This document shows positions 1-46,803 of a stretch of DNA of 46,803 nucleotides, in pieces. The notes under the pieces are model-generated. The model was not told the DNA's origin and searched no databases. It saw only the letters and a list, made by a program, of their open reading frames with translations. Within the stretch, counting starts at the first letter, position 1. Each line of letters starts with the position of its first letter. A program made the translations under genes and the position numbers. The stretch comes from an uncultured Burkholderiales bacterium (lineage in GTDB: Bacteria > Pseudomonadota > Gammaproteobacteria > Burkholderiales > Burkholderiaceae_C), in assembly GCA_903910745.1 (NCBI GenBank), contig CAIWAO010000019.1:66018-112820 (forward strand). The letters are read 5' to 3'.

Positions 1-596
1 ATCACCATGGCGTGACGCTGTGCATTAGATTTAGTCACAACAGTTAAGTGCTTTTTAGGTCTTGATTGAGCAAGTTTAAAAGCATAACGAATCACCCGCT
101 CTACACCTACTCGAGTTAGCACAGATACATCAGTGGCAACCTCGGTTGGATGCCCCTGATGCACTCGACCGCCAACACCTGCATATTCCCCCTCAGAATT
201 CTCTCTCACAATTATCCAATCTAAATCTTTAGATTCGCAGCGTTTAAGTGGTGCATCAATACCTCGCAATATTTTTGTTGGCCTTACATTTGCATACTGG
301 TCAAATCCTTGACAAATTTTCAACCTTAAACCCCACAATGTAATGTGGTCCGGTATGTGGGGATCCCCTGCTGAACCAAATAAAATTGCATCCTTGGATT
401 TCAAGGCCTCTAGACCATCTGCAGGCATCATCTCCCCGTGAGCACGGTACCAGTCCCCGCCCCACTTAAATGTCTCAAAATCAAACTTAAAACTTCCCAA
501 GTGTTCAGCAAGTACCCTTAATACTTCTTCTCCTGCTGGTACAACCTCTTGACCAATACCGTCTCCTGGAATACAGGCTATTTTGTAAGTTTTCAA
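1..596 (-). CDS. Tartrate/D-malate dehydrogenase family protein (3' end outside the window)
   Basis: This is an NAD-dependent beta-decarboxylating dehydrogenase of the isocitrate/isopropylmalate superfamily, closest by eye to the tartrate dehydrogenase/D-malate dehydrogenase branch. About 198 of an expected roughly 360 residues are visible, because the gene runs off the left edge. The N-terminus reads MKTYKIACIPGDGIGQEV, the family dinucleotide-binding start. VRENSEGEYAG is the substrate loop and VTKSNAQRHAMV supplies the Lys/Asn pair typical of the family. I chose the TTG start at 596 because GAGGG lies at a suitable distance upstream and the protein then begins right at the conserved strand. 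The exact substrate cannot be fixed from this fragment. It is divergent from the 8-oxoguanine deaminase gene, with 215 bp between them that hold no other gene. Confidence 0.85.
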   Translation of the reverse strand, partial: MKTYKIACIPGDGIGQEVVPAGEEVLRVLAEHLGSFKFDFETFKWGGDWYRAHGEMMPADGLEALKSKDAILFGSAGDPHIPDHITLWGLRLKICQGFDQYANVRPTKILRGIDAPLKRCESKDLDWIIVRENSEGEYAGVGGRVHQGHPTEVATDVSVLTRVGVERVIRYAFKLAQSRPKKHLTVVTKSNAQRHAMV

Positions 597-811
597 GTTT
601 TTCCCTCAATTTAACTGTTTTAACCATTAGATTGTGCCCAATTTTGGGGTTCGTAGATGTTAAAGAAAAAACAAATATTAGCAATGAGTGAAAATGGGTA
701 GTTGAAATGGGTAGTGAAAATTAAAAAATTCATCAATTCACCAATAGACACTCCAAGAAGGGAGAAGATTTCAATATACTTTACCATCACTTACATTGAC
801 CAGATAGACTT

Positions 812-2206
812 ATGCCAACCTTACTTATTTACAAAGCCAGTTGTATTGCAACTCAAGATGATTCTCAAACTGAACTTAAAAACGCTTCAATTTTGATAGA
901 AAACGGATTGATCAAGAGGATCATTCACGAGAATGAAAATATTGAGGATTTATTAAGTAGCGTAGATGAGGTGATTGATGCGAGCAAGCATATTGTGATT
1001 CCTGGACTTGTCAACACTCACCACCATATGGTTCAGTCACTTACCCGTGCAATCCCGGGTGTACAAAGCTCAGAATTATTTTCTTGGCTAAAGGGCCTGT
1101 ACCCGATCTGGGCTGGACTGACGCCGGAGATGGTACGTGTATCCAACCAGATAGCCATGATCGAGCTTTTAATGTCTGGTTGCACTACAACAAGTGACCA
1201 CCTCTACATTTACCCAAATGGAATTAGGCTAGAAGACAGCATCGAAGCAGCTCAATTGTGCGGCATTCGATTTGTAGCAAGTCGGGGAAGCATGAGCGTC
1301 GGGCAAAGCCAGGGAGGACTCCCACCAGACCGAGTGGTCGAGGATGAGTCCTTCATCCTTAAGGAGACCCAACGATTGATTGAAACTTGGCACAACCCCA
1401 GTCACGGCTCAATGCTGCAAGTTGCCGTGGCTCCTTGTTCACCCTTTACAGTGAGCAAAAATTTGATGTTGGAGTCGGCCAAGCTTGCACGTAGCTTTGG
1501 GGTCAGAATGCATACCCATTTGGCTGAGAACGATCATGATGTTTTATATACTCAGGAAAAATTTAACTGCACCCCAGCCCAATATGCAGAGGAGCTAGGT
1601 TGGGTGGGAGATGATGTCTGGCACGCACACTGCGTCAAATTAGATGATGCAGGTACTTATCTTTTCGCAAAAACACAAACTGGTATTGCTCACTGCCCCT
1701 GCAGTAACATGCGCCTATCCAGTGGAATATTGCCTCTCAGAAAGCTCCTAGATGCTGGCGTACCTGTTGGCCTTGGAGTTGACGGAAGTGCTAGTAATGA
1801 CGCAGGGAATCTTCTAAACGAGGCCAGGCAAGCTATGCTGCTTGCAAGAGTATTAAAGGCACTTGAGCCTATGGGCTGTGATCCCGGTCCCAAAGAGATG
1901 ACGCCAAGAGACTCACTCAAAATTGGCACTAGAGGAGGAGCAAAAGTCTTAGGAAGAAACGATATTGGTCAAATCAAGGTCGGCTACTGTGCAGACATTG
2001 CTATGTATAGAACAGATACCCTTGCGATGGCCGGAGCTGCAGTTCACGACCCGGTTGGTGCACTTCTTCTTTGCTCTAGCATGCAAACTGATTTCACCGT
2101 GGTGAACGGACGTGTATTAGTCCGAAATGGTCATTTTGTACCCTACGAAATACAACCTCTAATTGAGCGTCACAACCAACTCGCTAAAACTCTAGCAGGT
2201 ATTTAA
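812..2206 (+). CDS. 8-oxoguanine deaminase-like amidohydrolase
   Basis: A 464-residue cytosolic amidohydrolase of the COG0402 deaminase family. The closest match by eye is 8-oxoguanine deaminase, which converts 8-oxoguanine to urate and ammonia. The TIM-barrel metal ligands are visible: NTHHHM near residues 68-73, MHTHLAEN near 233, HAHC near 270, and Asp in GLGVDGSASND near 320. The stretch CTTTSDHLYIYPNG is characteristic of the 8-oxoguanine deaminase branch rather than of guanine deaminase or chlorohydrolases. The ATG at 812 is used; an overlapping reading frame starting at 702 is a shadow. It lies beside urate hydroxylase, so its product would feed directly into the urate pathway. Guanine deaminase activity remains an alternative. 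Confidence 0.88.
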   Translation: MPTLLIYKASCIATQDDSQTELKNASILIENGLIKRIIHENENIEDLLSSVDEVIDASKHIVIPGLVNTHHHMVQSLTRAIPGVQSSELFSWLKGLYPIWAGLTPEMVRVSNQIAMIELLMSGCTTTSDHLYIYPNGIRLEDSIEAAQLCGIRFVASRGSMSVGQSQGGLPPDRVVEDESFILKETQRLIETWHNPSHGSMLQVAVAPCSPFTVSKNLMLESAKLARSFGVRMHTHLAENDHDVLYTQEKFNCTPAQYAEELGWVGDDVWHAHCVKLDDAGTYLFAKTQTGIAHCPCSNMRLSSGILPLRKLLDAGVPVGLGVDGSASNDAGNLLNEARQAMLLARVLKALEPMGCDPGPKEMTPRDSLKIGTRGGAKVLGRNDIGQIKVGYCADIAMYRTDTLAMAGAAVHDPVGALLLCSSMQTDFTVVNGRVLVRNGHFVPYEIQPLIERHNQLAKTLAGI

Positions 2207-2229
2207 GCTAATGAAGTTGGGGGAAGACG

Positions 2230-3456
2230 TTAGTGACTGGTATCTGCACCTGAGTTAAACCAAGCAGCCAATAAGTCTCTTTCCTCTTGAGTAATGCCAG
2301 TAGCATTATTCATGGGCATTTGCTTGAGTGTTACGGCTTGGAGGTAGATATTTTGTGCATTCTTGGCCACATTTTCTGGTGAGTCTAAGCGTACATTCTT
2401 CATCTGAACCGCCGCGCCGTGGCAGGTATAACACCTAGTCTCAAATATATGCTGCACCTGGGAGTACGTAACGGACTTTTGTTCTTTTGTGCTTGCAAGC
2501 CTTAAGGCCCCCTCGGATTGCGGCCTCAAGGTGTAAATCACCGCCAAAATTCCGATTAAGCCAATCACCGCGAAAGGCCAAGGATTAGAGGCTCTTTGGT
2601 TAAGATAGGCGTGCCTTTGAACAAAATATTGCCTAATTAATGCACCGCACACCATCATAAAAAACAAGACTAATGCCGGGTGATCATTGGAATACAAGAA
2701 ATGGTAATGATTTGACAGCATTGCAAACAAGACTGGCAATGTGAAATAAGTATTATGAACACTACGCTGTTTACCTCTTTTACCATGTATCGCTAGTGCG
2801 CTTGGGTTATAGGGCTGGCCAGATGTCATCACACTGACAACCGTTTTCTGCCCAGGAATGATCCAAAAGAACACATTTGCGCTCATTGCGGTTGCAATCG
2901 ATGCTCCCACAATAAGGAATGCAGCGCGACCAGCAAAGAGTTGACATGAAATGTAACAAAAGATACCGACGACACAGACCATCACCAGACCAATGTAGAG
3001 CTCAGAGCGCTGTTTAAAACCAAAAATTCGACAAACATTGTTATAAATTAACCAAAATCCAATTAGAAAACCAAGAGCTGCAAGTCCGGCTTGCAACCCG
3101 CTCCAGGTCATTAAAGATTTGTCAACTAAAAATGTTTCGGCGTTGAATAAGTACAAAACTGTAAATAAAGCGAAACCACTTAAAAAAGTACTGTAGGCTT
3201 CCCAGTAAAACCAGTGCAGATCGGAGTCGATAGCTTTTGGGGCGACCATGTATTTTTGGGGGTTGTAAAAGCCGCCCCCATGTACCGCCCAAAGCGCTCC
3301 GTCCACGCCTTTTTCTTTCAAATCGAGCGCAGTTGGCTTAATCAAATTATTGTCTAAAAAAACAAAGTAAAACGATGAGCCAATCCAGGCAATCACAGTA
3401 ATGACGTGCAACCAACGAAGTAAAAGGTTGGCCCAATCAAAAAGATAAGCTTCCAT
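2230..3456 (-). CDS. puuD: Urate hydroxylase PuuD (membrane urate oxidase with cytochrome c tail)
   Basis: An integral membrane urate oxidase that converts urate to 5-hydroxyisourate and passes electrons to a cytochrome instead of making peroxide. The protein begins MEAYLFDWANLLLRWLHV, has about eight hydrophobic spans up to residue ~320, and ends in a small cytochrome c domain with the haem site CYTCH at about residues 342-346 and a likely axial Met near 380 (QMPM). Length, about 408 residues, matches the family. A TTG two codons upstream could also start it, but the ATG at 3456 matches the family N-terminus; neither has a clear Shine-Dalgarno. It is followed leftward, across 23 bp, by the convergent deaminase gene. 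UraH, the next enzyme in the pathway, is encoded upstream on the same strand. Confidence 0.92.
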   Translation of the reverse strand: MEAYLFDWANLLLRWLHVITVIAWIGSSFYFVFLDNNLIKPTALDLKEKGVDGALWAVHGGGFYNPQKYMVAPKAIDSDLHWFYWEAYSTFLSGFALFTVLYLFNAETFLVDKSLMTWSGLQAGLAALGFLIGFWLIYNNVCRIFGFKQRSELYIGLVMVCVVGIFCYISCQLFAGRAAFLIVGASIATAMSANVFFWIIPGQKTVVSVMTSGQPYNPSALAIHGKRGKQRSVHNTYFTLPVLFAMLSNHYHFLYSNDHPALVLFFMMVCGALIRQYFVQRHAYLNQRASNPWPFAVIGLIGILAVIYTLRPQSEGALRLASTKEQKSVTYSQVQHIFETRCYTCHGAAVQMKNVRLDSPENVAKNAQNIYLQAVTLKQMPMNNATGITQEERDLLAAWFNSGADTSH

Positions 3457-3469
3457 GAACAAAAATTCA

Positions 3470-3485
3470 AATCACAGGTGTGATT
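3470..3485. promoter_or_regulatory. Inverted repeat just upstream of puuD
   Basis: AATCAC-AGGT-GTGATT is a perfect 6-bp inverted repeat with a 4-bp spacer, starting 14 bp before the puuD start codon. The position suits an operator or a leader hairpin. I do not recognise a specific regulator for it. Confidence 0.3.
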
Positions 3486-3631
3486 AGCCTTTGATGTTTT
3501 AAGTGCCCTATACCACTGCGGAGACTGTAGAGGGTGATTTGTCGTGCCTTAGAGCTGTGAAAATTAAGCTCTAGTATTTGTTATTCCCCGTTACGACTTC
3601 AATGCCTTAAGTGTAACCAATTACTTGAGGT

Positions 3632-3985
3632 TCAAGAACCACGATAAGTGGAATAACTCCATGGACTTACTAAGAGTGGCACGTGGTAATGTTCATCTGG
3701 ATTAGCGATTCCAAAGTCTAAGTTCACAATATCCAAGAAAGTAGGCTCTTTAAGGACCACGCCGCGAGATTTGAAATATTCTTTAACCCCAAAGCTTAGC
3801 CTGTACATACCCATCTTAAGCTCACTGTGCTGATAAAGCAGTCCATCAGGATTTCTTCCGTCTGAGTTAAGGAAAACAGATTTAACTAATTCGTAGCCCG
3901 TGGAGGCGTGAACGTACAAAGAAACACTCATCCCCGCTGCTGGACATCCGTGCATCGTGTCTAATACGTGAGTGCTGAGTCCCAT
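3632..3985 (-). CDS. uraH: 5-hydroxyisourate hydrolase (transthyretin-like)
   Basis: A 117-residue transthyretin-related protein that hydrolyses 5-hydroxyisourate to OHCU, the step after PuuD. The N-terminal signature LSTHVLDTMHGCPAAGM carries the active-site His, and the protein ends with the diagnostic YRGS tetrapeptide preceded by YHVPLLVSPWSYSTYRG. It has no signal peptide, so it acts in the cytoplasm. It is transcribed in the same direction as puuD with 175 bp between them, and is divergent from puuE across 77 bp containing a 16-bp perfect palindrome. Start: ATG at 3985, with only a weak AAAGA upstream. Confidence 0.95.
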   Translation of the reverse strand: MGLSTHVLDTMHGCPAAGMSVSLYVHASTGYELVKSVFLNSDGRNPDGLLYQHSELKMGMYRLSFGVKEYFKSRGVVLKEPTFLDIVNLDFGIANPDEHYHVPLLVSPWSYSTYRGS

Positions 3986-4027
3986 AAAATTGATCTTTCG
4001 TTAAGGGCTGAAGTTAGTTTAGCTCTG

Positions 4028-4043
4028 AAATTGTATACAATTT
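4028..4043. promoter_or_regulatory. Perfect 16-bp palindrome, putative operator between uraH and puuE
   Basis: AAATTGTATACAATTT is a perfect palindrome located between the divergent uraH and puuE starts. Its core TTGTATACAA resembles operators of GntR-family (FadR/VanR type) regulators, which often control catabolic genes; the regulator assignment is inference. It overlaps the best -35-like hexamer for puuE (TTGTAT 4031-4036), with TATACT at 4053-4058. Confidence 0.5.
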
Positions 4044-4062
4044 TCTAATATTTATACTTCAA

Positions 4063-4998
4063 ATGACTTACGATTCAACTCTTCCCTACCCCAGAGACCT
4101 AAAAGGCTACGGCAAAACCCCTCCAAATCCAAACTGGCCAGGAGGAGCTAGAGTTGCAATTCAGTTTGTCCTCAATTATGAGGAGGGCGGCGAAAACAGC
4201 GTCCTACACGGCGACAAGGCAAGTGAGCAATTTTTGTCCGAGATGTTCAATCCGCCGGCCTTCAACGATCGCCATCTAAGCATGGAAGGAATTTACGAAT
4301 ACGGCTCAAGAGTTGGGGTTTGGAGGATATTAAAAGAATTCGAGAAAAGGAACCTACCACTTACTGTATTTGGGGTCAGCATGGCGCTACAAAGGTATCC
4401 CGAGTTGACTCAAGCCTTTTGTGAATTGGGGCATGAAATCGCCTGTCACAGTTGGCGATGGATACATTACCAAGATATGGCGGAACAAGAAGAGCGAGAG
4501 CACATTGCAAAAGGCGTGGAGATCATTAAAACATTGACAGGAAACGCACCTCTTGGTTGGTATACCGGGCGCGATAGTCCTCGCACCAGACGTCTATTAG
4601 TGGATCATGGAGGTTTCGAGTACGACAGCGATTATTACGGCGATGATTTACCTTTTTGGATGAGAGTTAAAAAGACCTCAGGAGTTACCGTGCCCCATTT
4701 GGTGGTTCCATACACGCTTGATGTCAATGACATGAGATTCGCCTTGCCACAAGGCTACTCACAAGCGCATGACTTTTATATTTACTTAAAAGATACATTT
4801 GATGTGTTGTACGCTGAAGGCTCGGAGTCTCCTAAAATGATGAGTGTAGGTATGCACTGCAGGTTACTTGGTAGACCGGGTCGCATCGTGGCTCTTCAAA
4901 AATTTCTGGACTACGTTGCTGAGAAAAAAGATGTATGGGTCTGCAGACGCATAGACATAGCCAATCACTGGAAAGAACATTTCCCTTTTAGCGAATAA
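4063..4998 (+). CDS. puuE: Allantoinase PuuE (polysaccharide-deacetylase type)
   Basis: A 311-residue cofactor-independent allantoinase that opens allantoin to allantoate. It belongs to the NodB/polysaccharide deacetylase fold, not to the metal-dependent AllB family. Typical PuuE signatures are visible: PYPRDLKGYGKTPPNPNWP at the N-terminus, VLNYEEGGENS at about residues 37-47, CHSWRWIHYQDM near 130, and YTGRDSPRTRRLL near 165. The stop codon is 7 bp before the UraD fusion gene, so the two are certainly co-transcribed. No Shine-Dalgarno is seen before the ATG, and the nearest -10-like element is only about 5 bp upstream, so the message may be leaderless or start from another promoter. Confidence 0.95.
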   Translation: MTYDSTLPYPRDLKGYGKTPPNPNWPGGARVAIQFVLNYEEGGENSVLHGDKASEQFLSEMFNPPAFNDRHLSMEGIYEYGSRVGVWRILKEFEKRNLPLTVFGVSMALQRYPELTQAFCELGHEIACHSWRWIHYQDMAEQEEREHIAKGVEIIKTLTGNAPLGWYTGRDSPRTRRLLVDHGGFEYDSDYYGDDLPFWMRVKKTSGVTVPHLVVPYTLDVNDMRFALPQGYSQAHDFYIYLKDTFDVLYAEGSESPKMMSVGMHCRLLGRPGRIVALQKFLDYVAEKKDVWVCRRIDIANHWKEHFPFSE

Positions 4999-5005
4999 AA
5001 AACTG

Positions 5006-6781
5006 ATGAGATTAACCCTTGAACAATTAAATAATGCCTCAGATACGGCCGCCTCGTCCATGCTCAAGGGTATCTATGAGCACTCTGACTGGATTGCAGA
5101 AATCTCTATTACCCAAAGGCCTTTCAAAACTTTGGCAGGATTGAAATATGCAATGATGCAGGCCGTCTCGAAGGCCTCTAAGGACTCTAAACTCAGCCTA
5201 CTAAAGGCACATCCAGAGCTCGCAGGCAAAGCAATGGTAAACAACGCTTTAACTTCAGAATCCAAAAACGAACAAACCAAGTCAGGATTGACGCATTGCA
5301 GCGAGGAAGAATTTCAGCGCATCCAAACTTTAAACACAACTTACAACCATAAATTTGGTTGGCCGTTCATACTTGCAGTAAGGGGGCCTAGGGGCACTGG
5401 TCTAAGTAGAGCTCAAATCATAGAAACTTTTGAAAGAAGAGTTAGCGGCTCCCACGAGTTTGAATTTGAGGAGTGTCTTAGGCAGGTTCACCGCATTGCT
5501 GAGCTAAGGCTTAACGATAAGTTTGACTTTATTCCCGCCCTTGGCAACGAAGTCTGGGATTGGCACGAGGCTTTATCAACCCATAGCGATCCTGGATTCA
5601 AAGAAAACAAGCAACTCACGGTCACCTATCTCACACAAGCTCACCAAAATTGCGCCAAAGATATTAAACAACTCATGTTGGGATGCGGATTTGATTCAGT
5701 TCACATAGACGCAGTTGGAAACGTAGTGGGCAGGTATTTAGCTAAGTCGCACGACTCGCAGTCGAAGTTTTTGATGACTGGGAGTCACTATGACACAGTT
5801 CGCAACGGCGGAAAATTTGATGGGCGTCTGGGTATATTTGTTCCTATTATGTGCGTACGCGAGTTGTCCAGGTCTGGCACGCGACTAAGAGAAGGTATCG
5901 AAGTCGTCGCTTTTGCAGAAGAGGAAGGACAGCGCTACTCAGCCACCTTTTTAGGATCTGGTGCTTTGGTGGGAGCATTTGATCCCAATTGGCTAAGTCA
6001 AAACGACGTAGACGGTATCTCCATGTTAGACGCTATGAAACAAGCTGGGTTAGACATTTCGGAGATCGCAAACCTGAGACGCGATCCAAGCCAATACAGT
6101 GGTTTTATTGAGGTTCATATCGAGCAAGGTCCAGTCCTTAACGAGCTTGGACTACCCTTAGGCGTTGTGACCTCAATTAACGGCAGCGTTCGCTATATGG
6201 TAGAAATCAAAGGGGTAGCCGCGCACGCTGGAACTACGCCCATGGATAGAAGACAAGACGCGCTTTGCGCTGCCAGTGAACTCGCGCTTTACATGGAGCA
6301 AAGAGCCAAGGAGGATACCCACAGTGTCGCCACGATAGGTCAGATGAACATACCTAGTGGATCTATCAACGTGATCCCAGGTCTATGTAAATTCTCCATG
6401 GATATGAGGGCGCCAAGCGATATTCAAAAGGATAAACTGGCAGGTGATATTCTTAGAAAGCTTGAAGAAATATGCTCTAGACGCAGGCTCACCTATACAC
6501 TTAATGAAACTCTAAGAATAAACGCAGCCCCGAGCGCCCCAGATTGGCAAAACTATTGGGAAAAAGCTGTTAACTCTGTTGGACTGCCGATTCATAAAAT
6601 GCCAAGCGGAGCGGGTCATGATGCAATGAAAATTCATGAGATCATGCCTCAAGCAATGCTTTTTGTGAGAGGAGAAAACTCTGGTATCAGTCACAACCCC
6701 TTAGAGAGCACAACCAGCGACGATATCCAACTTGGTGTTGAAGCATTTATGGATTTGCTTATGAGTGCCTGTAACTCTTAA
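5006..6781 (+). CDS. Bifunctional OHCU decarboxylase / allantoate amidohydrolase fusion (UraD-AllC)
   Basis: A 591-residue two-domain enzyme. Residues ~1-170 are an OHCU decarboxylase (UraD), which makes (S)-allantoin; the catalytic His is in KAHPELAGK (His69), and FGWPFILAVRG is the conserved substrate-pocket strand. Residues ~175-591 form an M20-type allantoate amidohydrolase: GSHYDTV, GGKFDGRLG, EEEGQRY, EVHIEQGPVL and GAGHDAM supply the two-metal ligands. All expected ligands are present, unlike the neighbouring M20 gene. The fusion joins steps on either side of allantoinase, whose gene lies 7 bp upstream. The product of the second step is ureidoglycine plus ammonia and CO2. The start is the ATG that matches the UraD N-terminus. 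The domain calls are firm; coupled activity is inference. Confidence 0.93.
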   Translation: MRLTLEQLNNASDTAASSMLKGIYEHSDWIAEISITQRPFKTLAGLKYAMMQAVSKASKDSKLSLLKAHPELAGKAMVNNALTSESKNEQTKSGLTHCSEEEFQRIQTLNTTYNHKFGWPFILAVRGPRGTGLSRAQIIETFERRVSGSHEFEFEECLRQVHRIAELRLNDKFDFIPALGNEVWDWHEALSTHSDPGFKENKQLTVTYLTQAHQNCAKDIKQLMLGCGFDSVHIDAVGNVVGRYLAKSHDSQSKFLMTGSHYDTVRNGGKFDGRLGIFVPIMCVRELSRSGTRLREGIEVVAFAEEEGQRYSATFLGSGALVGAFDPNWLSQNDVDGISMLDAMKQAGLDISEIANLRRDPSQYSGFIEVHIEQGPVLNELGLPLGVVTSINGSVRYMVEIKGVAAHAGTTPMDRRQDALCAASELALYMEQRAKEDTHSVATIGQMNIPSGSINVIPGLCKFSMDMRAPSDIQKDKLAGDILRKLEEICSRRRLTYTLNETLRINAAPSAPDWQNYWEKAVNSVGLPIHKMPSGAGHDAMKIHEIMPQAMLFVRGENSGISHNPLESTTSDDIQLGVEAFMDLLMSACNS

Positions 6782-6866
6782 AGATTTCTTATTTTCCTAA
6801 CCTATTTCCATTTGGGTCGCACCAAGTAATCCTCTTAAATAACACGTATAAAAAACAGAGCAAATT

Positions 6867-8123
6867 ATGTCTAAAGATAAAAACAATTACGACCAGCTTG
6901 ACGCTTGGATTGATGCTCACTTTAGTGAACAGGTTGAATTTTTAACTGAACTTGTGAAAGTGCCAACCGATACCCCGCCTGGCAACAACGCTCCCCACGC
7001 GGAGAGAACCGCAAAATTACTTGAGCATTACGGCATGAACGCCAAGAAGATTTCAATTCCAGCCGACATTGTTAAAAAAGCTGGCTTAGAGTCAATCACA
7101 AATCTTATCGTTCGTCGAGAATACTCTGATGGACCAACGATAGCTTTAAATGCGCACGGAGATGTTGTTCCACCAGGAGAAGGTTGGAGCTTTGATCCTT
7201 ACGGTGCACAAGTTGTTGATGGCGTGATGTACGGGCGAGCTACAGCAGTCAGCAAATGTGATTTCTCAACATATACCTTCGCTGTACGTGCGCTTGAATC
7301 ATTGCAATTAAAACTGCACGGTAATGTTGAACTTCATTTCACATATGACGAGGAATTTGGAGGAGAGCTTGGGCCGGGTTGGCTCCTCAGTCATAAACTC
7401 ACCAAGCCAGACCTAATGATCGCTGCTGGCTTTAGCTACCAAGTTATCACGGCTCACAATGGTTGTCTCCAATTGGAGGTGACGGTACACGGACAAATGG
7501 CCCACGCAGCCATCCCAGATTCAGGCGTTGACGCATTACAGGGGGCTCTCCCCATTATGCAAAAACTCTACGAACAAAATTTCTTGTATAAAAAGATCAC
7601 ATCTGAGGTCGAAGGAATCACGCACCCCTATTTGAATATTGGCAAAATTGATGCTGGCACCAACACAAACGTCATTCCAGGTAAGGTTGTATTCAAGCTA
7701 GACAGAAGAATGATTCCTGAGGAAGATCCAGCAGTAGTTGAAGAGAGTTTACGGGAGCTTATTACGCAAAGCGTTGCGGATTACAACAAAGCTTTGGAGC
7801 CCAACAAACATATTCGTGTGGATATCAAGCGAATACTTCTTGCAAGAAGCATGCGTCCTTTAGATGGCAATAAGCCATTAGTTCAAGCTATACAAAAACA
7901 TGCAAAAGACGTTTTGCATGAAGAAATTCCAGCGCTTGGTACACCCTTGTATACCGACGTTCGTTTGTACACCGAGCACGGCATACCTGGGGTAATTTAC
8001 GGTGCTGGACCTAGAACAGTTCTTGAGTCTCATGCAAAACGCGCAGACGAAAGATTGGTCCTGAGTGATTTAAAGGCGGCAACCAAAATTATTGCTCGAA
8101 CACTTTTGGATTTGTTGGCCTAA
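6867..8123 (+). CDS. M20-family amidohydrolase/peptidase with a non-canonical metal site
   Basis: A 418-residue cytosolic protein of the M20 (ArgE/DapE/carboxypeptidase G2) fold. Visible landmarks are AHGDVV (His97, Asp99), TYDEEFGGE (Glu162/163, catalytic base region), the dimerisation-domain His in GQMAHAAIP (His213) and the C-terminal ligand in ESHAKRADER. The usual bridging-Asp motif GRGxxDxKG is replaced by GRATAVSKCD (residues 123-132), and the usual downstream acidic ligand (GEP context) is AAGFSYQ. It sits 85 bp after the UraD-AllC gene and before the importer, so it may act on ureidoglycine, ureidoglycolate or a related carbamoyl compound. No AllA-type ureidoglycolate lyase is seen in the window. 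Substrate unknown. Confidence 0.8.
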   Translation: MSKDKNNYDQLDAWIDAHFSEQVEFLTELVKVPTDTPPGNNAPHAERTAKLLEHYGMNAKKISIPADIVKKAGLESITNLIVRREYSDGPTIALNAHGDVVPPGEGWSFDPYGAQVVDGVMYGRATAVSKCDFSTYTFAVRALESLQLKLHGNVELHFTYDEEFGGELGPGWLLSHKLTKPDLMIAAGFSYQVITAHNGCLQLEVTVHGQMAHAAIPDSGVDALQGALPIMQKLYEQNFLYKKITSEVEGITHPYLNIGKIDAGTNTNVIPGKVVFKLDRRMIPEEDPAVVEESLRELITQSVADYNKALEPNKHIRVDIKRILLARSMRPLDGNKPLVQAIQKHAKDVLHEEIPALGTPLYTDVRLYTEHGIPGVIYGAGPRTVLESHAKRADERLVLSDLKAATKIIARTLLDLLA

Positions 8124-8183
8124 TCCCTGAACTTAGAATGCTCAAGATTGAAAGTCGTTTTAGATTGGGTTTTTTGGATCAAT

Positions 8184-8253
8184 AGCACCAATGAATACGA
8201 GCATAAAGTATGCATATGGTGCATTAATTACTAAAAAATTTGAATTTGCACCA
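8184..8253. promoter_or_regulatory. Cluster of GCACCA/TGGTGC half-sites (NtrC-like) upstream of the importer
   Basis: Three half-sites occur: AGCACCA at 8184-8190, TGGTGCA at 8217-8223 and TGCACCA at 8247-8253. The last two are perfect inverted copies 23 bp apart. Their sequence matches one arm of the NtrC consensus TGCACY-N5-RGTGCA, but none has a good second arm, so they may be weak NtrC sites or belong to another regulator. They lie about 35-100 bp before the sigma-54-like promoter at 8281. Confidence 0.4.
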
Positions 8254-8280
8254 TTTTGAAGGATTAACTCTCGTCAAAAT

Positions 8281-8296
8281 GGGCATCCTTGTTGCT
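8281..8296 (+). promoter_or_regulatory. Sigma-54-like promoter of the ABC importer
   Basis: GGGCATCCTTGTTGCT carries the invariant GG-N10-GC spacing (GG 8282-8283, GC 8294-8295) and matches TGGCACG-N4-TTGCW at 9 of the 12 specified positions, including the full TTGCT -12 element. The predicted transcription start is near 8307, leaving a short leader before the ATG at 8332, with AGGAG just before it. Confidence 0.55.
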
Positions 8297-8331
8297 AAAC
8301 TAGTCTTTATATTTATCCAGGAGCCAATCAA

Positions 8332-9375
8332 ATGTCTAGACGCATTTTTAATAAAACCGTCCTTCTTGCTAGTTTCGCCGCGAGCATTGTTTTTACAGCT
8401 GGCGTTGCTAAGGCTCAAACAGTTCCAATTAAGTTTCAACTAGACTGGCGCTTTGAAGGACCTTCAGCCTTATTTTTAGTCCCAGTTGCAAAAGGGTATT
8501 TTAAGGAAGCTAATCTAGATGTCACAGTGGATGCAGGTAACGGCTCAGGTGGTGCAGTGACAAGAGTTGCCTCTGGCACATATGACTTAGGATTTGCAGA
8601 CTTAGCGGCCTTGATGGAGTTCAATGCAAACAACCCAGATGCGCCAAATAAACCAGTTGCCATCATGATGGTTTATAACAATACGCCTGCATCAGTAATG
8701 ACGCTTAAAAAGTCGGGAATCAAAACCCCAGCTGATTTGAACGGTAAGAAATTAGGAGCTCCTGTATTTGACGCTGGAAGACGTGCATTCCCTATTTTCT
8801 CCAAAGCTAACAACATATCAAACGTAGCATGGACTGCAATGGATCCAACACTGCGTGAGACGATGCTTGTCAAAGGCGATGTTGATGCGATAACTGGTTT
8901 TACTTTCACTTCACTCTTAAACATAGAAGCCCGAGGTGTTCCTGCTTCTGAGGTTGTTGTGATGCAGTATCCAGACTACGGTGTCAAGCTTTATGGAAAC
9001 GCAGTCATTGCTTCACCCAAAATTCTCAAAGAAAATCCCGCTGCAGTAAGAGCGTTTTTGAAGGCCTTTACAAAAGGTGTTAAGGACGTAATCGCAGATC
9101 CTGCAAAAGCAATTGAAGCCGTTAAAGCAAGGGACGGAATTATCAACACTGAATTAGAGACACGCCGATTAAAACTGGCCATCGACACCGTCATCAATAG
9201 CTCAGATGCGCACAAGGAGGGTTTTGGCCAAATCAATCCACCCCGATTGGCTTTGATGGCGTCCCAAGTATCTGACGCGTTTAACACAAAAAGCCGGATT
9301 TCGGTTGATAGTTCATGGAACGGTTCATTCTTACCAAGCGCCAAAGAACTTGATATCCTCCCTAAAATCAAATAA
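8332..9375 (+). CDS. ABC transporter substrate-binding protein (NMT1/SsuA-like)
   Basis: A 347-residue periplasmic binding protein of the nitrate/sulfonate/taurine/pyrimidine-precursor (NMT1-SsuA) family. The N-terminal signal peptide ends at about residue 28 (GVAKAQ). The mature part starts with IKFQLDWRFEGPSALFLVP, as in this family, followed by the G-rich ligand loop DAGNGSGGAVTRVASG and the second-lobe motif KTPADLNGKKLG. The start ATG has AGGAGCC upstream. It is the first gene of a three-gene importer (binding protein, ATPase, permease) with gaps of 12-15 bp. Because it follows the purine genes and has a sigma-54-like promoter, the ligand is probably a nitrogen compound such as a purine, allantoin or a ureide. 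The family alone does not tell which. Confidence 0.88.
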   Translation: MSRRIFNKTVLLASFAASIVFTAGVAKAQTVPIKFQLDWRFEGPSALFLVPVAKGYFKEANLDVTVDAGNGSGGAVTRVASGTYDLGFADLAALMEFNANNPDAPNKPVAIMMVYNNTPASVMTLKKSGIKTPADLNGKKLGAPVFDAGRRAFPIFSKANNISNVAWTAMDPTLRETMLVKGDVDAITGFTFTSLLNIEARGVPASEVVVMQYPDYGVKLYGNAVIASPKILKENPAAVRAFLKAFTKGVKDVIADPAKAIEAVKARDGIINTELETRRLKLAIDTVINSSDAHKEGFGQINPPRLALMASQVSDAFNTKSRISVDSSWNGSFLPSAKELDILPKIK

Positions 9376-9390
9376 ATAATCTTATCCTCA

Positions 9391-10233
9391 ATGCCTGATT
9401 CTTCAAGTTACTTTGTTGATTTTCAAAACGTTTGGTTGGCCTACAACGAAGAGTTGCTAGCTAAAAACCAGTTCGCTGTAGAAGATATCAACCTACAGGT
9501 CAAACAAGGCGAGTTTATCGCCATAGTTGGACCTTCAGGTTGCGGTAAATCTACTTTTATGAAATTGACAACTGGTCTTAGAAAACCCACAAAAGGCACC
9601 ATTCATGTGGACTCTAAGCCTGTCACGGGTCCCTTAAAGATCAGCGGCATGGCTTTTCAATCGCCCTCACTTCTTCCTTGGCGCACCACGCTTGACAATG
9701 TTTTGCTACCCCTAGAAATTGTTGAGCCCTTTCGCTCCAACTTTAAATCAAAGCGAGACGAATACGTACAACGCGCTTTAGCACTTTTAAAGTCAGTCGG
9801 ACTCGAAGGCTACGCTGATCAGTACCCCTGGCAACTCTCAGGGGGGATGCAACAACGGGCCAGTATTTGTAGGGCCCTGATTCATGAACCCAAAATGCTG
9901 TTACTTGACGAACCCTTTGGGGCCTTGGACGCTTTTACGAGGGAGGAATTGTGGTGCATTTTGAGAGACTTATGGACCGAGCAAAAATTCAACGTCATCC
10001 TTGTTACCCACGATCTTAGAGAATCTGTTTTCCTTGCTGATACGGTATATGTGATGAGTAAGAGTCCGGGGCGTTTTGTAGTTAAACGTGATATCAATCT
10101 CCCTAGACCCCGAGATTTAGAGGTCACTTACACACCCGAATTTACTGAAATCGTTCATGAGCTGAGAGGTCATATCGGAGCTATCAGGCAGCAAAGTAAA
10201 AATCCATTATCTCCCCCCGTAATAGCTCAATAA
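9391..10233 (+). CDS. ABC transporter ATP-binding protein (SsuB/TauB-like)
   Basis: A 280-residue cytosolic ATPase powering the importer encoded around it. Walker A is GPSGCGKS at about residues 47-54, the Q-loop region is FQSPSLLPWR, the signature is LSGGMQQR near 153, Walker B is LLLDEPFGALD near 170, and the switch His follows in LVTHDLRE. The FQ...LLPW and EPFGALDAFTRE strings are typical of the nitrate/taurine importer branch. It starts 15 bp after the binding-protein gene and ends 12 bp before the permease gene, so the three are one operon. Confidence 0.92.
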   Translation: MPDSSSYFVDFQNVWLAYNEELLAKNQFAVEDINLQVKQGEFIAIVGPSGCGKSTFMKLTTGLRKPTKGTIHVDSKPVTGPLKISGMAFQSPSLLPWRTTLDNVLLPLEIVEPFRSNFKSKRDEYVQRALALLKSVGLEGYADQYPWQLSGGMQQRASICRALIHEPKMLLLDEPFGALDAFTREELWCILRDLWTEQKFNVILVTHDLRESVFLADTVYVMSKSPGRFVVKRDINLPRPRDLEVTYTPEFTEIVHELRGHIGAIRQQSKNPLSPPVIAQ

Positions 10234-10245
10234 ATAAATAATCAG

Positions 10246-11013
10246 ATGCAACAAAAATCTATTGAACGCTGGTCTCCTTGGGCGCTGCTAGTCATCAGCA
10301 TCGTCATTTGGCAGATCATCTGCAGCGTATTTAATGTCTCTGAATTCATATTTCCCAGTCCACTTCGCATTTGGAATCAGTTAATTGAATACAGAACAAC
10401 CATCGCAGCCCATGCTTGGAGGACCTATTGGGTCACCATGGCTGGGTTTGGATTAGCCATTGTTGTTGGAGTTTTACTTGGCTTTGTCATAGGAAGTTCA
10501 AGGATGGCTTATGCGGCTGTTTACCCACTAATGACCGCATTTAATGCCTTACCTAAAGCCGCCTTTGTTCCGATCTTAGTTGTTTGGTTCGGGATAGGTA
10601 TTGGTCCTGCAATACTCACATCTTTTTTGATCAGTTTTTTCCCCATCATGGTCAACATTGCTACTGGACTTGCAACCCTGGAGCCAGAGTTAGAGGACGT
10701 TTTGCGCGTGTTGGGCGCAAAGCGCTGGGATGTGCTGGTCAAAGTGGGGCTTCCCCGCTCTATGCCTTATTTTTTTGGCTCATTAAAAGTCGCTATCACT
10801 TTGGCCTTTGTTGGCACCACGGTCTCCGAGATGACTGCGGCTAATGAAGGAATAGGCTACTTACTTATCTCCGCAGGATCTGCAATGCAAATGGGTCTGG
10901 CTTTTGGTGGACTCGTGGTTGTTGGAGCAATGGCGATGGTAATGTACGAACTTTTTAATTACATTGAACTTCACACAACGGCCTGGGCTCACAGAGGTTC
11001 TCAAAATAATTAG
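10246..11013 (+). CDS. ABC transporter permease (SsuC/TauC-like)
   Basis: A 255-residue inner-membrane permease with about six hydrophobic spans. The cytoplasmic EAA loop is present near residues 155-175 (LGAKRWDVLVKVGLPRSMPY), the contact site for the ATPase. FNALPKAAFVPILVVWFGIG is the conserved stretch of the NMT1-type permeases. It is the last gene of the three-gene importer; 234 bp follow before the next gene. Confidence 0.92.
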   Translation: MQQKSIERWSPWALLVISIVIWQIICSVFNVSEFIFPSPLRIWNQLIEYRTTIAAHAWRTYWVTMAGFGLAIVVGVLLGFVIGSSRMAYAAVYPLMTAFNALPKAAFVPILVVWFGIGIGPAILTSFLISFFPIMVNIATGLATLEPELEDVLRVLGAKRWDVLVKVGLPRSMPYFFGSLKVAITLAFVGTTVSEMTAANEGIGYLLISAGSAMQMGLAFGGLVVVGAMAMVMYELFNYIELHTTAWAHRGSQNN

Positions 11014-11247
11014 TTTTAAGGCGTTTTCATCAAAATAACGCCGCTAATGTAAGAGAATATCGACAATTATCCTGCGTAATCCAATCCGACCAGTCTCTGG
11101 ATGGATGGAGTGTGAGTCCGACATTCAGACTTTCAGACTTTCACAAAGCGGATTCAAAATCTGGCAATTTGGGCAACTCGAAAAACTTCAAACATTGTTC
11201 TCTTACACATTTGTAACAAGAGATCATCCAAACCAATTCACTTAAGT
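11014..11247. other. Intergenic region with hairpin and 8-bp tandem repeat
   Basis: GGCGTTTT at 11020-11027 can pair with AACGCC at 11038-11043, forming a hairpin after the permease gene, but no T-run follows, so it is not a classic intrinsic terminator. TTCAGACT occurs twice in tandem at 11124-11139, and GGATGGATGG at about 11099-11108. No gene or clear promoter is seen. Confidence 0.4.
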
Positions 11248-11913
11248 ATGTCACTTATGGAACAAACTCCTGAAAAAATCACACCCAAAAAATTAGGCCC
11301 AACTTGGGTTGATATCTTGTTTCTCATATTTTTAGTAGGTGTGCTGATCTCAGTAACTTTGCTTGGACGACTCGCGTTTGAGGAGGGCATGAAGACCGAG
11401 AGATCTAAAGAAAATGGTGAGGCTTGGGTTAAATGGCTCACCGACAACAGTGCTGAGAGATTTAAAGAGGGATTTCAGCCATCGGCCTGCGCTGGTGGCC
11501 CGGTTGTGGCAGCTGCTCTTGAACATGAGAGAAAAGAGCTGATGAGGGCTGCAAGATTAGCAGCCAAAAAAGCCGGTACAGAAGACGAGCCCATCACCCT
11601 GCCCGATATTCCAATTGGAACTTGGGGCGAGTGCTTTAAGGCGTTGACTGCGAAGGGGGGAGCTCTTGCAGATCAAATCAATGCTTTCTCCTTGGAGCCA
11701 CTCACTTTGGTCGCTAAATGTGATCCAGGCGATCTGTCCACGGCTGGGGGATTCTTACTCGAAAAAAATGTATCTACTCCTGTTGGATCTGCAATCCCGC
11801 AAGTGACCAGCACATTAGCAGACAATGACTTAATAGTTGAGAAAGTAAATATCAGGATCACCATTTGCGACAAAGGTGCATACCCTACAAAAATTGCCGA
11901 ATTTGACTTCTAA
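11248..11913 (+). CDS. Single-span membrane protein of unknown function, next to the channel gene
   Basis: I do not recognise this 221-residue protein. It has a lysine-containing N-terminus, one strong membrane span at about residues 21-40 (VDILFLIFLVGVLISVTLLG), and a soluble part that should lie in the periplasm. That part carries four cysteines, at about 81, 129, 158 and 207, enough for two disulphides, and a charged helical stretch around 92-115. The gene lies 23 bp upstream of the tandem voltage-sensor channel and on the same strand, so it is probably co-transcribed and may be an accessory subunit; that is inference. The start may be the ATG at 11248 or the one at 11257; neither has a clear Shine-Dalgarno. 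Confidence 0.75.
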   Translation: MSLMEQTPEKITPKKLGPTWVDILFLIFLVGVLISVTLLGRLAFEEGMKTERSKENGEAWVKWLTDNSAERFKEGFQPSACAGGPVVAAALEHERKELMRAARLAAKKAGTEDEPITLPDIPIGTWGECFKALTAKGGALADQINAFSLEPLTLVAKCDPGDLSTAGGFLLEKNVSTPVGSAIPQVTSTLADNDLIVEKVNIRITICDKGAYPTKIAEFDF

Positions 11914-11936
11914 ATCTCAATCAAGCAGTACCTTAT

Positions 11937-13565
11937 ATGACAGAAGAACCAAAACTCCGCGGACATGATTACAAGGTAGAAATACCTGCTGGACTCCCAT
12001 TTAAGGAGTGGCTATATGCTTGGCTACTGGATCCAGAGATAGAGGGCAATCATCTTAAAGATGTCGATAAATGGATTGGCCTGCTTATTGTGGGCAACAT
12101 GTTTGCTCTGCTATTTGAGCATGTCCCAGCCGTATTTGAACCCAACAAAGGTTGGTTTCATTTATTCGATATTATTTCAGTAACTGTTTTCACAATTGAA
12201 TATCTAACTAGGCTCTACCTTGCCCCAGTTGACCGCGAGTTCAAGGGTAAGCGCATGTCAACGCTGAGATACATTTTCAGCCCATTTGCCGTCATTGATT
12301 TTTTAGCAATTATCCCCTTTTACCTGCAGTCATTTATTGCTGTAGATCTTAGGATCTTAAGAGCACTTCGGTTGCTAAGGATTTTGAAGCTCTTTAGAGT
12401 CATTATTCCTGCTATCCAAGATTTCAGAGAAGCCAATAAAGAAAGAACTTTTAGGCAAAAAATGCATGCAATCATCTACCCGTCTGACTACGGAGGTAAA
12501 TTGCATGAACTGTTTGACTCATTTATTGTTTTATGGGTCATTCTCTCCGTTATTGCGGTGATCTTTGAGTCAGTTCAAAGTATTCACTACATACTCAATA
12601 TTGAATTTGTTGTACTCGATGCAGTGGCTGTCGGTGTGTTTACGATGGAGTATTTCCTTCGCCTTTACACTTGCGTTGAAGAGCCAGGATTTGAGCATGC
12701 AGTTTGGGGAAGAATTAAGCTTGCCAAAACCACCTCATCTGTCATTGATTTTCTTGCAATACTGCCATTTTTCTTAGAAGTGTTTCTACACCATCTATTT
12801 GATTTGCGTTTCCTGCGGGTCTTCCGTTTAATGCGGCTCTTAAAGCTGACCCGATACACAGAGGCCACAGCAACACTTGGTAAAGTTATTGCCAGAGAAT
12901 GGCCCGTCATGGCAGCGTCTGGTTTTGTGATGTTGTTACTGGTCGTTTTAACGGCAAGCTTAGGCTATTTATTTGAACACGAGGCACAACCCGATAAATT
13001 TGAGAACATACCTCAATCGATTTACTGGGCCGTTATCACGCTTGCCTCTGTTGGTTATGGAGATTTAACGCCGGTCACCCCAATGGGGCGAGCGATGACG
13101 ATCATCTTGGCGTTGATGGGAATTGGTATTTTTGCGATCCCTGCGGCTCTCTTATCAACTGCATTTAGTGATCAACTTCGTATCGACAGAGAAAAGTTGT
13201 TGAACAGACTTTACGAAATGCTTTCTGTGGGTAAACTAACCTTCGAGGACGCTGAAATTATCAACAAGGAAGCCAAACGACTTCATATGTCCGAGGAAGA
13301 GGTTCAACGCCTATACGAAAAGGCTAAAAAGGACCGTGAACTTATGGATGATGTTTCATCCCTGCCTTTACACAAAATTGCCGCAGTCCCCGAGCATGCT
13401 GTTGAGCACTATAAGTCCTTGATCTCAGAAATAAAAGAACTAAGTATTATGACCAACCGGGCTGAGTTTGAGGAAATTGCAACATCTAAAGACCGAATCA
13501 CCGCAACCGATTTAGCTCTGTGGAAGGTCATTTTAAGCAATATACCTAACCCCTCAGAGAAATGA
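11937..13565 (+). CDS. Potassium channel with two tandem voltage-sensor domains and one pore
   Basis: A 542-residue ion-transport protein. Voltage sensor 1 covers residues ~46-156: S1 46-64, S2 74-95 with Glu88, S3 112-134 with Asp121, and S4 with R139, R142, R145, R148, K151, R154. Voltage sensor 2 covers ~191-309: S2 Glu238, S3 Asp271, and S4 with R291, R294, R297, R300, K303, R306. The S4 charge spacing is identical, and the S2/S3 strings (TIEYLTRLY / TMEYFLRLY, VIDFLAIIPF / VIDFLAILPF) show an internal duplication. A pore domain follows: S5 322-345, filter TLASVGYGDL at 368-377, S6 385-410. A helical charged tail runs 411-542. Ordinary bacterial Kv channels have one sensor and six spans; here ten spans are predicted. 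The filter implies K+ selectivity. The gene is out of place metabolically, between the importer and ureD. Confidence 0.9.
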   Translation: MTEEPKLRGHDYKVEIPAGLPFKEWLYAWLLDPEIEGNHLKDVDKWIGLLIVGNMFALLFEHVPAVFEPNKGWFHLFDIISVTVFTIEYLTRLYLAPVDREFKGKRMSTLRYIFSPFAVIDFLAIIPFYLQSFIAVDLRILRALRLLRILKLFRVIIPAIQDFREANKERTFRQKMHAIIYPSDYGGKLHELFDSFIVLWVILSVIAVIFESVQSIHYILNIEFVVLDAVAVGVFTMEYFLRLYTCVEEPGFEHAVWGRIKLAKTTSSVIDFLAILPFFLEVFLHHLFDLRFLRVFRLMRLLKLTRYTEATATLGKVIAREWPVMAASGFVMLLLVVLTASLGYLFEHEAQPDKFENIPQSIYWAVITLASVGYGDLTPVTPMGRAMTIILALMGIGIFAIPAALLSTAFSDQLRIDREKLLNRLYEMLSVGKLTFEDAEIINKEAKRLHMSEEEVQRLYEKAKKDRELMDDVSSLPLHKIAAVPEHAVEHYKSLISEIKELSIMTNRAEFEEIATSKDRITATDLALWKVILSNIPNPSEK

Positions 13566-13613
13566 GCAAATGACTCTATCAACGGAACACCCTCACCTAG
13601 CACTACTTAATCA

Positions 13614-14444
13614 GTGACTTGGAACGCCCGCCTGGATCTGCACTATGCCCGTGCAGACTCCTCCACCATCGTCAAATATGAGCACTCGGGTCCCCTTCGC
13701 ATACTTCGAAGCCTATACCCCGAGGGTCCACAAAGCTGTCATAACGTTTTGATCCATCCCCCAAGTGGCCTAGTGGGGGGCGATAGGTTGGATATTGGTA
13801 TTGATATGGTTGACGCCTCGCATGCCCTTATTACAACCCCTGGTGCTACGCGGTTTTATAAATCTGAATCAAAATGGGCCACGCAAGATGTCCAAGTGGT
13901 TTTGCAAGATAACTCTAGGCTTGAGTGGTTGCCGCTAGAAACATTGGCTTATGACGGCTGTATGGCCCGCAACATTTGCTCTTTTGATCTAAAAGACCAA
14001 TCAGAGTTGATTGCCTGGGACGTCACTGCACTAGGAATGCCTAGTGCACAACTTCCCTTCATCAACGGCGTTATAGAGCAACATTTTGAGATTAAAGGAC
14101 ACTGGCTAGATAAGGGCAGTATCAAGGCAAATGACATCAAACTTTTAAATAGTCCCTTGGGACTAAACGCAAGAAAGTGCTTAGCCACACTTGTGTTCGC
14201 AAGCGCTAAAGCACTGAGCGACGAACAAAGAAACAAAATTCTAGAATTAGCAAGAGAAGTGATTCAAGTTGAGGGACTAAACATTCAAGTAGGAGCCACT
14301 TCTCCTGGACCCAACGTGATTGTCGTTAGGGCGCTCTCAGACTTGGTGGAGCCTTCCATGAAATTACTTCGCAGTATTTGGCTTGAATGGAGATCACAAC
14401 TTTGGGGGCTAAGCCCTGTCATGCCAAGGATATGGGCTCTCTAG
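13614..14444 (+). CDS. ureD: Urease accessory protein UreD
   Basis: A 276-residue urease chaperone that binds the apo-enzyme as UreDFG during nickel insertion. Family signatures are visible: GPLRILRSLYPEG near residue 26, CHNVLIHPPSGLVGGDRL near 42-59, TTPGATRFYKS near 74, and LEWLPLETLAYDG near 103. The start is GTG at 13614; an in-frame stop only two codons upstream excludes an earlier start. No Shine-Dalgarno is seen, suggesting read-through from the channel gene 48 bp upstream. It is convergent with urtE and is separated by the whole urt operon, about 6 kb, from ureABCEFG, a split arrangement. Confidence 0.95.
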   Translation: MTWNARLDLHYARADSSTIVKYEHSGPLRILRSLYPEGPQSCHNVLIHPPSGLVGGDRLDIGIDMVDASHALITTPGATRFYKSESKWATQDVQVVLQDNSRLEWLPLETLAYDGCMARNICSFDLKDQSELIAWDVTALGMPSAQLPFINGVIEQHFEIKGHWLDKGSIKANDIKLLNSPLGLNARKCLATLVFASAKALSDEQRNKILELAREVIQVEGLNIQVGATSPGPNVIVVRALSDLVEPSMKLLRSIWLEWRSQLWGLSPVMPRIWAL

Positions 14445-14476
14445 AGTTTGTGCACATCACAAATTGAGGGTACCAC

Positions 14477-15175
14477 TCAAATAGCTACGATTTGTCTTAT
14501 GCCCTTCTCAACCATTTCAGATCCAGGCCCTTTGGCCACCACCTCACCCCTGTCCATGACCACATAATAGTCAGCTAATTCTTCAGCGAAATCATAATAT
14601 TGCTCGCACAAAAGAATTCCCATGTCCCCTCTATTGGCAAGCATTTTAATCACGCGACCGATATCTTTGATGATGCTTGGCTGGATACCCTCAGTCGGCT
14701 CATCGAGCACTAAAAGCTTAGGACTACTCGCAAGGGCTCGAGCGATGGCGAGTTGTTGTTGTTGTCCACCCGACAAGTCGCCTCCTTTACGGTGGAGCAT
14801 TTGTTTTAAAACAGGAAAAAGCTCAAACAACTCAGCAGGAATTGCGGTTGAAGCAGGCTTAGATGCCAACCCCATCGCTAAATTTTCTTCCACCGTTAGT
14901 CGGTTAAAAATCTCTCTACCTTGAGGCACAAAACCAATTCCTGCACGTGCTCGCTGATCCGTAGAAATATTTTGAATAGGTACCCCGTTAAGGTTGATGG
15001 TCCCTGAGCGAATAGGAACGAGTCCCATTAAAGATTTAAGCAAAGTTGTCTTACCAACGCCGTTTCTGCCAAGCAAAACCGTCACCTTACCCATTTCAGC
15101 TTCAATACTCACATCTCTCAGAATATGAGATCCACCGTAATACTGGTTAATATTTGAGAGCTCAAGTAATTTCAT
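14477..15175 (-). CDS. urtE: Urea ABC transporter ATPase UrtE
   Basis: A 232-residue branched-chain-amino-acid-type ATPase (LivF-like) of the urea importer. Walker A is GRNGVGKTT near residue 36, the signature is LSGGQQQQLAIARAL near 134, and Walker B is LLVLDEPTEGIQPSI near 153, with GIQPSII being typical of UrtE. It is the last gene of urtABCDE and abuts urtD with no intergenic base. The end faces ureD, with 32 bp containing two short hairpins (14447-14463 and 14464-14480) between the convergent genes. Confidence 0.93.
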   Translation of the reverse strand: MKLLELSNINQYYGGSHILRDVSIEAEMGKVTVLLGRNGVGKTTLLKSLMGLVPIRSGTINLNGVPIQNISTDQRARAGIGFVPQGREIFNRLTVEENLAMGLASKPASTAIPAELFELFPVLKQMLHRKGGDLSGGQQQQLAIARALASSPKLLVLDEPTEGIQPSIIKDIGRVIKMLANRGDMGILLCEQYYDFAEELADYYVVMDRGEVVAKGPGSEMVEKGIRQIVAI

Positions 15176-16033
15176 TTATCGCCCTAAATATACTTCAATA
15201 ACTTTTTCATTGCTTTGAACTTGATCAAAAGTTCCTTCAGCCAAAACGCAGCCTTCACTCAAAACCGTAATCTTCTCAGATATAGTTTTGATAAAAGACA
15301 TATCGTGCTCAACTACTATCAGAGAATGCTTACCTTTAAGCTCCAAAAATAGCTCAGCAGTTCTATGAGTTTCTTGGTCCGTCATTCCGGCAACAGGTTC
15401 ATCTAATAAAAGTAATTTAGGCTCTTGCATCAAAAGCATCCCTATCTCCAACCACTGCTTTTGACCATGACTTAGGTTTCCGGCCTGCCTGTTTATCGAG
15501 TCCTCAAGTTTGATAGTCTCTAAAACCTCAAGAAGCCTTGTCTTCTGTTCTGATTTGAGTTTAAAAAATATAGACGCCTTAACACGCTTATCTGTTTTTA
15601 GGGCTAGCTCCAAATTTTCAAATACCGAGAGCTGTTCAAAAACGGTGGGTTTCTGAAATTTTCTACCAATACCAAGCTGAGCAATTTCGGGCTCATTGTA
15701 TTCAAGCAAATTGATCGTGCTGCCAAAGAACACCTGCCCAGAATCTGGTTTTGTTTTTCCTGTGATGATATCCATCATCGTCGTTTTTCCAGCACCATTG
15801 GGACCAATAATGCAACGCAGTTCACCAGGCGCAATATCTAGTGATAGATTATTAATGGCTTTAAAGCCATCAAAACTCACGCTCACATCTTCTAAATAAA
15901 GTATTCGGCCGTGCGATAAATTCAGTTCCGTGGACCGCTTTATTCCGTCCAAGTGAACGGTACCACCATTAGGCTTATCTGCCTGGCTTAATGGGTTGGA
16001 CTCATCAGCTAGATTAAGAGCCACAGTACTCAT
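15176..16033 (-). CDS. urtD: Urea ABC transporter ATPase UrtD
   Basis: A 285-residue LivG-like ATPase, partner of UrtE. Walker A is GPNGAGKTT near residue 77, the signature is LSHGQKQWLEIGMLL near 188, and Walker B is LLLLDEPVAGMTDQE near 207. The LSHGQKQWLEIGMLL and AGMTDQET strings are characteristic of UrtD. The N-terminus has about 40 residues of extra, non-conserved sequence before YLEDVSVSFDGF. Its start overlaps the urtC stop by 4 bp. Confidence 0.93.
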   Translation of the reverse strand: MSTVALNLADESNPLSQADKPNGGTVHLDGIKRSTELNLSHGRILYLEDVSVSFDGFKAINNLSLDIAPGELRCIIGPNGAGKTTMMDIITGKTKPDSGQVFFGSTINLLEYNEPEIAQLGIGRKFQKPTVFEQLSVFENLELALKTDKRVKASIFFKLKSEQKTRLLEVLETIKLEDSINRQAGNLSHGQKQWLEIGMLLMQEPKLLLLDEPVAGMTDQETHRTAELFLELKGKHSLIVVEHDMSFIKTISEKITVLSEGCVLAEGTFDQVQSNEKVIEVYLGR

Positions 16034-17184
16034 TGGCTACCTTCCTTACTCTTTTTAGATTCGAATATTTTCTTCAATAGTCCAACAACACCGTTTGGTA
16101 AAAACAAGGTTACTGATATGAAAAGTGCCCCTAAAAAATAAAGCCAGAATTCAGGTGCAGTCATAGTCAGCCAACTTTTTGCACCGTTGACGATAAACGC
16201 ACCCAAAATGGGACCAATTAGAGTTCCACGACCACCTACAGCGGCCCAAATAGCAATCTCAATTGAATTTGCAGGACTCATCTCACTAGGGTTGATGATG
16301 CCCACCTGAGGCACATACAAGGCTCCAGCGACAGCACACATCATCGCTGAGAAAGTCCATATGGCTAATTTATAGGGGACAGGGGAATAACCACAAAACA
16401 TGACACGACTCTCGGAGTCTCTGATCGCTTGCAACAAGCGACCAAATTTACTTTGAACGATAAACTTAGATAGCAAATAAAAACCAAGCAAAGTTAAAGC
16501 CGTCATCACAAAAAGCACCATTCTTGTGGATTGTGTCGCCAGTGGTATGTTCAAAATTCTTTTGAAGTCTGTAAAACCATTGTTTCCTCCAAATCCCGTC
16601 TCATTTCTGAAAAACAACAACATAGTTGCAAACGTTAAGGCTTGAGTAATGATTGAAAAATATACACCCTTGATGCGGGATCGAAATGCGAAGAAGCCAA
16701 ACACAAAGGCTACAAAAGCTGGGACAAAAAGAATAATCAATAAGGTCGCAAAAAAGCTATCACTGAGTAACCAATGCCAGGGTAGTGTTTTCCAATCTAA
16801 AAAGACCATGAAATCAGGTAGTGCAGATTTATAGTTCCCATCCAACCCGATTTGTCTCATCAGGTACATCCCCATGGCGTATCCACCGAGCGCAAAAAAC
16901 AATCCATGGCCTAAAGACAATATACCTGTGTAGCCCCAAATGAGGTCCATTGCAAGGGCACATATAGCGTAGCACATGATTTTACCAATGAGTGCCACAT
17001 AAAAATCATTAATATGAAGTACGCTAGAGCTATCAATCAACATATTTAATGCGGGCACCAATGTAGTCAGAACAATGAAAACTGATATGAAGATGATCCA
17101 CCCCTTCTTATTCAAAAGAAGGCTTGGCTCTGGCAACACAATGTTGGTCACTTGAGATGAATGAATAGGGGTCGGAGTTTGCAT
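16030..17184 (-). CDS. urtC: Urea ABC transporter permease UrtC
   Basis: A 384-residue inner-membrane permease of the LivM type with about nine or ten hydrophobic spans. DLIWGYTGILSLGHGLFFAL near residue 80 and GYSPVPYKLAIWTFSAMM near 270 are conserved in UrtC. It pairs with UrtB to form the translocation path. The gene starts 20 bp after urtB and overlaps urtD by 4 bp. Confidence 0.93.
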   Translation of the reverse strand: MQTPTPIHSSQVTNIVLPEPSLLLNKKGWIIFISVFIVLTTLVPALNMLIDSSSVLHINDFYVALIGKIMCYAICALAMDLIWGYTGILSLGHGLFFALGGYAMGMYLMRQIGLDGNYKSALPDFMVFLDWKTLPWHWLLSDSFFATLLIILFVPAFVAFVFGFFAFRSRIKGVYFSIITQALTFATMLLFFRNETGFGGNNGFTDFKRILNIPLATQSTRMVLFVMTALTLLGFYLLSKFIVQSKFGRLLQAIRDSESRVMFCGYSPVPYKLAIWTFSAMMCAVAGALYVPQVGIINPSEMSPANSIEIAIWAAVGGRGTLIGPILGAFIVNGAKSWLTMTAPEFWLYFLGALFISVTLFLPNGVVGLLKKIFESKKSKEGSQ

Positions 17185-17204
17185 ATCTAGAATAACCGTT
17201 TATA

Positions 17205-18818
17205 TTAAGCTTCAGCGCTACGACCTTTGATCGCAAAAAGGCCTTGTGGTCTTTTTTGGATAAAGACAACAATAAACACAAGCACTGCAATTTTGGCAAG
17301 CACTGCGCCAGTCAATCCCTCGAGGATTTTATTGATTATTCCTAATCCAAGTGCTGCGTAAACGGTACCCGCTAGTTGTCCTACGCCACCAAGCACTACC
17401 ACCATGAACGCATCAACGATATATCCCTGACCTAAATCAGGGCCAACATTACCGATCTGACTTAGAGCGCATCCTGCCAGTCCTGCAATACCAGACCCAA
17501 GAGCAAAAGCATATGTGTCGATTCGTGCTGTATTGACTCCCATACAAGCAGCCATAGGCCTGTTTTGAGTAACCCCTCTCACAAACAATCCTAAACGTGT
17601 TTTGGAGATCAACAAAGCCATGCTAAGTAATACGAAGGCAGCAAAACCAATTATTACAATGCGGTTCCAAGGTAGCGTTAAATTGGGCAGGGCTTGTATA
17701 CCTCCGCTCATCCATGATGGGTTTTCAACTGTAACGTTTTGTGCACCAAATATTGTTCTGACCAACTGCATTAGTATCAAGCTAATTCCCCAGGTCGCGA
17801 GTAACGTCTCCAAGGGCCTGCCGTACAAGAAACGCAGCACGGAGCGCTCCAAGACTGCACCAACCAATGCTGCCGTTATAAATGAAACAGGTACAGCGAC
17901 TACCAAGTAAAAGTCAAAAGACGATTCAAAATGGTGTCTAAAAAAAACTTGAATCACGTAAGTTGCATAAGCCCCCACCATCATCAGTTCCCCGTGAGCC
18001 ATATTGATTACGCCCATTAGGCCATAAGTAATAGCTAATCCTAATGCGACCAGCAACAAAATGGAGCTCAAACTAACGCCCGTAAAGAGTGCACCTAGTC
18101 GCTCACCCCAAACCAAAGAGGACACTATTTTCTTGATGGAGTCTTGAATAGCGGCTTTAACCTGAGGGTCAGACTCAACACCAAGCCTTTGGTTGAGCAA
18201 TAGTTGTGTGTCTGGGGAGTGATTCGCAGAAAGTTTCTTTGCCGCTTCAAGTCTTAAGTCGACTTGATCTGAGCTCAGCAATATACTTGATTTGGCAATC
18301 TCGATTTGATCCCGAATATTTTGAATCTGCTCGCTTTTAAAAGCTCGCTCAAGCATATCAAATTTATTTACGTCAGGCTCTTTTTGAAGATCTTTAACTG
18401 CTGCAAGTCTTTCTTTCGGGTTTAAGCTAAATAGCCTCAAAGCAGATAAAGCGGAGTCTAGTTCTCCACGCATTCTGTTGTTGCTAACAACGTCTTGAGC
18501 TTGCGCAGGGATGCTCATGCTCTCGCCATTTATAGGATCTATGGCCTGATTGTTTTTGATTATAAAAACACGCGACTCTGATATTTTCACACTATCATCA
18601 GACAATGCCTGTAAAAATTGAATCGTTTTTTCATCTGGTTCTTTGATAACTTGCTGTAAGACTTCAAGCCTTTGATCAGTCTCTCCCATGGATAGGGCGC
18701 TTGCCTGCTTTGCTGTTAACGCATGCGCATTATGCGTAATCATAAGCAGCATTAAGCATGTAAATAAAAGTTCAAGCAAACAATTTGCTTTGTTGCTATT
18801 TTTGATGATCATACCCAT
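17205..18818 (-). CDS. urtB: Urea ABC transporter permease UrtB with periplasmic N-terminal domain
   Basis: A 537-residue permease. It begins with a signal-like hydrophobic segment (to about residue 33), followed by a soluble region of ~200 residues with repeated helical motifs (QRLEVLQQVI, KERLAAVKDL, DLRLEAAKKL), then the LivH-type membrane domain from about residue 240. GLAITYGLMGVINMAHGE and the C-terminal MVVVLGGVGQLAGTVYAALG are diagnostic. The long N-terminal domain is usual for proteobacterial UrtB but absent from amino-acid LivH proteins. Two possible ATG starts lie two codons apart (18818 and 18812). A strong hairpin lies in the 193 bp between urtA and urtB. Confidence 0.93.
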   Translation of the reverse strand: MGMIIKNSNKANCLLELLFTCLMLLMITHNAHALTAKQASALSMGETDQRLEVLQQVIKEPDEKTIQFLQALSDDSVKISESRVFIIKNNQAIDPINGESMSIPAQAQDVVSNNRMRGELDSALSALRLFSLNPKERLAAVKDLQKEPDVNKFDMLERAFKSEQIQNIRDQIEIAKSSILLSSDQVDLRLEAAKKLSANHSPDTQLLLNQRLGVESDPQVKAAIQDSIKKIVSSLVWGERLGALFTGVSLSSILLLVALGLAITYGLMGVINMAHGELMMVGAYATYVIQVFFRHHFESSFDFYLVVAVPVSFITAALVGAVLERSVLRFLYGRPLETLLATWGISLILMQLVRTIFGAQNVTVENPSWMSGGIQALPNLTLPWNRIVIIGFAAFVLLSMALLISKTRLGLFVRGVTQNRPMAACMGVNTARIDTYAFALGSGIAGLAGCALSQIGNVGPDLGQGYIVDAFMVVVLGGVGQLAGTVYAALGLGIINKILEGLTGAVLAKIAVLVFIVVFIQKRPQGLFAIKGRSAEA

Positions 18819-18950
18819 AAATTACTTCGGTTTTAGCTTACAACAGCTCTTATTCCATTAGAAAAACTAAAACAACTACTATAACCCATGCAAGGGTTAA
18901 TTAATTTCAAACTGTATTTTGCTCAACTAACTCAATACCCATATTTCATA

Positions 18951-18987
18951 AAAATGGGGGAAAGCAGATATGTCTTTCCCCCATTTT
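18951..18987 (-). terminator. Strong hairpin between urtA and urtB (attenuator or mRNA stabiliser)
   Basis: AAAATGGGGGAAAG (18951-18964) is perfectly complementary to CTTTCCCCCATTTT (18974-18987), giving a 14-bp stem with a 9-nt loop. In the direction of urt transcription it ends in a short T-run (ATTTTTATG). It lies between the binding-protein gene and the permease genes, where partial termination or protection of the upstream message would raise UrtA above the membrane subunits. Confidence 0.75.
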
Positions 18988-19011
18988 ATTCATATCAATT
19001 GGATATAAATA

Positions 19012-20286
19012 TTACTTCTTCACAGGCTCATCAGGCTTCTTGTCATTGCCTTCAATGTATGGGCTCCAAGGCTTAGCCTTAACTGGCTCTTTTGTACTCC
19101 AAACCACATTAAATTGTCCATCGGCCTTAATTTCGCCAATAAATACAGATTTGTGTAAGTGATGATTCTTAGCATCCATCATAGATGTGATTCCACTTGG
19201 AGCTTTGAAAGTTTGACCACCCATAGCAGCGATTACTTTATCTACGTCTGTAGACTTAGCCTTCTCAACGGCTTGCTTCCACATATTGATACCAATGTAA
19301 GTTGCCTCCATTGGATCATTAGTTAAGGGTTTGTCCATGTGGCCAGGGATCTTATGTGCCTTAGCATAAGCAGACCACTTCTTGATGAATTCATCGTTAG
19401 TTGGGTTCTTAATACTCATGAAGTAATTCCAAGCAGCAAGGTGTCCAACCAAAGGCTTGGTATCAACTCCGCGCAGCTCCTCCTCGCCGACTGAGAATGC
19501 AACAACAGGTACATCCTTAGCCTTCAAACCAGCATTTCCTAACTCTTTGTAAAAAGGTACATTTGAGTCGCCGTTGATTGTTGAAACCACTGCAGTTTTA
19601 CCACCGGCTGAAAACTTCTTGATATCAGCAACGATTGTTTGATAGTCTGAGTGACCAAATGGTGTGTACTTCTCATCTATGTCAGTATCAGCAACGCCTT
19701 TGCTTTTGAGGTAAGCGCGTAAAATTTTGTTTGTTGTACGTGGGTAAACATAATCCGTACCAAGTAGAACCCAACGCTTGGCACCACCGCCCTCTTTGCT
19801 CATCAAATAATCGACAGCAGGAATGGCTTGTTGGTTAGGAGCTGCGCCTGTGTAAAACACGTTCTTTGATAATTCCTCACCTTCGTACTGAACCGGGTAG
19901 AACAACAAACCATTCAACTCTTCATACACTGGCAATACAGACTTACGGCTAACAGAAGTCCAGCAACCAAAAGTCACTGCAACCTTATCTTGTGTCAGCA
20001 ATTGCTTAGCCTTCTCAGCAAATAAAGGCCAATTAGATGCGGGATCTACGACAACTGGCTCAAGCTTTTTACCCAAAACTCCACCCTTGGCATTAATTTC
20101 TTCAATTGCCATCAAAACTGTATCTTTAAGAACAGTTTCTGAAATTGCCATAGTGCCTGATAAAGAGTGCAATACGCCCACTTTAATAGTGTCCGCTGCA
20201 AGAGCTTGGGGAGCAAAAACCAAAGATCCAGAAACCATTGCAGCAGCAGCAGCAAGAGCTTTTAAATTACCACGTCTATTCAACAT
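19012..20286 (-). CDS. urtA: Urea ABC transporter substrate-binding protein UrtA
   Basis: A 424-residue periplasmic binding protein for urea, of the Leu/Ile/Val-binding fold. The signal peptide MLNRRGNLKALAAAAAMV...ALAAD is cleaved near residue 29, and the mature start DTIKVGVLHSLSGTMAISE is the UrtA signature. FGCWTSVSRKSVLPVYE near residue 90 and FYPVQYEGEE near 115 are also typical. I use the ATG at 20286, preceded by GGAG at good spacing, rather than the in-frame start at 20343, which would add 19 residues before the signal peptide. Expression should come from the sigma-54 promoter at 20370-20385. Confidence 0.95.
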   Translation of the reverse strand: MLNRRGNLKALAAAAAMVSGSLVFAPQALAADTIKVGVLHSLSGTMAISETVLKDTVLMAIEEINAKGGVLGKKLEPVVVDPASNWPLFAEKAKQLLTQDKVAVTFGCWTSVSRKSVLPVYEELNGLLFYPVQYEGEELSKNVFYTGAAPNQQAIPAVDYLMSKEGGGAKRWVLLGTDYVYPRTTNKILRAYLKSKGVADTDIDEKYTPFGHSDYQTIVADIKKFSAGGKTAVVSTINGDSNVPFYKELGNAGLKAKDVPVVAFSVGEEELRGVDTKPLVGHLAAWNYFMSIKNPTNDEFIKKWSAYAKAHKIPGHMDKPLTNDPMEATYIGINMWKQAVEKAKSTDVDKVIAAMGGQTFKAPSGITSMMDAKNHHLHKSVFIGEIKADGQFNVVWSTKEPVKAKPWSPYIEGNDKKPDEPVKK

Positions 20287-20369
20287 AAACAACTCCAAAG
20301 GTGAAGAGTAAAAGAAATTACAAAAAGAAAAATAACTTAGCAAGTTTTCAGAATGCTATTTTTGTTGTA

Positions 20370-20385
20370 TGCAACCACCGTGCCA
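20370..20385 (-). promoter_or_regulatory. Sigma-54 promoter of the urt operon
   Basis: On the minus strand the sequence is TGGCACGGTGGTTGCA, matching the sigma-54 consensus TGGCACG-N4-TTGCW at every specified position, with GG and GC ten bases apart. The expected start is near 20358, about 70 nt before the urtA ATG. Sigma-54 promoters need an enhancer-binding activator such as NtrC; matching sites lie at 20489-20536. Confidence 0.85.
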
Positions 20386-20488
20386 TATAACCTTATATCT
20401 ATACACCGCTTCAATACCGCATTTAATATTACCTTTTGATTACAAATTACGATTAAAATTGCGTGATTGATTTACATCCAAATTTAAA

Positions 20489-20536
20489 AACACTAAATTG
20501 GTGCGTTTGATGTAAGTGCCGCACCAAAATTGGATA
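20489..20536. promoter_or_regulatory. Two NtrC-like upstream activator sites
   Basis: Site 1, AACACTAAATTGGTGCG (20489-20505), matches TGCACY-N5-RGTGCA at 9 of 12 positions. Site 2 (20520-20536) has one strong arm, CGCACC, and a weak second arm. The centres are 31 bp apart, close to three helical turns, as with paired NtrC sites at other nitrogen-regulated promoters. They lie about 140 and 170 bp before the predicted urt start. TTGGTGCG and CGCACCAA also form a perfect 8-bp inverted repeat with a 14-bp spacer. Confidence 0.6.
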
Positions 20537-20696
20537 GTTATCAAATTCAATTTCATATTGAGTTTTATTTAAGCTTTGGCATACGGATACTGGGCGTGGA
20601 TAATAGATTCAGTCATGTTAACTTTCAGCAGCGAAATCAATTGCTTGTTTACAGTTAAAAATTTATTCACATTGATTTACTAATAAGAGACTTCAA

Positions 20697-20999
20697 ATGG
20701 AACTAACACCGAGAGAGAAAGATAAGTTGCTCATCTTTACCGCTTCACTTTTGGCAGAAAGAAGAAAGGCTAAGGGCCTCAAACTTAATTACCCAGAGGC
20801 GGTTGCACTGATTTCTGCTGCGGTAATGGAAGGAGCTCGTGAGGGAAAAACAGTTGCTGAGCTGATGAGCTCCGGTAGAAACATATTAACCAGGTCAGAT
20901 GTAATGGATGGAATTGCTGAGATGATTCCCGATATACAAGTTGAGGCAACCTTTCCAGACGGAACTAAATTAGTAACCGTGCATCAACCCATAGTTTAA
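20697..20999 (+). CDS. ureA: Urease gamma subunit UreA
   Basis: A 100-residue structural subunit of cytosolic urease, which hydrolyses urea to ammonia and carbamate. It begins [20 protein letters not shown] and carries [21 protein letters not shown] near residues 25-45 and [18 protein letters not shown] at the end, all family hallmarks, with the usual length. It is the first gene of ureABCEFG and is divergent from urtA. The 101 bp before ureB contain an inverted repeat, GTGTG-N9-CACAC (21041-21059), and no Shine-Dalgarno beyond the final bases. Confidence 0.97.
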
Positions 21000-21100
21000 G
21001 TAAGATATGATTTTAAGTAACAAGTGATTTTCTTATTTAGGTGTGCAATACATTCACACATTAATTTAACTTTAATATTTAATCAATAAGCGGTGCACAT

Positions 21101-21445
21101 ATGATTCCTGGAGAACTTTTTACCTTGCCTGGCACGCATGAAATCAATACTGGTAGAAGAACCGTCGAAATGATTGTTCAAAATGCAAGCAACAGGCCCA
21201 TTCAAGTTGGCTCACATTACCATTTCGCAGAAACAAATGGAGCGCTCTCATTCAACCGAGAACTCTCTGTTGGGATGCGTTTAAATATTGCGTCCGGTAC
21301 AGCTGTCAGATTTGAACCTGGTCAACAAAGAACGGTTGAGCTTGTTGAATACGCGGGTAGTAAATTAATTTACGGTTTCAGAGGCATGTACCAGGGACCA
21401 GTTTCTTCGTCTACAGAAACAGATACAAAGGGAGCTAAGAAATGA
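21101..21445 (+). CDS. ureB: Urease beta subunit UreB
   Basis: A 114-residue structural subunit. [19 protein letters not shown] at the start and [18 protein letters not shown] near residue 46 are diagnostic, followed by [20 protein letters not shown]. The last residues ([13 protein letters not shown]) are a polar tail. Its stop overlaps the ureC start by 4 bp, so beta and alpha subunits are translationally coupled. Confidence 0.97.
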
Positions 21446-23160
21446 GCAGTATCGATAGACGTGCTTATGCAGAGATGTTTGGTCCGACTACTGGGGATCG
21501 TTTGCGTCTAGCAGACACCTCACTCATCTTGGAGGTAGAGGACGACCTCACCCTGCGTGCAGGCTCATACGGTGAGGAGGTTAAATTTGGTGGAGGTAAA
21601 ACCATCAGAGACGGAATGGCGCAAAGTCAACGCTCGAGCTCACAAGGGGCAATGGATACGGTTCTCACTAACGCATTGATCATTGATCACTGGGGTATTG
21701 TGAAAGCGGACATTGGTTTGAAGATGGGAAGAATTGCCGCTATCGGCAAAGCAGGGAACCCAGATACTCAACCTGGGGTTGACATCATCATTGGTCCTGG
21801 CACAGAAATAGTTAGTTGTGAGGGGATGATAGTTACGGCTGGTGGAATTGATACCCATATTCATTTCATCGCACCTCAACAAATTGAGGAGGCCCTCACC
21901 AGTGGTGTGACTACAATGATTGGTGGCGGAACCGGCCCAGCAACAGGAACTTTTGCTACAACTTGCACACCAGGTGCTTGGAACCTTGAACGCATGTTGC
22001 AAGCGGCAGACGCGTTCCCTATGAACCTAGGTTTTTTGGGCAAAGGCAACGCCTCACTACCCCAAGCACTTACAGAACAAATTGATGCAGGAGCCATTGG
22101 ACTCAAACTTCATGAGGACTGGGGGACAACTCCCGCAGCCATAGATAATTGTTTAAATGTTGCTGAGGAAACTGACACACAAGTGGCAATTCACACCGAT
22201 ACTTTAAATGAGTCAGGTTTTGTAGAAGACACAGTTGCTGCATTTAAAGGGAGAACTATTCACACCTTTCATACTGAGGGCGCTGGGGGTGGACATGCTC
22301 CTGATATTCTAAAAGTAGTGGGTGAGGCTAACGTTCTCCCCTCCTCAACCAATCCAACTAGACCTTACACCATCAACACGCTTGATGAACATGTGGACAT
22401 GCTGATGGTTTGCCACCATCTAGATGCATCCATTGCTGAGGATCTAGCTTTCGCAGAGAGCAGGATTAGAAAGGAAACCATTGCGGCAGAGGACATACTT
22501 CATGATTTGGGAGCGATTAGTATGTTTAGCTCCGACAGCCAAGCCATGGGACGTGTTGGAGAAGTGATACTTAGGTGCTGGCAAACTGCTCACAAAATGA
22601 AAGAGCAAAGAGGGAAACTCCCCGGAGACTCCAATTTGCATGACAATGCACGTATCAAACGCTACATTGCTAAATTCACCATTAATCCAGCAATTGCGCA
22701 CGGCATTTCCCACGAAGTAGGTAGTTTAGAGGTCGGTAAATGGGCTGACATTGTGATTTGGAAACCCGCATTTTTTGGGGTTAAGCCAAGCATCATCATG
22801 AAAGGTGGCTTTATTGCGATGGCTGCAATGGGCGATCCAAACGCATCTATACCAACTCCTCAACCTGTTCATTACCGTCCTATGTTTGGTGCTTTTGGTG
22901 GAGCAATTGCCAAAACATCTCTCACATTTGTTTCAGGGTCTGGTATCAAAAACGGTGTTGGATCAAAATTTGGACTTCAGAAAAATCTTAGTGCGGTTAA
23001 AAATATAAGGTCTATCGGGAAAAAAGACATGATCCACAACCATTATCTGCCAGTCATGGAGGTTGATGCACAAAGCTATGCAGTAAGAGCTGACGGACAG
23101 CTATTAACCTGCGAGCCTGCAACCTCACTTCCTATGACTCAAAGATACTTTTTATTCTGA
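21442..23160 (+). CDS. ureC: Urease alpha (catalytic) subunit UreC
   Basis: A 572-residue catalytic subunit with the dinickel centre. The metal and catalytic residues can all be seen: DTHIHF (two His) near residue 137, the carbamylated Lys in GLKLHEDWG near 220, HTDTLNE near 249, [15 protein letters not shown] near 275, the mobile-flap Cys-His in MVCHHLD near 322, and Asp in [12 protein letters not shown] near 363. The protein begins [20 protein letters not shown] and ends near MTQRYFLF, both typical, with normal length. It looks intact and functional. Confidence 0.98.
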
Positions 23161-23162
23161 TT

Positions 23163-23735
23163 ATGATTATTTACTCTAAATGCATTCCAGGTGCTAAGTC
23201 AATTGCTAAAGTCATAGTCAACAGAGCTCCTACAATCACACTGGATTGGGATACTAGACAAAAAAGTAGATTTGAAAGCACTGACTCTAACGGCCATACC
23301 GTTGGGATCTTTTTGCCAAGAGGAAGCGTGGTCAGGGGTAACGATTTATTGGTGGGTGAGGACGGCTCATTCTTAAGAGTGGTCGCAGCCCCTCAGCCAG
23401 TTCTAAAGATTACCCACTGTCCTCATCACGGTAGCCCATTTGATTTAACTCGAGCTGCATACCACCTAGGTAACAGACACGTCCCTATAGAGCTACAGGC
23501 AGACCACCTCAAAATAGAGCCAGATCACGTACTAAAAGCTATGCTTGAATCGATGCACATGATCGTTCATTCGGTGGAGGAAAGTTTTGAGCCCGAAAAC
23601 GGTGCTTACGGTGCTCACCATGCTCATTCAACCGGACATGGGCACGGTGAAGGCCACGCTCACTCACATGATCAAAATCATGGCCACCAACACCCTCATG
23701 AACATGATGCCGCTCACCACCATCACGAGCACTGA
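23163..23735 (+). CDS. ureE: Urease nickel chaperone UreE with His-rich tail
   Basis: A 190-residue nickel-binding chaperone. The peptide-binding N-terminal domain covers about residues 1-70, the metal-binding domain ~75-145 (with HCPHHGSPFDLTRAAYHLGNRHVP), and the last ~45 residues form a tail with about 18 histidines in alternating H-x-H patterns. Such tails bind several extra nickel ions and suit nickel storage. The gene begins 2 bp after the ureC stop. The overall fold and length agree with UreE. Confidence 0.95.
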   Translation: MIIYSKCIPGAKSIAKVIVNRAPTITLDWDTRQKSRFESTDSNGHTVGIFLPRGSVVRGNDLLVGEDGSFLRVVAAPQPVLKITHCPHHGSPFDLTRAAYHLGNRHVPIELQADHLKIEPDHVLKAMLESMHMIVHSVEESFEPENGAYGAHHAHSTGHGHGEGHAHSHDQNHGHQHPHEHDAAHHHHEH

Positions 23736-23766
23736 AAATTAGAGTTCATTTCAAAATAGCCGCGTT

Positions 23767-24453
23767 GTGAACTCCTTAGACCCCGCTGCTCTTCTCTTAC
23801 TGATGCAGTTGTCCTCACCGGCCCTGCCGGTCGGGGGATTCTCCTATTCCGAAGGTATTGAGTCCGCTGTAGACGCTGGTTGGATTAGTGATGAGCAAAC
23901 TGCAAGTGCGTGGATATGCGATCAATTGGAGTTGTCCCTTGCAAGATCTGACTTAAGTGTGCTGGGTGAAGCTGTAAAAGCATGGAGAATATTTGATACG
24001 CCTCGTCTGAAATCACTTAATGATTGGATCATCCAAACTAGAGAGTCAAGTGAGGCAAGGCTACAGACTGAACAAATGGGAAGATCTTTGGTTGAATGGA
24101 TTAAAAACCAGGACGTGGTCGACCAACTTAGGTTAGATGCTTTGAACGCACTTTCACCCACCTGGCCTCTAAGTTTTGCACTTGTCGTCTCGAGTTTGAA
24201 TGTGGAGATTACAGATTGTCTTTTGGCTTATGCTTTTTCTTGGGCAGAAAATATGGTTCAAGCCTCTATCAAATCCGTACCCTTAGGTCAAAAATCTGGT
24301 CAACGTATTTTAGCTACTCTTAGACAAAAAATACCTGAAGCAGTTCAATATGCGCTCGCCCTAAGCGATAATGATCGTCAAACTTTCACGCCCGGGCTAG
24401 CCATACTTAGCTCATTACATGAAACCCAATACTCTCGACTATTTCGCTCATGA
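23767..24453 (+). CDS. ureF: Urease accessory protein UreF
   Basis: A 228-residue all-helical chaperone that, with UreD and UreG, forms the activation complex. [24 protein letters not shown] near residues 9-32 is the family signature; SLPLGQ-like [13 protein letters not shown] near 175 is also conserved. The start is GTG at 23767. The stop overlaps the ureG start by 4 bp. Confidence 0.94.
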
Positions 24454-25109
24454 CAGCACTTCATCATATCCCTAAGCGCACCAAAAAACTCCCCCCCCTT
24501 CGTGTTGGCATTGGAGGTCCGGTGGGTTCTGGAAAAACAACTTTGCTAGAAATGCTTTGCAAAGAAATGAAAAGCAAATGGGATTTAGTTGCCATTACCA
24601 ATGATATTTACACCAAAGAAGACCAGCGCATTTTGACTGAAAGCGGTGCTCTCATCTCAGAGCGAATCATGGGAGTGGAAACAGGAGGATGCCCACACAC
24701 TGCGATTCGTGAGGATGCATCCATTAATTTAGAAGCTATCGACAGAATGCTTGAGCGCTACCCTGATGCAGATATTGTCTTTGTAGAAAGCGGAGGAGAT
24801 AACCTTGCTGCAACCTTTAGCCCAGAGCTTAGTGACTTGACTATCTACGTCATAGATGTCGCTGCAGGTGAGAAAATCCCAAGAAAAGGTGGACCCGGCA
24901 TCACGAAAAGCGATCTATTTGTGATCAATAAAACAGATTTGGCTGTTCACGTAGGTGCAGATCTGGGGGTCATGGAGGAGGATACTCAGCGCATGAGAAA
25001 CTCAAAGAGCGGAGTAAAACCCTACGTCATGACCAATCTTAAAACTTTAAGCGGAGTAAGCGAAGTCGTAAGCTTTATAGAAACTCACGGGATGCTTAAT
25101 ATCCACTAG
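24450..25109 (+). CDS. ureG: Urease accessory GTPase UreG
   Basis: A 219-residue SIMIBI-class GTPase that delivers nickel to urease. The P-loop is [13 protein letters not shown] near residue 22, followed by [15 protein letters not shown], the nickel-binding CPH in [11 protein letters not shown] near 77, [18 protein letters not shown] near 110 and the guanine-specificity motif NKTDLA near 155. It is the last gene of the urease operon; an intrinsic terminator follows 16 bp downstream. Confidence 0.97.
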
Positions 25110-25125
25110 ATTTTGAAAAATTAAG

Positions 25126-25161
25126 AGAGCTTCTAGAATTTTATTAAGCTCTACTTTTTTT
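25126..25161 (+). terminator. Intrinsic terminator after ureG
   Basis: AGAGCTT (25126-25132) pairs with AAGCTCT (25146-25152) around a 13-nt loop, followed by a run of seven T at 25155-25161. It ends the ureABCEFG transcript. Confidence 0.75.
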
Positions 25162-25239
25162 GAAACACACCAACCTTTAATGGTTAAACCCGTTCAATTC
25201 ATCTTTAATCAATTTAGTTTAAACCACGGAGACAATACT

Positions 25240-26634
25240 ATGTCAAAAGCGATTGCCACCCAAAATATTGCGAGAAAAGCGCAAACAGATGCACCTCCTG
25301 TTACAAAAATGTTGGCTGAGTTTGCTGTAACTCATCCCTCCAAGGGGTGGTCTCAAGAAATTGAGGATCAAGCTCACAGGACTTTTGCCAATTGGGCTGG
25401 CTGTGCGGTTGGACCCTCTGACCATGAAACAGTAGAGTTTGCCCTCGGTGCAATTAAGGAATTCTCACCCGCGCCACAAGCTTCACTCTTAGGTCGATCA
25501 GAGAAAGTGGATATGGCCAATGCCGCGTTTATCAACGGCATCAGCTCACACACTTTCGACTTTGATGATACCCATCTGAAAACTATCATCCACCCCGCTG
25601 GCCCCGTAGCTTCTGCAATTCTTGCTATGGGCGAGCATCTCAAATTAACAGGGCGTGAATTAATTGATGCACTCGTCATTGGAATTGAAGTTTCTTGTCG
25701 AGTCGGTAACACCATTTATCCTGACCATTACGATAGAGGATGGCACATCACGGGCTCAACCGGTATGCTAGGTAGCGCTGCAGCTTGCTCAAGGCTACTC
25801 GGCCTATCTGCGGATCAAACCCAAATGGCACTAGGAATCGCTGCATCCCAGCCAGTTGGGCTAAGAGAGCAATTTGGCACTATGACCAAACCTTTGCATC
25901 CAGGTGCTGCTGCTAAGGTCGGGCTTACCTCTGCATTGATGGCTAAACACGGGTACACATCGTCACTGCGAGCATTGGAGGCACCCAGAGGTCTCATCCA
26001 AGTTTATTCTGATAAAACCGACTGGTCTGAGATCACAGAAAACTTAGGTGGCTCCTGGGAAATTGGCCTCAATACTTACAAGCCTTTCGCATGCGGTATT
26101 GTGATTCATCCCTCAATTGATGGCTGTGTCCAACTTCGTGAGAAGCTGAACATAAATGCGACCCAGGTTAAAAAGATCAGTGTTCGGGTGCACCCTTTGG
26201 TTCAAGAGCTTACGGGCAAAAAAACGCCTAAAGACGGACTTGAAGGTAAATTTAGCGTCTACCACTCCTGCGCAGTAGCGTTTATTACTGGTCGAGCAAC
26301 TGAGCATGAATATGCGGACGATGTGGTCAACCGCGCCGATGTCCTTGAACTTCGCTCCAAAGTGGAGCTCATCGTCGATCCACAGATGTATGAGGCCTCC
26401 TGCGATGTCAAGCTTGAGACAGTAAGCGGTGAAGTTCACGAAATTCACGTTGAACATGCTGTGGGTAGTTTAGAGCGTCCAATGAGCAACTCACAACTCA
26501 AAGCTAAATTCGTGGATCAAAGCGAGCCCATTCTTGGGTTAGAGAAAACCAACCAGGCATGGGACGCATGTATGAACCTGGGCGGGTTGACAAATTTAGA
26601 TGTCCTTTTTAAGGCAATAACACTTCAGAAGTAA
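25240..26634 (+). CDS. MmgE/PrpD family protein
   Basis: A 464-residue cytosolic protein of the MmgE/PrpD family, which includes 2-methylcitrate dehydratase and cis-aconitate decarboxylase. NWAGCAVGPSDHETVE near residue 50, the HTFDFDDTH segment near 105, HPAGPVASAILAMGE near 118, and ASQPVGLREQFGTMTKPLHPG near 205 follow the family pattern. I use the ATG at 25240 with GGAG upstream; a longer in-frame form from 25180 adds 20 residues without a clear ribosome-binding site. It stands alone, downstream of the urease terminator, without prpB, prpC or acnD beside it, so a methylcitrate role is unlikely from context. Substrate unknown. Confidence 0.85.
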   Translation: MSKAIATQNIARKAQTDAPPVTKMLAEFAVTHPSKGWSQEIEDQAHRTFANWAGCAVGPSDHETVEFALGAIKEFSPAPQASLLGRSEKVDMANAAFINGISSHTFDFDDTHLKTIIHPAGPVASAILAMGEHLKLTGRELIDALVIGIEVSCRVGNTIYPDHYDRGWHITGSTGMLGSAAACSRLLGLSADQTQMALGIAASQPVGLREQFGTMTKPLHPGAAAKVGLTSALMAKHGYTSSLRALEAPRGLIQVYSDKTDWSEITENLGGSWEIGLNTYKPFACGIVIHPSIDGCVQLREKLNINATQVKKISVRVHPLVQELTGKKTPKDGLEGKFSVYHSCAVAFITGRATEHEYADDVVNRADVLELRSKVELIVDPQMYEASCDVKLETVSGEVHEIHVEHAVGSLERPMSNSQLKAKFVDQSEPILGLEKTNQAWDACMNLGGLTNLDVLFKAITLQK

Positions 26635-26740
26635 ACTCTGCTGTCGATTAAGCTTAGTCGTCCACATTTTTAAAAATCGTGGAGGGCAACTGCACGGCTA
26701 TTTGAATTTAAGCCAGAGGCCAATTTGATTAGGGGTTTTA

Positions 26741-27214
26741 ATGCAACAAATCAAAATTTCAAACGCACTTAAGCTACTGGCATTGCTAGGCTGCGCTGTG
26801 TTCGCGCAACCATCTTTAGCAGAGTGGCAAATCATTGATGACAATTTTTTAGCAAAAGTTTACTACGACCCTAACAAAATGAAAAAAAGCACATCCTATC
26901 CTGAGGTGTGGCAGATGACGGATCTTAAAAGTCGTGCAGAGTCTGGTGCAATTTCCAGATTGATTTTGGTTCAATATGATTGTGTCGATAGAAGACGAAG
27001 AACGTTAGCCTCAGCCGGCTACTCTCAGCATATGGCGCAGGGTAAACCCATTTTCACAGATGTATCTCAGGGAGTTTGGCATCCGGTTGTAAAAGATACG
27101 GTGATGAACACCATACTTGAGATGGCTTGCGCAAGAGAAGAGGCGGGTAACGGCGAAGAAAAGTCCTCAAAAAAATCGACCGATACAGAAAAGACGTCAG
27201 AATCTGAAAAATAA
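26741..27214 (+). CDS. Small exported protein resembling surface-adhesin E-like proteins
   Basis: A 157-residue secreted protein. The signal peptide ends near residue 27 (QPSLAEW). The mature part has the pattern WQIIDDN...VYYDPNKMKKS...VWQMTDLKS, then a DCVDRRRR cysteine and a second Cys near the end (EMACARE), as in small periplasmic/outer-surface proteins annotated surface-adhesin protein E in betaproteobacteria. The last ~20 residues are Lys/Ser/Glu-rich and probably disordered. AGGGG lies a few bases before the ATG. The function is not known to me. Confidence 0.7.
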   Translation: MQQIKISNALKLLALLGCAVFAQPSLAEWQIIDDNFLAKVYYDPNKMKKSTSYPEVWQMTDLKSRAESGAISRLILVQYDCVDRRRRTLASAGYSQHMAQGKPIFTDVSQGVWHPVVKDTVMNTILEMACAREEAGNGEEKSSKKSTDTEKTSESEK

Positions 27215-27316
27215 ACCCTAGCTTCAATAAAAAGAATTACAGGTTTACAAGGTGGTGACGATATTACCCTTAGATCTTTCATCATTTGATCGAATTTTTT
27301 GCAAGGGAACCCTATC

Positions 27317-27985
27317 GTGTTTAATTACATTTCCTACTTTTCACAAAGCAAAAGATACATAACTGTACCTGCACTGCTTTGCGCTACTTTGGTATGCATG
27401 AATTTAACAGGTTGTGGGGGCGGATCTTCTTCAAAAGCACCGACAGTAAACAATGCGTCAGTTGCGAGTACGCCCAGCCCTAGTACTTCACCAAATTTGA
27501 CAATCATGCCTGCCGCATCTAATTCATACTCAATGGGATCAATTCCATTATCTGGGTTGGTGACGTTTCACTCGGCAACCAGAATTACATATGCTACAGA
27601 TAATGTGGGATTTTTAGTCCTGTTGGGTAACTTTACTTACCCATCCTCAACGACAACCACTACCACTGCTGTGCTGGCCAATTTATCAGGAGTAAACGGT
27701 ACGATCAGTGGTATAGGACACTATAACTCGGCACAACAGTTATTGGTATCAATTACACAGCTTAACATACCAGTGAATAAATTTGAGGGTTATATAGAAA
27801 GCGTTGACATCTACGATATATGGCAAACAATTGCGTCTTCATCTGGTAACGCATTATTTGTTACTAATGCAACGGGCACTTTGACTTGCCCAACCCCAAG
27901 CAGCCTTGTCACTCCAGCGGTCTACACTATTGCAAGTGCAAATCAAAATATTGCCTCATTTATAGCAAGTAGCTGTATAAAGTAA
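27317..27985 (+). CDS. Putative lipoprotein of unknown function
   Basis: A 222-residue exported lipoprotein. The hydrophobic signal ends with the lipobox LTGC at about residues 30-33, followed by a Gly/Ser-rich linker (GGGSSSKA) and a Thr/Ser-rich mature domain with a TTTTTT stretch. I use the GTG at 27317 because AGGGA lies 8 bases upstream; a longer in-frame TTG start at 27299 lacks this. Two later Cys residues may form a disulphide (LTCPTP, SSCIK). No family recognised. It is convergent with the next gene. Confidence 0.65.
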   Translation: MFNYISYFSQSKRYITVPALLCATLVCMNLTGCGGGSSSKAPTVNNASVASTPSPSTSPNLTIMPAASNSYSMGSIPLSGLVTFHSATRITYATDNVGFLVLLGNFTYPSSTTTTTTAVLANLSGVNGTISGIGHYNSAQQLLVSITQLNIPVNKFEGYIESVDIYDIWQTIASSSGNALFVTNATGTLTCPTPSSLVTPAVYTIASANQNIASFIASSCIK

Positions 27986-27999
27986 ATTTAAATTTACTT
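27980..27999. repeat. 20-bp perfect palindrome spanning two stop codons
   Basis: AAGTAAATTTAAATTTACTT is a perfect palindrome covering the stop codons of the two convergent genes at 27317 and 28447. It has no G/C-rich stem or T-run, so it would be only a weak terminator. Confidence 0.5.
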
Positions 28000-28447
28000 A
28001 TTTGCTTAGTTTTTGGCAAGTTTCTTTTTCTAATTTATTAAGTGTTTTTTTAAAAATTACCAATTCATTGGTTTTTGTATTGAGTTCGAATTGATTTTCA
28101 TAAGGCAGAGCAGGAAAGTCAAATTTAATGAATTCCCTGTTGATAACGTACAGCCCTGAGAAATCAAAAGGTGGTTTACCTATATCCGAGCCGTCTGGTT
28201 TATTGCCTATAAAGACGTAGCCGTCATTAAAAATAAAATAGTTTTTGCACTTCCAAGTGACCCCGTTTTTTCTAGCTGCATCAAACCACTCGTGGTATCT
28301 TTTTTTCTTCTCCTCCTCATCTGATTTTTGTGAATCTCGCGATTTTGTACTGTCGTTGTAGAGTCTTTGCAGATCCTGTGAGAAAGAAAATTTTGCTGTT
28401 GAAATACAAGCAAAAAGAACAATTGCAATTTTCAAAAATAAGTGCAA
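27998..28447 (-). CDS. Small exported protein of unknown function
   Basis: A protein of about 149 residues with an N-terminal hydrophobic signal (LFLKIAIVLFACISTAKFSFS) and a charged, lysine/aspartate-rich linker, then a C-terminal domain with two cysteines (WKCKNYF and ETCQKL) that could pair. Only TTG starts are available: 28453 lies 2 bases after AGAGG, while 28447 lies at the better distance of 8, so I use 28447. No family recognised, and it is not clearly in an operon. Confidence 0.6.
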   Translation of the reverse strand: MHLFLKIAIVLFACISTAKFSFSQDLQRLYNDSTKSRDSQKSDEEEKKKRYHEWFDAARKNGVTWKCKNYFIFNDGYVFIGNKPDGSDIGKPPFDFSGLYVINREFIKFDFPALPYENQFELNTKTNELVIFKKTLNKLEKETCQKLSK

Positions 28448-28496
28448 AATCAATGCCTCTTGTAAAATTTTATTAGTTTATCGGATCAAATAAAAA

Positions 28497-29363
28497 ATGG
28501 TCACTTCTCATAAGAAACTTCGTAGTCCAATTAGAAATTCTACTATTTTGGTTGCTTCTCATAGAAAATTAGATTTATATCATTCTTTTTTAAAACTAAC
28601 CTGGATTCAGTTCTTAATAGGCTTTGTTGCGATTTTCCTTGTTGTTAATTGCATCTTTGGATTTTTATTCTGGTTAGACCCTGAGTCCATTGCAGGAGTA
28701 GAGACTAAGGGGTATGTAAACTATTTCTTCTTTAGTGTCCAAACTCTTGCAACAATTGGATATGGGGCAATGTACCCAAAAGATATTTATGGGCATGTAC
28801 TTGTAACCCTTGAGGCTATGACTGGTTTGCTAAGCATTGGAATGTTTGCTGCCATTGCGTTTGCAAGACTATCCCTCCCCAAGTCTAGAATCGTTTTTAG
28901 CAGTGTTGCCGTGATTACCCAACACGAAGAAATCCCAACTCTTATGTTTCGTCTTTCAAATAACAGGAACAATTCGGTGATAGGGGCAAAAATCAGTTTA
29001 AGCCTGTTCAAGCAAGAGGTATCTAAAGAGGGCCTCACCATGAGACGTATATACGATCTCAACCTCCTAAGAGATTCCACTCCTATGCTGGCCCTGACTT
29101 GGTTGGTGATGCATCCAATTGATGAGAAAAGTCCACTTTACGGCTTGAGTAAAGTGGACTTTGATTCCAAAGAAATTGCAATCATTGCAACGGTCACAGG
29201 CCTAGATGAAACGCTTTCACAAACAATTCATGCTAAAACAACTTACCTAAACAAAGACATCCTTTGGAACAACCGCTTTACAGATATGTTTAGAGAAAAT
29301 GAAAAAGGTGAACAATTTATAGATTTGCGCGAACTAAACAACGTCGAATCTATTGAAATTTAA
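28497..29363 (+). CDS. KirBac-type inward-rectifier potassium channel
   Basis: A 288-residue channel of the bacterial inward-rectifier family. Two membrane spans flank the pore: M1 at about residues 34-57, pore helix and filter FFFSVQTLATIGYGAMYP at 76-93 (TIGYG at 86-90), and M2 at about 100-123 (VTLEAMTGLLSIGMFAAIAFA). Residues ~130-285 form the cytoplasmic immunoglobulin-like domain; FRLSNNRNNSVIGAKISLSL and TWLVMHPIDEKSPLYGLS are characteristic Kir strings. It has no voltage sensor. It is divergent from the small exported protein gene. About 180 bp of A/T-rich sequence follow. Confidence 0.92.
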   Translation: MVTSHKKLRSPIRNSTILVASHRKLDLYHSFLKLTWIQFLIGFVAIFLVVNCIFGFLFWLDPESIAGVETKGYVNYFFFSVQTLATIGYGAMYPKDIYGHVLVTLEAMTGLLSIGMFAAIAFARLSLPKSRIVFSSVAVITQHEEIPTLMFRLSNNRNNSVIGAKISLSLFKQEVSKEGLTMRRIYDLNLLRDSTPMLALTWLVMHPIDEKSPLYGLSKVDFDSKEIAIIATVTGLDETLSQTIHAKTTYLNKDILWNNRFTDMFRENEKGEQFIDLRELNNVESIEI

Positions 29364-29547
29364 AAATTCTTCATCAAAATGCTTCCGTATGGAACGTAAG
29401 TCTGTATTTGTAACTGAGATGTTAGTAATTGATTTAGCTATTTAAAAAATCAATAAATACCCATTAGCTTTGATATTGAACAACAATTTGTTACCAATGG
29501 GTATAGATTAAAAAATTAACGTGAAAATCTATGATGTAAATTGCACA

Positions 29548-31407
29548 TCACTTTTTCTTTGCAATAATTTCTTCCATCTGATCCATAATCAAATTCATAC
29601 GGGCAACTATCGCTTTATAGGGTGTGGGGGTTGCCAAATCAACACCGGCTCTCTTGACTAACTCATAGGCGTCCTCTGATCCACCTGCTTTCAGCACATT
29701 CAGGTAGCGGTCTTTAGCACCAGGAACACCCTTCAAAATATCTGATGCAAACATCGAACCCGCAGACACTGAAGTTGCGTATTGATAAACATAAAAATAA
29801 TTGTAAAAATGGGGTATGTAAGCCCATTCAATTGCATAGGCATCATCGATGCGCACAACTCCTTGGTCGTGCCCGTGATACTGTTTTAAAAGTTTGCCGT
29901 AAATCTGAGTAAAGTCTTGCCCTGTTAGAGATTCGCCTTTGTCAACTTTCGCATGAACTTCGCGCTCAAAGTCTGCAAACATGGCCTGTCTAAAAAATGT
30001 CCCTCTTAAATTCTCAAGGGCAGAACCTAAATAAAGAAGTTTTTCATCATCACTCTTAGCGTCCTTTAGTACCGAGTCGAGGAGGAGGACCTCATTTGTT
30101 GTTGATGCAATTTCAGCCGTGAAAATCGGGTAATCTGCATTTATGAATGCTTGCGAATGGTTAGCAAGGTGGGAGTGCATTGCATGTCCCCATTCATGCG
30201 CCAACGTAGAGACCGATTCATAGTTGTTGTTGTAGTTTAATAGTAGATAAGGATGCACATCATAGGCAGCGCCGTTCATATAAGCACCTGAACGCTTCTT
30301 TGCCTTTGGATATACATCCATCCAGCGCTCGTTGAGCGCTTTATGCATGGCACTTGCATACTCAGTTCCTAGAGGCTGAACAGCCTTCTCCATCATCTCA
30401 ACTCCCTTGTCTAACGGATAGTTGTCTGCTGAACTTACCAAGGGTGGGTAAATATCATAATAAGCCAAATCCTTAACTCCAAGCATTTTTGCTCTTAGCT
30501 TAAAGTATCGATGCAAGGTCGGAAGATTCGAGCGTGCATTATCAATCAAGGTGTCATACACTTTGATTGGAATGTGATTTGCGTCAAGAGCACGGTTAAT
30601 CGAGTCTGGATAATTCCTTAACTTAGCATAGACCAAGTCCGACTTTAGCTGCTCATAATAAGTCACACCAAAAGTATTCTCAAACGATTTAAATTTTGAC
30701 CAAAATGCTTCATATACTTTTTGTCTATCCTCTCTAGAGGAAACCGCGCGATATTTTGTGTACGCACTTTGATCTAAAGTCACTTCCTTGCCGTCTGATA
30801 ATTTAATTTTTGGCCAGGGCATATCGGAATTCGCCAATATTGAATATACGGCCTGTCCTCCTCCTGAGAATAAGCCAAATTCAGCCAACATAGACTCCTC
30901 CCTAGAGCTGAGCGTATGGGGGCCAGCCCTCAAAATCTGCTCAAGCATATGAGAATAGACTTTGGTAGATGGGTCAATTGCAATTAATTTACTAATTTTC
31001 TGGCTTCCAATCTTCAAAATTTCAGGCGCAAAGAAGGCTGTTGCCTGAGAAATCTGATTACCTAAAAGATCAGCTTTTTGTACCAAATCCAGACCTTCGT
31101 TTTGACTTGTATCTTGGTCGTGGACAAGACTTGCGTAAACAGACATACGAGCAAATCTCTTGCTCAAGTCAGAATAAGTTTCTAGACAATTTTTAAAGAC
31201 CGTCACCGAGGATCCAAGGTGTCCTCGACATTGTCCAATTTGCTTGATTTGCATACCCAGTTTTTCACCATCTACATTCCAGTCCTTAGTCGAAGGATAT
31301 AAGTCCAACAAGTTCCAGTGTGAATCTATGGTTTGCCCATTGACTAAATTGGTTAAGCCAATCAAAAAGGACAAGGTAATACAAGTTTTAATAAATAATT
31401 TAGACAT
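29548..31407 (-). CDS. Exported oligoendopeptidase F-like M3 metallopeptidase
   Basis: A roughly 619-residue zinc peptidase of the M3B family. The active site is LAHEWGHAMHSHLA (HExxH-like HEWGH) near residue 408 with the third ligand Glu in TAEIASTTNEVLLL about 25 residues later. FYNYFYVYQYATSVSAGSMF near the C-terminus is typical of PepF. Unlike most PepF enzymes it has a signal peptide (MSKLFIKTCITLSFLIGL...NGQ), so it should act in the periplasm. I use the ATG at 31407, which puts the signal at the N-terminus; an in-frame start at 31461 adds 18 residues. It is transcribed from a good sigma-70 promoter in the divergent region. Confidence 0.9.
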   Translation of the reverse strand: MSKLFIKTCITLSFLIGLTNLVNGQTIDSHWNLLDLYPSTKDWNVDGEKLGMQIKQIGQCRGHLGSSVTVFKNCLETYSDLSKRFARMSVYASLVHDQDTSQNEGLDLVQKADLLGNQISQATAFFAPEILKIGSQKISKLIAIDPSTKVYSHMLEQILRAGPHTLSSREESMLAEFGLFSGGGQAVYSILANSDMPWPKIKLSDGKEVTLDQSAYTKYRAVSSREDRQKVYEAFWSKFKSFENTFGVTYYEQLKSDLVYAKLRNYPDSINRALDANHIPIKVYDTLIDNARSNLPTLHRYFKLRAKMLGVKDLAYYDIYPPLVSSADNYPLDKGVEMMEKAVQPLGTEYASAMHKALNERWMDVYPKAKKRSGAYMNGAAYDVHPYLLLNYNNNYESVSTLAHEWGHAMHSHLANHSQAFINADYPIFTAEIASTTNEVLLLDSVLKDAKSDDEKLLYLGSALENLRGTFFRQAMFADFEREVHAKVDKGESLTGQDFTQIYGKLLKQYHGHDQGVVRIDDAYAIEWAYIPHFYNYFYVYQYATSVSAGSMFASDILKGVPGAKDRYLNVLKAGGSEDAYELVKRAGVDLATPTPYKAIVARMNLIMDQMEEIIAKKK

Positions 31408-31511
31408 GGTTTTTGATGAATGAATTGCGAGAGTAATTCTAATTGATCTAGGAAAAAACAAGAAATCCGACTAGGATAAACACTAGTATTAATATTATTT
31501 TAATTTTTTAA

Positions 31512-31539
31512 AGTATAGACTCGAGTCAACATGAGTCAA
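31512..31539 (-). promoter_or_regulatory. Sigma-70-type promoter for the peptidase gene
   Basis: On the minus strand TTGACT (31539-31534) and TATACT (31517-31512) are separated by 16 bp, close to the sigma-70 consensus. The predicted start is near 31505, about 100 nt before the peptidase ATG. Confidence 0.55.
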
Positions 31540-31550
31540 CTCGAGCGAAT
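31518..31550. repeat. Three 10-bp repeats and a palindrome in the divergent ior/pepF region
   Basis: TCGAGTCAAC, ATGAGTCAAC and TCGAGCGAAT follow one another at 31521-31550, one helical turn apart, and GACTCGAGTC (31518-31527) is a perfect palindrome. They overlap the spacer and -35 element of the leftward promoter, as expected for a regulator-binding region shared by the two directions. Confidence 0.45.
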
Positions 31551-31567
31551 TAACCCAAGGAAAAGCA

Positions 31568-32017
31568 ATGATAAAGTTAAATATTAACGGAAAAGTTCAT
31601 ACTGTAGATGTAGACCCCAGCACTCCACTTCTTTGGGTTATACGAGAGCAACTTGGTTTGACCGGTACAAAGTTTGGTTGCGGCATTGCACAGTGCGGTG
31701 CATGCACAGTGCTGATGAATGGTGAGGCAGTTCGTACTTGCGTGATACCAGTCAGTGCAATTACCAACCAAAAAATTGAAACTATTGAGAGTTTAGAGAA
31801 AGATGGCCAACTCTCCAAAGTCCAAAACGCTTGGGTTCAAAACGAAGTACCTCAATGCGGTTATTGCCAAAGTGGGATGATCATGGCAACTACTGCTTTA
31901 CTGAGAAAGAAACCCAAACCAACCGATGCAGATATTGATGAAGCCATCACCAACATTTGCCGTTGTGGAACTTTTCAAGAAGTTCGCGCAGCCATTCACA
32001 GTGTTGCCAAATCTTGA
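31568..32017 (+). CDS. Molybdenum hydroxylase [2Fe-2S] subunit (IorA-like)
   Basis: A 149-residue iron-sulphur subunit of the xanthine-oxidase superfamily, closest to isoquinoline 1-oxidoreductase alpha subunit / aldehyde dehydrogenase small subunit. The plant-type cluster ligands are C38, C43, C46 (CGIAQCGAC) and C58; the second cluster ligands are C97, C100, C131 and C133 (QCGYCQSG, ICRCG). It has no signal peptide; such subunits are exported with the Tat-signal-bearing large subunit. AAGGAAAAG precedes the ATG. The large subunit gene follows after 13 bp. The substrate cannot be told from this subunit. Confidence 0.92.
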   Translation: MIKLNINGKVHTVDVDPSTPLLWVIREQLGLTGTKFGCGIAQCGACTVLMNGEAVRTCVIPVSAITNQKIETIESLEKDGQLSKVQNAWVQNEVPQCGYCQSGMIMATTALLRKKPKPTDADIDEAITNICRCGTFQEVRAAIHSVAKS

Positions 32018-32030
32018 AAGGAAAATAATC

Positions 32031-34223
32031 ATGAACAAAATTCTGTCAACACCAACACGTCGTGAATTCATGGGCGGGACTGCCGCCATAGGCTCTGGCT
32101 TGGCGTTGGGCATTCCAATGTTATTTACAACTAAACAAGCCGTTGCAGCCGAAGCATCCCCCGAAATCGGTGTTTGGGTTGTGATCCGACCGGATGAGAC
32201 TGTCGTTGTTCGAATCGTTCGTTCAGAGATGGGGCAAGGAACCCTAACTGGCTTGGCCCAACTCGTTGCTGAGGAGTTGGAATGCGATTGGAGCAAGGTC
32301 ACAACAGAGTACCCTACACCTGGAGAAAGTCTAAGTCGAAAACGAATCTGGGGAAGTTACTCAACTGGTGGAAGTCGAGGAATTCGCGAGTCTCAAGAAT
32401 ATGTTCGCCAAGGAGGTGCAGCCGCTCGAATGATGTTAATTCAAGCCGCAGCTAACACTTGGGGTGTTGGTGTTGATCAATGTACCGTATCAAAAGGCAT
32501 CATTACACACACCGCGAGCGCAAACAAAGTCTCATTCGGACAAATTGCAGATGCTGCAGCTAAATTGCCCGTTCCTTTGCCTGCACAAATCAAACTTAAA
32601 GATCCGAAGGATTGGAAAATCATCGGTAAGCGGCTAGCACGATTAGATACACGAGGAAAAGTCAACGGCAAACAAATTTACGGCATTGACCTTAAATTTA
32701 ATGACATGTTGATTGCAAACATTAAAGAGTGTCCTGTTTTTGGCGGCAAAGTAAAAAGTTTTGATCCAACATTGGCACTCGAAATTAAAGGCGTCAAGCG
32801 TGTACTTCAAGTAGGCGATACTGCTGTAGCAGTGGTAGCGGAGACTTTTTGGCAAGCCAAATCAGCTTTAGAAAAAGTTAATATTGTTTGGGATGAGGGT
32901 CCGAACGCACAAGTTTCAAGTGAGAGCATTGCAGCTATTTTGCAAGAGGGCTTAACTGCAAAAGATGCATTTGTGGGCAACAAAGCCGGTGACATGTCGA
33001 CGGCCTTAACCTCGGCAGCTCAAAAAACGGAAAGTGTCTATTTTTATCCCTTCTTAAATCATGCACCCATGGAACCAATGAACGCTACAGCACGTTGGAC
33101 TCCAGAGCGATGTGATGCATGGGTTCCGACACAAGACGGTGAAGCATCTTTAGCGGCGGTCATCGCTGCGGCTGGAATTCCAGCTGATCGATGCGATGTT
33201 CATAAAATAAATTTGGGTGGTGGTTTTGGTCGACGTGGTGCCTTTCAAGACTACACAACTCAGGCCGTATTGATTGCCAAACAAATGCCAGGCACACACA
33301 TCAAGCTTATTTGGACACGGGAAGAAGATATGACTCAGGGTCGTTATCACCCCGTGATGGCTTGTAAACTTACAGGCACCTTTGATGCAAATAAAAATCT
33401 TACAGGCGTTCACATGCGTTTGTCTGGTCAATCAATATTGGCATCTGTTCGTCCTGCAGTGCTAGAACAACAAAAAGGACGCGATCCGTTAGTTTTCCAA
33501 GGCGTTGCTGATGCAGGTGAGCATGCTTTTGGATACACGTTTCCAAATTTATTAGTTGATCATGCCATGCGCAACACGCATATACCGCCAGGATTTTGGC
33601 GGGGTGTCAACGCCAATCAAAACGCAGTTTTCTTTGAATGTTTCGTCGACGAGTTAGCGGAAACCTCCGGTATGGACCCCGTTGCATTTAGACGTAAATA
33701 TATGGAAAAATATCCACGTAATTTGGCTGTGCTCAACGCGGTTGCAGAACGCATTGGTTGGAACACTAAACCCGCCTCCGGTGTTTTCAGAGGAGTTGCT
33801 CAAATGAAAGCATTTGGTAGTTTTGTTGCTGCGGCATGCGAGCTATCAGTTAAAGGAAACAAGGTCAAAATTCACCGCATCGTTGCCGCAACCGATCCTG
33901 GCTATGCAGTTAACCCAGCTCAAATCGAGAGACAAGTCTCAGGATCATTTGTGTATGGTTTATCTGCTCTTTTTCAACAAGAATGTACCGTCAAAGCAGG
34001 TCGTATAGTTCAAACTAATTTTGATAGCTTTGGATCCATGCGAATTGCACAGATGCCCAAAGTTGAAACTATTATTATTGAAGGCGGCGGAGCAGAATGG
34101 GGGGGCATTGGTGAGCCAACAATTTGTGTGGCAGCACCCGCAGTTTTGAATGCAATTGCAAAAGCAACTGGCAAACGTTACCGTACCGTGCCACTTAAAA
34201 ATCACGGCTTAACCATGGTTTAA
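32031..34223 (+). CDS. Molybdopterin-binding hydroxylase large subunit (IorB-like)
   Basis: A 730-residue molybdopterin subunit. It starts with a Tat-type signal (TRREFMGGTAAIGSGLALG), so the mature enzyme works in the periplasm. GGGFGRRGAFQDY near residue 400 binds the molybdenum cofactor, and GIGEPT near 695 holds the catalytic Glu. The start ATG at 32031 has GAAAGG upstream; a longer overlapping frame from 31926 lies within the small-subunit gene and is not used. No FAD subunit is encoded, as in IorAB enzymes, which pass electrons to cytochromes. The next gene, 38 bp on, encodes a SoxX-like cytochrome c. Arginine codons are almost all CGN, unlike the purine and urease genes. Confidence 0.92.
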   Translation: MNKILSTPTRREFMGGTAAIGSGLALGIPMLFTTKQAVAAEASPEIGVWVVIRPDETVVVRIVRSEMGQGTLTGLAQLVAEELECDWSKVTTEYPTPGESLSRKRIWGSYSTGGSRGIRESQEYVRQGGAAARMMLIQAAANTWGVGVDQCTVSKGIITHTASANKVSFGQIADAAAKLPVPLPAQIKLKDPKDWKIIGKRLARLDTRGKVNGKQIYGIDLKFNDMLIANIKECPVFGGKVKSFDPTLALEIKGVKRVLQVGDTAVAVVAETFWQAKSALEKVNIVWDEGPNAQVSSESIAAILQEGLTAKDAFVGNKAGDMSTALTSAAQKTESVYFYPFLNHAPMEPMNATARWTPERCDAWVPTQDGEASLAAVIAAAGIPADRCDVHKINLGGGFGRRGAFQDYTTQAVLIAKQMPGTHIKLIWTREEDMTQGRYHPVMACKLTGTFDANKNLTGVHMRLSGQSILASVRPAVLEQQKGRDPLVFQGVADAGEHAFGYTFPNLLVDHAMRNTHIPPGFWRGVNANQNAVFFECFVDELAETSGMDPVAFRRKYMEKYPRNLAVLNAVAERIGWNTKPASGVFRGVAQMKAFGSFVAAACELSVKGNKVKIHRIVAATDPGYAVNPAQIERQVSGSFVYGLSALFQQECTVKAGRIVQTNFDSFGSMRIAQMPKVETIIIEGGGAEWGGIGEPTICVAAPAVLNAIAKATGKRYRTVPLKNHGLTMV

Positions 34224-34261
34224 ACTGGGTTTAAATTTTGTTAGCTTAGAGGCGGATATAC

Positions 34262-34714
34262 ATGTGGTTACAAAAAATAAATAAGCACACACCACATGTC
34301 CCCCAATTTTTTTTAATTCTTGGGTTGCTACTGCCTTATCAAACCACCTCAGCTGCACAATTAGATCTAGCTCAGCCCCTTGAAGGTCTAATCGGACAGC
34401 CTGAGCGTGGTCGTAATTTGGTAAGTAACAAACAAAAGAGTATGTGTTTGTTGTGTCATCAAGGGCCCTTTCCTGAAGATCATTTTCAGGGAAACTTAGC
34501 TCCCGACTTAAGCATAATTGCGCTTCGGTTAAATCCAGCACAGCTACGAGCGAGAATAGTAGACTCAAGTCAATTTAACTCACAAACTATCATGCCCTCT
34601 TACTACAAAACAGAGGGGCTTAATCGGGTGCAGCAAAATTTCAAAGGACAAACCATCTTGACCGCTCAAGAAATTGAAGATGTGATTGCATTTTTAGTGA
34701 CTCTTAAACCATGA
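34262..34714 (+). CDS. soxX: SoxX-like cytochrome c
   Basis: A 150-residue periplasmic monohaem cytochrome, the SoxX part of the SoxAX complex that couples thiosulfate to the SoxY carrier. After a signal region (to about residue 32) come the haem site CLLCH at 62-66, the following FQGNLAPDLS motif and the axial Met in MPSYY at 111. GAGG precedes the ATG at 34262. The stop overlaps the soxY start by 4 bp. An alternative reading is that it serves as electron acceptor for the molybdenum hydroxylase upstream. Confidence 0.88.
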   Translation: MWLQKINKHTPHVPQFFLILGLLLPYQTTSAAQLDLAQPLEGLIGQPERGRNLVSNKQKSMCLLCHQGPFPEDHFQGNLAPDLSIIALRLNPAQLRARIVDSSQFNSQTIMPSYYKTEGLNRVQQNFKGQTILTAQEIEDVIAFLVTLKP

Positions 34715-35157
34715 ATATTCAACGCCGTGATTGCCTGGCATTATTGACTGCTCTGGGACTTGCTCCTCACAGCACCTCGTTTGCCAGTCCAGATCAAGCC
34801 CGCCAGGCCATTCATGCATTGGTTGGAGATAAAAAGGTTCAAGCGGGTCGGGTCAAAATTGACATTCCACCCCTGATTGAAAACGGCAATTCGGTTGTAA
34901 TGACGCTTAACGTAGAAAGTCCGATGACCGAGTTTGATTACGTTAAATCAGTTCATGTATTGGCCGAGGGCAATCCACTGCCTAATATTTTAAGTGCATA
35001 TTTCACACCACGAAGTGGGCGAGCTTATGTACTAAGTCGTGTTCGACTTGCTGAGAATCAACGTGTTTGGGCAATTGCACAAATGAGCGATGGCAGCTTT
35101 TGGCAGGGATATGCAGACACTTTGGTCACCACTTCAGCCTGCACGGAGGAGAGATGA
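34711..35157 (+). CDS. soxY: SoxY-like sulfur carrier protein with atypical C-terminus
   Basis: A 148-residue SoxY homologue. The signal is Tat-like (QRRDCLALLTALGLAPHS), and the beta-sandwich core is recognisable (VKIDIPPLIENGNSVVMTLN, VLAEGNPLPNILSAYFTP). Canonical SoxY ends in GGCGG, with the Cys carrying the sulphur intermediates. Here the end is TTSACTEER, with a single Cys at 144 and no glycines. No other frame at the 3' end encodes GGCGG, so a simple frameshift does not explain it. Carrier function is therefore uncertain. It overlaps soxX and soxZ by 4 bp each. Confidence 0.82.
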   Translation: MNIQRRDCLALLTALGLAPHSTSFASPDQARQAIHALVGDKKVQAGRVKIDIPPLIENGNSVVMTLNVESPMTEFDYVKSVHVLAEGNPLPNILSAYFTPRSGRAYVLSRVRLAENQRVWAIAQMSDGSFWQGYADTLVTTSACTEER

Positions 35158-35483
35158 CACGTCCCTTAAGAACAATTGTGACGGTACCTCCTAAAGCAAC
35201 ACTTGGTCAATTGATAACGATTCGTGCATTGGTTCAACATCCAATGGAAAACGGGTTTCGTCATAATGAATACGGTCAACGCATTGAGCGAGACATCCTC
35301 ACCGACTTTATTTGTCTGTACAACGGCAATGAAGTCTTTCGTGTCAAGTTGCACACTGGTATTGCAGCCAACCCGCTAATTGAGTTCAACACTTTGGCCC
35401 TTGAAAGTGGTGAATTAACTTTCGAGTGGCTTGACGGAAATGGACTATCAGCCAAGGCCAAAGCTCGAATTGAGGTAACTTAA
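35154..35483 (+). CDS. soxZ: SoxZ-like sulfur carrier partner
   Basis: A 109-residue SoxZ homologue, partner of SoxY. IRALVQHPMENGFRHNEYG near residues 23-41 is the family signature, followed by FICLYNGNEVFRVKLHTGIAANP. It has no signal peptide, as expected, because SoxZ is exported together with SoxY. The start is the ATG overlapping the soxY stop, with GGAGGAG just upstream; a longer out-of-register frame starting at 35067 lies inside soxY. Confidence 0.9.
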   Translation: MTRPLRTIVTVPPKATLGQLITIRALVQHPMENGFRHNEYGQRIERDILTDFICLYNGNEVFRVKLHTGIAANPLIEFNTLALESGELTFEWLDGNGLSAKAKARIEVT

Positions 35484-35485
35484 AC

Positions 35486-36244
35486 TTGCGCATTTGTTTC
35501 TTTTTTTTTAGTTTTGCTTTTTCTCTTTTTTCTCAAGCATTAGAGTTAGATCAAAGGCAATCCAGTTACACCATAATGGCGCCTGAGACGAAGGCAATGC
35601 AAGACGACTCTTCACTTAATCCAGGTACGTTTTGGATCATGGATGGCGAAACTTTATGGAGTGAAAAACCATCTCCTCAATCGCCTGCGTGCAGCAAATG
35701 CCATGGGCCATTCAAACAAAGTATGAGGGGTGTTTCAGCAACTTTTCCAAAATTTGTCAATGGTCAATTATTGAACCTTGATGGTCAAATCAACTATTGC
35801 AGAACAACTCGTCAACAACAACCTGCATGGGGTTTAGAAACCAAACCTTTACTCTCAATGTCGGTATTGATTTCAAATCAGTCTAATGGAATGCCCATAA
35901 TGAGTAACAGCAGACCTGAAATACAGGCTGAATTAAATGCTGGTGAAAAGTTGTTCAAAATGCGTATGGGTCAAGCAAATCTCTCATGCTCACAATGCCA
36001 TGATGAACGCTATGGAATGAGATTAGCAGGAAGTACTATTCCGCAAGCCCATCCCACCGGTTACCCAATTTACCGACTCGAGTGGCAAACGGTTGGTAGT
36101 TTGCAACGTCGATTACGGAATTGTATGAATGCCGTTCGCGCAGAATTATTTGAACCCGGTGCACCAGAGTGGCTTCAATTAGAGCTATATCTTATGTGGC
36201 GTGCTCGAGGGATGCTCATTGAAAGCCCGGGGGTCAGACCATAA
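35486..36244 (+). CDS. soxA: SoxA-like dihaem cytochrome c
   Basis: A 252-residue periplasmic cytochrome, the catalytic half of SoxAX. After a signal peptide (to about residue 18) it has two haem sites, CSKCH at 69-73 and CSQCH at 168-172. NYCRTTRQQQPAW (C105) and RNCMNAVRAE (C213) are the conserved SoxA stretches; C213 should be the active-site persulfide Cys. The start is TTG at 35486, 2 bp after soxZ, with GAGG at 35471. It is the last gene of the block: soxB, which usually follows, is absent, and the tRNA-Ser terminator comes next on the opposite strand. Confidence 0.9.
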   Translation: MRICFFFFSFAFSLFSQALELDQRQSSYTIMAPETKAMQDDSSLNPGTFWIMDGETLWSEKPSPQSPACSKCHGPFKQSMRGVSATFPKFVNGQLLNLDGQINYCRTTRQQQPAWGLETKPLLSMSVLISNQSNGMPIMSNSRPEIQAELNAGEKLFKMRMGQANLSCSQCHDERYGMRLAGSTIPQAHPTGYPIYRLEWQTVGSLQRRLRNCMNAVRAELFEPGAPEWLQLELYLMWRARGMLIESPGVRP

Positions 36245-36350
36245 ATGAAGCTAATGCTATTCAGAACTTAATTAAATTCAAATGTTTAGAAAACACGGCC
36301 CCCGTTAATTGGGTAGAGCCCGTTTGTAGTGGCACGCTGGAATTTAGACG

Positions 36351-36374
36351 AAAAAAAACCTCCTGATGGAGGTT
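36351..36374 (-). terminator. Intrinsic terminator after tRNA-Ser
   Basis: On the minus strand AACCTCC-ATCA-GGAGGTT forms a 7-bp stem with a tetraloop, followed by a run of T. It ends the transcript of tRNA-Ser and perhaps of rph-rdgB-hemW. Confidence 0.85.
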
Positions 36375-36376
36375 CT

Positions 36377-36466
36377 TGGCGGAAGCGGTGAGATTCGAAC
36401 TCACGGAAGTCGTAAAACTTCGCCGGTTTTCAAGACCGGTGCATTCAACCGCTCTGCCACGCTTCC
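36377..36466 (-). tRNA. tRNA-Ser (anticodon TGA)
   Basis: A 90-nt tRNA with encoded CCA. The acceptor arms GGAAGC/GCTTCC pair, the anticodon loop is CTTGAAA (TGA), the long class II variable arm is present, and the T-loop reads GTTCGAATC. It lies 20 bp after the hemW stop on the same strand, so it could be co-transcribed. Confidence 0.95.
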
Positions 36467-36486
36467 TAAGGTTGAAGCCTATTATT

Positions 36487-37767
36487 CTAACCTGGAAGAA
36501 AGAGACTTTGAAGATCACTGAGGAAATCGAACCCTTTTGAGGTCGGCTTAACTTGCATCATGTCTCGTTCTAGCAACCCTTTTTGAAAGGCCTCATCAAT
36601 TCCCGCCTGAATTGAGCTAAGGGGCATGCCTGTTCGCTCTGCATACATCTGCAAATTAAATCCATCCTTGAGTCTGAACAAATTAAGCATGAATTCAAAT
36701 GGTAATTCTGATCTAGCTACTTCATCGGATTTAGCTACGGGGCTCTCTAATTCAGCATTGTCCATATACATCAATGGCTCTTTGTGCCTAATTTGTCTAA
36801 CAATTCGGTGTGCAAAAGTTAGTTTTGAATGTGCTCCCGCACCAATACCCAAATAGTCTCCGAACTGCCAATAATTTAAATTATGCACGCACCGGTGATT
36901 GGGTTTAGCAAACGCTGAGACTTCATAGCGTTGAAGTCCTTTTTTCACTGCATATTCCTCAATCTTATCCAGCATTTCGTATGCAACATCTTCTTCTGGT
37001 AGTTTTTGTGGAGGATATTTTGCAAAAAATGTATTTGGCTCAATTGTTAAATGATAGATTGAGAGATGAGGTGGATCAAATTCAAATGCAGTTTTTAGAT
37101 CCCTGCTTAGATCATCCAAGCTCTGGTGAGGTAGCGCGTACATCAAATCTAAATTGAAAGTATCGAATATCTCTGCTGCCTCAGAAGCTGCTGCAATGGC
37201 CTGATTTCGGTCATGAACTCTGCCCAGTATTTTTAAATGTTCATCGTTAAAGCTTTGGACACCCAGTGAGAGTCTAGTAACGCCTGCTGCCTTGAATGCT
37301 TTGAATCTATCCCTTTCAAATGTACCGGGGTTGGCCTCTAAAGTGATCTCACAACCAGGTAGCAGTATTACAAGTGAGCGAACCGCGGAGATTAAGCGCT
37401 CAATACTGCGTGGAGAAAATAAACTAGGAGTTCCTCCTCCTAAGAAAACGCTATGAACGGGTCTCCCCCATATTAAAGGCAAAGAGGTCTGCAAATCTTT
37501 AATCAACGAATCTATGTATCGGTCCTCTACAAGTTCTATTGAACTTACAGAGTCCAGTGCGACGATATTGAGATTCGCAGAGTTTTTTAAATGAGCTGAG
37601 GGGGAGGACTTTAAAGCATGAGAATTAAAGTCACAGTAAGGGCATTTCTTAATGCACCAAGGCAGGTGAATGTACAAAGACAAGGGAGGAAGAGTTGTAA
37701 TATTGAGCGTACCTGAGCGCATCAGATACCCAACATCAAACGCCCTACTATCCGGAGTAATTGTCAT
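36487..37767 (-). CDS. hemW: HemW, radical SAM haem chaperone (HemN-like)
   Basis: A 426-residue radical SAM protein. The iron-sulphur motif is CIKKCPYC near residue 38, preceded by LSLYIHLPW as in HemW/HemN; GGGTPSLFS is the SAM-binding glycine motif near 111, and RLSLGVQSFNDEHLKILGR follows near 170. It lacks the extended N-terminus of true coproporphyrinogen oxidase HemN, which agrees with HemW, a haem-inserting chaperone. The start is 4 bp after the rdgB stop. Confidence 0.93.
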   Translation of the reverse strand: MTITPDSRAFDVGYLMRSGTLNITTLPPLSLYIHLPWCIKKCPYCDFNSHALKSSPSAHLKNSANLNIVALDSVSSIELVEDRYIDSLIKDLQTSLPLIWGRPVHSVFLGGGTPSLFSPRSIERLISAVRSLVILLPGCEITLEANPGTFERDRFKAFKAAGVTRLSLGVQSFNDEHLKILGRVHDRNQAIAAASEAAEIFDTFNLDLMYALPHQSLDDLSRDLKTAFEFDPPHLSIYHLTIEPNTFFAKYPPQKLPEEDVAYEMLDKIEEYAVKKGLQRYEVSAFAKPNHRCVHNLNYWQFGDYLGIGAGAHSKLTFAHRIVRQIRHKEPLMYMDNAELESPVAKSDEVARSELPFEFMLNLFRLKDGFNLQMYAERTGMPLSSIQAGIDEAFQKGLLERDMMQVKPTSKGFDFLSDLQSLFLPG

Positions 37768-37771
37768 AGTT

Positions 37772-38386
37772 TTAATAAATAAACTTTGGCAACCAAGCGT
37801 CCTGCATGAGTTGCTTCATGAGATTGGCGGCCCGCCCTCTGTGGCTATTTAGATTTTTAATTTGGGGGTCAAGTTCAGCAAAGGTTTTACCAAACTCTGG
37901 AATCCACATCACCGGATCAAACCCAAATCCATTTGAACCTATCGGCTTTTTTGTGATTTCCCCAATCACTCTGCCTACCGCGATGAGGGGCTCGGGATCA
38001 TGTGGGTGCCTGACGCCTACCAGGGTACTAACTAATGCAGCTTTTCTGTTGCTTATGTTTTGCATTTGTTCCAACAGTGCAACTACGTTATTGTCATCTC
38101 CTTTGGCATATCCAAAGCGCGTTGCGTAAAACGCAGTTTGAACTCCTGGCTCTCCGCCAAAGGCTTCTACACACAGACCCGCATCATCTGCAAGTGCAGG
38201 CAATCCTGATTGAGCGCTTGCATGTCTGGCCTTGGCCAATGCATTTTCAACAAAGGTATGAAACGGTTCCTCGGCCTCTGGGATGCCTAGTTGCCCCTGA
38301 GTGATCAGCTCAAGTGGTAAATCTTTGAACATATCTTTCAGTTCAAGCAATTTACCTTGGTTGTTTGATGCCAGTACAACTTTCAT
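37772..38386 (-). CDS. rdgB: RdgB, XTP/dITP diphosphatase
   Basis: A 204-residue house-cleaning pyrophosphatase that removes dITP, XTP and ITP. ASNNQGKLLELKDMF is the N-terminal phosphate-binding motif, LADDAGLCVEAFGGEPGVQT near residue 66 contains the catalytic Asp, and FGFDPVM and SHRGRA complete the nucleotide pocket. It lies between rph (5 bp upstream) and hemW (4 bp downstream). Confidence 0.95.
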   Translation of the reverse strand: MKVVLASNNQGKLLELKDMFKDLPLELITQGQLGIPEAEEPFHTFVENALAKARHASAQSGLPALADDAGLCVEAFGGEPGVQTAFYATRFGYAKGDDNNVVALLEQMQNISNRKAALVSTLVGVRHPHDPEPLIAVGRVIGEITKKPIGSNGFGFDPVMWIPEFGKTFAELDPQIKNLNSHRGRAANLMKQLMQDAWLPKFIY

Positions 38387-38391
38387 TTTTG

Positions 38392-39171
38392 CTATTTATT
38401 TTTGGAGAGTGCTGAATTTTGCAACTCAATCAACTCACCAATTCCTTTTTCAGCGAGTGCAAGCATCTTATTCATCTCATCTTTTGAGAAAGGCTCGCCC
38501 TCGGCTGTTCCTTGTATCTCAATAAATCTGCCTTTGTCCGTCATCACCACATTCATATCGGTGTCACACTTTGAATCCTCCGTATATTCAAGATCAAGCA
38601 ATGCTTGCCCTTGTAGCATTCCAACAGATATTGCAGCCACACTTTGAGTGACTGGAGTTTCTGTGATTTTGCCGGATGCAATGAGTGAGGCAACAGCGTC
38701 CTGAGCAGCTACAAAGGCACCCGTGATACTTGCAGTTCGTGTTCCCCCGTCTGCTTGCAGCACATCACAATCAAGGTGAATGGTTCGCTCACCCAGTTTT
38801 TTTAAATCAAAAACGGCTCTCATTGAGCGGCCAATGAGTCTTTGTATTTCCTGCGTGCGACCACTTTGTTTGCCCCTCGCCGCTTCCCTATCGCTGCGTG
38901 TGTGCGTTGACCTGGGGAGCATGCCGTATTCTGCAGTAACCCACCCCTCGCCTGATCCCTTTTTATGACCAGGAACCTTCTCCTCAACTGAGGCTGTGCA
39001 TAAAACCTTAGTCAGTCCAAACTCTATCAAAACTGAGCCCTCTGCGTGCACTGTATAGCCGCGTGTAATTTTGACCTGTCTTAGGGAATCAAACGCCCTT
39101 GATTGCCTGGACGGCAGCGAGAGAGTTGAAGGGTTAGAGGGTGGTGTGGGTGTGGTTTTTGAAGTCGTCAT
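38392..39171 (-). CDS. rph: RNase PH
   Basis: A 259-residue phosphorolytic exoribonuclease that trims tRNA 3' ends. After ~25 low-complexity residues come [21 protein letters not shown], the active-site region [20 protein letters not shown] near residue 80, and [17 protein letters not shown] near 145. It is the first gene of rph-rdgB-hemW and is divergent from yicC across 174 bp. Confidence 0.96.
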
Positions 39172-39345
39172 TTTTTAAAAAATAGATGAATCTTTTGGTA
39201 AATTGAATTCGTAATTTCTAGGGCGCGCCGAGTTACAGCCTGATATTGTCTTCTATTAAGACTAACTGTGCGTGATTTCTAACAATCAGATTTTTTATAT
39301 AGGATAATTGGTGGGACTTAAAACCTACTACTTTTCAACTCATCT

Positions 39346-40320
39346 ATGCCAATTTACAGTATGACTGGTTATGCCAGTGCACAGTCCAGCATTTCCCAAG
39401 AGCCGGAAACTGCTGCGGCTACATCTGGCCCAACTCTTCGAATTGGGCTAGAAATCCGATCTGTGAACAGTCGTTTTTTGGACCTCTCGTTCAAACTTCA
39501 GGATGATTTAAGAGAGTTTGAGCCTTTACTAAGAGAGCTTCTAAATACAAAACTCAAAAGGGGCAAAGTCGAGGTCAAAGCATCCCTTGTTAGCTCAGAG
39601 GTCAGCTCAGTTGCTGAGCCCTCACCTAAGCTTTTACAACGTCTCGCCAGATTAGAGGACAACGTCAGGGCTTGGCTACCAAATGTCTCCCCCCTAAGCG
39701 TTGCCGAGATTATGAGACTAAGTGCACCCATACTCCCCCCAGGCGCAGAGCTGGTCCAGCCGATCACAAAGCTATTTAATGAAACTATAGAACATTTATT
39801 ATCTGCGCGTGCCAAAGAGGGAGCGCGTCTTGTTGCCTCAATGCTTGAGCGGGTTGCGCAGCTCAAAGCGTTGACCGAAAAAGTCACCCCCATAGTTCCT
39901 CAACTGGTTGAACAACAAAGACTTAGGTTTATTGAGCGTTTTAGCGAAGCTTTGGGCATCACTGGTGCGACGGTCTTATCTGGTAACTCACCTAAAGCGG
40001 GTGGTGAAAATCCAGACCATACGCTGTCACAAGCAGCCCAAGACCGTGCTCTAACAGAGGCTGCCAACTTTGCAATACGCATTGATGTGGCAGAGGAACT
40101 AACGAGGCTGTCCTCTCACTTAATTGAGATTGAGCAACTCCTTAGCTCAAAAAAGAACAATGAGAGTTTGGGTAAAAGACTTGATTTTCTGATTCAAGAG
40201 CTCCACCGAGAGGCCAACACTTTAGGCTCTAAGTCAACCAGCCTAGAACTCACCAAAATTGGGGTGGACATGAAAGTCCTCATAGAACAACTCCGTGAAC
40301 AGGTTCAAAACATAGAATGA
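39346..40320 (+). CDS. yicC: YicC family protein (YicC/YloC endoribonuclease-like)
   Basis: A 324-residue protein, somewhat longer than the usual ~290. [13 protein letters not shown], then [32 protein letters not shown], and the C-terminal [17 protein letters not shown] with [12 protein letters not shown] are all family marks. YicC homologues act in RNA degradation. The stop overlaps gmk by 4 bp, the usual pairing in proteobacteria. Confidence 0.94.
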
Positions 40321-40940
40321 AGCACTATCCAGGCAATCTATTCGTGGTCGCAGCCCCAAGCGGCGCAGGCAAATCAAGCTTGGTTAAAGCCTTGATGGAG
40401 CTTGACTCTCAAGTCACCCACTCCGTCTCTCACACGACACGCAAGCCTAGAGGACAAGAAGTTCACGGCAGAGAATACTTTTTCATTACAGATTCAGAGT
40501 TTGATCGTTTAATTAAACAAGATGCCTTCCTGGAGTGGGCACATGTTCATGGACACAGGTACGGCACCTCCAAAGAAACTATTGAGAGCAAAATCACCGA
40601 CGGGCATGACGTTGTGCTTGAAATTGACTTTCAAGGAGCTCTTCAAATCAAACGCGTATTCCCAGGTGTTGTCATGATTTTCATTCTTCCCCCTAGTTGG
40701 GAAGAGCTTAAATCACGGCTTGAGCGAAGGGGGGAGGACTCCCCCGGTGTGATCCAGCTAAGGTTGCAAAATGCTGCAGATGAGATGGCTCAAGCAAGTC
40801 AGTTCGATTTCGTTATAATCAACGAAGTTTTCGAGCGCGCTTTATTTGATTTAAAAGCCGTAGTTCACGCTCAAAGACTTAAGTACGCGTCCCAAAGCCG
40901 CGCAAGGGCAGAAATTTTTCATGCCCTTAACTTGAACTAA
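40317..40940 (+). CDS. gmk: Guanylate kinase
   Basis: A 207-residue kinase making GDP from GMP. The P-loop is [10 protein letters not shown] near residues 13-22, the GMP-binding region is [20 protein letters not shown], and [11 protein letters not shown] follows near 103. Length and motifs are normal. It overlaps yicC and lies 41 bp before rpoZ. Confidence 0.97.
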
Positions 40941-40981
40941 CTGAATACTCGATATCCCCCTTTTACCCGGAGAAATACAAA

Positions 40982-41185
40982 ATGGCACGCATTACTGTTG
41001 AAGATTGCTTAGAGAAAATTCCTAACAGGTTCCAACTCGTTTTGGCAGCGACTTACCGTGCCCGTATGCTCAGTCAAGGACATACGCCAAAGGTTGAATC
41101 CAAGAATAAGCCTGGCGTAACGGCACTCAGAGAAATCGCCGCCGGCAAGATTGGCCTTGAAATGCTTAAAAAAGTTCCTGGTTAA
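40982..41185 (+). CDS. rpoZ: RNA polymerase omega subunit
   Basis: A 67-residue omega subunit. [20 protein letters not shown] and [21 protein letters not shown] are the conserved segments. CCGGAGAA precedes the ATG. An intrinsic terminator follows before the (p)ppGpp synthetase gene. Confidence 0.97.
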
Positions 41186-41213
41186 CCACATCATCCGTTT
41201 CGGAAAAACACCT

Positions 41214-41240
41214 AAAAAGCACCTGCCGGGTGCTTTTTTT
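41214..41240 (+). terminator. Intrinsic terminator after rpoZ
   Basis: AAAAAGCACC pairs with GGTGCTTTTT around TGCCG and ends in seven T (41234-41240). It ends the yicC-gmk-rpoZ transcript, probably partially, as the next gene lies 40-50 bp on. Confidence 0.85.
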
Positions 41241-41287
41241 AACCCTAACTCTCGCCTAATGGCTCATAAAGCGCTAAAGTGTCACAT

Positions 41288-43540
41288 ATGAGCGCTGTAC
41301 TTACACCCAACCTTAGCAACAATAAAATAGAAGCGGCAAATGCAACGGCCGCTAGTTTCGCTTCTTTGCTAACAAAACTAGACTATTTGGGTAAAGAGGG
41401 TAAAGAGTTGGTTCGTAAAGCTTACCGATTCTCAGATAAAGCTCACCTTGGCCAAATCAGACAAAGTGGTGAACCCTACATCACCCACCCTATCGCTGTA
41501 GCAGCTCAGTGTGCTGAGTGGAAATTAGATGCTCAAGCATTGGTTGCGGCTTTACTTCACGATGCGATGGAGGACTGCGGTGTTAGCAAAGCAGATTTGA
41601 TTGAGGAGTTTAGTGCGCCTGTTGCAGATATGGTCGATGGGCTGACGAAACTAGACAAACTGCAATTTGATACCCAAGAAGAAGGTCAAGCAGAGTCGTT
41701 CAGAAAAATGCTACTGGCCATGGCAAAGGATGTAAGGGTCATCTTAATTAAGCTTGCCGATCGTTCTCACAACATGAGAACCATGTCTAGCATGCCGACA
41801 AGTAAATGGTCTCGTATTTGCAATGAGACCCTTGAAATCTATGCGCCCATTGCCCACAGGCTTGGACTCAATCAAACCTATAGAGAATTACAAGATCTAT
41901 CCTTTAAGTATTTAAAGCCTTGGCGCTACGGGGTCATCGAGAAGGCAGTGAACAAGGCTCGCTCACGAAGACGCGATATTTTGAACAAAGTTCAAAAAGA
42001 CGTTGAAGCGGAGTTCTCTAAATTCAATATTCCGATTAAGATTTACGGACGTGAGAAAACGCTTTTCTCCATATACAAAAAAATGGATCTCAAGAACTTG
42101 AGCTTCGCTCAGGTGACTGATATTTACGGCATGAGAATCATCGTACCCAGTGTGGTGGAGTGTTACACAGCGCTTGGGGTTCTACATCAACTCTACAAAC
42201 CTGTGCCCGGTCGCTTTAAGGACCACATTGCTATAGCAAAAGTCAACGGGTATCAATCGATTCACACGACGTTGGTTGGTCCTGCCGGTATCAACATTGA
42301 ATTTCAACTCAGAACTGAGGCGATGCATATTGTTGCTGAATCTGGAGTTGCCTCTCATTGGCTTTATAAAACAAAAGAGCCCCATTCAGAGACCTCGGAA
42401 AGGTTGGGCACGCAGTGGCTTCAGTCCCTTGTGGATATAGAGAGCGAAACACACGACGCAACTGAATTCTGGGATTATGTAAAAGTTGATTTATTTCCAG
42501 ATGCGGTTTATGTGTTCACACCAAAAAGTAAAATCTTAGCGTTACCAAGAGGCGCAACCGTTGTTGACTTTGCTTACGCAGTTCATAGCAACATCGGGGA
42601 CCGCACGATGGCGGGCAAGATCAATTCAGAATCCGTTCCCCTTAGAACTGAGCTTAGAAACGGCGATGTTGTAGAAATTATTACATCTACCGTTGCCGCA
42701 CCCAATCCAGCTTGGCTTGGGTTTGTGAGGACCGGGCGGGCAAGGTCTAAGATTCGACACTTCCTTAAAACGCAGGCCCAAACGGAGTCCCTTGGACTGG
42801 GCGAGAAATTACTTGCACAAGCCCTGCGTGCAGAGGGCATTGAACAAATGCCAAGTGATGATCCAAAATATAAAACCCTTTGGGATAGATTGCTTCGCTT
42901 CACAGGAAGTCATTCAAAGGATGATCTACTAACGGATATCGGTATTGGTAAAAGAGTGGCCAGTATTGTTGCCAAACGAATGGTTTTACTATTATCTGAG
43001 TTGGGCGAGAAACCAGATGCACTGCTCATCAGTAAAGAGAGATTTACAGCTCACGAAAACCTTTCTCAAGGCGGCGTAATTGTTGACGGAAGTGAGAACG
43101 TCTCGGTGCAGTATGCTCATTGTTGTAGACCCATACCTGGAGACACCATACTGGGATACCTTGGCCGGGGTGAAGGCTTGGTCGTGCATACTGAGGAGTG
43201 TAGCGTTGGCCAACGCCTCAAACACAAAGACAACGAGCGCTTTATTGCAGTTGAATGGGCAGATGATATTGTTCGTGCATTTGAAACAGAACTCGTCGTT
43301 ACGGTACAAAACGGCAAAGGTGCTTTGGCAAGGGTTGCCACCGCAATTGCAAGCGCAGAAGCTGACATAACCCATGTCAACATGAGTGATGAGTACTCGG
43401 CTCAGTCTGCGATCGATTTAAAGTTCACGATCGCCGTCAGAGATACAACCCATTTAGATAGTGTTCTAAAAAACCTACGCAGAATCCCCGTCGTCTCTCA
43501 AGCCGTAAGAGTGACCTCGAACAAAGATCATTCTCATTGA
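41288..43540 (+). CDS. spoT: Bifunctional (p)ppGpp synthetase/hydrolase (SpoT/RelA family)
   Basis: A 750-residue alarmone enzyme. The HD hydrolase domain carries ALLHDAMEDCG near residue 87, so hydrolysis should be active. The synthetase domain has RFKDHIAIAKVNGYQSIHTTL near 310, with the bifunctional (SpoT-type) pattern. A TGS domain (VFTPKSKILALPRGATVVDF) starts near 405 and a C-terminal ACT domain near 670. I use the ATG at 41288; an in-frame GTG at 41279 is an alternative, and neither has a clear ribosome-binding site. Position after rpoZ is usual. Confidence 0.95.
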   Translation: MSAVLTPNLSNNKIEAANATAASFASLLTKLDYLGKEGKELVRKAYRFSDKAHLGQIRQSGEPYITHPIAVAAQCAEWKLDAQALVAALLHDAMEDCGVSKADLIEEFSAPVADMVDGLTKLDKLQFDTQEEGQAESFRKMLLAMAKDVRVILIKLADRSHNMRTMSSMPTSKWSRICNETLEIYAPIAHRLGLNQTYRELQDLSFKYLKPWRYGVIEKAVNKARSRRRDILNKVQKDVEAEFSKFNIPIKIYGREKTLFSIYKKMDLKNLSFAQVTDIYGMRIIVPSVVECYTALGVLHQLYKPVPGRFKDHIAIAKVNGYQSIHTTLVGPAGINIEFQLRTEAMHIVAESGVASHWLYKTKEPHSETSERLGTQWLQSLVDIESETHDATEFWDYVKVDLFPDAVYVFTPKSKILALPRGATVVDFAYAVHSNIGDRTMAGKINSESVPLRTELRNGDVVEIITSTVAAPNPAWLGFVRTGRARSKIRHFLKTQAQTESLGLGEKLLAQALRAEGIEQMPSDDPKYKTLWDRLLRFTGSHSKDDLLTDIGIGKRVASIVAKRMVLLLSELGEKPDALLISKERFTAHENLSQGGVIVDGSENVSVQYAHCCRPIPGDTILGYLGRGEGLVVHTEECSVGQRLKHKDNERFIAVEWADDIVRAFETELVVTVQNGKGALARVATAIASAEADITHVNMSDEYSAQSAIDLKFTIAVRDTTHLDSVLKNLRRIPVVSQAVRVTSNKDHSH

Positions 43541-43569
43541 AATTTCAGCTACGAATGCTTGGACTCTAA

Positions 43570-44142
43570 TTACGGCGAGGGATATTCAACCTTTAATATT
43601 TCAATGAGTTGTGTGCCTGCAGGAGTTTGAAGTTTAACCTCGTCTCCAGTTCGGGCTTTAATGAGTGCTTTGGCTATTGGAGAGACCCAACTCACCTCCC
43701 CCTTTAAACTATCAAACTCATCCACTCCGAGTATGGTTATGGTGTTCTCTGCTTCGTGTGTTGAAATTTTTGGACCTGAGACAACCTCATAGGTAACAGT
43801 CGCACCAAAGAAAACAGTATCACTGTTGTAATGCACACTGGGGTCAACTACCTGGGCAATATCAAGCCTTTTGGTTAAGAACCTAATGCGCCTATCAATT
43901 TCTCTTAACCTTTTCTTACCATAAATATAATCGCCATTCTCTGAACGATCTCCGTTGCTTGCGGCCCAGTGGACGATCTCTACTATTTTGGGTCTCTCTG
44001 TATCCATCAACTGAAGCAACTCCCCCCTCATCGCCGCGTAGCCTTTGGGGGTCATATAGTTTTTTACGGGCTGAGGTGAACCCTGCGGATTTAAAGCGTC
44101 GCAATTGTCATCTAAATCATCATCGCTTTGCGTTTGAGTCAT
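43570..44142 (-). CDS. greB: Transcription elongation factor GreB
   Basis: A 190-residue transcript-cleavage factor. After ~28 acidic residues the N-terminal coiled coil has the cleavage tip in ASNGDRSENGDYIYGKKRL near residue 63 (Asp and Glu). The C-terminal domain ends with VSPIAKALIKARTGDEVKL. GKKRLREIDRRIRFL identifies GreB rather than GreA. It is convergent with spoT. Confidence 0.95.
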   Translation of the reverse strand: MTQTQSDDDLDDNCDALNPQGSPQPVKNYMTPKGYAAMRGELLQLMDTERPKIVEIVHWAASNGDRSENGDYIYGKKRLREIDRRIRFLTKRLDIAQVVDPSVHYNSDTVFFGATVTYEVVSGPKISTHEAENTITILGVDEFDSLKGEVSWVSPIAKALIKARTGDEVKLQTPAGTQLIEILKVEYPSP

Positions 44143-44374
44143 AAGTTTTGGTGATTGAAATTAAAAAGACTTCTTCATATGGGCTCAACTAGGAAAATCT
44201 CAAAACACAGCCCTAATTCTAAAAACTCAAGCAAGGAATTCATTATTCCCGTGACTCTTAGATTTACTTTTAAATTGAGGTTTGAATTTTCTGTTTGAAA
44301 GCTGAGCCAAATAATGAGTGCTCAATAATTCATTAATATTGCAACAAATTGGAATAAATCCAAAAATGTCCAAA

Positions 44375-44451
44375 TGGTGCGGCTGGCAGGATTCGAACCC
44401 ACGACCCCTTGGTTCGTAGCCAAGTACTCTATCCATCTGAGCTACAGCCGC
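44375..44451 (-). tRNA. tRNA-Arg (anticodon ACG)
   Basis: A 77-nt tRNA with encoded CCA. Acceptor arms GCGGCTG/CAGCCGC pair fully, the D-arm is TAGCTCAGATGGATAGAG, the anticodon loop is CTACGAA (ACG), and the T-loop is GTTCGAATC. ACG is read through inosine for CGU/CGC/CGA codons. It lies between greB and the TRAP gene on the same strand. Confidence 0.95.
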
Positions 44452-44490
44452 CCGAGAGGGAAAATTATAGCATGAATGCCTGTTTTAAGA

Positions 44491-46317
44491 CTACAAAGCA
44501 CCAATTGAGAACCATGGAACAAATGCTATCAACACAATACCAACAAACAAAGCACCCATATAGGGCAATATAGGTCGAATTCCAAGGCTAGGCTCAACTC
44601 TACCTATTGCACAAGCCGCGTAGTAACCTACCCCAAGAGGAGGAGCAAATAAACCCAGTCCCATAGAGAGCACAACCACCATAGCATAATGGACTTCGTG
44701 GATACCGAGTTGTCTGGCTATTGGAAAAAGCAAAGGGCCAAGTAAAACAATAGCTGGAATACCCTCTAATACAGATCCAAGTATGACGAATGCAGCAATT
44801 GATACACATAAGAAGACAGGTGCACCTCCAGGCAGTGATTGCATGGTGCTGGCAAGCCATCCTGAGAAGCCCGACTGAGTTAAGCCCCAGGCCATGGCAG
44901 TAGCCGTACCAATAATAAACAAAATGGAGCCTGATAAAGATGCGGTCTCAATCAACATGGGCGTTAGACGTGACCAACTCCACTGCTTGTAAATGATGAT
45001 ACCGGCTAGTGCGCAGTAAACAATACCAATGGTTGAGACTTCTGTTGCTGTAGCGACCCCTTGTACTACAGCGAAGCGAATGATAAAGGGCAGAGCCAAT
45101 GCGGGTAATGCAAAGACAAAAGACTTAGATATCGCTGTGTAAGTTGCCCTTGGCAACACCTGCGAATGATCATACCGGGTGCGCCATGCTACAACCGCTG
45201 CGAGCATCAAAGCCAACACCAGTGCAGGCAACAATCCACCTGTGAACAAACCGGCGATTGAAACACCTGTTACGGAGCCAATCGTAATGAGCACCAGACT
45301 AGGCGGTACTGTCTCAGTCTGAGCGCCCGTGGCGGCAAGAAGGGCCACGAGTTCACCCTCGTCTGCGCCGCGCTTTTTCATCTCTGGAAATAGTGCTGGC
45401 GTCACAGCTGCCATATCGGCGGCCTTTGAGCCTGAAATTCCGGAGACCAAATACATAGCCCCAATCAGAACATATGACAGTCCTCCTCTTACATGACCCA
45501 GTAGGCTCTCCAAAAATGCCACCATAGAGCGCGCCATACCGCTCATCTCCATCAGCAGTCCCAGAAAAACAAACAAAGGAACTGCTAACAAAATTTGATG
45601 CGACATTCCCTCGTTCATTCTGCCAACAATAACGCTAATAGGTGTTGATGTCGTGAACCCCAAATACCCGAGCACTCCTAGTCCAAAGGAAAAACCAATG
45701 GGCACTCCTGCAAAGACGGCACTCAACACAACGAGCACAAAGAAAATAAGTAAATTCCAAGCACCTAAATTCTCGAATACAAACTGTGCTTTATAAAACA
45801 GCAGTACCGTAACTAAAGTAAGGGCCACAGCTTGAGCCGTCTGAAGCAGTCTAGGAAGTTGAATGAGCCGGACTATTGAATAGATCGACATCAATGCGAT
45901 ACCAACAGGTAAAGCAGCTTCACGCCAAAGCCCCGAAATCTCTAGTGAAGGTGTAATGACAATTGCCTCGTCAATAGCGTGCTGATATGCCGGTAAAAAA
46001 AGAACGATCAAAAACAATAACCCAGCGCAATATTGGAAAGCCTCAAAAAATGCAGCTGCATTGTCTTTGCACATAGATACAAAAGCAGTCATTCTCATAT
46101 GCTCAGCGCGCTTAACGGCAATAACTGAGCCTAGCATCGCTGACCAAAGGAAAATAATGGACGCTAGTTCATCAGACCAAGTTAGGGGTTGTTTAAAGAC
46201 AAAACGGGATATCACACCTGCAAGCAATATGCAAATGTCTGCAAACACGAGTAATGCAGCGAAGTATTCAACAACTGATACGAGTGATTGTTCTATTTTT
46301 AAAAAAAGATTATTCAT
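44491..46317 (-). CDS. Fused TRAP transporter permease (DctQ-DctM)
   Basis: A 608-residue inner-membrane protein combining both TRAP membrane subunits. Residues ~1-160 are the small DctQ part, with the conserved ITWSDELA-like LTWSDELASIIFLWSAMLGS near 44. Residues ~175-608 are the large DctM part, with GVPIGFSFGLGVLGYLG, VPLFVFLGLLMEMSGMARSM, SGSKAADMAAVTPAL and PPSLVLITIGSVTG. The two are normally separate; fused forms are known. No DctP binding-protein gene is visible, and the gene upstream on this strand lies outside the window if present. Substrate (probably an organic acid) unknown. Confidence 0.93.
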   Translation of the reverse strand: MNNLFLKIEQSLVSVVEYFAALLVFADICILLAGVISRFVFKQPLTWSDELASIIFLWSAMLGSVIAVKRAEHMRMTAFVSMCKDNAAAFFEAFQYCAGLLFLIVLFLPAYQHAIDEAIVITPSLEISGLWREAALPVGIALMSIYSIVRLIQLPRLLQTAQAVALTLVTVLLFYKAQFVFENLGAWNLLIFFVLVVLSAVFAGVPIGFSFGLGVLGYLGFTTSTPISVIVGRMNEGMSHQILLAVPLFVFLGLLMEMSGMARSMVAFLESLLGHVRGGLSYVLIGAMYLVSGISGSKAADMAAVTPALFPEMKKRGADEGELVALLAATGAQTETVPPSLVLITIGSVTGVSIAGLFTGGLLPALVLALMLAAVVAWRTRYDHSQVLPRATYTAISKSFVFALPALALPFIIRFAVVQGVATATEVSTIGIVYCALAGIIIYKQWSWSRLTPMLIETASLSGSILFIIGTATAMAWGLTQSGFSGWLASTMQSLPGGAPVFLCVSIAAFVILGSVLEGIPAIVLLGPLLFPIARQLGIHEVHYAMVVVLSMGLGLFAPPLGVGYYAACAIGRVEPSLGIRPILPYMGALFVGIVLIAFVPWFSIGAL

Positions 46318-46783
46318 TAGTGAAATTTGAATTCATTGTCCATTCTTTAATATGAGTATTCTATTAGGCTAAGTAGTTCAAAAAAATAGCGATAACTCCT
46401 CATTAAGAAGTCCAATACACAAGGAAAATTTCTCTGTTGTGAAATATGTAGATCACAGTCAAACTGAAGATTTTTATCTCTAAAGTTGACTATTCTAGAA
46501 ACTTAAATCTTGTCTTTAATGCCATGGACTCAGACATGCTATTTAAATCTATTTAAATCAAGCAAGGGAGAAAAATATCTAAAAAAAAGTGTTTGCTCTT
46601 TAATTAAACATGCTAGCGAAATAGTAACTGGCATGGATTGCCTCTCAAGTGGCATATGAACACTTAAAGAGGGTGAAGACAGTGTGCGACAACCTAAAAC
46701 GGTTGGCTCTTCATCATTAACGGGGGACAAAGGTATTTATTAAACTAGTTAGTACCAAAAACATGTTTAATAGAGGTAATACC
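46318..46783. other. Non-coding region with a structured leader
   Basis: No convincing gene lies here. The stretch ATTTAAATCT/ATTTAAATCA at 46541-46560 is a tandem 10-bp repeat. TGCTCTTTAA at 46594-46603 matches the rRNA antitermination boxA core. Two hairpins follow: CCTCT..AAGTG pairing with CACTT..AGAGG (46641-46672) and CAACC-TAAAAC-GGTTG (46690-46705). The layout suits a 5' leader of the gene starting at 46784. A 63-codon leftward frame at 46539-46730 looks spurious. Confidence 0.4.
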
Positions 46784-46803
46784 AATGTCCCAAATTGATT
46801 CTA
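46784..46803 (+). CDS. Start of an unidentified gene (3' part outside the window)
   Basis: ATG at 46784 opens a frame reading MSQIDS up to the window edge, with AGAGG seven bases before it. Only about six codons are visible, so no identity can be given. Confidence 0.45.

Follow-up and report, generated by a model that had tools for sequence, protein, structure and literature searches.

The DNA described here encodes a variant of the voltage-gated potassium (Kv) channel with two complete voltage sensors and one pore per subunit, and, judged by its sequence relatives, this variant is real, old and strongly conserved and usually comes with a newly seen partner gene. The gene lies in a stretch of 46,803 nucleotides (the window) from an uncultured Burkholderiales bacterium, and the two-sensor layout is found in freshwater bacteria, nearly unchanged across many species. 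Along the chain the order is S1–S4, then S1–S4–S5–P–S6 with the filter TLASVGYGD (table 1). The TVGYG-type filter for potassium and an S4 with a basic residue at every third position beside S5–S6 are those of a Kv channel, but each subunit has two sensors and ten helices instead of one sensor and six helices.

Table 1. Positions in the window of the two-sensor channel, its parts and the partner gene
Feature	Position	Strand	Evidence or remark
Partner gene, 221 aa, candidate accessory subunit	11248..11913	+	Ends 23 nt before channel start
Two-voltage-sensor potassium channel gene	11937..13565	+	542-aa ORF, ATG start
VSD1, S1–S4, residues 40–160	12054..12416	+	Ion_trans match of this half alone, AlphaFold2, Foldseek, conservation
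VSD1 S4 basic residues R139–R154	12351–12398	+	
Linker, residues 161–186, basic stretch NKERTFRQK	12417..12494	+	
VSD2, S1–S4, residues 187–309	12495..12863	+	Pfam, conservation, AlphaFold2
VSD2 S4 basic residues R291–R306	12807–12854	+	
Pore domain S5–P–S6, residues 310–415	12864..13181	+	Pfam, conservation
Filter TLASVGYGD	13038–13064	+	
C-terminal helical region, residues 416–542, presumed cytoplasmic	13182..13562	+	Conservation, AlphaFold2

Pfam finds Ion_trans in two stretches of the channel, the best at residues 191–413, and Ion_trans_2 over the pore part (332–410). The first half on its own (residues 20–188) matches Ion_trans at E 4.3e-15 over S1–S4, and the same family is found at E ≤0.01 in each of the 39 first halves aligned. 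The two sensors, VSD1 and VSD2, align with 37% identity over 113 columns (E 7e-20). The single reading frame, the Pfam matches and this alignment agree, confirming what an earlier note made from the sequence alone had proposed: two S1–S4 units in tandem and one pore. The tandem order given there stands, whereas its limits of about 46–156 and 191–309 do not, the helices predicted by AlphaFold2 placing them nearer 40–166 and 187–309. Its key residues are located as claimed: S2 carries a Glu (E88 in VSD1, E238 in VSD2), S3 an Asp (D121 and D271), and each S4 six basic residues at every third position, five Arg and one Lys (R139, R142, R145, R148, K151 and R154; R291, R294, R297, R300, K303 and R306). 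Also common to both sensors are an S2 Asp (D78/D228) and, after it and three residues ahead of the Glu, a Phe (F85/F235), both of which we take, after Shaker, to be charge-transfer residues. The stretch NKERTFRQK of the linker resembles the one ahead of S1 in the related single-sensor channel that this genome encodes, and the basic character of the linker would fit a cytoplasmic loop; since VSD1 has an even number of helices, VSD2 would keep its normal orientation.

The full-length single-chain AlphaFold2 model (41 sequences; mean pLDDT 79.1, pTM 0.60) contains the 4+6 channel helices, at residues 40–61, 71–98, 116–133 and 138–166 in the first half and at 187–211, 214–248, 266–284, 290–305, 309–347, 352–376 and 382–429 in the rest. 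Ten-residue means of pLDDT are 81–93 at residues 41–160, 71–92 at 191–310 and 53–68 at 341–410; because of this last range and the pTM of 0.60, the model does not fix the arrangement of one sensor relative to the other. Modeled alone, VSD1 (residues 20–188, 39 sequences) reaches a pLDDT of 86.5 and a pTM of 0.75, and the structure prediction that the earlier note had suggested as a check thus gives a predicted sensor fold. When this model was compared with the PDB by Foldseek, the best 50 of 229 matches (E ≤10) were all Kv, KCNQ or Nav channels, at a query TM-score of 0.47–0.67 and a modest best E of 4.8e-4, two matches having E ≤0.001. The sequence profile of VSD1 finds KCNQ, Kv4, Kv2, Kv3 and Nav channels and one Cav channel in the PDB, the best match being the bacterial sodium channel 4bgn.

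The extent of conservation was read from an alignment of 96 two-sensor proteins, chosen by sensor count and GYGD signature and not by S4 charge (95 distinct rows, 86 groups at 95% identity); a frame-broken gene (L044, G259), a split copy (L159, G025) and the cut copies L078, L122, L140 and L148 stand outside it. In VSD1, R139, R142, R145, R148, K151 and D121 are present in 96 of 96 rows and R154 in 95, F85 and E88 in all 94 rows covering both positions, and D78 in 91 of 96, the remainder being two Asn, one Glu and two gaps. VSD2 has R291, R294, R297, R300, K303, F235, E238 and D271 in 96 of 96 and D228 in 95 of 96, with position 306 an Arg in 94 and a Lys in two. Within the filter, T368, L369 and S371 are invariant (96/96), V372 is found in 95/96, and G373, Y374, G375 and D376 are in 96/96, GYGD having been the selection criterion. 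The decay of VSD1 charges that the earlier note had named as a counterindication was therefore not seen, the S4 charges being intact across the 96 rows.

Mean pairwise identity over the 96 rows is 64% for VSD1, 65% for VSD2, 61% for the linker and 82% for the pore; the N-terminus (44%) and the C-terminal region (42%) are the least conserved parts. Against the nearest relative, dN is 0.041 for VSD1, 0.039 for VSD2 and 0.015 for the pore, with dS of 3.1, 2.2 and 1.8, respectively. Two further relatives give a dN of VSD1 above that of VSD2 (0.068 vs. 0.056 and 0.081 vs. 0.044), with dS mostly saturated. By these measures VSD1 is under strong constraint, near that of VSD2 and below that of the pore. 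At the level of sequence, the conservation of its S4 charges shows selection on VSD1, which is not the same as coupling to the pore.

Within the genus, 82 of 84 genomes hold a relative of the channel at E ≤1e-20, and in 76 of the 84 the match runs across both sensors into the pore by our reading of the match list. A VSD1 query finds matches at E 1e-10 in 15 of the 299 genomes of the family, ten of which have single-sensor channels; judged by span and reading frame, two-sensor genes are present in G000 (the genome of the window), G006, G027, G344 and, with a broken frame, G259. For the order, 31 of 399 genomes match, and VSD1, the linker and the start of VSD2 are all matched in G000, G588, G712 and G737; the layout was also met as single finds in two other families of the order. 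Among the best 80 of 144 named relatives, all 80 have a frame with two sensor matches, and most belong to uncultured Burkholderiales, Comamonadaceae or Limnohabitans, many coming from lakes by title. The homology search that the earlier note had called for thus finds the 4+6 layout kept across a large clade. Three Limnohabitans records (Rim11, JirII-31 and 2KL-17) are not labeled as metagenome bins and are probably from cultured organisms. A bin titled Bordetella parapertussis (L133, CAMDSO010000229.1) also carries this channel family, its title probably being a naming artefact.

The genome of the window encodes a second two-sensor gene (C140:7487-9013), 53% identical to the first. Two loci hold tandem two-sensor genes with overlapping open frames (L156, 2547–4196 and 4184–5803; L158, 6626–8260 and 8236–9840). 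A divergent member of 491 aa, annotated as "ion transporter," is encoded on a plasmid of the alphaproteobacterium Gemmobacter aquarius (NZ_CP028919.1; L208, 3809–5281), near transposase-like ORF pieces, and has fewer charges in both S4s. Ten phage records are channel-related, in none of which 80% of the query is covered at one place. The same genome as the window also has two short channels with LESW filters (L001 and L002; G000 C96 and C87), which are presumably sodium channels of the NaChBac type.

The earlier note had recognized the 4+6 layout and overlooked the paralogue in the same genome, the partner gene upstream and the channel genes that can follow. A single hydrophobic segment (about residues 21–42; no 19-residue mean above 1.6 starts after residue 60) is present in the partner, along with a presumed periplasmic domain carrying C81, C129, C158 and C207. 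Across 83 aligned homologues, W126, C129, N145, C158, G167, G180 and C207 are conserved at 100% and C81 at 99%. The copy in the window gives no Pfam match (among ten relatives, three have a single weak one, with E 0.0063 at best), nothing above the NCBIfam cut-off and a sole PDB match at E ≤1, with E 0.87; homology to a known Kv accessory subunit was found in none of Pfam, NCBIfam or the PDB. From its four conserved cysteines and the assumed topology, the partner would most plausibly be an accessory subunit whose outer domain is held by disulphides.

A homologue of the partner adjoins 82 of the 94 two-sensor genes with room upstream. Of 99 two-sensor rows, five lack such room; a script scored 79 of the 94 as partner-adjacent, and three were added on inspection, namely L125 and L139, where the homologue is on the locus beyond the distance limits of the script, and L188, where a more sensitive profile detected it. 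The 12 genes without an adjacent partner are paralogues, either of the C140 type (L149, L153) or of a second clade (L150–L152, L155, L156, L158), plus L144 and L145. With a main-lineage channel defined as best E <1e-160 (our own cut), 70 of the 84 genomes of the genus encode channel and partner, 12 neither, G044 the channel only and G082 the partner only; these two are no clear exceptions, since contig edges cut there (in G082 the contig ends 92 bases past the partner, and in G044 the channel match begins at base 4). Of the 12 with neither, G051 and G080 hold channel fragments. Also among the 12, G003, G007, G024, G058 and G076 have a more distant two-sensor channel and no match to the partner. 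The partner occurs in five of the 299 family genomes and four of the 399 order genomes, exactly those in which the two-sensor channel was found, in a comparison that spans three families and whose genomes are not independent draws. No match to the partner was found on plasmids. In L044 (G259 C6), both the two-sensor gene (frame change) and the partner homologue (one stop) appear broken.

In the window, the channel lies between an NMT1-type ABC transporter and ureD (8332–11013 and 13614–18818, by Pfam), and the opposite-strand ABC genes after ureD look like a urea transporter. This order of NMT1-type ABC genes and ureD recurs in many related loci, and the neighbourhood may hint at a link to urea or ammonium use. 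The association of partner and channel is not a by-product of this neighbourhood, as it persists when those neighbours change: among 56 partner loci with at least 3.5 kb on each side, 23 have both kinds of neighbour, 11 have one and 22 have neither on the stretch. What ties the two genes is genetic linkage, and their products may bind each other. A promoter scan of positions 11000–13700 found no site. Directly 3' of the two-sensor gene, two single-sensor channel genes follow in 32 of the 77 cases with 2 kb downstream, and none of the 77 has just one. The filters of this following pair are mostly TITSGYGN and TIISGWGN, and in L106 one of the pair is in pieces. Such altered-filter pairs are found downstream at L080, L091, L093, L150–L152 and other two-sensor loci; similar pairs with no two-sensor gene on the stretch occur in G646 and G702 (L191, L192).

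The reading we favour, and consider somewhat probable, is that of a K+ channel gated by voltage in which a further working sensor, VSD1, precedes a six-helix Kv subunit, and whose accessory subunit is the partner. The subunit would have ten transmembrane helices, four from a complete VSD1 and six from the usual Kv unit behind it, and, by analogy with Kv channels, would tetramerise round one K+-conducting pore, giving eight sensors: four inner ones (VSD2) joined to S5 as usual, and four outer ones (VSD1) tied to S1 of VSD2 by the cytoplasmic linker, which is the sole covalent path from VSD1 to the pore side. VSD1 would move in the field and bias VSD2 and the pore through the linker, so that gating would depend on voltage more steeply or in two steps; the upstream single-pass protein of the main lineage may act as accessory subunit, with its outer domain on the channel. 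More tentatively, it is possible that the outer ring of VSD1 and the inner ring of VSD2, eight working sensors around one pore, have different voltage thresholds, and that a single-pass subunit specific to the channel links them and, by its outer domain, senses the periplasm, so that two thresholds and an outside signal would be integrated.

VSD1 might instead not gate at all and serve as a platform on which the partner or further channel subunits dock or assemble, its charges holding the bundle together. We regard this as unlikely. Single-pass proteins with an outer domain are known to associate with Kv channels, and the co-occurrence of partner and channel, the Kv4.2–DPP6S complex among the PDB matches and the two single-sensor channel genes following 32 of 77 two-sensor genes would all suit a platform; however, two-sensor paralogues without an adjacent partner keep the same VSD1 charges, VSD1 is not enriched in the positions at which partner-linked and partner-free lineages differ, and five invariant S4 charges together with the S2 and S3 acids are not readily explained by pure scaffolding. 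A search for a docking site of the partner among lineage-specific channel residues gave nothing clear. Because the S4 charges and the S2/S3 acids are kept with and without an adjacent partner, VSD1 seems to work as a sensor, beyond any role as scaffold.

That VSD1 itself conducts protons or other cations in the manner of Hv1, alongside the K+ pore, is very unlikely. As in Hv1 and the voltage-sensing phosphatases, VSD1 is a complete sensor without a pore of its own, not placed directly before S5–S6; Hv1, however, is a pore-free chain, whereas VSD1 is fused to a complete channel. The acids of the first S1 (D42 and D44 at the inner end, E61 at the outer end) have like-placed residues in the second (E191, D194 and E211), which leaves the role of proton modulator considered in the earlier note without specific support, and the PDB matches of the VSD1 profile are the Kv, KCNQ, Nav and Cav channels given above, and Hv1 is missing from the 55 sequences found at E ≤0.01.

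It is hardly credible that the layout arose as an artefact or through a tandem duplication that is recent and decaying: VSD1 and VSD2 are homologous, at 37% identity, but the single open frame recurs in many separately assembled genomes, the VSD1s form one old clade with intact charges, and dS is high or saturated and dN low in all three comparisons. The recurrence in genomes of the same genus and the 96-protein alignment rule out chance or artefact, and the intact charges, the single VSD1 clade and the dN/dS comparisons a recent decaying duplication. In a tree of 64 sensors, the VSD1s of 21 representatives form one clade (support 98/94), contrary to the recent local duplication that the earlier note had allowed for, and the VSD2s cluster with four single-sensor TLASVGYGD rows (97/94); one piece of the split copy L159 (G025) stood as a single-sensor row in this tree. 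An origin of VSD1 from another channel family is not favoured: the VSD1 clade neighbours the VSD2 group with its single-sensor TLASVGYGD channels and does not stand with other Kv sensors, though with weak support (81/88).

In the core tree, nine single-sensor TLASVGYGD relatives are the sister group of the two-sensor clade (98/91), which holds 24 two-sensor and two single-sensor rows. These two, L052 (G356) and L202 (G617), have perhaps lost VSD1; a six-frame check of L052 found VSD1 absent, leaving a single-sensor gene. The Gemmobacter protein, on a very long branch, belongs neither to the two-sensor clade nor to the single-sensor sister group, while its VSD1 lies inside the VSD1 clade (99/99, with the bootstrap not settled and again a very long branch).

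The bacterial single-sensor Kv channels, such as KvAP and KvLm, have one sensor per subunit, in contrast to the two found here; a member in the same genome (G000 C19:46047-47201, 388 aa) shares VSD2, the pore, the filter and the C-terminal helices. The best matches of sequence and fold among solved structures, for the whole channel and for VSD1 (4bgn excepted as the best match of the VSD1 profile), are the eukaryotic Kv2, Kv4 and KCNQ channels, again with one sensor per subunit, unlike the channel in the window. TPC likewise joins two sensors in one chain, but has a pore after each sensor, whereas here the only pore is that of residues 310–415. The partner resembles the single-pass subunits KCNE and DPP6 in its one hydrophobic segment and presumed outer soluble domain, and differs from them in that neither named families nor solved structures gave it a convincing match. 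The open-access titles and opening parts of abstracts that were listed, a set leaving subscription papers and preprints uncovered, contain no description of a bacterial channel that combines two sensors with a single pore.

To our knowledge, every pore of the voltage-gated superfamily is taken to have four sensors, no more and no fewer. With a naturally occurring 4+6 subunit whose two S4s are similarly constrained, one could test directly how sensor number sets the steepness of gating, and how a sensor not joined to S5 can act; the partner would allow a test of whether bacteria have true Kv accessory subunits. The two-sensor channels make up a defined family that includes the Limnohabitans records Rim11, JirII-31 and 2KL-17, and they suggest that freshwater bacteria may signal electrically or control K+.
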